From Chromatiaceae bacterium (GTDB lineage: Bacteria > Pseudomonadota > Gammaproteobacteria > Chromatiales > Chromatiaceae), in the NCBI GenBank assembly GCA_013426805.1, contig JACDZG010000065.1, positions 1 through 39,164 of the forward strand: a DNA stretch of 39,164 nucleotides, in the 5' to 3' direction. Below, piece by piece: positions 1-39,164 of this stretch. How positions within the stretch are numbered: position 1 is the first letter of the stretch; every line of letters starts with the position of its first letter. The position numbers and the translations under genes are program-made. The notes under the pieces are model-generated. The model did not search any database. It was not told the origin of the DNA and saw only the letters and a program-made list of their open reading frames with translations.

Positions 1-232
1 CTCCTACGGGTTGGATTTTTCGCGGAAATCACCTTACGTTAGATTGTGGAGCAACGAAAAGCCTTTATATTACAAAATGTTCTTATCCTAGGGGCTAAGT
101 CCGACAGGCTGCTAGGGACATAGACGCCCCACCACAGCAGGGTTCGCAGGACGCCGCCGATTGTTGCCCAAGGGGTCGCGCGGTGCCGCCCAAATTTGGA
201 CATCGCTGCGTGGGTTTGTGACTCGGCATACC
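1..232. other. Non-coding left edge, possible insertion-sequence end
   Basis: I see no convincing gene here. The sequence is more AT-rich than what follows. It contains CTAAGTCCGACAGGCTGCTAG-like sequence near 95-115 that looks like the end of an insertion sequence entering from the left. I cannot see the partner inverted repeat or a target-site duplication, so this is only a suspicion. Confidence 0.3.
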
Positions 233-3200
233 CTAGTTGCTTGACACAGCTTGCTCAACCTCCTGCCTCAGCATCCGCTCCGGCTCCTCCGCCAGCACCA
301 GGTCACGCCACAGCGGGACCTGCCAGCGGTAGCCGGCCCCGTCGCGGCCGATCAGAAAGGCCAGTTCCAGCCGGGTCAGTGACTCCTTGATGGCCTCCGG
401 CGCGGCCTGGTACCGGAGTCCGCCGAGCAGGTCCAGCACGGCGGCTAAACGGAAGTGCTCCTGCCCGATCAGACCGTAAACGATCAACCGGTCCAGTCGT
501 GCCGCCGCCGGGTCCGCGGTCAGTTCCCCCCAGCCCTCCAGTGCGCTGCGCAGCGACCGGCTGACCAGGGCGCGCTCCAGGTCCGACTCGGTCAACACCC
601 GCTGTTCGAGCCCGAGCCCCTGGAGCATCTGGTCGCAGAGGATGGCGATCAGGTTGGCCCGACCGCCGGTCCGCTCCAGGATGCGCTCGACCATCCCCGC
701 GTCGGCATAGGTCAGCCCCAGGGCCGCCATCGGCTTGATCACCAGGTCCCGGCACGCCTCCGGCTCCAGTGCGCCGATCTGGATGGTCTCGGCGAAGTTC
801 TTGATCGGCGACTGATAGTCGAAGCTGGCGGAGCGGTACAGGCTCCAGAACCCCGCCAGGATGAAGTGACAGCGGCCCTCGTCGCTCAAGGACCGGAAGC
901 CGTTGAGACAGGCATAGCCGCGGGTGCCATCCTCGGCCACAAAGGCGTCCGCCTCGTCCAGCAGCAGCACCCGCCGGGTGCCGGGCGGCACCTGCGCCAA
1001 CTGCCGCAGCAGGTCCGGCAGGGGCGTCGCCGTCGGCAGCCCCAGGGCGGCGGCGAGCCGGGACTCGATACCCGCCTGGCCCACGGACAGATAGCGGCAG
1101 TCGACACCCTTGCGCCCATCAAAGCGGCGTTGCAGGGCCAGCAGCAGGCTCGACTTGCCGAGCTGGCGCCCGCCCACCACCAGATAATTGGCCAGGTCCC
1201 CGCGGTTCAGGATGTCCGACAGGATGCGGGTGCGGCCGAAGAAGCCGGACTCCTTGCGCACGCCGAGGCTCGTCTGGTAGGGCGAGATGCGCGCCACTTT
1301 CACATAGCGGGCGATCAGGCGGGCGAAGGTGTCCACCGGCTCCGCGGCCAGCAGCAGGGCGGAGACTTCGCCGTCCTGCGGCGCCACCCACCAGGTCTCG
1401 GGGGAGCGACAGCGGCGGCTGAGGTCCGCGCACTGGTCCGGGTCGCGGCCGAGCACGAGACAGGGCCGGTCACCGCCGGTGCCCAGCAGCGTCAGCACGT
1501 CCTGCGCCGGCCAGTCGGCGGGCGGGAAGGCCACCCGGCAGGCGTTCAGGTTCAGCGGGAAGCGGTCGCCGAGCCTTAACTCGAATTGCTCCATGGCCCC
1601 TCCGTCCCCCAGCCCTTCGAGCCGTTGCCAATCGGCCCCCAACCGCTCGGCCAGCCAGCGCACCTGGCCCTCCGGCGACTCGCCGCGGAACCGGATGGCC
1701 CGGTCCAGCCAGCGCGGCTGCGCACCGATGGTGGCGAGCACGCTGTCAAGCCGGTGGGTACGCCGCAGCAGCGTACGGGCTTGCTCCAGCTGCGCCAACC
1801 CGAGTTCCGCCAAGGCGGCCGGGTTCGCGGCCAAGCGGCGGGTCAACGGATGGGTGTATTGGCGCAGCGACCAGAGCAGCGCGGAGAGGGTCAGAACCAG
1901 CGCGGCGAGCCCGGCATAGATCTGCCAGGGCGGGGGCGGTAGCCGGATCGGCTGGTCCGCGAAGGTCCAGTCGTGGGGTGGGTAGCTAGCCCCTCGGGCG
2001 ATCAGGGTCAGACGGCTGTCGGGTCCGAGCGAACTGCCGAATGGCAAGGCAAAGGGTAACAGCAGATCGTTTCCCACACGAAGTTTGTCTTGCGTCAAAC
2101 GCACAAGAGGCGCATCAAGTCCTCTGATACGCGCTTCGAATTCCACCTGCTCCAAGTCCTGAGCACCCCTGTTACGGACCTTCACTGTTAGAATGCGCGC
2201 TAAGCGCCCGATTACCTCAGGCTGCCCAACTTGGACCAGCTCAGATCCGTTCGCATGAATGGAAATCTCGATGTGGCCCGAGCTGCCATGAGCATGGTTC
2301 ACTTGGAGTCGAAGTATGCCGACAAAGGGCTTGGGCTCAGAACGAGAAGCCAGATATGAAACGTGGCCTGTCATTTCAATCGTTTCACCTGCTTCAAGCT
2401 TAACGCGAACCGCAGGTGGAGTGAAAAGCAGCGGCTCGCCTAGCTGGCGCAACTGGCTAATACCTAGCCAGTAAACTGGGCTGGGTCCACTATTTCGTGC
2501 GCGCAGGATGATCGGAGTGGCTTTGCCATCGCTCACAGACAAGGGAGAGCCGGGCTGACCCAATCCCGTAATTTCCAGCTGGACCGGACTGGAAGGCCCC
2601 GGGGGCGGAATCCGCTCGATCAGGCCGCTGGCATCCTTGCGGACCAACAAACTGCCATCATCATGGCGCCAACAGCGCCGTTGGTCGAGTTTGCATGCGA
2701 GCCATAGCCCGTTGCCACCGGAGACCAAGATCATCTCGGTTTCGCCGGATATCGGGTTCCATAAGCGGATAGTGCCGTCCGGCGAAGCACTAGCTAGTAG
2801 GTGCCCGTCAGGGCGGAAAGACAACATGGTGACATGGGAACGGTGTCCCTTGAGTGTACCGGCTATCATCCCCGTGATCGGGTTGAAGAGACGTATGTAA
2901 TTTTCGTAAGAAGCACTCGCGAGAAGCTGGCCATTCGGGCTGAAGGCAATCGCGTTCACCCGGATGGGACCAACTTCGAGGGTATGCACGAGTCCGCCCG
3001 TGACCGGATTAAGCAGAACCAAAGTTGCTGTACGTGAGAACGAGATCGGATCTGTACCACCGGCTAGCAGATGTCCGTCCGGGCTGAAGGCGACCGCGGT
3101 GAAAGTATCGGTGGTCTCTCGCCACGTGCCCAGAAGCGCACCCGTAATCGGGTTCCAGAGGCGCAAGGTCTTGTCGTCTGAGGTGCTCGCGAGTAAGCGC

Positions 3201-4690
3201 CCGTCTGGGCTAAAGGCCACCCCGTTGACGCATTTCTGATGCCCTTCCAGGGATCGGATCAAGGAACCCACAACTGGATCCCAAAGATACACATTGCTTT
3301 CGCCGAAGCCCATCAATCCAGAGTTACTGGCGAGGAAATGCCCGTCGGGGCTAAACGCAAGCGCATGGGGACTAAGCCCGAGCTCCGCTAAGGTTAAGGT
3401 GCGTATGGATGCCCCGGTCTTAGGGTCCCAGAGGGTCAGGGTTTTGTCGGAAGTGGCACCGGCGAGCAGGGTTCCGTCCGGGCTAAAGGCGACCGCGGTC
3501 ACCTCTTCCGTTTCTCCACCCAATGTTCGAAGCGTTACTCCTTCCGAGAGATCCCAAAGCTTCGCTGTTTGGTCCGTACGGGCTCGAATATCGGGCAGGC
3601 TGGCGAGGTGACGTCCGTCGGGACTAAAGGCAACAGCTCCAATGGCCGCCTTATGTTCCTGCAGGATGCGCACGATAGCCCCCGTTGCGAGGTCCCACAG
3701 GCGCACAGCATCTTCGGACGCGCTGGCGAGCAGGCGCCCATCAGGACTGAAAGCGACCGCGTTTACGGCATGCCGATGCCCTTCCAGAATACGCAGCGTA
3801 GCGCCGGTAGCCGGGTCCCATAGTCGAACGGTCTCGTCAGCCGCGCCGCTCGCCAGCAGCCGACCATCGGGGCTAAACGCGACCGCGTTGACTGCTGACT
3901 TATGTCCCTTCAGTGTGCCCAGCGTGACCGCGGCGGCCGGGTCCCATAGGCGCACGGTAGCAGCTGAGGCACAAGCAAGCGCGAGTCCGTCGGGACTGAA
4001 AGCGATCGCCGCAACCCTGCTCTGATGACCCTCTAGAGTGCTCACGGGCATGCCCGTGGCCGGGTTCCATAGTCGCACGGTCCTGTCGTCTGAAGCGCCA
4101 GCGAGTAGTCGCCCATTAGGGCTGAACGCAACTGCATTGACTTCATCCATGTGGCCTGAAAGATTGCGCAGCGCGGCGCCGGTAGTCGGGTCCCACAGGC
4201 GGACCGTCTTGTCCCATCCGACACTGGCAAGGAGGCTCCCATCGGGACTGTAGGCGACCGCTTCGACCATCCCCTGGTGTCCCTCCAACGTGCGCAGGGA
4301 CACTCCTGTTGTCGGGTCCCATATACGGACGGTGCTGCCCGATCCGCTAACCAGATGACGCCCGTCGGGGCGGAACGCTACCGCGGTGGCGGCGACGTGC
4401 TCGGCAGTTCCCACAAGAGTGCGCGCGACCTCCCCGGTTGTGACATTCCAGAAACGAACGGCGTCCCCCGATGCGATCACTAATTGCTGCCCATCGGAAC
4501 TGAAAGCTATTCCGTTGACCTGAGAGCGTTGGACAATGTCTCCAATCACCCGCTCTGGGTCATCTACCAACTCGCCCTCCGGGACCATCGCCGGATATTC
4601 GGCAGCCGCCAGCACTCGGGTGAAGCAAAGCAGCAGACCGGCCCACCATGCCAACCCCCAGCATCGATTTAGCCGGCGTGCTCGCCTCAT
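233..4690 (-). CDS. Membrane-spanning WD40-repeat protein with cytoplasmic AAA/STAND-like ATPase domain
   Basis: Predicted 1485-residue receptor-like ATPase. The reading frame is open up to 4855, but I chose the ATG at 4690 because it overlaps the stop of the upstream TIR gene (ATGA) and is followed by an Arg-rich stretch and a hydrophobic signal or anchor at about residues 10-30. Residues about 45-650 hold fourteen WD40 repeats (AFSPDGRLLAS...VRLWDP type), enough for two seven-bladed propellers. A beta-rich linker follows, then one membrane span near 920-942. The C-terminal part is a P-loop ATPase with Walker A GGRQLGKSS (about 1172) and Walker B VLLLDEAD (about 1243). Topology implies WD40 outside the cytoplasm and ATPase inside, which is inference. 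WD40-ATPase proteins coupled to TIR proteins suggest a sensor/effector pair in signalling or defence. No function is proven. Confidence 0.85.
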   Translation of the reverse strand: MRRARRLNRCWGLAWWAGLLLCFTRVLAAAEYPAMVPEGELVDDPERVIGDIVQRSQVNGIAFSSDGQQLVIASGDAVRFWNVTTGEVARTLVGTAEHVAATAVAFRPDGRHLVSGSGSTVRIWDPTTGVSLRTLEGHQGMVEAVAYSPDGSLLASVGWDKTVRLWDPTTGAALRNLSGHMDEVNAVAFSPNGRLLAGASDDRTVRLWNPATGMPVSTLEGHQSRVAAIAFSPDGLALACASAATVRLWDPAAAVTLGTLKGHKSAVNAVAFSPDGRLLASGAADETVRLWDPATGATLRILEGHRHAVNAVAFSPDGRLLASASEDAVRLWDLATGAIVRILQEHKAAIGAVAFSPDGRHLASLPDIRARTDQTAKLWDLSEGVTLRTLGGETEEVTAVAFSPDGTLLAGATSDKTLTLWDPKTGASIRTLTLAELGLSPHALAFSPDGHFLASNSGLMGFGESNVYLWDPVVGSLIRSLEGHQKCVNGVAFSPDGRLLASTSDDKTLRLWNPITGALLGTWRETTDTFTAVAFSPDGHLLAGGTDPISFSRTATLVLLNPVTGGLVHTLEVGPIRVNAIAFSPNGQLLASASYENYIRLFNPITGMIAGTLKGHRSHVTMLSFRPDGHLLASASPDGTIRLWNPISGETEMILVSGGNGLWLACKLDQRRCWRHDDGSLLVRKDASGLIERIPPPGPSSPVQLEITGLGQPGSPLSVSDGKATPIILRARNSGPSPVYWLGISQLRQLGEPLLFTPPAVRVKLEAGETIEMTGHVSYLASRSEPKPFVGILRLQVNHAHGSSGHIEISIHANGSELVQVGQPEVIGRLARILTVKVRNRGAQDLEQVEFEARIRGLDAPLVRLTQDKLRVGNDLLLPFALPFGSSLGPDSRLTLIARGASYPPHDWTFADQPIRLPPPPWQIYAGLAALVLTLSALLWSLRQYTHPLTRRLAANPAALAELGLAQLEQARTLLRRTHRLDSVLATIGAQPRWLDRAIRFRGESPEGQVRWLAERLGADWQRLEGLGDGGAMEQFELRLGDRFPLNLNACRVAFPPADWPAQDVLTLLGTGGDRPCLVLGRDPDQCADLSRRCRSPETWWVAPQDGEVSALLLAAEPVDTFARLIARYVKVARISPYQTSLGVRKESGFFGRTRILSDILNRGDLANYLVVGGRQLGKSSLLLALQRRFDGRKGVDCRYLSVGQAGIESRLAAALGLPTATPLPDLLRQLAQVPPGTRRVLLLDEADAFVAEDGTRGYACLNGFRSLSDEGRCHFILAGFWSLYRSASFDYQSPIKNFAETIQIGALEPEACRDLVIKPMAALGLTYADAGMVERILERTGGRANLIAILCDQMLQGLGLEQRVLTESDLERALVSRSLRSALEGWGELTADPAAARLDRLIVYGLIGQEHFRLAAVLDLLGGLRYQAAPEAIKESLTRLELAFLIGRDGAGYRWQVPLWRDLVLAEEPERMLRQEVEQAVSSN

Positions 4691-6093
4691 TCGACCACCC
4701 GCTGCCCCGCCCCAACCACCGCCGGGCAGCGCCAGACCAGCCGCTCCTGACCCGCCGGGCCCTCGGCGCGCAGCAAATTCAGCCAGTAGAGCCGGCGCCG
4801 CAGCGGGTCGCCGATCCAGGTCCGGAAGGCCCCCAGGTCGGACCGGGCCAGCCACTCCTTGAGGTCCCGGCGCTGGTCCGGGGCCTGGGCGATGGCGCTG
4901 AACTGGGCCTCGATCTGGCTGGAGTGCTCAAGCCGCCTGATGCACTCTGGCAGCGGCCGACCCTTGGCCCGGAGCCGCAGGGCGTCCAGGATCAGGCGAG
5001 GGTGGCCGCCGCTCGCCGTCAGGATCGCGAGTGCCTCCTCCGCGGACAGGTCCAGGGGCGGGGTGAAGCGCCGGGCCTGGTCCATCAGGTCGCCGGTGTT
5101 CCACTCGGGCCAGTGTCTGGGCTCGGCGTGGCTCAGAAAGGACAGGTCACCCTGGGCGTACTTGAGACCGGCGAGCCCCTCGCCGCCCACCAGCACCACA
5201 CTCAGGGCGCCACCGTGGAAGTCGGAGAGTCCGCGCAGGCAGGCCGCAAGCCGCGAGCGGCCGGCCTCGGAGCAGGAGTCCAGGCCGCTGACCAGCAGGA
5301 ACAGCCGCTCACCGGCGGCGAGCCGATCCTCCAGGCGGGACTCGAAAGCGCCGGCGTCCTGGGGCGGCGGCTGCATCCCGGCGCGGCGGCCGAGGGTGGC
5401 GAAGAATTCGGACTCGGTGGCATCCGGACCCTGGGGCGGGGCCAGGTGCAGCAGGTGCGGCGCCCGATCGCGGCCGAAGCGTTCCTTCTTCGCCCGTTCG
5501 CGCAGCGCCGTCAGTGAACCGTTGAGTTCCCGGTCCGTCTGGGCGAGCAGGATCAGGGTGGGACGGTTGTAGAGAAGCTCGAAGACCTCGTCCAGGAAGA
5601 CGCTGTCGCTGGGCAGCGGCGGCGGGTCGGCCGCCAGGCCGTCGGCGGGACCGGTCGCCGGGGCGCCGCCGGTCCCTGGCGCGGGGCGCCGGCCGGTGAT
5701 GCCCCAGACCAGGCGGGCGAGGCCCTCGCCGTCGAACCCGCCGCGCAGGTCCACCCAGGTGCGGTTAGCCAGGAACAGCGGCAGTTCCGGCCGCACCGGT
5801 GCCCCCGGCAGGACCACCGGGATGACCGCCCGGCCGTCATGCACCGCCAGCCGCAGCGCGCCTTGCATCTCCTCGTCCTCCCAAGGCCCGATGCCGTCCG
5901 CCGCGACACAGACCGCGACGCTGCCGGCGCCCTTGATCCCCTGCTCCAACAGGCTCTGCCAGGGCAGCCCGGGCCGCAACTGCTCCTCGTCCAGCCAGCA
6001 GCGCACACCCTGCGCCTCCAGGGCCAGTTTGAGCGCCCGCACGGCGGGCTTGTCCTTGCTGTTGTGAGACAGGAAGCAATCGAAGCTGGGCAT
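4687..6093 (-). CDS. TIR-domain protein with degenerate ATPase-like C-terminal region
   Basis: A 468-residue protein. Residues 1-135 are a TIR (or TIR-like SEFIR) fold: the opening strand DCFLSHNSKDK, the WLDEEQLRPG segment, and GIGPWEDEEM around 67-76, where an acidic residue would serve as the catalytic glutamate if this is an NAD-cleaving TIR. Residues about 165-468 resemble an ORC/STAND ATPase lacking its P-loop: LILLAQTD stands where Walker A would be, and LFLLVSGLDS where Walker B would be. The gene overlaps the following WD40-ATPase gene by 4 nt, so the two are translationally coupled and probably form one complex. Bacterial TIR proteins often make or destroy NAD-derived signals in antiphage defence. 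Whether this one is catalytic cannot be decided from sequence alone. Confidence 0.85.
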   Translation of the reverse strand: MPSFDCFLSHNSKDKPAVRALKLALEAQGVRCWLDEEQLRPGLPWQSLLEQGIKGAGSVAVCVAADGIGPWEDEEMQGALRLAVHDGRAVIPVVLPGAPVRPELPLFLANRTWVDLRGGFDGEGLARLVWGITGRRPAPGTGGAPATGPADGLAADPPPLPSDSVFLDEVFELLYNRPTLILLAQTDRELNGSLTALRERAKKERFGRDRAPHLLHLAPPQGPDATESEFFATLGRRAGMQPPPQDAGAFESRLEDRLAAGERLFLLVSGLDSCSEAGRSRLAACLRGLSDFHGGALSVVLVGGEGLAGLKYAQGDLSFLSHAEPRHWPEWNTGDLMDQARRFTPPLDLSAEEALAILTASGGHPRLILDALRLRAKGRPLPECIRRLEHSSQIEAQFSAIAQAPDQRRDLKEWLARSDLGAFRTWIGDPLRRRLYWLNLLRAEGPAGQERLVWRCPAVVGAGQRVVE

Positions 6094-6223
6094 GGCCGGT
6101 TCCTTTGTCGGATCGCGAGCCGATTATGCCTCAGACGATGACGGCCGACACTCGCGCGCGGACCCGGTAAGGTCGCCAGGGTCCATAATCGCATCAACCA
6201 CATCGACGCTTGGAGAATGACCA

Positions 6224-6463
6224 ATGCAATTATCCATCCCTGAGGAAGCCATCGCCGATCCGGGTCTCACCGAGGATGTCCTGCTGCGGGAGCTTGCCGT
6301 CGCGTTCTATCGGCACGGCCGGATCACGGTCGGCCACGGCTGCAAGATGACCCGGTTGTCGGAAATCGAGTTTCAGCGCCTGCTCAGCACCGAGGGCGTG
6401 GATCTGAGCTATCCGGAGCACGCCCTGGACGACGATCCGGCAACGCTGCGCTCCGGTCTTTAA
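6224..6463 (+). CDS. UPF0175 family small protein (antitoxin-like)
   Basis: A 79-residue protein with the UPF0175 pattern: an N-terminal strand (MQLSIPEEA), a helix (DVLLRELAVAFYRHGRITVG) and the closing motif RLSEIEFQRLLSTEGV. The family is widespread in cyanobacteria, Chromatiales and archaea, usually beside a PIN-like toxin, and is regarded as antitoxin-like. No PIN-like partner follows; the next sequence is a palindromic repeat element. GGAG lies upstream of the chosen ATG. The gene is divergent from the TIR gene, with a 130-nt shared upstream region. A second, truncated member of the same family lies at 9854-10036. Confidence 0.8.
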   Translation: MQLSIPEEAIADPGLTEDVLLRELAVAFYRHGRITVGHGCKMTRLSEIEFQRLLSTEGVDLSYPEHALDDDPATLRSGL

Positions 6464-6464
6464 C

Positions 6465-6630
6465 CGGCCTTGATCATAAATCCGGCCACCGCGCGATCTG
6501 CACGGTCGCCGGTCCGCACAGCGGACCCTACAGGTCGCCGGTCCGCACAGCGGACCCTACAGGTCACGGTGTTACCGAAGGGTCCGCTGTGCGGACCGTC
6601 CGCGGCCGGCCTGAACGATGATCAAGGCCG
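6465..6630. repeat. MITE-like palindromic element, copy 1
   Basis: Bounded by 13-nt perfect inverted repeats, CGGCCTTGATCAT at 6465-6477 and its complement at 6618-6630. Inside, the hairpin unit GGTCCGC-ACA-GCGGACC occurs twice in a 29-nt tandem duplication (6504-6532 and 6533-6561), and again in inverted form at about 6580-6597, so the element can fold into a long cruciform. There is no coding capacity. A second related copy lies at 10886-11025. The right terminal repeat contains the earliest in-frame ATG of the following MoxR gene, which argues against that start. Confidence 0.75.
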
Positions 6631-6689
6631 CCCTGCACCAGACTCGGGTGGTTGAAATTCACCGCCATCGCGCCACCTTCGATCCTCAG

Positions 6690-7760
6690 ATGAACCCCGC
6701 CATCCAACTCACCCTCAACCAAGCCTTCGAGTTCCTGCTGAATGTCGCCGTGGTGCGCCCGGTGTTCTTGTGGGGCGCGCCGGGCATCGGCAAGACCGCC
6801 CTGGTCAACCGCTTCGCCAAGGAACTGGGGCTGGAATGCGTGTCCTTGTTGGGCAGCCAACTGGCGCCCGAGGACTTGCTGGGGGTGCCGCAGATCGACG
6901 GCGATTGTTCGCGCTTTTTTCCGCCGGCCAATATCGTGCGCCGGGAGCCCTTCGTGTTGTTTCTGGACGAGCTCAATGCGGCCAGCCATGAAATCCAAAA
7001 GGCCTTTTATTCGCTGATCCTGGATCAACGGGTGGGCGAGTATCGGTTGCCGCAGGGCACGCTGGTGATCGGGGCCGGCAACCGCGCCAAGGACGCGGCG
7101 ATCGTCAAGCCGATGCCCTCCGCGCTGATCAACCGCCTCGCCCATATCCATTTGCGCGCCGATCATCGGCAATGGCTGGACTGGGCGATCAATCAGGGCG
7201 GTATCCATCCCTGGGTGGTCGAGTACCTGCAACTGCGGCCGGATCATCTGTGGAGCGAGCCGCCCAAGCATGAGGAGCCGTTTTCCACGCCGCGCTCCTG
7301 GCACATGCTGTCGGACGCGCTGCATTCGTTCAGCGGCACCATGGACAATACCTTGCTGGAGGCCTTGGCGTTCGGCCTGCTCAGTCCACCCCACGCCGGC
7401 CAGTTCAAGGGGTTCCTGAAGCAAATCCAGCAGAAGCATACGCTCGCCGCCATCCTCAAGGGTGACGCGCATTGGCCGGATGCGCCGGGTGATCGCGATA
7501 TCCTATATTTCCTGGCGCAGTCGCTGCGGGGACTGCTGCGTAAGGAGTTGCCGCAGGACGAGGCGGACCGGCGGGGCGAGCACCAGCAATTGGCGATGCG
7601 CGCCAAAGACCGGCTCAAAGAACTGGCCCGCATCAGTGTCGAAATCGCCCAGTCGGTGTTGGCCGAAGATGACGAGGGGCGACGCCTGCCGACCTGGTTC
7701 CTGGTGGAAGTGGCCCGCGACCTGCCGCGTCTGGCCGGACACGACAAGGCCAAGGCCTGA
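6690..7760 (+). CDS. MoxR-type AAA+ ATPase
   Basis: A 356-residue AAA+ ATPase of the MoxR group. Walker A is GAPGIGKTAL (residues about 27-36), Walker B is FVLFLDELNAA, and a sensor region follows (VIGAGNRAKD). MoxR proteins act as chaperone-like ATPases working with VWA-domain partners that often load metals or remodel complexes. The partner here is the next gene, 3 nt downstream. The frame is open from 6618, but that ATG lies in the terminal repeat of the preceding mobile element and adds 24 unconserved residues, so I prefer ATG 6690 (MNPAIQLTLNQAF), although no strong ribosome-binding site is visible there. Substrate unknown. Confidence 0.88.
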   Translation: MNPAIQLTLNQAFEFLLNVAVVRPVFLWGAPGIGKTALVNRFAKELGLECVSLLGSQLAPEDLLGVPQIDGDCSRFFPPANIVRREPFVLFLDELNAASHEIQKAFYSLILDQRVGEYRLPQGTLVIGAGNRAKDAAIVKPMPSALINRLAHIHLRADHRQWLDWAINQGGIHPWVVEYLQLRPDHLWSEPPKHEEPFSTPRSWHMLSDALHSFSGTMDNTLLEALAFGLLSPPHAGQFKGFLKQIQQKHTLAAILKGDAHWPDAPGDRDILYFLAQSLRGLLRKELPQDEADRRGEHQQLAMRAKDRLKELARISVEIAQSVLAEDDEGRRLPTWFLVEVARDLPRLAGHDKAKA

Positions 7761-7763
7761 GCC

Positions 7764-9575
7764 ATGGCCCGCCCGCGACGCCCCGACCCGGCGCAAGCGG
7801 CCCGCGATGCCGGGATCGCCTTGCTGCGGGAGAAGGCGGTGCTCTTGCCCCTGCTCGGGGACATCCATTTCATACCCGACAAGACCCACCTGTTTGTCGC
7901 TGATAAAGGCTGGCTGGCCGTCACGCCCAAAGGGTCGGTGTATCTGCATCCGACCCGCCGCGCGGCACCCGAGGAATGGGCGCGGGTGATCGGCATCGCC
8001 GCGGTCTGTCTGGGCTTCGGCATGGTCCGCGGGCATCCGCCGCAGGAGCTTTGGGAGACCGCCTGCCTGCTCAGCGCTGAGCGGTTCTGCGACGAGTTGA
8101 AGCTGGGGCAAGCGCCGGAGGTCTTGTGGCACGGGCCGGTCGTGGTTCCGGCCGGGGGTGAGGACACTTTGTTCAGCCGGTGGTGTGCCGATGGCGTGGA
8201 GCCATCCCTGGCGCAATGGCAGCGGTCGTGGTGCGGGGACCGGCCGTTCTTCGTGGGGCTCGACGGCACGGGCGGCGACCGTTGGCGCAATCCGCCGGAC
8301 TGGCCCGCCTTGCTGGCGGAGGGCATCGCCCAAGGAGTGGGCCGCGCCTTGCGGGTGGTCGGGGGGCGGGAGACCGCCGCCGGTCGGGTCACCGTAGCCG
8401 ACAGCCCGGCCCAGCGGGCCAAGCGCCGGTTGATGGACAGCTATCCCTTGCTGGGCGCCCTGGCCGCCGGTTTCGATCTGGAGGAAGACCTGGCGCAGTG
8501 CCGACGCTACGACATTCAGGTGGCGGCGATCGATGTCGGGGCGCGGCGGATTTGGATGAATCCGGCGGCACGGCTGAGCCATCCGGAGGCGCTCTTTGTG
8601 TTCGCCCACGAGCTGCTGCATGCCGGGTTGAACCACGGCTCCCGGCGGCGCGGACGCGATCCGTTGCTGTGGAATGTCGCCTGCGATTTCCTGGTCAACG
8701 CCTGGCTGATCGACATGGGTATCGGTACACCGCCCGCGTTGGGCCTGTTGCACGATGCCGCCTTGACCAAGCACACTGCGGAGGAGGTCTACGATCTGCT
8801 GGCCCGCGATCTGCGCCGCGCACGCAAACTCGCCACGCTGCGCGGCCCCGGTCAGCCGGATATGTTGGGCGAAGCGCGGGACGGGCCCTTTGTGGATGCC
8901 GAGGAATACTGCCGCCGCGCCCTGGCGCAAGGGCTGGAGCGGTGTCTGTTCGGCGGCGGGCGCGGCACCGTCCCGGCGGGGCTGATCGAGGAAATCCGCA
9001 GCCTCAGCCAGCCGCCGATCCCGTGGGATGTGCGGCTGGCGGACTGGTTCGACGAGCGATTTCCGCCGCCGGAATTGCGCCGCAGCTACGCCCGACCCTC
9101 ACGCCGTCAGTCCGCCACCCCCGGCATCCCCCGGCCGTCACCACTGAAACCGCCGGAAGAGGAGCGCAAGAGCCGGGTCTTTGGCGTAGTGCTCGACACT
9201 TCGGGGTCGATGCCGCCGCAACTGCTGGGCAAGGCGCTGGGCGCCATCGCCAGCTACAGTCTCGCTCGCGACGTGTATGCGGTCCGCCTGGTGTGTTGCG
9301 ATGCCGCCGCGTATGACAGCGGTTGGGTGGAGCCGGAACGCCTGCTGGAGCGCTTTACGCTGAAAGGTCGGGGCGGCACGGTGCTGCAACCGGGCGTCGA
9401 TTGCCTCCGCCGCCTCGCCGAGCGCGGGGAGTTTCCCCGGCAGGGTCCGCTGTTGGTGATTACGGATGGAGATTGCGAAGACGCGGTGGACATTGCCTTC
9501 CAGCACGCCTTCTTGCTGCCGGAGGGCCGGCGCCTGCCGTTTGCGCCCAAGGGGGAGGTGTTTGCAGTGAAATGA
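7764..9575 (+). CDS. DUF2201-type putative metallopeptidase with VWA-like C-terminal domain
   Basis: A 603-residue protein. A zincin-like motif HELLHAGLNH sits at about residue 282, and a VWA-like domain with the MIDAS start DTSGS lies at about 477, matching the DUF2201 metallopeptidase plus VWA arrangement. It follows the MoxR ATPase by 3 nt, the usual partner pairing, so the two likely act as an ATPase/VWA machine. The N-terminal stretch (about 50-100, GSVYLHPTRRAAPEEWARV) resembles the sequence around the active site (ARRIWMNPAARLSHPEALFV) but lacks HExxH, which suggests a decayed internal duplication; that is inference. Start ATG 7764. Substrate and metal unknown. Confidence 0.85.
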   Translation: MARPRRPDPAQAARDAGIALLREKAVLLPLLGDIHFIPDKTHLFVADKGWLAVTPKGSVYLHPTRRAAPEEWARVIGIAAVCLGFGMVRGHPPQELWETACLLSAERFCDELKLGQAPEVLWHGPVVVPAGGEDTLFSRWCADGVEPSLAQWQRSWCGDRPFFVGLDGTGGDRWRNPPDWPALLAEGIAQGVGRALRVVGGRETAAGRVTVADSPAQRAKRRLMDSYPLLGALAAGFDLEEDLAQCRRYDIQVAAIDVGARRIWMNPAARLSHPEALFVFAHELLHAGLNHGSRRRGRDPLLWNVACDFLVNAWLIDMGIGTPPALGLLHDAALTKHTAEEVYDLLARDLRRARKLATLRGPGQPDMLGEARDGPFVDAEEYCRRALAQGLERCLFGGGRGTVPAGLIEEIRSLSQPPIPWDVRLADWFDERFPPPELRRSYARPSRRQSATPGIPRPSPLKPPEEERKSRVFGVVLDTSGSMPPQLLGKALGAIASYSLARDVYAVRLVCCDAAAYDSGWVEPERLLERFTLKGRGGTVLQPGVDCLRRLAERGEFPRQGPLLVITDGDCEDAVDIAFQHAFLLPEGRRLPFAPKGEVFAVK

Positions 9576-9661
9576 ACGCGGACGTACCGCTGACCGTACT
9601 CGACACCGTGCTGCCGCTCGCCGAGGTCTATGACAAGGTCGCGTTCGGGCCGGAGTCCTAG
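9572..9661 (+). CDS. Possible 29-residue coupled ORF or gene remnant
   Basis: The ATG overlaps the stop of the DUF2201/VWA gene as ATGA and encodes 29 residues (beginning MNADVPLTVLDTVLP) before a TAG. The overlap is typical of a real downstream gene. The product is very short, and a dispersed repeat begins immediately after the stop, so it may be the surviving 5' end of a gene broken by that repeat. No family recognised. Confidence 0.35.
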   Translation: MNADVPLTVLDTVLPLAEVYDKVAFGPES

Positions 9662-9853
9662 GCGGGGACGAAGCGATCCACCAAGGCCCAACGCCGTGGG
9701 CGGTTCGGGCACGACCCCCATGCTGGTTGGTCGGGTGCTGTGCCTGCGGCTCCCACGCGTCGGCGGTGGAGCCGGTGCGAACGCTTGCGTTCCCGGGGGA
9801 GCAAACGGGACGCGGAGCGCCCGCTCGACACTCCCACGCGGGAGCGTGGGAGC
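9662..9853. repeat. Dispersed non-coding repeat with GC-rich hairpins
   Basis: Non-coding stretch between the VWA gene and the truncated UPF0175 gene. It ends in a strong inverted repeat (CTCCCACGC facing GCGTGGGAG around 9828-9855) and contains further short palindromes. Sequence of this type (GCTCCCACGC hairpins) recurs in Chromatiaceae genomes as I remember them. It truncates the UPF0175 gene, so it behaves as an inserted repeat. No transposase. Confidence 0.5.
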
Positions 9854-10036
9854 GAGTGCATCAATGAACTCGCCCCGCGAGAGGCCGGCGATCTCGGCCG
9901 CCCGCCCCTGACTGACGCGCTGCATCTCGTACCACTTCACGGCAGCGGCGATGCGTAGCTCGCGGGCGAATGTCTGCGGGTCCTGGCGGACGCTCGACAA
10001 TGCGCCCTCTTGAATATCGAATGCGATGTGGACCAC
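9854..10036 (-). pseudogene. Truncated UPF0175 family gene
   Basis: The first 61 residues are a clear UPF0175 N-terminus (MVHIAFDIQEGALSS ... RAAEIAGLSRGEFIDAL). Family members usually run about 85-90 residues. Here the frame passes directly into the GC-rich hairpin repeat after FIDAL and then continues meaninglessly antisense to the VWA gene as far as 9254. I therefore annotate only the conserved part and call it a pseudogene truncated by a repeat insertion. A fused but translated product cannot be excluded. Confidence 0.65.
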
Positions 10037-10208
10037 TTTTTCCTCCTGACATTCAGCTGGATGTCGTTGCGCCGTACCGTCACGCCTTGGTCTTCCCCCG
10101 GCGACCCGGGGCGGTCGCCGCCGGGGTCTCGATCAGGCTCCTCAGCGCCGCCTTCGCGGCCGGTGAACTGCGGCTGCGGATCAGTTCATCGATCAGGGGC
10201 AGCGGGTC

Positions 10209-10495
10209 GTGGATATCCGCGACGCCTTCGCCCGGGCGTGTCGTTATGCTGGGATCACGGATTTCCATCCCCACGACCTGCGACACACCTGCGCCGCGTG
10301 GTTGGTAACCGACGGCGCGCCCATGGCGGAGCGATCCGTGACCTTCTCGGTCACAGCACGATCATGATGACAGAGCGGTGCGCGCACTTGGCTCCGGAGA
10401 ACTTGCGATCGACGGTGGCCCGCTTCGATGCGTCACGTCTACGTCACGTTGCCACCGGAGAGCCCGGCCAGTCACCCGAAAAAACGGTGTAAAGG
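10209..10495 (+). pseudogene. Remnant of a tyrosine recombinase (phage-type integrase), catalytic end
   Basis: Translating 10209-10330 gives DAFARACRYAGITDFHPHDLRHTCAAWLV, the HxLRHT box of a tyrosine recombinase. The homology then jumps frame near 10330, consistent with loss of one G, and continues IRDLLGHSTIMMTERCAHLAPEN to a stop at 10490-10492. The catalytic tyrosine of the usual TERYAHLAP motif is a cysteine (TGC). The N-terminal and core-binding parts are absent. It is therefore dead by truncation, frameshift and active-site loss. It lies 15 nt from the 3' end of a tRNA-Leu gene, the classic position for an integrated element. Confidence 0.75.
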
Positions 10496-10507
10496 CTTGA
10501 TATTGAA

Positions 10508-10592
10508 TGGTGCGCGGAGGGGGACTCGAACCCCCACGGGTTGCCCCACTGGAACCTAAATCCAGGGCGTCTACCAATTCCGCCATCCGCGC
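10508..10592 (-). tRNA. tRNA-Leu (TAG anticodon)
   Basis: The minus strand reads GCGCGGATGGCGGAATTGG... with a leucine-type long variable arm. The anticodon stem CTGGA/TCCAG encloses loop TTTAGGT (anticodon TAG). The T arm is GGGGGTTCGAGTCCCCC, the acceptor stem GCGCGGA/TCCGCGC is perfect, discriminator A, and CCA is encoded. The 3' end faces the integrase remnant. Confidence 0.95.
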
Positions 10593-10885
10593 TGAACGGC
10601 TGTCCGGCGGAGGCCGCCGCGTGACGGGGGCTCCGCTTGGGGCGGGGTCAGGAACAGCCACGGCTGGGGGGCGGTGGCCGATCCGTCGTCAGGCAATGCA
10701 TCGCCTGTCTGCGGGCCTATTCTACACCGGATGGGCGTTGCGCGAGACCCGGACGCGGTTCGCAAAGCCGGTGGATGCGGCGCACGTGATCGCCCTGCTC
10801 ATCCATGGCACTGGAGGAATCCGGCATCCCGCCGGAATGACGCCGCAACTGAGGTGATTACCGGGAGAGGATCTGCCGACGTGGG
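10593..10885. other. Intergenic stretch without recognisable gene
   Basis: I find no ORF resembling a protein and no RNA gene. Several short frames are open on both strands only because of high GC content. It carries the upstream region of the tRNA-Leu gene on the minus strand and ends at the second palindromic element. Confidence 0.4.
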
Positions 10886-11025
10886 GGCCTTTGTCATAAA
10901 CCCGGCCACCGCAGGATCGGCACGGTCGTCGGTCCGCACAGCGGACCCTACAGGTCACAGTGTTACCGTAGGGTCCGCTGTGCGGACCGGACCGCACCGG
11001 ACCGGACTGGACCGACCGTCCGCGG
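10886..11025. repeat. MITE-like palindromic element, copy 2
   Basis: Related to the element at 6465-6630. The left end GGCCTTTGTCAT resembles the other copy's terminal repeat with one change. The core has perfect 21-nt inverted arms at 10931-10951 and 10968-10988, separated by 16 nt. The right end stops at CCGTCCGCGGC against the stop codon of the next gene and lacks the terminal repeat, so this copy is truncated or its boundary has decayed. The tandem duplication of copy 1 is absent. Confidence 0.7.
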
Positions 11026-11415
11026 CTAATCGTGACTGTGACTGTGCCCGTGGCCGTGCTCCACGCTTTCCGCGCAGGGGGCCGCGGCGGTCAGTTGGCC
11101 GCCCAGGAAGTGTTCCAGCGCTTCGCGGACGGTGCCGCGCGCGCCGGTCGCGGCCTGGATGCCGGCCTGCTCGAAGAACCCGATGGCACGCCCGCCCATG
11201 CCGCCGCTCAAGATCACATTGGCGTTTTGCGCCTTGATGAAATCGGGGATCTGACCGGGCTCGTGCGCCTCGGCAAAGGGGTTGGCCAGCGACTCGGTGG
11301 CGGTCATCACACCGTTATCCAGGTCCACCAGCACAAAGAAGGCCGCGTGGCCAAAGTGCTGGGCGACCAGGCTGTCGAGACCGTCGTTGCTTTCCGCGGT
11401 AACTGCAATTCTCAT
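11026..11415 (-). CDS. NifX/NifB-C-terminal-like (dinitrogenase iron-molybdenum cofactor domain) protein with His-rich tail
   Basis: A 129-residue protein of the dinitrogenase iron-molybdenum cofactor biosynthesis superfamily, the fold of NifX, NafY, NifB C-terminus and ORP. It starts MRIAVTAESNDGLDSLV, has the conserved HFGHA segment and ILSGGMGGRAIGFFEQAGI, and ends in a histidine-rich tail (HGHGHSHSHD) that should bind metal. ATG 11415 is preferred; the frame extends 17 residues further without family similarity. It is the last gene of a five-gene operon with two ferredoxin-ATPases, which points to handling of a metal cluster. The cluster type is unknown. There are no nitrogenase genes in view. 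Confidence 0.85.
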   Translation of the reverse strand: MRIAVTAESNDGLDSLVAQHFGHAAFFVLVDLDNGVMTATESLANPFAEAHEPGQIPDFIKAQNANVILSGGMGGRAIGFFEQAGIQAATGARGTVREALEHFLGGQLTAAAPCAESVEHGHGHSHSHD

Positions 11416-11416
11416 A

Positions 11417-11590
11417 TCAAAATTCCTGATTAATGGAGTGTTCCAAGACCGCTGCCTGCACATCACCGCTGACGGTGATGGCTTGCGAGGTCACGCCGGG
11501 CACTTGCGCCACGGCTTTCTTGATGTCCACGGCCAGGGAGACGGCCAACGGACAGACAAAGGAGGCCTGTTCCAAGGCGGTTTCCTTCAT
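11417..11590 (-). CDS. 57-residue DUF59-like small protein
   Basis: Short protein beginning MKETALEQASFVCPLAV. Its ATG overlaps the stop of the upstream ATPase gene as ATGA, and the gene ends 2 nt before the next start, so it is a real operon member. The segment AVAQVPGVTSQAITVSG resembles the MIP18/DUF59 motif seen in Mrp (RIMAVPGVTAATVDVSW in the mrp gene of this window), and one cysteine sits in a CP pair. I infer a stand-alone minimal DUF59 domain assisting the adjacent Fe-S ATPases. Function unproven. Confidence 0.7.
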   Translation of the reverse strand: MKETALEQASFVCPLAVSLAVDIKKAVAQVPGVTSQAITVSGDVQAAVLEHSINQEF

Positions 11591-12489
11591 GCCGGCGCTT
11601 CCAGGGACGCAAGGACAAGCTCCCACACCGCGGCAATGGCAAGACTGGCCGGGGCCGTGGGCCGAAAGGCGGTCACGGCCTCCCCGGCCACCATGGCAGC
11701 AGCCACGGTCGCATCGAAGGGAATCCGGCCGACGGTCGCCACACCGTCCGCGCGGCAGGAGGTCTCGATTTCCTCGGCGCCCTCCGGGTAGATGTCCGCC
11801 TTGTTGATGCAGACCAGCGCCGGGACGCCAAAATGGCGCAGGGTGCCCAGCACCCGCTGCATGTCGTGCACACCGGCCGCGGTCGGCTCGGCGACGATGA
11901 GCGCCAGGTCGGCGCCGGACGCCGCCGCGATGACCGGACAGCCGATGCCGGGCGGCCCGTCCACCAGGACCAGTTGCCGGTCGTCGTCCAGCGCGCGCAA
12001 CCGGGCACGCTGTTTGACCAGGGTCACCAGCTTGCCGGAGTTTTCCTGTCCGGGGTCCAGGTTGGCGTGATAGAGCGGCCCGTAACGACTTTCCGAGACA
12101 TAGGACTTGCCCGCCACCTGCGGCTCCATGCGGATGCTCTCGGTCGGGCACTGATAGACACAGGCCGCGCACCCGTCACAGGCGATGGGGTCGACCAGGT
12201 ACTGGCCGTCGCGCTCGATGATCGCATCGAACCGACAGACCTCCGCGCAGCCGCCGCACACCAGGCAGGTGTCCTGCTCGATCACGGCCACCTGCCCGCC
12301 CTGGAACGGCTGGGTTTCCAGCACCTGGGGTTGCAGCACCAGTTCCAGGTTGGCGGCATCGACATCGGCGTCGGCGATCACCACCTGGCCGGCCAGACGA
12401 CTCTGCGCGGCCAGGTGCGCGAAGGCGGCGGTGACGCTGGTCTTACCGGTACCGCCCTTGCCGCTCAGGACGATCAGTTGCTTCATCAT
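11587..12489 (-). CDS. MinD-superfamily ATPase with inserted ferredoxin domain (second copy)
   Basis: A 300-residue P-loop ATPase. The deviant Walker A SGKGGTGKTS is at the N-terminus. Two inserted 4Fe-4S motifs follow (CLVCGGCAEVC and CDGCAACVYQCP), then VDGPPGIGCPV and a MinD/Mrp core. It starts ATGATG (12489 or 12486); the first overlaps the stop of the preceding paralogue as ATGA. The family probably binds and transfers Fe-S or mixed-metal clusters using ATP, as in the ORP system of Desulfovibrio, where two such ATPases are encoded with an ORP/NifX-like protein. It is clearly paralogous to the preceding gene but longer, with a different C-terminus. Confidence 0.88.
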   Translation of the reverse strand: MMKQLIVLSGKGGTGKTSVTAAFAHLAAQSRLAGQVVIADADVDAANLELVLQPQVLETQPFQGGQVAVIEQDTCLVCGGCAEVCRFDAIIERDGQYLVDPIACDGCAACVYQCPTESIRMEPQVAGKSYVSESRYGPLYHANLDPGQENSGKLVTLVKQRARLRALDDDRQLVLVDGPPGIGCPVIAAASGADLALIVAEPTAAGVHDMQRVLGTLRHFGVPALVCINKADIYPEGAEEIETSCRADGVATVGRIPFDATVAAAMVAGEAVTAFRPTAPASLAIAAVWELVLASLEAPA

Positions 12490-13346
12490 GGTGCGTACTC
12501 CGCATTCACCCGGTCCTGGATGGCCGCCAGCAGCGCCTGGAAGGCCGGCCGATAATCCGGCGCGGTCTCCAGCAGCGACCGGCCGCGCGCCAGCCCCTCG
12601 GCAATGCGCCGTTCCATCGGGATGCGCAGCAGAATCGGCAAGCCCTGATCGGCGCAGTAAGCATCGACCTTCCGATCGCCAATGCCGTCGCGATTGACGA
12701 CCACCCCTGCGGGGATTTCCAACGCGCGGGCGATACCGACAACCTGTTTCAGATCGTGCAGACCGAACGGGGTCGGCTCGGTAACCAGCAACGCGAAATC
12801 CGCACCGCGCAGGGTCTCCACCACCGGGCAGGAGGCGCCGGGGGGCGCATCCCAGATCTCGAGCGCGGGCCGGCGCAGCGGCGGCCAGCGCTTGAGTTCG
12901 CGGATGATGGGCACGGCCATCGGCTCGCCGACCTGCAGCAGACCCCGCGCGAACTCCAACCCCTCGGCGGTCATCCCGCCCTCCAGCACACCGGTGACAT
13001 GCAGATGTTCGGTGATCGCTCCCTCCGGGCAGAGCCGCGTGCAACTGCCGCAGCCGTGGCAGAGTTCCGGGAACACCAGCGTGGTCTGGCCGAGCACGGC
13101 AATGGCGTGATACTGGCAGACCTCGGCGCATTTGCCGCAGTGGGTGCACAGCGCGGTGTCGACGCGCGGCAGCGGAATGCCGACCTCCTGGCGCCGGTCC
13201 AGCACCGGATGGAGGAAGAGCGCCGCATTGGGCGCCTCCACGTCGCAATCCAGACAACGGACCGACGCGCCGCCGACCAGCGCCAGGCTGGTCGCGACCG
13301 TCGTCTTGCCGGTGCCGCCCTTGCCGCTGGCAACGACGATCCGCAT
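12486..13346 (-). CDS. MinD-superfamily ATPase with inserted ferredoxin domain (first copy)
   Basis: A 286-residue protein. Walker A is SGKGGTGKTT (residues about 7-16). It has a CLDCDVEAPN switch segment, two 4Fe-4S motifs (CTHCGKCAEVC and CHGCGSCTRLCP) inserted at about 67-110, and DAPPGASCPV downstream. It is the paralogue of the next gene and probably forms a heterodimer with it. It overlaps both neighbours by 4 nt, so the operon is tightly coupled. A role in metal-cluster assembly or transfer follows from the family; the target is unknown but is presumably the NifX-like proteins at either end of the operon. Confidence 0.88.
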   Translation of the reverse strand: MRIVVASGKGGTGKTTVATSLALVGGASVRCLDCDVEAPNAALFLHPVLDRRQEVGIPLPRVDTALCTHCGKCAEVCQYHAIAVLGQTTLVFPELCHGCGSCTRLCPEGAITEHLHVTGVLEGGMTAEGLEFARGLLQVGEPMAVPIIRELKRWPPLRRPALEIWDAPPGASCPVVETLRGADFALLVTEPTPFGLHDLKQVVGIARALEIPAGVVVNRDGIGDRKVDAYCADQGLPILLRIPMERRIAEGLARGRSLLETAPDYRPAFQALLAAIQDRVNAEYAP

Positions 13347-13711
13347 CAGTGGCGACCGTCCTGGGTGGCGGCCTGGGCCTGGCTCAGTTCCCCGGCGTTG
13401 AACAGCGCCAGCACGTCGGCGGCGGTGCGCGGCGCGTTGCCGGGCGCGAGATGCATGGCGATCCCCGCGGCGGACAGACTGGCATAGGCCTTGGGACCAT
13501 AGGCCCCACTGACGACCGCCCGCGCACCCAAACCGGCGACGAACTGTGCCGCCTGGACCCCGGCCCCGCCCGCCGCCTCCAGTGCCGGGTTGGCGTGGGC
13601 AGTCCAGGCCCCGGTGTCGCTGTCGACCAGACAGAAGGCGGCGGCGCGCCCGAAGCGGGCGTCGAACGGCGATTGCAGGTTGTCGCCGGCGATGGAGATG
13701 ACGAGTTTCAT
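13346..13711 (-). CDS. NifX/ORP-like protein (dinitrogenase iron-molybdenum cofactor domain)
   Basis: A 121-residue protein beginning MKLVISIAGDNLQSPFDARFG, with ARAVVSGAYGPKAYASLSAAGI and a C-terminus like ORP/NifX proteins. The frame opens at 13846, but similarity starts at ATG 13711. It is the first gene of the operon and overlaps the ATPase downstream as ATGA. With two ferredoxin-ATPases, a DUF59-like protein and another NifX-like protein, it makes an ORP-type cluster. In Desulfovibrio the orange protein carries a Mo-Cu cluster; whether this one does is not visible from sequence. Confidence 0.82.
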   Translation of the reverse strand: MKLVISIAGDNLQSPFDARFGRAAAFCLVDSDTGAWTAHANPALEAAGGAGVQAAQFVAGLGARAVVSGAYGPKAYASLSAAGIAMHLAPGNAPRTAADVLALFNAGELSQAQAATQDGRH

Positions 13712-14182
13712 GTGAAAGGTTCCGCGCATACTGGACAGCGGCCGGCCGGAAGACCGTGCGCTGTAATAAAGTATCGGCAGGTTACAAGAGAACGCGCGCT
13801 CGGGCCGTGAAAATACGCAAGGCCACACCGCCGCGTGCAGCGGCAACCGTGCGATTGCGATGAAGTCCGTTATGTCCCCAGACCCAGTGTGTGTCGTCGG
13901 GCTACAAGCTCTGCGGCCCGCGGCGTCCTGAGAGCCAAACCGGGCGGCATATGCCGCATCGACCGCGGCGGGACGGGCCCAGTCCCGAACGTTTTACCCG
14001 TGGCCCAGCGTTGATTGGAACCGGCAGGTTCGGAGAAAACGTTGCCGACGGGGCGGATGCCCCGTCCGGCCCTTGAGCGAGGTTTCCGGAAACTGTATGT
14101 AGGTGCGACTTTAGTCGCACCGAATGCTATATCGGGCTCCAGCGTCGGGCAGGGTTTCCGGCAGCGGCGGCAACGAGACCAA
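13712..14182. other. Intergenic region with hairpins and presumed operon promoter
   Basis: No gene seen. It must contain the minus-strand promoter of the NifX/ATPase operon just right of 13711, but I cannot assign clear -35/-10 boxes. It holds a perfect palindrome GCGGCATATGCCGC (13944-13957), a GACGGGGC/GCCCCGTC hairpin (14047-14066), and a short palindromic repeat at 14102-14121. The last two may act as terminators downstream of the RCC1 gene. Confidence 0.5.
14102..14121. repeat. REP-like hairpin
   Basis: Perfect 9-bp inverted repeat GGTGCGACT-TT-AGTCGCACC. Units of this form, preceded by TGTA as here, are common dispersed palindromes in gammaproteobacteria. It lies 62 nt past the RCC1 gene stop and could end transcription or stabilise mRNA. 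Confidence 0.6.
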
Positions 14183-16111
14183 TCACGGCACCACGGAATA
14201 CGCCTTCACCCGCTGGTTGTTACCGTCATCGGCCTCCCGGATGGTGCAGTCGCTGTCCGCGTAGGCGCGCAAGGACTTGGCACCCGTAGCACCGGCAGAC
14301 AGCCCGGAGAGCGTCAAGGTCCGCTTGGCACCGGGCGCCAGCAGGCCAATGACCGCCGCGGCGTCGCCCGTCGCCGCGCACGTCGCGACGGCCGGTTGAT
14401 CGACCCACAGCGCCAGCGTGCCCGCGTCGGCACTCCCCGAACCCTGGTTCTTCACCGTTACCGCGGCACTGAAAGTGCCGTTGGCAGACGGGCGGTTAGG
14501 TGTCAGGACGATGTCGGTGACCATGACGTCGGCGGCCGGCTGCGTAACGACCCGATAGCGCTTAACGGACTCATTGTTGGCTTCATCGGATTCCGCGGTC
14601 TGACACTGGTTGTCCACGACGACGCGCAGGGTCTGGTATTTGGCTGCACCGGCCGGCAGGCCGCTGACCTTGACCGTCTGCTTGGCGCCCGCCGCCAGCG
14701 TTGGCAAGGTCAGGGATCGATCGCCCACGGCACCGCAGTCCTGGGCCTCCGGCTGGTTGGCCCAGACTTCCAGTGTTCCCGGCGTCCCGGCCGCCGTGCC
14801 CCGATTCTTCACCGTGACCGAGGCACTGAAGGTGCCGTTGGCGAGCGGGGCGCTCGGGTTCAGGGTGATGTTGGTCACCAGGAAGTCGGGGGCTGAAGTC
14901 GGGGGAAACCCGAGAACAGAGACCGGATTCAGAGGATGATAGTTAGGATGAGGATAGTCGGTCCCGTCGCCGAGTCGGCCGTGCAAGCTCAACCCCCAGG
15001 CCCAAAGACTGCCATCGGTTTTGAAAGCGAGGGTGTGAGCGTCTCCAGCAGCGACGGCGGCTACGCCGGTCGTGACTTGGATTGGAGTTGGATGACTGGT
15101 TTGCGTGCCGTCGCCGAGTACACCGTAGTAGTTAGACCCCCAGGCCCAGAGGGTGCCATCGGTCGTGAGGGCCAGACCATGGACTTGTCCGGTTGCCATG
15201 GTTATGACCTCGGTGGGCACCTGAACTTGGGCTGGAACCGCGTGATCCGTGGTGGTGCCGTCACCGAGTTGACCGTACGAGTTAGCCCCCCAAGCCCAGA
15301 GGGTACCGTCGGTCTTGAGTGCCAAACTGTGCTCAGGGCCGGCCGTCACGGCCGCCACCCCGGTCAGGACCTGAACCGGGCTCCGACGCACGGCGGTGGT
15401 GCCGTCGCCGAGTTGACCATAGTCGTTGCCCCCCCAGGCCCAGAGGGTCCCGTCGGTCTTGAGGGCCAGGCTATGAACATCCCCGGCCGCCACGGCCGCA
15501 ACCTCCGTCAGGGGAACTTGGACCGGGATCGGGGGCCAGTTCAGCGACGGACCGTCGCCGAGTTGGCCCCACGAGTTATTGCCGAACGCCCAGAGAGTGC
15601 CATCGGTCTTGAGGACGAGGCTATGAATAAATCCGCCGGCGACGCCCGCAACCCCGGTCATCACCTGGACGGGGCGATTCACAACTTCCCCAAGCGTGCT
15701 ATCGCCGAGCTGCCCCCACTCGTTGTACCCCCACGCCCACAGGCTACCGTCGGATTTAATCGCAAAGGAAGCTGAATCCGCGGCGGCCACGTCGGTGACT
15801 TCGGTGAGCACCTGAACCGGAGTCGTTGCGTACATCACGTCCGGCCACGTACCGTCGCCGATCTGACCTGCCCCGTTAAACCCCCAGGTCCAGACGCTGC
15901 CATCGGACTTGATAGCCAGGCTGTGTGCTCCCCCGCAGGCAAGGCGCCGCATGTCAGGGTTGTCCACCGCCAATGGCGAGCCCGGCAGCGCTTCCAGCCC
16001 GGCCTCGGCCAGTCCCGTGACTGGGTTCAATGCCAGCGACAAGCACAAACCACAGAACACTACGCGCTGTTCGCGCGGCCCCGAACGGTTTTGGATTTTC
16101 CTGAAAGACAT
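14183..16111 (-). CDS. Exported RCC1-repeat propeller protein with two CARDB-like domains
   Basis: A 642-residue protein. ATG 16111 is preceded by AGGGG at good spacing; the 21 upstream residues of the open frame are not signal-like. There is an N-terminal signal segment (VVFCGLCLSLALNPVTGLAEA). Seven RCC1-type repeats follow (GxxHSLALKTDGTLWAWGxNxxGQLGDGT) at about 50-390, enough for one seven-bladed propeller. Two beta-sandwich repeats of CARDB type close the protein (NITLNPSAPLANGTFSASVTVKN and DIVLTPNRPSANGTFSAAVTVKN). It is probably a periplasmic or secreted binding protein. Ligand unknown. It stands alone. Confidence 0.85.
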   Translation of the reverse strand: MSFRKIQNRSGPREQRVVFCGLCLSLALNPVTGLAEAGLEALPGSPLAVDNPDMRRLACGGAHSLAIKSDGSVWTWGFNGAGQIGDGTWPDVMYATTPVQVLTEVTDVAAADSASFAIKSDGSLWAWGYNEWGQLGDSTLGEVVNRPVQVMTGVAGVAGGFIHSLVLKTDGTLWAFGNNSWGQLGDGPSLNWPPIPVQVPLTEVAAVAAGDVHSLALKTDGTLWAWGGNDYGQLGDGTTAVRRSPVQVLTGVAAVTAGPEHSLALKTDGTLWAWGANSYGQLGDGTTTDHAVPAQVQVPTEVITMATGQVHGLALTTDGTLWAWGSNYYGVLGDGTQTSHPTPIQVTTGVAAVAAGDAHTLAFKTDGSLWAWGLSLHGRLGDGTDYPHPNYHPLNPVSVLGFPPTSAPDFLVTNITLNPSAPLANGTFSASVTVKNRGTAAGTPGTLEVWANQPEAQDCGAVGDRSLTLPTLAAGAKQTVKVSGLPAGAAKYQTLRVVVDNQCQTAESDEANNESVKRYRVVTQPAADVMVTDIVLTPNRPSANGTFSAAVTVKNQGSGSADAGTLALWVDQPAVATCAATGDAAAVIGLLAPGAKRTLTLSGLSAGATGAKSLRAYADSDCTIREADDGNNQRVKAYSVVP

Positions 16112-16260
16112 GTGTACCCCTGCCGATAGTTGGTGGCGGATCAGACGCGTTGCGACGCTACCATGACCGCGCATTCGTGTTCAATTACCAGACGATAGCG
16201 GGTCGAATGGACGGCACGAGCGGTCCGCGCAGCTACCACAGGGCCGCGGCAGCGGCTCGC

Positions 16261-18324
16261 CTACTTGACCTTCATCCCCGGCGCGGCGCCCTCATCCGGA
16301 CTCAGAATGAAAATCTCCGCCCCGCCGGGGCCGGCGGCCAGCACCATGCCCTCCGAGACGCCGAAGCGCATCTTGCGCGGGGCCAGGTTAGCGACCATGA
16401 CGGTCAGCCGACCGACCAGATCCGCCGGGTCATAGGCGGCGCGGATGCCGGCGAAGACCTGACGGGTCTCCCCGTCCAGATCGAGCGTGAGCGCCAGCAG
16501 CTTGTCCGCTCCGTCCACCAAATCGGCGGCGACGATCCGGGCCACGCGCAGGTCGACCTTGGCAAAGGTGTCGAAGTCGATGGTCGCGGCGATGGGGTTG
16601 CGGGTCAGATGCGGGCTGGTGTCGGCGCGCACCAGCGCCTCGCCCTGGTCGGCGGCGGCCACCGCCTTGTGCGTCAGGTCTTCTTTGGAGGCCGCCAGCA
16701 GGGCCGCGATCTGCACCGGATCGACCCGCGTCATCAATGGTTTGAACTGGGCGATCCCGTGGTCGAGCAGGGGCGCCTGCAGGTCCGCCCAGGCGAGGGG
16801 CGCCACCTGCAGGAAGGCCTCGGAATCCGCGGCGGTGCCGGGCAGGATGGGCTTGAGCCAGCCGATCAGCAGGCGGAACAGGTTGAGCCCCATGGTGCAG
16901 ATGCCCTGCAGCTCCGCCTCCCGACCGGGCTGCTTGGCCGCCACCCAGGGCGCCTGTTCGTCGATGTACTGGTTGGCGCGATCGGCCAGGGCCATGATCT
17001 CGCGCACCGCGCGGCTGTATTCGCGGGCCTCGTAGGCGCTGGCGATCGACGCCCCGGCGGCGGTGAAAGCGGCGAACAGGTCCGGGTCCGGCAGCGCCGC
17101 GGACAGGCGTCCGCCGAATCCCTTGACGATGAACCCGGCCGAGCGGCTGGCGATGTTGACCACCTTGCCCACCAGGTCGGCGTTCACCCGGAACTGGAAG
17201 TCCTCCAGATTGAGATCGATATCGTCGACCCCAGGGCCCAGTTTGGCGGCGAAGTAGTAGCGCAGATACTCCGGATTGAGATGATCCAGATAGGTGCGCG
17301 CCTTGATGAAGGTGCCGCGCGACTTGGACATCTTGGCGCCGTCGACGGTGAGGAACCCGTGGGCGAAAACGGCACTCGGCGTGCGGAACCCGGCCCCATG
17401 GAGCATCGCCGGCCAGAACAGGGCATGGAAATAGATGATGTCCTTGCCGATGAAGTGATAGAGCTCGGCGGTCGCATCCTTGGCCCAGTAATCGTCGAAT
17501 TCCAGCCCTGGGGTGCGGTCGCAGAGGTTCCGGAAACTCGCCATATAGCCGATGGGCGCATCCAGCCAGACATAGAAGAATTTGTCCGGATGGTCGGGGA
17601 TAGCGAAGCCGAAATAAGGCGCGTCGCGCGAGATGTCCCACTCCTGCAAGCCGGCCTCGAACCACTCGCCGAGCTTGTTGGCCACCTCCTTCTGCACACT
17701 GCCGCTGCTGGTCCAGGTCTTGAGCATCTCCTCGAAATCGCCGAGTTTGAAGAAGAAATGCTCGGACTCGCGCTGCTCCGGCACCGCGCCTGAAACGGCC
17801 GAACGCGGGTTCTTCAGTTCGTTGGGCGAATAGCTGGCCCCACACGCCTCGCAGTTGTCGCCGTACTGATCGGGGGCACCGCACTTGGGACACTCGCCTT
17901 TGATGAAGCGGTCGGGCAGGAACATCTGCTCCACCGGGTCGAAGGCCTGGGTGATGGTGCGCCGCGCGATATGGCCGGCGTCGCGATTACGCTCGTAGAT
18001 CAGCGTGGCGTAGTACCGGTTCTCGTCGGAATGGGTGGAGTGGTAGTTGTCGAAGGCGATGCGGAAGGCGGCGAAGTCCGCCTGATGCTCGCGCGCCACC
18101 CGCTCGATCAGCGCCTCGGGGGTAATCCCCTCCTCCCGCGCCTTGAGCATGATGGGGGTGCCGTGAGCGTCGTCGGCGCAGCAGTACCAGCACTGGTGAC
18201 CGCGCATCCGCTGGAAGCGCGCCCACATGTCGGTCTGGATGTATTCCACCAGGTGGCCGATATGGATCGGACCGTTGGCGTAGGGCAGCGCGCTGGTGAT
18301 CAGGATGTGGCGGGGATCAGTCAT
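16261..18324 (-). CDS. metG: Methionine-tRNA ligase
   Basis: A 687-residue class I aminoacyl-tRNA synthetase that charges methionine onto tRNA-Met. It starts [18 protein letters not shown]; the HIGH motif is [13 protein letters not shown] is KMSKSRGTF, and a zinc knuckle with CPKCG and CEACG lies between them. The C-terminus has the dimerising tRNA-binding (EMAP-like) domain ([17 protein letters not shown]), so this is the long form. The frame is open 40 residues further upstream, but the family starts at ATG 18324. It is divergent from mrp across 235 nt that must carry both promoters. Essential housekeeping gene. Confidence 0.97.
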
Positions 18325-18559
18325 GGGAGTCCAGGGGTAGGTCGCAAGCGACATGCAGGCGATCAGTATCTCACGAGCCGGGGCCGGGCGACCAACCGTG
18401 CTACCCTTGATAACCACCGGTGTTGGACAGACTTCCGCCAACAAGTCTGAGCGGCGACCGGCGTGCCGGTGCCTTGCCCGCCCACACCCCGAACCATCCC
18501 CAACCGAATATCAGGTGCCGGCCCGCGCCGACACGCAGCAGTACAGCGGAGCAGAATCA

Positions 18560-19651
18560 ATGGCTGAAGTCACGAAAGAACTGATCGAGACGGCAATCAA
18601 GGGCTATGTCGAGCCCCACCTGAAGCGCGATCTGATCGCGGCCGGCACGGTCAAGGCGATCGAGATCGAGGGTGGCCAGGTCAAGGTCAAGGTCGTTCTG
18701 GGCTTCCCCGCCAAGGGTATCCAGCGGTCTTTGGCCGACGGGATCGAGGAACGGATCATGGCCGTCCCCGGCGTCACCGCGGCCACGGTGGATGTCAGTT
18801 GGGAGATCAAGGCCCACTCGGTCCAGAAGTCGCTCAAGCCGATCGACAACGTCAAGAATATCATCGCCGTTGCCTCCGGCAAGGGCGGTGTGGGCAAGTC
18901 CACCACCGCGGTCAACCTGGCGCTCGCCCTGTCCGCCGAGGGCGCCAAGGTCGGCATCCTTGATGCCGACATCTACGGCCCCTCCCAGCCGCGCATGCTC
19001 GGCATCACCGGCAAGCCCGAGTCCAAGGACGGTAAGAGCCTGGAGCCGATGAACAGCTATCACCTCCAGGCCATGTCCATCGGCTTCCTGATCGACGAGG
19101 AAACACCGATGATCTGGCGCGGCCCCATGGTCACTCAGGCCCTGGAGCAACTCCTGAACGACACCAACTGGTCTGATCTCGACTATCTCGTCATCGACCT
19201 GCCGCCGGGCACCGGCGACACCCAATTGACCCTGGCGCAGAAGGTGCCGGTCTCGGGCGCGATCATCGTCACCACGCCCCAGGACATCGCCCTGCTGGAC
19301 GCCCGCAAGGGGCTCAAGATGTTCCAAAAGGTCGAGGTGCCGGTGCTCGGCATCGTCGAGAACATGAGCATCCACATCTGCTCCAAGTGCGGCCACGAGG
19401 AGCACATCTTCGGCTCCGGCGGCGGCCAGAACATGTCCGAGCAATACGGCATCGACCTGCTGGGCTCCCTGCCGCTCGACATCCACATCCGCGTGGAAAC
19501 CGACAGCGGCAAGCCGACCGTCGTCGCCCAGCCCGAGTGCCGCGCCACCCAGATCTACCGCGAGATCGCCCGCAAGACCGCGGCCAAGCTGTCGCTCCAG
19601 GCCAAGGACTATGCGGCCAAGTTCCCGCGGATCGTCATTCAGAACAACTGA
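18560..19651 (+). CDS. mrp: Iron-sulfur cluster carrier protein Mrp/ApbC
   Basis: A 363-residue cytoplasmic ATPase that carries Fe-S clusters to target proteins. The N-terminal DUF59/MIP18 domain (residues 1-90) is followed by the P-loop domain with ASGKGGVGKSTTAVN (about 107), DADIYGPSQPRMLG, DLPPGTGDTQLT and the cluster-ligating pair CSKCG. ATG 18560 is preceded by GGAG. The frame is open 69 residues upstream, with no similarity there. The metG-mrp divergent arrangement is common in gammaproteobacteria. A GC-rich hairpin follows the stop. Confidence 0.96.
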   Translation: MAEVTKELIETAIKGYVEPHLKRDLIAAGTVKAIEIEGGQVKVKVVLGFPAKGIQRSLADGIEERIMAVPGVTAATVDVSWEIKAHSVQKSLKPIDNVKNIIAVASGKGGVGKSTTAVNLALALSAEGAKVGILDADIYGPSQPRMLGITGKPESKDGKSLEPMNSYHLQAMSIGFLIDEETPMIWRGPMVTQALEQLLNDTNWSDLDYLVIDLPPGTGDTQLTLAQKVPVSGAIIVTTPQDIALLDARKGLKMFQKVEVPVLGIVENMSIHICSKCGHEEHIFGSGGGQNMSEQYGIDLLGSLPLDIHIRVETDSGKPTVVAQPECRATQIYREIARKTAAKLSLQAKDYAAKFPRIVIQNN

Positions 19652-19657
19652 TCCCCT

Positions 19658-19679
19658 GCGGGCGGCGCCGGCCGCCCGC
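19658..19679 (+). terminator. GC-rich hairpin after mrp
   Basis: A 9-bp perfect stem GCGGGCGGC/GCCGCCCGC with a 4-nt loop, 7 nt after the mrp stop. There is only a short T run, so it is a weak intrinsic terminator or an mRNA-stabilising hairpin. Confidence 0.55.
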
Positions 19680-19827
19680 ATTGGCTGATGGGTTCGGGCC
19701 GGGCCGCCGAACCCGCCGAGCGGGAAGACCGGCTCCAGCGTACCGGGATATCTTTATCTGGGTGATTTCCGGAACACCGGCGTCCCGAAGTCCAAGACTT
19801 GCGTCTTGGCACTCGGTGTAATCTGTC

Positions 19828-20418
19828 TTATCGAAAATGCTCAGCCAGCATGGCGTTGATTTCATCAATGTCAAAAGCGACAGGATCGAATTCGCCACCG
19901 ATCCATTCTTTGTATTCTTCATGTTCCTCATGCGCCGGATCGGCGATGGCTTCGAGAAAATTGTAGTAACCCCAAATCCCCCCAACATCTTCCGGCGGAC
20001 AGGCCCCCTTCCCTTTGATACATGTTGGCAATAATATCTCTGGGTCAACAGGCAGAATTTTCTCAAGGGTGATTTTATGCTCCCAGGAATCTCCGAAATC
20101 ATATTCATAGAGAATCGATTCCTTCTCGCTCTTCAGGAGTTGATTGAGCTGATAGCGTTGCTCGTTCAGCATCTCCATAGAATCAAAATCCAAATCAGGG
20201 AGGGGCGCTCCGTAGCGTCTCCCATCGGATACAAACTGATGCAAGTGGCAGTCAGACCATCCCATGACGATTTGTATTACGTCATGACAGCGCGGCAGCG
20301 ACACCGCATCAGCGATCAGAATTCGTCGCCAAATCGGCGGCTTTGCACCGTTGAGGGTGATCTTTAGCTGATAGACTTTTTGGCTTTTCTTCGTCATGAT
20401 TCTTACTCGCTCCACCAT
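19828..20418 (-). CDS. Plasmid pRiA4b ORF-3 family protein
   Basis: A 196-residue protein with the family signature: VYQLKITLNGAKPPIWRRI near the N-terminus, HDVIQIVMGWSDCHLHQF, YEYDFGDSWEHKITLEKI, and a C-terminal acidic part containing CPPEDVGGIWGYYNFLEAI. The family is abundant and often near mobile elements; its biochemical role is not established. ATG 20418 has GAGGA 11 nt upstream; ATG 20397 (MTKKSQ) with GGAG 12 nt upstream is equally possible. Codon use and GC are lower than in its neighbours (AT-rich for this genome), which suggests recent transfer. A CCAAGAC/GTCTTGG hairpin (19792-19809) follows the stop. Confidence 0.85.
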   Translation of the reverse strand: MVERVRIMTKKSQKVYQLKITLNGAKPPIWRRILIADAVSLPRCHDVIQIVMGWSDCHLHQFVSDGRRYGAPLPDLDFDSMEMLNEQRYQLNQLLKSEKESILYEYDFGDSWEHKITLEKILPVDPEILLPTCIKGKGACPPEDVGGIWGYYNFLEAIADPAHEEHEEYKEWIGGEFDPVAFDIDEINAMLAEHFR

Positions 20419-20660
20419 GTAGACTTAGTTCCTCATCAGTCTCTAGTTTACCCTACAAGGCCGGGTGGACGGAACGGTCCTTACCGATGTCGATTGCCGC
20501 GGGGTGGTCGCCGGCCGCCGGCACGATGAACTGCACCCGACCAATGTGACTGTCGACGCGACGAGGCAGGCGGGCGAAAAGACGAACGAAGTGGTACAAG
20601 ACTTGACAGAAATCGCCTCATCTTCCAGCAAGCCACCACACCTTGGGGGACCCCATCGCC

Positions 20661-21443
20661 ATGAGCCCAGTCACCACGCCCCTCGAAGCCTCGCCCCGCC
20701 TGCCAACCGCGCAGTCGCTCGCCGACCAGCCTGAGCTGTGGGGCGAACCGCGATCCGCCGATGACCTGATGGTCTCGGAACACACCTATTGGGTCCAGTA
20801 TTACCGAAAGTCGGACGTCCGTTACGAGTGGCAGAACGGCCGACTGGAAGAAAAACCGGTGTCCGACGACCGGACTGCTCTGGTCTGCAACTGGCTCACG
20901 GAACTGCTGCGGCTCTTCCTGCGGACGCGGCCGATCGCCTGGATGGCTGCCCCGGGGATGGGCTTTCGCCTGCCGCTACCGGACGGCATCGTCATCCGCA
21001 AACCGCAGATCGGGATGGTGCGTACCGACAACCCCCAGCCCTTGTTGCCACTGGATGCCTCCTACCATGGCGTTTACGACCTCTGCGTCGAGGCCCTGTC
21101 CGACCAGGAGCGCAGCGGGATCACGCACGAAACGGCGACCAGGCAGGCCGAGTACGCCGCCGCGGGCGTGCCCGAGTATTACATCCTGCACCGCGAGCCC
21201 GAGCGCCAGGCCTTTTTCACCCGCACGGCTGCCGGGGTCTATGTCCCGATCGCGCCGCAGGACGGGATCATCCGCTCGCGCGTGCTGCCGGGGCTGCAAT
21301 TTCGGCTGCGCGACCTGATCGCCCGGCCCGCCCCCGAGGCGCTGCACGACGACCCGGTCTATGCCGGATTCGTGCTCGCCGATTGGCCCCCGGAGCAAGA
21401 GCAAGAGCACCAGCAGGCGCAGCGCGCCGACCTGGAAGCTTAG
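20661..21443 (+). CDS. Uma2 family (DUF820) putative nuclease-fold protein
   Basis: A 260-residue member of the Uma2/DUF820 family, which has a restriction-endonuclease-like fold. Visible are YEWQNGRLEEKPVSD (family start around residue 60), PDGIVIRKPQIGMV, the DLCVEALSDQERSG block with the putative active-site acidic residues, and AEYAAAGVPEYYIL. ATG 20661 is chosen, with a G-rich tract about 11 nt upstream. The C-terminus is Gln/Glu-rich (EQEQEHQQAQRAD). Uma2 genes are highly repeated in cyanobacteria and Chromatiales; cellular role unknown. Confidence 0.87.
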   Translation: MSPVTTPLEASPRLPTAQSLADQPELWGEPRSADDLMVSEHTYWVQYYRKSDVRYEWQNGRLEEKPVSDDRTALVCNWLTELLRLFLRTRPIAWMAAPGMGFRLPLPDGIVIRKPQIGMVRTDNPQPLLPLDASYHGVYDLCVEALSDQERSGITHETATRQAEYAAAGVPEYYILHREPERQAFFTRTAAGVYVPIAPQDGIIRSRVLPGLQFRLRDLIARPAPEALHDDPVYAGFVLADWPPEQEQEHQQAQRADLEA

Positions 21444-21525
21444 ACCAAGAAACCATCCGACGCCGAGACGTCGTTTGAAAAGCCGCTGGCAGACCCGCCG
21501 GTCGGCGCGTATAATTCACGGTTCT

Positions 21526-21612
21526 GCCGGGGTGGCGAAACTGGTAGACGCATCAGACTCAAAATCTGACGGGGGCGACCCCATGCCGGTTCGATTCCGG
21601 CCCTCGGTACCA
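21526..21612 (+). tRNA. tRNA-Leu (CAA anticodon)
   Basis: Leucine-type tRNA with a long variable arm. It begins GCCGGGGTGGCGAAACTGG, has anticodon stem TCAGA/TCTGA around loop CTCAAAA (anticodon CAA), T arm CCGGTTCGATTCCGG, and an encoded CCA. The acceptor stem pairs with two G-U pairs. Confidence 0.95.
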
Positions 21613-21622
21613 AGAAAAGACA

Positions 21623-21655
21623 AGGGGTTAGGCGCAAACGCCTAACCCCTTTTTT
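21623..21655 (+). terminator. Strong intrinsic terminator after tRNA-Leu
   Basis: A 12-bp perfect stem AGGGGTTAGGCG/CGCCTAACCCCT, 4-nt loop CAAA, followed by a run of T. It lies 10 nt downstream of the encoded CCA and insulates the tRNA from the gene that follows. Confidence 0.92.
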
Positions 21656-21752
21656 GTTGTTGACGCACCCCAGGGGACACTCATGGGACACCGCCGCGAA
21701 AAAACCCGTTAGGTGCCGCGACGCGCCCCCCAACGCAGCGTTGAACAACAGC

Positions 21753-22703
21753 ATGAACCGCAGCGAACTGACCGAACTCATCCGCAACGGCGAGAACTCT
21801 GACGACGAAGAAGCCAGGCTGTACATGCAGTCGGGACGACTGCAATACGACCGCAAACCGATCCCCGGCGCCGACTTCGAGGCGCTGGACCAGCGGCGCC
21901 TGATCAACTATTTCCGTGACGTACGGCAACAGGACTACCCCGAGCCGAACGATCGCGACGGTTGGCTGCGACTGCTGATCAATACCGAATTGATGGTCGA
22001 AGACCGCGGCCGGGTCATGCCGAGCGTGGGCGGACTGCTGTTGTTCGGCGCCCAGCCCAAGCGCTACCTGCCGCAATCCGGCATCACCGCCGTCTCCTAC
22101 GCCGACACCGACCGGGACTACGACACCAAAGCCGGACCACGCACCCTGCGCGGACCCATCGTCTCCCTGTTCCCCGCGACCACGGACACGGCCGGCGCCG
22201 GTCATCTGCGGATGCCGCGCGATTTCTCCGCGGCCGACGGCGCGGTCGAGACCGGCCTCATCGCCGAAGCGCTCGATTTCGTCCGCCGCAACACCAACGT
22301 CCGTGCCTGGATCGACCCGGGCGGCACCCGCCGCGAACGCTGGGACTATCCGCTGGACGCCGTCCGCGAGGCGCTGGTCAATGCCGTCGCCCACCGTGAC
22401 TACAGCATCACCGTCATCGACATCGAACTGGCGCTCTACGCCGACCGCCTGGAAGTCATCTCCCCCGGCCGATTGCCGAATACCGTAACCATCGACAAGA
22501 TGCGCGCCGGGTACCGTGCCTCGCGCAATGAACTCATCAAAGAAATCCTGCGCGACTATCGCCTGATCGAAGCCACCGGACTCGGCGTCCCACGCAAAAT
22601 CATCCGCGGCATGCGCGAGCACAACGGCACCGAAGCCGACCTGATCGAAGACGGCGAACGTTTCATCGTGCGCCTGTGGAAGGATGGGGCGAACCCGGCG
22701 TAA
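21753..22703 (+). CDS. AlbA_2/COG2865-type ATP-binding protein with internal deletion
   Basis: A 316-residue protein. It begins MNRSELTELIRNGENS, the usual start of Schlafen/AlbA_2 proteins of this family, but jumps at once to DDEEARLYMQSGRLQYDRKP, a segment that normally follows about 100 residues of AlbA_2 DNA-binding domain. The rest is intact: VNTELMVED-like INTELMVEDRG, GGLLLFGAQPKRYLP, and a GHKL ATP-binding segment REALVNAVAHRDYS with SPGRLPNTVT. The deletion is in frame, so a product lacking the DNA-binding domain could still be made. ATG 21753 fits the family start. Members act as predicted transcription or defence regulators. Confidence 0.75.
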   Translation: MNRSELTELIRNGENSDDEEARLYMQSGRLQYDRKPIPGADFEALDQRRLINYFRDVRQQDYPEPNDRDGWLRLLINTELMVEDRGRVMPSVGGLLLFGAQPKRYLPQSGITAVSYADTDRDYDTKAGPRTLRGPIVSLFPATTDTAGAGHLRMPRDFSAADGAVETGLIAEALDFVRRNTNVRAWIDPGGTRRERWDYPLDAVREALVNAVAHRDYSITVIDIELALYADRLEVISPGRLPNTVTIDKMRAGYRASRNELIKEILRDYRLIEATGLGVPRKIIRGMREHNGTEADLIEDGERFIVRLWKDGANPA

Positions 22704-22930
22704 GTCGTCCTCGGCGCGCCTTCCCCGACCGCGGCCAGACAGGTCGTCACCCCATTTCGACCGTTCATCGGAAACGCCCGCCGCCCCCGCCCGCCTGATC
22801 GAGCCCTGATGCGATGAGCGCTCACAATCAGTCACCTGCCCCCCTCCCCGCCCCAGTACCACCAAGCGGCGGAACACGGTAAGATCGACCAAGCGTCTCG
22901 CTTGAAAGACCGATGCCGGAAGGACCGCAT

Positions 22931-23005
22931 ATGGAAACAGCGCTTTGCATTCACCGCGTTGCCGTGCCGCACGTCCTGTTGGCTGACGTCAGGGCCACAC
23001 CGTGA
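22931..23005 (+). CDS. Possible 24-residue leader ORF before the Fic gene
   Basis: ATG 22931 has the best ribosome-binding site in the area (GGAAGGA, 6 nt upstream) and encodes 24 residues (METALCIHRV...). Its stop overlaps an in-frame GTG (23002) of the Fic gene as GTGA, an arrangement that would couple translation. It matches no family I know. It may be a real leader peptide or the remnant of a lost gene. Confidence 0.3.
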   Translation: METALCIHRVAVPHVLLADVRATP

Positions 23006-23103
23006 ACAAATGCCCCGGCGCGCGGCAAGGCGGTAGCCTGCCCGAACCGCCGACTGAGCACCGCGGCCAATCCATCCCAGGTGATGAACCGCATCGGTAC
23101 CCC

Positions 23104-23838
23104 ATGAAACAGGATCTCTGGAAACACGCCATCACCACCTGGCGTACCACGTCCACCGCCGCCCGAGCGCAGACCCGCTGGAGCCGCATCCCGCGGAACG
23201 TCGCCGAGTCCATGGGGTTCGAGCGCGAGCCCGTCCAGTTGACGACCTTGGAGCACTGGCACGCCAACCCAAGCCGGCAGGCGACCGCCGGCCCTCAGGA
23301 ACTCCTCGCTGGCCCCAAGGCCATCGCCCGGCAAGTCCTGACCCTGGAACAGCAGATCGCACAGTCCCGCTTCGATACCCGAGCCCTGGACGACCAACTG
23401 GTGCACGACCTCCACACCGCCATCTGCGCGCCCGTTGCGCCGCATCTGGCCGGATGGCGCCGTGTCGGCGTCACCGTCGGCAGCCACATCGCCCCGGCCT
23501 GGCCCTTGGTGCCCATGCTCATGCGCGACTACGGACGCGATCTGGAAGCCCGCCTCGCCGCCCAGGGTTTGGAAACCACAGAACGGCTACTCGAAACCCT
23601 CGCCTTCGCCGAAGGCCGACTGCTCAGCATTCACCCCTTCGCCGACTACAACGGCCGGGTCACCCGCGTGTTTCTGCGTCTGTTGCTGCGTCGGCTGGAC
23701 CTTCCGCCGGTGCGACTGGCGCCGGGGGACGATGAGCGGGAGGCGTACCTCGCCGCCCTGACCGCCGCTGACTCCGGTGACCGACAGCGTTTGATGTGTA
23801 TTTGGTCTCAGCGCATCGCGAATGCCGCTAACCATTGA
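23104..23838 (+). CDS. Fic-domain protein upstream of cas1
   Basis: A 244-residue Fic protein. The Fic core HPFADYNGRVTR (about residues 177-188) keeps the catalytic histidine and the N-G-R of the family motif, so it may transfer AMP or another nucleotide group to a protein. The helical region before it (LLETLAFAEGRLLSI) is typical. No inhibitory (S/T)xxxE(G/N) helix is obvious. I use ATG 23104; GTG 23002 would add 34 Pro/Gly-rich residues and overlaps a short upstream ORF. It ends 21 nt before cas1, so it is probably transcribed with cas1 and cas2-3. Accessory role in the I-F module is inference. Confidence 0.8.
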   Translation: MKQDLWKHAITTWRTTSTAARAQTRWSRIPRNVAESMGFEREPVQLTTLEHWHANPSRQATAGPQELLAGPKAIARQVLTLEQQIAQSRFDTRALDDQLVHDLHTAICAPVAPHLAGWRRVGVTVGSHIAPAWPLVPMLMRDYGRDLEARLAAQGLETTERLLETLAFAEGRLLSIHPFADYNGRVTRVFLRLLLRRLDLPPVRLAPGDDEREAYLAALTAADSGDRQRLMCIWSQRIANAANH

Positions 23839-23859
23839 ACCTAACCTAATGGCGCCAAA

Positions 23860-24837
23860 ATGGACGACCTGACTCCCTCCGATCTAAAAACCATTCTTCA
23901 CTCAAAACGTGCCAACCTCTATTACTTGGAACAATGCCGGGTTCTGGTCAACGGCGGTCGGGTCGAATATGTGACAGACGAGGGAAAGCGTTCTCTCTAC
24001 TGGAACATTCCCATCGCCAATACCACCTGCATCCTACTCGGCACAGGCACTTCCATCACACAGGCGGCCATGCGCGAGCTTGCCAAGGCCGGTGTCCTGG
24101 TGGGCTTTAGCGGCGGCGGCGGCACACCCCTGTTCAGTGCCACCGAGCGCGATACCGATATCCTGTGGTTCTCGCCTCAGAGTGAGTACCGCCCGACTGA
24201 GTACCTTCAGGCGTGGGTGCGCTTCTGGTTCGACGACACACGCCGCCTCGCCGCGGCGAAAGCGATCCAGCGGGCGCGCCTCACCCGGATCCGTGACCAC
24301 TGGATAAAAGACCGGACGCTGGCCGGCAGCGGCTTTGTGATCGATCCTGGGCGCCTGGAGCCCTTACTCGACCGTTCACTGGAGGGCGTCGACACCGCGG
24401 TCGATGTCACCGCCCTGCTGACCGAAGAAGCGCGTTTGACCAAACAACTCTTCAAGCTTGCGGTTCAGGCGGTCGGCTACGGCGATTTCGTACGCGCCAA
24501 GCGCGGCACCGGCACCGATCCGGCCAATCGCTTTCTCGATCATGGCAACTATCTGGCCTATGGACTCGCGGCCACCGCCACTTGGGTGCTCGGCCTGCCG
24601 CATGGCTTGGCGGTACTGCACGGCAAGACGCGGCGCGGCGGTCTGGTGTTCGATACCGCGGACCTGATCAAAGACGCAACCATCCTGCCCCAGGCGTTCA
24701 TTTCCGCCATGAACGGGGACGATGAGCAGACCTTCCGCCGCTCCTGCATCGAGTCCCTCACCCGGACCGAGGCACTCGATTTCATGATCGACTCCCTGAA
24801 ACAAATCGCCGACGCGCTGGGGAACGCCGCGACATGA
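23860..24837 (+). CDS. cas1: CRISPR-associated integrase Cas1, subtype I-F
   Basis: A 325-residue Cas1f, the integrase that inserts new spacers at the leader end of the array together with the Cas2 domain of Cas2-3. The metal-binding residues are all present at E190, H254 and D268 (LTEEARLTK, AVLHGK, DTADLIKD), the same numbers as I recall for the Pseudomonas enzyme. The I-F-type N-terminus ILHSKRANLYYLEQCRV is present. It overlaps cas2-3 by 4 nt (ATGA). Confidence 0.97.
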   Translation: MDDLTPSDLKTILHSKRANLYYLEQCRVLVNGGRVEYVTDEGKRSLYWNIPIANTTCILLGTGTSITQAAMRELAKAGVLVGFSGGGGTPLFSATERDTDILWFSPQSEYRPTEYLQAWVRFWFDDTRRLAAAKAIQRARLTRIRDHWIKDRTLAGSGFVIDPGRLEPLLDRSLEGVDTAVDVTALLTEEARLTKQLFKLAVQAVGYGDFVRAKRGTGTDPANRFLDHGNYLAYGLAATATWVLGLPHGLAVLHGKTRRGGLVFDTADLIKDATILPQAFISAMNGDDEQTFRRSCIESLTRTEALDFMIDSLKQIADALGNAAT

Positions 24838-27800
24838 ACGTCATGCTGATCTCCCAGTGCAGTAAGAACGCGCTCACCGAGACACGCCGTATCCTCGACA
24901 ATTTCGCCGAGCGGCGTGGCGAGCGCAGTTGGCAGACCGCGATCACCAGGCAAGGGCTGGAGACTCTGCATCGGCTGCTGCGCAAAACCGCCCGCAAGAA
25001 CACGGCGGTGGCCTGTCTCTGGATTCGCGGAAAGGACCACAGCGAACTGATCTGGGTGGTCGGCGATAACCGCCGTTTCAACGCGGAGGGCGGCACCCCC
25101 ACCAACACCACACAGCGGGACGTGCTGCGCGCCGGCGACGAGGACGACTGGCACCATGCCGAAGATATCCGTTTGCTTGCCGCGCTCGCCGCCCTGTTTC
25201 ATGACCTGGGTAAAGCGAATCAAGCCTTCCAGAAGAAACTCACGAACACCAAACCGATGGCCGACGCGTACCGCCATGAATGGATTTCACTGCGCCTGTT
25301 CGAAGCGTTTGTCGGGCAGGACGAGGACCGCCAATGGCTGCAACGGCTGGTCGAATTGCCTGACCTTCCCGCCGTGGATTGGCAGGCTCGGCTACTGCGC
25401 GACGACTTGGGCCAGAAACCATCAACGCCACTGGCAAAACTGAAACCCCTGGCGCAGGCGGTGGGCTGGCTGATTCTTACCCATCACCGGATGCCCACCA
25501 ACCCGGAATACAACGCGGGCCTGAAAGAAGACCGACTGAAAAAAATCCAGGCACAGGTCAACGCCGACTGGTGCGGTGCCCGACCGGGCCTGACCCCCAA
25601 AGAAAAAGCCGCGTGCTGGACCTTTCGCGACGGTCTCCCCTTCGCCAGCCGTCACTGGTGCGCCCGCGTCAGCCGAATTTCCCAGTCCATGCTCTCCCGC
25701 CCTGCCCTGTTGGCCGATTCATGGCTGGATAATCCGTATGTAATGCACTTGTCGCGCCTGGCTCTGATGCTGGCGGATCATTACTACTCCAGCCAACCCT
25801 CGGATGCACGCTACGGGGATGCGGCATTCCCCCTGTACGCCAATACCGACAGGGACACCGGGCGTCTCAAGCAGCGCCTGGACGAACACCTGATCGGTGT
25901 GGAGGTCAACGCCTCCCGCATCGTGCGCAGTTTGCCTCGCGTGGAACAGCAACTGGCACGCATCGCGCGTCACAAGGGGTTTCGGCAACGCGCTCAGGAT
26001 GCACGGTTCCGCTGGCAGGATCGCGCCTTTGACTTGGCCATGAGCCTGCAACCGCGCGGCGCAAGGCAGGGGTTCTTTGGGGTCAACATGGCTTCGACCG
26101 GCTGCGGCAAGACGCTGGCCAACGGCCGGATACTCTACGCGCTGTCGCACCCCCAACTCGGCGCCCGGTTCAGCATCGCCCTGGGTCTACGCACCCTGAC
26201 CCTGCAAACCGGCGATGCCTACCGCGAACGCCTGGGCCTTGGGTCCGAGGATATGGCGGTCCTCGTCGGCGGCGGCGCCATCCGCGAGCTGCACGAACAC
26301 CACCGGGAACTGGAGCAATCCGGCTCCGAATCCAGCGCCGGCTTGCTGCCGGAACAGGGCTACGTCCACTTTGAAGGCAGCCTGGAAGACGGCCCACTCA
26401 ACCGCTGGCTGGATAAGAGTCCCGATGCGCAACGGCTGCTCAATGCGCCCATCCTCATCTGCACCATCGACCATCTGATGCCGGCCACCGAGGGCACCCG
26501 CGGCGGACGGCAAATCGCCCCGATGCTGCGCCTGATGAGCAGCGACTTGGTGCTCGACGAACCGGACGACTTTGGTCTTGAGGATCTACCCGCGCTCACC
26601 CGCCTGGTGCATTGGGCCGGCCTGCTCGGCAGCCGGGTCATCTTGTCTTCCGCGACCCTGCCGCCTGCCTTGATCCAGGGATTGTTTCAGGCCTATCGGG
26701 AGGGCCGGCGGATCTACCAAAACAACCGCGGTGAACCCGGACAGGCACTGTCGATCTGCTGCGCCTGGTTCGACGAGTTCGCCGCCGATGCCGCAGACCA
26801 CGCGACGGACGCGAGTTTCGCGACAGCCCATCACACCTTTGTCGATCGACGGCTGGAGAAACTGGCAAAGGCCGAGCGCCGCCGCCAGGCCGTCATCTAC
26901 CCCCTTTCCATCGCCATCGGTCAGCCGCGCGAGGCCATCTGTCAGGCCCTGGCCCTATCCCTACGCGATCAAATCACCGCACTGCACACCGCCCACCATC
27001 GGCCGGACCCGCAGACGGGCAAGCGCGTCAGTTTTGGGCTGATCCGCATGGCGAACATCGACCCGCTGGTCCTGACCGCTCAAGCCCTCTGTGCCTTGGA
27101 CCCACCCGCGGGTCAACGCATCCACCTGTGCGTCTATCACTCTCAGCACCCGCTGCTGGTGCGCTCCGGCATCGAGCGTCGACTCGATCGGCTGCTCAAC
27201 CGCAAGGACCCGGACGCCATCTTTCAGGACCCGGACCTGCGCGGGTGGCTGCACGATCACCCCGAACCGGATCAGGTCTTCGTCGTCATCGCCACCGCCG
27301 TGGCCGAGGTGGGGCGGGATCACGACTATGACTGGGCCATCGTCGAGCCTTCGTCGATGCGCTCGATCATCCAACTTGCCGGCCGGGTGCGTCGGCATCG
27401 GGCTGGCCCTTGCACAACGCCCAACATCCACCTGCTGGACACCAATTGTCGGCACCTGGAAAAGGGCGGCCGGGAACCCGCCTATTGCCGTCCCGGCTAC
27501 GAGAGTGCCGGGTTTCCACTTGATCGGCACGGCCTCGCCGACTTGCTGACCGAGGCCCAACTGGCCGCCATCGACGCTTCACCGCGCATCCGCGAACGCA
27601 CGCCGCTGCGGCCCCGCGAGAACCTGGCGGACCTGGAACATGCCTGCCTGCGCGCACTGATGCTGGGTGACCACGGGGACGGCGAGCAACAGGTCAACCC
27701 GGTGCATCTCTGGTGGAGCACCCGCGCCGCGCTCAGCGGCGAACTCCAGCGGGCTGCTCCCTTTCGCAACGATCCCCAGGGTCGTCAGCGTTACGTCCTG

Positions 27801-28082
27801 TTGCCCGACGATGACGGCGAGATCGATTTCAGGCAGATCCAGGACGACGGCTCAACCAAATCGGTCAACAACTTAAAACACGATCTCGTCCTCCAGCCAA
27901 ACCCGCGCTGCAACTTCTGGGGCGAGCCTGATTACAGCGCCGCCCTGGAGTCCCTCGCCGAGGCCCTGGGCCTGGAGACCGCCGCCTGCGCGCGAAAATT
28001 CGGCACCGTGGACCTGCCCGAAAAGGGCTGTGACCGGGGCTGGTTTTACCATCAGGCGCTCGGCTTCAGCCGCTTTAAATAA
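24834..28082 (+). CDS. cas3: Cas2-3 fusion: adaptation subunit plus helicase-nuclease, subtype I-F
   Basis: A 1082-residue fusion typical of subtype I-F. Residues 1-95 are the Cas2 domain (MNVMLISQCSKNALTETRRILDNF). The HD nuclease follows with ALFHDLGKAN (HD at 123-124). The superfamily 2 helicase has Walker A ASTGCGKTLANG (about 421), the DEAD-like box VLDEPDDF, SSATLP, and AGRVRRHR motif VI. It degrades target DNA after the Csy complex binds, and with Cas1 it takes part in spacer capture. The gene is intact at full family length. The gap after its stop separates it from the Csy operon. Confidence 0.97.
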   Translation: MNVMLISQCSKNALTETRRILDNFAERRGERSWQTAITRQGLETLHRLLRKTARKNTAVACLWIRGKDHSELIWVVGDNRRFNAEGGTPTNTTQRDVLRAGDEDDWHHAEDIRLLAALAALFHDLGKANQAFQKKLTNTKPMADAYRHEWISLRLFEAFVGQDEDRQWLQRLVELPDLPAVDWQARLLRDDLGQKPSTPLAKLKPLAQAVGWLILTHHRMPTNPEYNAGLKEDRLKKIQAQVNADWCGARPGLTPKEKAACWTFRDGLPFASRHWCARVSRISQSMLSRPALLADSWLDNPYVMHLSRLALMLADHYYSSQPSDARYGDAAFPLYANTDRDTGRLKQRLDEHLIGVEVNASRIVRSLPRVEQQLARIARHKGFRQRAQDARFRWQDRAFDLAMSLQPRGARQGFFGVNMASTGCGKTLANGRILYALSHPQLGARFSIALGLRTLTLQTGDAYRERLGLGSEDMAVLVGGGAIRELHEHHRELEQSGSESSAGLLPEQGYVHFEGSLEDGPLNRWLDKSPDAQRLLNAPILICTIDHLMPATEGTRGGRQIAPMLRLMSSDLVLDEPDDFGLEDLPALTRLVHWAGLLGSRVILSSATLPPALIQGLFQAYREGRRIYQNNRGEPGQALSICCAWFDEFAADAADHATDASFATAHHTFVDRRLEKLAKAERRRQAVIYPLSIAIGQPREAICQALALSLRDQITALHTAHHRPDPQTGKRVSFGLIRMANIDPLVLTAQALCALDPPAGQRIHLCVYHSQHPLLVRSGIERRLDRLLNRKDPDAIFQDPDLRGWLHDHPEPDQVFVVIATAVAEVGRDHDYDWAIVEPSSMRSIIQLAGRVRRHRAGPCTTPNIHLLDTNCRHLEKGGREPAYCRPGYESAGFPLDRHGLADLLTEAQLAAIDASPRIRERTPLRPRENLADLEHACLRALMLGDHGDGEQQVNPVHLWWSTRAALSGELQRAAPFRNDPQGRQRYVLLPDDDGEIDFRQIQDDGSTKSVNNLKHDLVLQPNPRCNFWGEPDYSAALESLAEALGLETAACARKFGTVDLPEKGCDRGWFYHQALGFSRFK

Positions 28083-28084
28083 CC

Positions 28085-28105
28085 CGCTGCCGCCTCAGCG
28101 GCAGG
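28085..28105. terminator. Hairpin after cas2-3, possibly a third decayed CRISPR-like repeat
   Basis: CTGCCGC/GCGGCAG forms a perfect 7-bp stem with a 4-nt loop, 5 nt after the cas2-3 stop. There is no T run. Read on the minus strand from 28109 it begins GTTGCCTGCCGC, close to a I-F repeat start, and it lies 35 nt beyond the CRISPR-like unit at 28145-28250. It may be a terminator, a relic repeat, or both. Confidence 0.45.
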
Positions 28106-28144
28106 CAACGAACCGACCAGGAATGCGCGTTGCCTCGGTGTTGC

Positions 28145-28250
28145 CTGCAATGCTGCCTATCCGGCAGTTAACACTAAGTCTGACGTTAAAACAGTCAGTT
28201 AAATTTTCTAAGCTGCCTCTTCTTCCTGACCCATTGATCCGGCAGTGCGT
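28145..28250 (-). ncRNA. CRISPR-like single-spacer RNA (CreR-type candidate)
   Basis: Read on the minus strand. Pseudo-repeat A (28250-28205) has 5' part CACTGCC and 3' part AGGCAGCTTAGAAA, both identical to the array repeat, but with a 23-nt loop instead of 5. A 32-nt pseudo-spacer follows (28204-28173), exactly the I-F spacer length. Pseudo-repeat B (28172-28145) begins GTTAACTGCCGGATAGGCAGC, with stem CTGCC/GGCAG and a 5-nt loop GGATA, and then decays. Cleavage by Cas6f after each GGCAG would give an 8-nt handle CTTAGAAA, the 32-nt guide and a 20-nt stem-loop: a normal 60-nt I-F crRNA. An extended -10 like TGGCATACT (minus strand, 28262-28254) lies just upstream. The guide matches a site before csy1. 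Expression is inferred. Confidence 0.8.
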
Positions 28251-28284
28251 CTAAGTATGCCACTACCGCGACACAGGACTCTCC

Positions 28285-28313
28285 TTGACTTCTCAGGAAA
28301 ACTGGATTAATTT
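28285..28313 (+). promoter_or_regulatory. Predicted promoter of the csy operon
   Basis: -35 TTGACT (28285-28290), 17-nt spacer, -10 TAATTT (28308-28313); transcription should start near 28320. This leaves a 5' untranslated region of about 54 nt with GGAG before the csy1 ATG. Strong -35, moderate -10. The CRISPR-like target site starts right at the predicted start of transcription. Confidence 0.6.
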
Positions 28314-28318
28314 CCTTA

Positions 28319-28352
28319 TGTCTGATGTTTTTAAAAACTGTCAGATAAATGG
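28319..28352 (-). promoter_or_regulatory. Predicted target site of the CRISPR-like RNA, upstream of csy1
   Basis: Minus strand: PAM CC at 28352-28351, then a protospacer running 28350 to 28319. Against the 32-nt pseudo-spacer it is identical at 1-5 (ATTTA), 7-11 (CTGAC), 13-17 (GTTTT) and 19, mismatched at 6, 12 and 18, and largely unpaired beyond. Binding would cover the start of csy transcription, 22 nt from the csy1 ATG. The site is also an imperfect dyad, TCTGA...GTTTTTAAAAAC...TCAGA, so a protein operator is the alternative reading. Confidence 0.75.
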
Positions 28353-28373
28353 AAACTTTTTTGCGGAGATCAT

Positions 28374-29678
28374 ATGGTCATGCCTTCGCCCCTTCCGCCG
28401 GACGCACCCCGCATCCGGGCCGTCATCGACGGATTCCTGCAAGAACGGCTCAAAACCAAACTGGACGCCTGCAAAGACGACGACAAGCGTCAAGCCTTGC
28501 TGGAAAGCCACCAACCCAAGACTTGGATCGCAGATGCCGCCCACCGTGTAAGCCATCTCCAGCAAGTTAGCCACGGGCTGAAATACACCCATCCAGACGC
28601 TCGGGGCACCAGCCTCAGCAGTCAAGGCAACTCCGTGGCCGGGGACGCTCTAGTTGGCACGCACACTTTGAACAGCAACGGCATCCCCGATGTGACGGGC
28701 AATGCTGCAGACTTAGACGTGCACAAATTCCTGCGCCTGGAAGTGGACGGCAAGACCCTGCTGACCCGTGCCATCGAAGCCGATCCGGCTCTAGCGGCAG
28801 CGCTGACGGACGATGTCGAACAGGCCCAATCCTGGATGGCCGCCTTCGCCGGACTCGCCGCCCCCAGGGGCGATCCGACCTCACACGCACTCGCCAAGCA
28901 GTTGTACTGGCCCTTGGACGACGGCTACCACCTGTTATCCCCCCTGTTTCCTACTAGCCTGGTGCACCGCGTCTGGACCACCATCCGGGACGACCGGTTC
29001 TCCGACACGGCCAAAGCGGCCCGCGAGGCCCGGCGCAACAAACAGCCGTACCCCCACGGTTTCCGCGAATACCCCGACTTCGCGGTGCAAAATTTCGGCG
29101 GTACCAAGCCGCAGAACATCAGCCAGCTCAACAGTGAACGCTACGGCGAGAACTATCTGCTCGCCTCCGTACCGCCCAGTTGGCACAGCGATCCGGTTCA
29201 ACCGCCGCTCAACGTGGAGACCGTCTTCGGTCGCTGGTTCGGCGGCCGGCCGCACGTGTATCAACTCACCACGATCCTCGGCAAGTTCCTGAGCAGCGTG
29301 CAGGATGCGAGCAGGAATAACTGGGGTATCCGCAACAAACGCGCCGAACTGGTCGACCTGATCCGCGATGAACTGGTGCAGTTCGCCGCTGAACTGCACG
29401 ACCTGCCCCCCGGCTGGAGCAGCCACGCGGACTGCCGTCTGAACCTCGAAGAGCGCTATTGGCTCGACCCGCGGCGCAGCCTGGAGGACGCGGCATTCGC
29501 CGCCGGACGCGCGTCGGCCGAGTGGCGTGACGCCATCTGCGGCCGCTTCGCCAACTGGCTCAATGCCCGCCTGAACACCGATCAGACCCCCATGGGCGAC
29601 CCAGAGCACCAGGAGTGGCGCACCGTCCTGGACGGCAAACTGCGTATGTTGCGCGAGGAGTTGGACCTTGATGACTGA
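28374..29678 (+). CDS. csy1: Csy1/Cas8f, large subunit of the I-F Csy complex
   Basis: A 434-residue Cas8f1, the subunit that with Cas5f binds the crRNA 5' handle and recognises the CC PAM. It begins MVMPSPLPPDAPRIRAVIDGFL. The family blocks KTWIADAAHRVSHLQQVSHGLKY-type, QNFGGTKPQNISQLNSER and a C-terminal helical bundle are present. Length is normal. ATG 28374 has GGAG 6 nt upstream. It is the first gene of the csy1-csy2-csy3-cas6f operon and overlaps csy2 by 8 nt. Expression is probably controlled from the site at 28319-28352. Confidence 0.96.
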   Translation: MVMPSPLPPDAPRIRAVIDGFLQERLKTKLDACKDDDKRQALLESHQPKTWIADAAHRVSHLQQVSHGLKYTHPDARGTSLSSQGNSVAGDALVGTHTLNSNGIPDVTGNAADLDVHKFLRLEVDGKTLLTRAIEADPALAAALTDDVEQAQSWMAAFAGLAAPRGDPTSHALAKQLYWPLDDGYHLLSPLFPTSLVHRVWTTIRDDRFSDTAKAAREARRNKQPYPHGFREYPDFAVQNFGGTKPQNISQLNSERYGENYLLASVPPSWHSDPVQPPLNVETVFGRWFGGRPHVYQLTTILGKFLSSVQDASRNNWGIRNKRAELVDLIRDELVQFAAELHDLPPGWSSHADCRLNLEERYWLDPRRSLEDAAFAAGRASAEWRDAICGRFANWLNARLNTDQTPMGDPEHQEWRTVLDGKLRMLREELDLDD

Positions 29679-30657
29679 CACCGCCGCTGTCTTGCTGCTC
29701 CCGCGCGTGCGGGTGCAGAACGCCAATGCCGTCTCCGGACCGCTGACCTGGGGCTTCCCGGCCCCTACCGCCTTTACCGGTTTCGCGCACGCACTGGAGC
29801 GCCGGCTGCGCGACCGGTTTGCAGTCGCCTTCGGCGGCGTCGGCATCGTCTGCCACCGCTTCGAACCGCAGGTCTTCAGCCCCCCAGGGCGCCGCAATCA
29901 GGTGCTGCGCCTGACCCGCAACCCGGTCTATGCCGGCTGGAAGAAATTCGAGGACAAACCGGCCGCCATCGTCGAGGAAGGCCGCACCCATCTGGAAGTC
30001 AGCCTGCTGATTCAAGTGCGCACCGACCTGGATCCAGACGACCGGGACGACCTGATGCTCGCCTTGCCCACCGCGGTGCATTCCATGCGGCTGGCCGGCG
30101 GCAGCATCCTGCCCGGGTATGAGCAACGCCATGAACCTGTCTGGATCGACTGGTTCGACGCCGCCAAGGACAACGCGGAAGCATTCCGCAAGTTGCGCCG
30201 CCGCCTGCTGCCCGGCTTCGCCCTGGTGCAACGCGCAGACCTCCTGGCGGAACGCTTGGCCGAAATGCGCTTGGATCACAGCGACGCCACCGCCCTGGAT
30301 GCCTTGCTGGACCTCTCCCGGCTCAACATCGAGCCGACCGCGCACAATCCCGATAAGCCGGAAGCGGTGGAATGGCAGGTCCGTAAGCGCCCCGGCTGGC
30401 TGGTTCCCCTGCCGGTCAGCTATGCCGCCCTGTCGCCCCTCTACCCACCGGGCGAGGTACGCAATACCCGCGACGACGCCACCCCCTTCTGCTTTGTCGA
30501 ATGCCTCTATTCGCTGGGCCAATGGCTGAGCCCGCACCGGATGACCGAACTGAAGCAGATCCTGTGGCAACTGGAGAGCGACCCCGAGGCCGGTCTCTAT
30601 CGCTGCATCAACCGCTATCCCGACACCATTCCAACCGCCATCAACGGCATTGCATAA
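29671..30657 (+). CDS. csy2: Csy2/Cas5f, subunit of the I-F Csy complex
   Basis: A 328-residue Cas5f, which caps the crRNA 5' handle beside Cas8f. Typical are [20 protein letters not shown]-type N-terminus, [16 protein letters not shown], and the C-terminal block [20 protein letters not shown]. It starts inside the end of csy1 (8-nt overlap), with GAGG upstream. A TTG at 29668 is also in frame. Full length. Confidence 0.95.
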
Positions 30658-30670
30658 GGAGACCCGCACC

Positions 30671-31729
30671 ATGGCCAAAAAAGCCGAGACCGTACTGAAG
30701 ACCGCGTCCGTCCTCGCCTTCGAGCGCAAGCTGGACCCTTCCGACGCAGTGTTTCACGCCGGTCGCTGGGACGACCGGAAGAACGCCGCCCAGTGGCCCG
30801 CCATCGGGCTGCGCGAGAAATCCGTACGGGGCACCATCTCTCATCGGCTCAAGACCAAAGACCAGCAGGATTCGGCCAAGCTCGATGCCAACATCCAAGA
30901 CCCGAACCTGCAAACAGTCGACGTTTCCACCTTGCCGACTCAATCCGACACCTTGCAGGTGCGCTTTACCCTGCGCGTGCTCGGCGGGGCCGGTGTGCCC
31001 TCCGCCTGTAACAACGCCGATTATCAAGCCAGATTGCGCGATACGGTTGCGCACTATGCCGATGCACCGGGTTTTGCCGAACTGGCAAGGCGTTATGCCC
31101 ATAATCTGGCCAATGGCCGCTTCCTGTGGCGCAACCGCATGGGCGCGGAACAGATCGAGGTACGCATCCGCCATCTGGAGCAGGGCAAGGAGCGTGCGTC
31201 CTGGGCCTTCGATGCCCTTAGCCTGTCCCTGCGCGCCTTCGACGCGCCAGCCCCCATGGATCAGGACCTAAAGGCACTGGCCGCGGTCATCAAGCAAGGA
31301 CTGGCCGGCTCAGCCTATGTCTTACTGGAGGTAACCGCCTATGCCCGCATGGGTGACGGCCAGGAAGTCTATCCGTCGCAGGAACTGATCCTTGATCGCG
31401 GCGACAAGCAGAAGGGTCAGAAAAGCAAGACCCTCTACAGTGTCGGCGGAGTCGCCGCCATGCACAGCCAGAAGATCGGCAACGCCTTGCGCACTATCGA
31501 TACCTGGTATCCGGATGCAGGCGACAACCTGGGACCCATCGCGGTCGAACCCTATGGTTCCGTTACTTCACAAGGCAAGGCGTATCGCCAGCCTGCTCAA
31601 AAGATGGACTTCTACAACCTGCTCGACCGCTGGGTTCTAATAGGTGAGGCGCCACCCCTCGACCAACAGCACTACGTCATGGCCAACCTGATCCGTGGCG
31701 GCGTCTTCGGGGACTCCGAGAAGGGTTGA
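30671..31729 (+). CDS. csy3: Csy3/Cas7f, backbone subunit of the I-F Csy complex
   Basis: A 352-residue Cas7f. Six copies form the backbone along the crRNA guide and flip out every sixth base, which matters for the pseudo-spacer match described for this locus. Family features: [48 protein letters not shown] and [21 protein letters not shown] 30671 is preceded by AAGGAG at 9 nt, which decides the start over the in-frame ATG at 30650. It lies 13 nt after csy2. Confidence 0.96.
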
Positions 31730-31732
31730 GCC

Positions 31733-32302
31733 ATGGATCATTACTTGGAGTTACGGCTGGTGCCTGACCCGGAGTTCAAGAGCACGGTACTCATGAATGC
31801 CTTGTTCGCCAAGCTCCATCGCGCCCTCTTTGACCTAAACAGCACCCGGATCGGGATCAGCTTTCCCGGAGTGCAGACCGACCCGAAACACCCTGGTCTC
31901 GGCGACCGCTTGCGACTGCACGGCACCGCCGCCGACCTGCACGGACTGATGGCGCTGGACTGGCTGACCGGCATGAGGGACCACACGGAGCTATATGGGT
32001 CGGCGCCGGTTCCCCGAACGGCCAGCCATCGCGTCGTGAGACGTGTCCAGGTCAAAAGCAGTCCTGAACGGTTGCGCCGCCGTCTGGCAAGACGCAAAGG
32101 CATCACCGACGCAGAAGCATGTCAAGCCATCTCCCAAGACAAGGCGGAACGGTTGGATTTACCGTATGTTACGATCACGAGTCGGAGCACCGGGCAGCGT
32201 TTCCGGCTCTTTATCGAACACCGCCCACCCGGTAGTACAATGATTGACGGCGCGTTCAGCTACTACGGTCTCAGCCCGACCGCCACCGTCCCTTGGTTTT
32301 GA
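31733..32302 (+). CDS. cas6f: Cas6f/Csy4, crRNA-processing endoribonuclease
   Basis: A 189-residue Cas6f, which binds the repeat stem-loop and cuts after GGCAG, leaving the 8-nt handle CTTAGAAA. The catalytic histidine is H29 (AKLHRAL) and the serine is S150 (VTITSRSTGQRF), equivalent to H29/S148 of the Pseudomonas enzyme. It has an Arg-rich helix (RLRRRLARRK, about 113-122) that reads the stem and the standard C-terminus SYYGLSPTATVPWF. It begins 3 nt after csy3 and ends at the array leader. Confidence 0.96.
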   Translation: MDHYLELRLVPDPEFKSTVLMNALFAKLHRALFDLNSTRIGISFPGVQTDPKHPGLGDRLRLHGTAADLHGLMALDWLTGMRDHTELYGSAPVPRTASHRVVRRVQVKSSPERLRRRLARRKGITDAEACQAISQDKAERLDLPYVTITSRSTGQRFRLFIEHRPPGSTMIDGAFSYYGLSPTATVPWF

Positions 32303-32431
32303 CCCTTTTTCTCGGCACAACGGCGCGGCTCTAAGCATCAGGCACTTAGAGCCCGCTCGAAAAATTGGGGGAAACAGCAAGAACTGGCGCAATGCTCTGT
32401 TTAAACAGAGCCTTCCGAGGATCTGCGCCTT
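32303..32431 (+). promoter_or_regulatory. CRISPR leader with two inverted repeats
   Basis: The 129 nt between cas6f and the first repeat are the leader, containing the array promoter and the site read by Cas1-Cas2-3. It includes the T-rich CCCTTTTTCTC after the cas6f stop, an inverted repeat GGCTCTAAG/CTTAGAGCC (32327-32353), CGAAAAATTGGGGGAAA, and a perfect 16-nt palindrome CTCTGTTTAAACAGAG (32395-32410) 21 nt before the first repeat. Leader polarity is supported by the decayed repeat at the far end. Confidence 0.85.
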
Positions 32432-35400
32432 ATTCACTGCCGCGTAGGCAGCTTAGAAAAGGCGAAAGCGCCAGGTGCCGGGGATCAGGTCATTCACTGC
32501 CGCGTAGGCAGCTTAGAAAGGTCGCGTAGATGACCGTCCCGCCGCCGCCGAATTCACTGCCGCGTAGGCAGCTTAGAAAAGCAGCACCAGGTACCGCCCC
32601 GGCACCCCCAAATTCACTGCCGCGTAGGCAGCTTAGAAACGGGGGCGCGCCCGTATTTTTGGGGCCCGCAATATTCACTGCCGCGTAGGCAGCTTAGAAA
32701 TGAAAGCGACGTTTGGCGCCGCTGGGCTCGATATTCACTGCCGCGTAGGCAGCTTAGAAAGAAGGCCGCGAACACCGAGAGCCGTGCCGCCGATTCACTG
32801 CCGCGTAGGCAGCTTAGAAAACCGGAAGCCATCGCCGACACCATGGAGGGGAATTCACTGCCGCGTAGGCAGCTTAGAAATGGTTCTCGCCATTGGTCCG
32901 GGCGATGAAGGCATTCACTGCCGCGTAGGCAGCTTAGAAACGAGAGCCGTGCCGCCGCGCCGGCGGACAGCGCATTCACTGCCGCGTAGGCAGCTTAGAA
33001 ATATAGCCGCGCCGATGCATTGGCGGACGGCAAATTCACTGCCGCGTAGGCAGCTTAGAAAAAGCGGGAGGCGAGCGGGACGGACGGAGGCCCATTCACT
33101 GCCGCGTAGGCAGCTTAGAAAGCGAATAGAGGGAGAGCAGACATATAACCTCCATTCACTGCCGCGTAGGCAGCTTAGAAACGATCCGCGTTCGCTGTCG
33201 ATCATCGCGATCCATTCACTGCCGCGTAGGCAGCTTAGAAATGGGGAGGATTAAGAAATGGGCGATCCTGGCAATTCACTGCCGCGTAGGCAGCTTAGAA
33301 AACGCAATCGGCCCAGGCGGCAGCCGTGAGCGCATTCACTGCCGCGTAGGCAGCTTAGAAAAGCGAAGCCCGAGCCCGAGGACCCGCCGACCGATTCACT
33401 GCCGCGTAGGCAGCTTAGAAAATTGGTCCGGGCGATGAAGGCGAGCCCGTAATATTCACTGCCGCGTAGGCAGCTTAGAAAATAGACAGCACATCCCAGA
33501 GCCGACCGGATTCATTCACTGCCGCGTAGGCAGCTTAGAAATGGTTCTCGCCATTGGTCCGGGCGATGAAGGCATTCACTGCCGCGTAGGCAGCTTAGAA
33601 AGAAGGGCGGCGATGAACCGTGGTCTGGTTGTCATTCACTGCCGCGTAGGCAGCTTAGAAATGGGATCGCGAGCGGGAAGTGTGCCCGCAAGAATTCACT
33701 GCCGCGTAGGCAGCTTAGAAAGCCCGCGGTCGGCCGAATGCCGGTCAACTGCAATTCACTGCCGCGTAGGCAGCTTAGAAAGCGGCAACGGTCAGGACCA
33801 GGCCGCCGGCCTCATTCACTGCCGCGTAGGCAGCTTAGAAACATGACAAAAGGGGCGCGCTGTTTCTTGCTGAATTCACTGCCGCGTAGGCAGCTTAGAA
33901 AGCCATCGCATACGCCGTCATCAGCCGCGACCGATTCACTGCCGCGTAGGCAGCTTAGAAATGGAGGCACAAACGCGATCTCGATGCGCTGCGGATTCAC
34001 TGCCGCGTAGGCAGCTTAGAAAAGGGGCCGAGCAAGTGACGCCCGACGACGAACATTCACTGCCGCGTAGGCAGCTTAGAAAGTGGATGTGCTGCTGCGG
34101 GGGCCGAATGTCCCATTCACTGCCGCGTAGGCAGCTTAGAAAGCCGTCCACCGCCGCACCCGCACGCGATACGTATTCACTGCCGCGTAGGCAGCTTAGA
34201 AATGGCCCACGGCGACGACACGCTGCGCGACCAAATTCACTGCCGCGTAGGCAGCTTAGAAAAGAGCAGCCGCGCCGGCGGACGCCCAGGAGCCATTCAC
34301 TGCCGCGTAGGCAGCTTAGAAAAAAGAGTATTTTGAGGCTTTCCAAAAAGCTGAATTCACTGCCGCGTAGGCAGCTTAGAAATGATGTAGTAATCATAGC
34401 AGCGTTACCGGGAAATTCACTGCCGCGTAGGCAGCTTAGAAAACCCGCCCGACCAGGGGCACGGCGGCGCCCGGATTCACTGCCGCGTAGGCAGCTTAGA
34501 AAGACGGCAATCCGGTCTCGGTCGGTCAGTTCTTATTCACTGCCGCGTAGGCAGCTTAGAAAATGCCGGGGACAGCTTGATCGTCGATGGGGTGATTCAC
34601 TGCCGCGTAGGCAGCTTAGAAACAAGCTCCAATATGTCGCGGCCCGCATCAAAGATTCACTGCCGCGTAGGCAGCTTAGAAAACCAACACGCCGGCCGCG
34701 ACCGGCACCCAAGCATTCACTGCCGCGTAGGCAGCTTAGAAACGAACCACAGGAGGGCCACGGCCCGCGGCCGAATTCACTGCCGCGTAGGCAGCTTAGA
34801 AAAATGCATCGGCGCGGCTATAGGAGTGGATGACATTCACTGCCGCGTAGGCAGCTTAGAAAAACCCGGCTGGTGTCGACCCGAACTACCCGCAATTCAC
34901 TGCCGCGTAGGCAGCTTAGAAAGGGATCAGCCAAGCGGAAATCGCGACCGAGCTATTCACTGCCGCGTAGGCAGCTTAGAAAGGTAACAGAAGCGCAACG
35001 GCTCGAACCGGCAAATTCACTGCCGCGTAGGCAGCTTAGAAAGGAGAGAGAAGATGACACACCAGGCCGACACAACTCACTGCCGCGTAGGCAGCTTAGA
35101 AAAGGAAAGCCTCTCGCGTCTTCCAGTCCGTCATATTCACTGCCGCGTAGGCAGCTTAGAAAAGTTTCCACAGCACGCTGAGTTGCTCGACACCATTCAC
35201 TGCCGCGTAGGCAGCTTAGAAATATCGGTCTGCCGTGGCGTCAGGTCACGGTATATTCACTGCCGCGTAGGCAGCTTAGAAATGGGGCGTTAAAGGTACG
35301 TCGCTGGAGCGCTTATTCACTGCCGCGTAGGCAGCTTAGAAAAACGGCGCTATGTGGCTCGCGTTCGGCAACCCATTCACTGCCGCGTAGGCAGCTTAGA

Positions 35401-38400
35401 AAAAGGCTCCGCGTCGCAGCGCGTCCTGCTCGATATTCACTGCCGCGTAGGCAGCTTAGAAATCTACTGAGGGACTGGTGGTTGGGACCGCGGAATTCAC
35501 TGCCGCGTAGGCAGCTTAGAAAACTGCTGTTCGCCCGTTCGGAGAAAGCGAAAGATTCACTGCCGCGTAGGCAGCTTAGAAAATTCACCACCAACTCCGG
35601 TCCCAACGCCAACCATTCACTGCCGCGTAGGCAGCTTAGAAATGGGCGAGCGAGTCCACGCGCTCTTTCGACGCATTCACTGCCGCGTAGGCAGCTTAGA
35701 AAGTACCGGCCGGGGTGGCTTATACCAGCCCCGTATTCACTGCCGCGTAGGCAGCTTAGAAAAGGCCGCGGCATAGGTGCCGCTGGTGCCGTCCATTCAC
35801 TGCCGCGTAGGCAGCTTAGAAAATCATCCTGGTCGCGGAGGGCTACGCCACCGCATTCACTGCCGCGTAGGCAGCTTAGAAAATGGCGGTACTGGTTCCA
35901 TTGCCGCGCAAGAAATTCACTGCCGCGTAGGCAGCTTAGAAATGGGGTCGCAAGAAGCAGTGACCGCGGCCCTGTATTCACTGCCGCGTAGGCAGCTTAG
36001 AAAGGGGACACTTGGGCGTGGGTCCGCGATCTGCCATTCACTGCCGCGTAGGCAGCTTAGAAAGACTACCCGGCGCCGACCTGGGTCCTGAGTTAATTCA
36101 CTGCCGCGTAGGCAGCTTAGAAATTTGCGGCGCAGGTAGTCGGGCACCAGGTCGCATTCACTGCCGCGTAGGCAGCTTAGAAACAAGTCAAGGTAGCGCT
36201 TGCGCCCCCGCAGTTCATTCACTGCCGCGTAGGCAGCTTAGAAATATCCGCGCATACGACCGAGGCGCCATGTATCATTCACTGCCGCGTAGGCAGCTTA
36301 GAAATAAAGAACCAAGCCGATGGCTCTGTAGTCGTCATTCACTGCCGCGTAGGCAGCTTAGAAACGCAGGCGAGTACCGACCCCGACGCGAGCAGGATTC
36401 ACTGCCGCGTAGGCAGCTTAGAAAAGTTCGTCAGGTGCGGAACCGCGTCGATCTTGGATTCACTGCCGCGTAGGCAGCTTAGAAATCGATGTCGGCGAGC
36501 TCGTCCAGGGCGCGCAGATTCACTGCCGCGTAGGCAGCTTAGAAATGCAGTTGATCGGCATCCGGCCGACCGCGAGCATTCACTGCCGCGTAGGCAGCTT
36601 AGAAAAGGCCAACCCGCCGGCCGTGGTCCTGGACGATATTCACTGCCGCGTAGGCAGCTTAGAAAGTGGGTGGCGACGCCGGCGACGGCATCGAGGCATT
36701 CACTGCCGCGTAGGCAGCTTAGAAACCAAGACCACCTGCTGATCTTCCAGGTCTGCGCATTCACTGCCGCGTAGGCAGCTTAGAAATTCTCGCCCATGGC
36801 CAGCTCCAGCATGGTGCCATTCACTGCCGCGTAGGCAGCTTAGAAAAACGCCGCCTATTCGATGCCGTGGACCACCATATTCACTGCCGCGTAGGCAGCT
36901 TAGAAATGTACCACGGCCTATGCCGGTGGACATCTCAAATTCACTGCCGCGTAGGCAGCTTAGAAATACATCCCGCCGACCGCGTGGGAGTTTCGCGCAT
37001 TCACTGCCGCGTAGGCAGCTTAGAAATCATCGACCGCATCCCGGAGACCTTCACCATCATTCACTGCCGCGTAGGCAGCTTAGAAAATCGACGCATCAGA
37101 CATTGCCCATGCCGCCCAATTCACTGCCGCGTAGGCAGCTTAGAAAAGCCGCAGCCCTTGCGTGCGCCAGTAAGCGACATTCACTGCCGCGTAGGCAGCT
37201 TAGAAAGCCTTGGTCGCCGCCTTCTCCGCCTTCTCCGCATTCACTGCCGCGTAGGCAGCTTAGAATGTGACACCCTGTATCCTGACCACCACGCCAACAT
37301 TCACTGCCGCGTAGGCAGCTTAGAAATGGCACCAAAGCACTGGATTTTACCTCGGCACATTCACTGCCGCGTAGGCAGCTTAGAAATGAATGGCGATCGA
37401 CGTCAGCTTCACGTCCTCATTCACTGCCGCGTAGGCAGCTTAGAAAACTCCCCAGCCCAAGGCTTTCGCGTGATCTTCATTCACTGCCGCGTAGGCAGCT
37501 TAGAAAGCGGGCTGTTCCTGCGCGGGCTAGACGCTGGCATTCACTGCCGCGTAGGCAGCTTAGAAATGACCGGCGGGGCCGATGCCGAAGACGACGACAT
37601 TCACTGCCGCGTAGGCAGCTTAGAAAGTGAGGGGCTGGAGCGATTTTGTACGGCACCGATTCACTGCCGCGTAGGCAGCTTAGAAAACGGCAAAGCGATT
37701 ATCCGCATCTACCGCAACATTCACTGCCGCGTAGGCAGCTTAGAAAAGCTTCGATGGCCGCACCCATGCCCGCCGGATATTCACTGCCGCGTAGGCAGCT
37801 TAGAAAGAGTGGAAACGGATAAGCCTCGCTATTCGCGAATTCACTGCCGCGTAGGCAGCTTAGAAAAGCGTCATGCCGGCGGCGATCGCCAGTTCTTTAT
37901 TCACTGCCGCGTAGGCAGCTTAGAAACGGCGCGTACCGCGAAGCCGGCCGGTCGATGTATTCACTGCCGCGTAGGCAGCTTAGAAATACCGGGAGTCAGC
38001 CGCCTGATGGCCCTCCCCATTCACTGCCGCGTAGGCAGCTTAGAAACGGCGCTTGTCGAGTCGCGCGTGATCGTTGACATTCACTGCCGCGTAGGCAGCT
38101 TAGAAAATGAACAGCGACGCAAGCCGCGCGATCAATGCATTCACTGCCGCGTAGGCAGCTTAGAAAACGTCGCCGACCTTGAACCAGTAGTAGTTCTCAT
38201 TCACTGCCGCGTAGGCAGCTTAGAAACATCAACTCGGCCGCCTTGGCGCCGGTGAGGTCATTCACTGCCGCGTAGGCAGCTTAGAAAATCGACGTGGACG
38301 GCACCGCGCGCCCGACGACATTCACTGCCGCGTAGGCAGCTTAGAAAAGACACGAACAGGCCGCGCTGTCCGGGTCCACATTCACTGCCGCGTAGGCAGC

Positions 38401-39127
38401 TTAGAAATGGACGCGCGCGATCAGGTCGGCCAGGGATGGATTCACTGCCGCGTAGGCAGCTTAGAAAATCCAGGATGCCGTGCTGCAGTATCTCGCCGTA
38501 TTCACTGCCGCGTAGGCAGCTTAGAAAAAGAGCCACGGAGCGCCACTTAGGCACCCCACATTCACTGCCGCGTAGGCAGCTTAGAAAATGCGCCAACCTG
38601 GGCGCAGCGGAAAACCTGCATTCACTGCCGCGTAGGCAGCTTAGAAAACCAGGTCAACGCGTCCAGCCTGAGCGGACCAATTCACTGCCGCGTAGGCAGC
38701 TTAGAAAACCGGCAGTTCGCCCGGCTCGGCCATCGCCGCATTCACTGCCGCGTAGGCAGCTTAGAAACCCAGCCGCGCCACCATCCGGTCGATGCGCTCA
38801 TTCACTGCCGCGTAGGCAGCTTAGAAATGGAGCGGGGCCAGTTCGAGCAGGGTCGGCACATTCACTGCCGCGTAGGCAGCTTAGAAAAGCACGCGGCCGG
38901 GCGGATGGTCCAGGCCGGGATTCACTGCCGCGTAGGCAGCTTAGAAAGCCAAGAAGGGCAAAGCAAAACAGGACATCAAATTCACTGCCGCGTAGGCAGC
39001 TTAGAAATATGACGCTTCCATCGCCCAACTGGTTGGCTAATTCACTGCCGCGTAGGCAGCTTAGAAAACACCCGGTTCTCCCACGCCTTCCGGTCTGGCA
39101 TTCACTGCCGGCTCTTCGGGATCTCAG
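32432..39127 (+). CRISPR. Type I-F CRISPR array, 112 repeats and 111 spacers
   Basis: The 28-nt repeat has 5' part ATTCACTGCC, loop GCGTA, arm GGCAG and handle CTTAGAAA, with a 60-nt period. Repeat starts fall one per 60 nt from 32432 to 39100 with eight single-nt register shifts, giving 103 spacers of 32 nt and eight of 33 nt. Variants: the repeat at 35075 begins ACTCAC, and the one at 37240 ends AGAAT. The terminal repeat (39100) keeps only ATTCACTGCCG, marking the distal end. The first nucleotide is A, where most I-F repeats have G. One spacer occurs twice (32881 and 33542), and several overlap on the same target. Long open frames through the array are artefacts of periodicity. Confidence 0.99.
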
Positions 39128-39164
39128 TAGGTTGTGATATACTTATATTTCAGCATCTTGCGAG

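What the first reader, a model, noticed from the sequence alone, without database searches (positions are those of the whole stretch)
28145..28352. CRISPR-like RNA between cas2-3 and csy1 whose guide fits the csy1 promoter region with mismatches only at flipped-out positions
On the minus strand, two degenerate I-F repeats flank exactly 32 nt. That 32-mer, compared with the minus strand next to a CC PAM at 28352-28351, is identical at positions 1-5, 7-11, 13-17 and 19, and differs at 6, 12 and 18. In type I complexes every sixth guide base is flipped out and does not pair, so effective pairing over the first 17 positions is complete and then ends. Partial seed-proximal matches bind without triggering Cas3. 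The target lies 22-55 nt before the csy1 ATG, at the predicted start of transcription of the operon that makes the whole Csy complex. The simplest reading is a feedback loop in which Csy complex loaded with this RNA represses its own synthesis. Repression would ease when array crRNA competes or an anti-CRISPR blocks the complex. Cas-regulating RNAs (CreR) with this logic are known from other CRISPR subtypes; I do not know of this one being described.
Basis: partly seen in the sequence, partly recalled or inferred. Interest (0 to 1): 0.97.

Follow-up and report, generated by a model that had tools for sequence, protein, structure and literature searches.

The report
CRISPR-guided self-repression of type I-F cas operon
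A purple sulphur bacterium carries a lone CRISPR-like RNA gene whose guide fits the start of its own CRISPR effector operon in exactly the way a type I-F complex pairs with DNA, so the immune complex probably turns down its own production; relatives show that the fit is preserved by evolution.

Summary
Its guide matches a CC-flanked site 21 nt before csy1 at 1-5, 7-11, 13-17 and 19; that pattern has one perfect site in the 7.6-Mb genome. In 112 csy1 loci a target-blind detector found 35 minus-strand candidates; 31, in 31 loci, match a CC site of their own locus. Over 26 distinct guides, mismatches fall at positions 6 and 12 in 42 of 52 cells, at the other fifteen of 1-17 in 21 of 390; from 18 on pairing is near chance. 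Window and its nearest relative changed guide and target in step at five positions. Best reading: a type I-F CreR, by which the Csy complex represses its own operon. Closest known is the I-F CreTA of Acinetobacter, in the same gap, with a similar pairing map from mutagenesis but an RNA toxin behind the target; in the window only csy1 follows. One review lists CreR in I-B, I-E and V-A, another in "Type I" generally; I found no I-F CreR described, but the primary paper was not available. Expression and repression are untested.

The parts
24834..28082 (+). cas2-3 (Cas2 domain, HD, helicase, C-terminal domain)
   Evidence: Pfam PF21384, PF18019, PF22590, PF21802
28087..28104 (-). terminator-like hairpin at the end of the putative creR transcript, beside the cas2-3 stop
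   Evidence: terminator scan; weak T tail
28153..28172 (-). second repeat (PsiR2), the 20 nt kept in a mature crRNA; the following 8 nt (28152-28145) do not match the handle
   Evidence: 16 of 20 identical to the array repeat; downstream part not kept in the family
28173..28204 (-). 32-nt guide (pseudo-spacer)
28205..28212 (-). 5' handle CTTAGAAA
   Evidence: identical to the array repeat
28213..28245 (-). first repeat (PsiR1) hairpin: 5-bp CTGCC/GGCAG stem with 23-nt loop
28254..28262 (-). putative extended -10 of the creR promoter (TGGCATACT)
   Evidence: all 9 bases invariant among window, L024 and L006; function inferred
28285..28313 (+). putative csy1 promoter: TTGACT, 17 nt, TAATTT
   Evidence: TTGAC invariant in the three-way alignment, -10 similar by eye; below the threshold of the promoter scan
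28319..28350 (-). target (protospacer) of the guide, just downstream of the putative -10
   Evidence: matches guide at 1-5, 7-11, 13-17, 19
28351..28352 (-). CC PAM
   Evidence: CC is the I-F PAM in PMC10097628
28374..29678 (+). csy1 (cas8f), first gene of the Csy complex operon
   Evidence: PF09611
29668..32302 (+). csy2 (29668-30657), csy3 (30650-31729), cas6f/csy4 (31733-32302)
   Evidence: PF09614, PF09615, PF09618
32432..39067 (+). CRISPR array, repeat ATTCACTGCCGCGTAGGCAGCTTAGAAA, 109 exact copies

Best explanation
The unit is a cas-regulating RNA (CreR) of a type I-F system. A minus-strand transcript from a promoter just outside the first repeat is cut by Cas6f at both hairpins to a 60-nt crRNA-like RNA that loads the Csy complex. 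Guided by 15 pairable positions (1-5, 7-11, 13-17), the complex binds the CC-flanked site at the transcription start of csy1-csy2-csy3-cas6f and blocks transcription; pairing stops after position 17, which should be too short for Cas2-3 to be licensed. The output is negative feedback on Csy complex not occupied by array crRNA, expected to be relieved by many competing crRNAs or by an anti-CRISPR. Shown here: anatomy, match, uniqueness in the genome, conservation of the pairing, co-change of guide and target in the nearest relative. Shown by others in a close system: Csy-dependent repression by a similarly built RNA. Inferred: expression, processing, repression, release.
For: Exact anatomy and match; single perfect site in the 7.6-Mb genome. 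31 of 35 minus-strand candidates score 13-18 of 18 against their own locus; the same 31 guides against the other loci reach 13 in 40 of 3441 comparisons (near relatives included), shuffled guides in 153 of 9300. Mismatch map over 26 distinct guides, all 18 positions scored alike: position 6 23/26, 12 19/26, 18 20/26, the other fifteen of 1-17 together 21/390; 0 of 20000 permutations reach the count at 6 and 12; near chance from 18 on. Window versus same-genus relative L003: guides differ at seven of 18 positions, five of them (2, 3, 4, 9, 14) co-changed in the target and paired in both. Half-repeat signature: the 4 nt before the stem match TTCA at 3.00 of 4 in repeat 2 against 1.52 in repeat 1, and the handle of repeat 1 keeps 6.77 of 7 scored bases against 2.45 after repeat 2 (the handle figure is partly built into the detector). 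The target abuts the putative csy1 start, and 21 nt later csy1 begins with no small ORF between; 14 of 31 loci have the PAM within about 85 nt of csy1 by my reading of start codons, on several branches of the Csy1 tree. Experimental precedent, PMC10097628 (Results part 1 of 4 and section 9 read, the rest as passages): I-F CreA in the same gap needs the Csy complex but not Cas1 or Cas3; positions 2-5, 7-9, 13-17 are needed, 1 partly, 10, 12, 19, 20 not.
Against: No RNA or expression data. The csy1 -10 is weak and the promoter scan found none. The first repeat has a 23-nt loop, so Cas6f cutting is likely but not certain, and the 103-nt precursor is predicted to prefer a fold without the first repeat's hairpin. 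66 of 112 csy1 loci show no unit by any of my detectors, so I-F systems do not need it. Six relatives have a CreT-like frame after the target, so the family is not uniformly CreR. In L003 the pattern is imperfect: mismatches at 12 and 17, match at 6. Of the other close pairs compared, L011/L015 show one co-change and one guide change not followed, and L013/L016, L099/L111, L134/L136 and L004/L005 none.
Confidence: 0.86

Rival explanations
1. It is the antitoxin RNA (CreA) of a CreTA addiction module: the target silences a toxin RNA or small toxin gene, and csy1 is only a bystander.
For: I-F CreTA of Acinetobacter lies in the same cas3-csy1 gap with the same parts. Six relatives have a tandem AGA AGA reading frame behind a Shine-Dalgarno sequence between target and csy1: L004, L005, L007, L053, L058 as short frames, L010 as a 29-codon frame. 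In the Csy1 tree the window pair L002/L003 shares a fork of six rows (support 91) with the CreT-like pair L004/L005.
Against: In the window only 21 nt lie between PAM and csy1 ATG, and no small ORF with a Shine-Dalgarno sequence was found there; the same holds for L003 and L006, which have the same layout.
Confidence: 0.08
2. The unit is a decaying leftover of a CRISPR array or of a self-targeting spacer with no present role.
For: Repeats are degenerate and only half of each is kept; pairing stops at 17.
Against: The halves that would be kept in a mature RNA are the conserved ones, and positions 1-17 except 6 and 12 stay paired over 26 distinct guides; decay would spread mismatches evenly.
Confidence: 0.03
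3. Guide and csy1 site resemble each other because both contain the same operator for a protein repressor (both are partly palindromic, CTGAC...GTCAG and TCTGA...TCAGA).
For: The imperfect inverted repeats are visible by eye in both sequences.
Against: By eye no such palindrome in the L007 guide and target or the L003 guide, which keep the pairing (not tested by a tool); an operator would not need a handle, a CC or mismatches at every sixth base.
Confidence: 0.02

Closest known systems
CreR (cas-regulating RNA); primary paper Liu et al. 2023 recalled, not held; seen only as passages of reviews PMC12737573, PMC13131331 and PMC12948488
   Same: Mini-CRISPR with partial complementarity to the promoter of its own cas operon; autorepression by the effector complex.
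   Different: Type I-F effector and repeats: PMC13131331 lists I-B, I-E and V-A, while PMC12737573 says Type I and V-A without subtypes. The every-sixth-base pairing map over many natural guides is not in the passages I saw.
CreTA of type I-F, Acinetobacter sp. WCHA45 (PMC10097628)
   Same: Same gap (cas3-csy1), same divergent orientation, PsiR1-guide-PsiR2, CC PAM, target downstream of the promoter start; 17 of 20 guide positions pair, not 6, 11 and 18.
   Different: 20-nt guide and a toxin RNA with a 33-bp mini-ORF between target and csy1; the window has a 32-nt guide and csy1 itself as the next gene. The authors report 19 further creTA modules found by eye between related Cas3 and Csy1 genes; some of my loci may be among them.
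CrePA (crRNA-like antitoxin with protein toxin; review PMC12737573, section 3.3 read)
   Same: crRNA-like RNA silencing a promoter through the effector.
   Different: A protein toxin, typically with a KilA-N domain, is the target; none lies after the target in the window.
Racr (phage-encoded solitary repeat RNAs; PMC10651486, start of abstract in a listing only)
   Same: Repeat mimic encoded outside an array.
   Different: Phage-borne inhibitor; here the unit is inside the cas locus with two repeats and a promoter-matching guide.

Membership tests
CreR | mini-CRISPR unit inside or beside the cas locus, repeats degenerate but processing parts kept | tested here: met
[quoted passage not shown]
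   match; the promoter position itself is only predicted and weak
CreR | no toxin gene controlled by the target | tested here: met
   21 nt between PAM and csy1, no small ORF with a Shine-Dalgarno sequence; an untranslated toxin RNA overlapping the leader is not excluded
CreR | RNA made and processed to a crRNA-like molecule | not testable with these tools
   predicted 60 nt, 28212-28153; needs small-RNA sequencing
CreR | effector-dependent repression of the cas operon, relieved by crRNA competition or anti-CRISPR | not testable with these tools
   inferred by analogy
CreTA (type I-F) | CreA-like unit in the cas3-csy1 gap with CC-flanked target | tested here: met
CreTA (type I-F) | creT with Shine-Dalgarno and mini-ORF downstream of the target | tested here: not met
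   none in window, L003 or L006; tandem AGA frames in six other loci
CrePA | toxin protein gene downstream of the target | tested here: not met
   csy1 is the next gene

The most novel reading that the evidence does not exclude
In type I-F systems the cas3-csy1 gap is a standing regulatory slot: one crRNA-like guide unit, locked to the Csy complex by pairing at 1-5, 7-11 and 13-17, is switched in evolution between three outputs, namely direct repression of csy1 (CreR, as in the window), an RNA toxin with tandem AGA codons, and a small protein. The window would be a CreR in a clade that also holds the toxin form.
Probability: 0.5. Interest if true: 0.8.

Novelty: new variant of a known kind. 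Interest (0 to 1): 0.72.

Why it matters
It would extend RNA-guided cas autorepression to type I-F, a subtype much used in CRISPR and anti-CRISPR studies, and give a natural sensor of free Csy complex. The 26 distinct natural guide/target pairs are an evolutionary measurement of how a Csy complex reads DNA when it must bind without cutting: every sixth base free, pairing ending at 17. That broadly agrees with mutagenesis published for one I-F CreA and makes the rule directly testable. The mix of CreR-like and CreT-like states on the Csy1 tree opens the question how an addiction toxin turns into simple feedback, or the reverse.

Tried and rejected
Protein operator shared by guide and promoter, and degenerate array remnant: rejected, see rivals. 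Known RNA family: Rfam at gathering threshold over the window and nine loci gave matches in the window only (tRNA and CRISPR-DR4), none in the gap. Array spacer as origin of the guide: best ungapped identity to the 32 nt behind any of the 109 exact repeats is 13 of 32. The genome-contig scan with Csy1 returned one relative. Literature for an I-F CreR: five searches showed none in their listings; searches matched 228 and 9,165 papers and listed 20 each, so the look is partial. Searches asked other points. The primary CreR paper is not in what I could read, so an I-F prediction there, or in the supplement of PMC10097628, cannot be excluded. A 107-aa small protein from L095 has no Pfam match at E 0.001.

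Rows dropped before counting: csy1 pieces without their 5' end (L019, L022, L023), the fragment L080, duplicate loci of one genome (L001, L033, L024 = L003; L025-L048 except L029 and L045), and weak or second-piece csy1 hits that were not fetched (G537, G322, G518, second pieces of G527 and G961). L045 had only 164 nt of upstream DNA. L075 has a csy1 frame with stops. An earlier run on 50 of these loci at a looser cut (12 of 18) gave 18 loci and is superseded.

Full report
Setting. The window is a whole contig (C2) of a 7.6-Mb assembly in 349 contigs. Its Csy1 is 84% identical to that of a same-genus genome, G003; the matching 17,061-base contig is titled uncultured Thiodictyon sp., so the window is from Thiodictyon or a near relative (Chromatiaceae, recalled). 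It holds a complete type I-F locus: cas1, cas2-3, csy1-csy2-csy3-cas6f and an array of 109 exact repeats. Between cas2-3 (stop 28082) and csy1 (ATG 28374) lie 291 bp.

Observation. On the minus strand the gap carries a 5-bp CTGCC/GGCAG hairpin (loop 23 nt), the handle CTTAGAAA at 28212-28205, a 32-nt guide at 28204-28173, and a second repeat whose first 20 nt (28172-28153) match the array repeat at 16 of 20. Cut as usual by Cas6f, this gives 8 + 32 + 20 = 60 nt, the form of an I-F crRNA (8-nt 5' handle and 20-nt 3' handle: PMC5965380, passages). The guide matches the CC-flanked site 28350-28319 at positions 1-5, 7-11, 13-17 and 19. The pattern with 6 and 12 free has one perfect site in the whole genome; no other site has two or fewer mismatches except the guide itself.

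Comparative test. I collected upstream regions of 112 csy1 genes: 21 from the family draws, 30 from a class-wide draw, and 61 from two further orders. A detector that knows only hairpin and handle found 35 minus-strand candidates in 33 loci. 31, in 31 loci, match a CC-flanked site of their own locus at 13 or more of 18 positions; the 4 others, in L029, L050 (two) and L130, lack a convincing handle and look spurious. Controls: the same guides against the other loci reach 13 in 40 of 3441 comparisons (near relatives included), shuffled guides in 153 of 9300. On the plus strand 11 of 21 candidates match, all in one unnamed family, f207; these 9 distinct guides have mismatches at 6 in 5, at 12 in 7 and at 18 in 5, none at 1-5 or 7-9, and one or two at each of 10, 11 and 13-17; no separate shuffle was run for them. 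A looser detector, which does weigh the flipped positions and is not used for statistics, adds 4 loci: 46 of 112 in all; 66 show none.

Pairing map. All 18 positions were scored alike, so the choice of pairs favours no position. Over 26 distinct guides the mismatches are: position 6 23/26, 12 19/26, 18 20/26; the other fifteen of positions 1-17 together 21/390; from 19 to 28 between 15 and 21 of 26. None of 20000 permutations reaches the excess at 6 and 12. The phase test puts 42 of 52 cells in phase 6 and 1 to 7 of 78 in each other phase. This is the pairing rule of type I complexes: bases 6, 12, 18, 24 and 30 are flipped out in type I-E structures (PMC5965380, passages) and every sixth base weakly affects a type I-F complex in human cells (PMC7305327, passage). 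Window and L003: guides differ at 2, 3, 4, 9, 14, 17, 18, and the target has changed in step at 2, 3, 4, 9 and 14. Window and L006 co-changed at 2, 4 and 10, L003 and L006 at 3, 10 and 14. Other close pairs are less telling: L011/L015 have one co-change (position 4) and one guide change that is not followed; L013/L016, L099/L111, L134/L136 and L004/L005 have none.

Half-repeat signature. The 4 nt before the stem match TTCA at 3.00 of 4 in repeat 2 and 1.52 in repeat 1; repeat 1 keeps the handle (mean 6.77 of 7 scored bases) and repeat 2 does not (2.45). The detector required a handle-like sequence in repeat 1, so that figure is partly by construction; the first comparison and the loss after repeat 2 are not. 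Guide lengths run from 15 to 33 nt; the window is the only one of 31 with exactly 32.

What the target controls. In the window the target lies directly after the putative -10 of csy1 and its PAM ends 21 nt before the ATG; no small ORF with a Shine-Dalgarno sequence lies between. L003 and L006 have the same layout, with an invariant TTGAC and an invariant TGGCATACT before the first repeat on the minus strand, a likely creR promoter. By my reading of start codons 14 of 31 loci have the PAM within about 85 nt of csy1. Six have a tandem AGA AGA frame behind a Shine-Dalgarno sequence between target and csy1: L004, L005, L007, L053, L058 as 8-11 codons, L010 as 29 codons (a further flagged frame in L125 lies inside csy1). 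CreT of the first described system sequesters tRNA-UCU (PMC12737573, passage), so these look like CreT. The remaining 11 of 31 I did not assign. On a quick Csy1 tree the CreR label needs 10 changes, at least 8 forced by well-supported branches (shuffled mean 13.4, 1 of 500 as low), and the window pair shares a fork of six rows (support 91) with the CreT-like pair L004/L005. I gave the labels before the tree.

Known systems. PMC10097628 (Results part 1 of 4 and section 9 read, other parts as passages) describes I-F CreTA in the same gap of three Acinetobacter: PsiR1-PsiS-PsiR2, CC PAM, target downstream of the creT start, antitoxin function lost without the Csy complex but not without Cas1 or Cas3. 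Its 20-nt guide pairs except at 6, 11 and 18; positions 2-5, 7-9 and 13-17 are needed, 1 partly, 10, 12, 19, 20 not, and matched double changes at 5, 7 and 15 restore function. That is close to the map that evolution shows here, except that position 10 is conserved in my set. The authors also report 19 more creTA modules between related Cas3 and Csy1 genes, so some units of my set may be in their supplement. CreR is given for I-B, I-E and V-A in PMC13131331 (passage) and for Type I and V-A in PMC12737573 (passages). Five searches showed no I-F CreR, but the primary CreR paper was not available.

Verdict. Observation confirmed; interpretation supported as an RNA-guided autorepressor of the CreR kind, in a subtype for which I found none described. 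Expression, processing, repression and its release remain to be shown. Weak points: a poor -10, an enlarged first-repeat loop, and a predicted precursor fold that does not form that hairpin.

Noticed in passing
L004 (G074), L005 (G124), L007 (G165), L053 (G450), L058 (G486), L010 (G038), between guide target and csy1: A leader with a Shine-Dalgarno sequence and a mini-ORF with tandem AGA AGA codons (RRV or RRA right before the stop in five of six): candidate CreT RNA toxins of type I-F outside Acinetobacter.
   Followed up: partly
L095, L101, L121 and other loci of unnamed family f207, target about 720-1080 nt upstream of the Csy1 match (L119: 306): Guide unit and target both on the plus strand; in L095, L101 and L121 a small ORF of about 105 aa follows before csy1 (no Pfam match for the L095 one), in L119 none: possible protein-toxin version. 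L101 by eye seems to hold two tandem guide/target units.
   Followed up: partly
L024:10278-10338: In the relative's array one spacer contains the reverse complement of the repeat's 3' part (TTTCTAAGCTGCCTA), giving an inverted repeat-like stretch inside the array.
   Followed up: no
window 32884 and 33545: The same 29 letters stand before two array repeats: a duplicated spacer.
   Followed up: no
window 28213-28245 with L003 and L006: The first repeat's loop is 23, 23 and 36 nt in window, L003 and L006 and 3-8 nt in the other 28 units; window and L003 share GGAAGAAGAG in the loop. Reason unknown.
   Followed up: no
L005, L007, L071, L099, L111, L118, L125, L128: In these loci the PAM (GG on the csy1 strand) directly abuts TTGA, a likely -35, whereas in the window the target lies after the putative -10: two different blocking positions (read by eye).
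   Followed up: no
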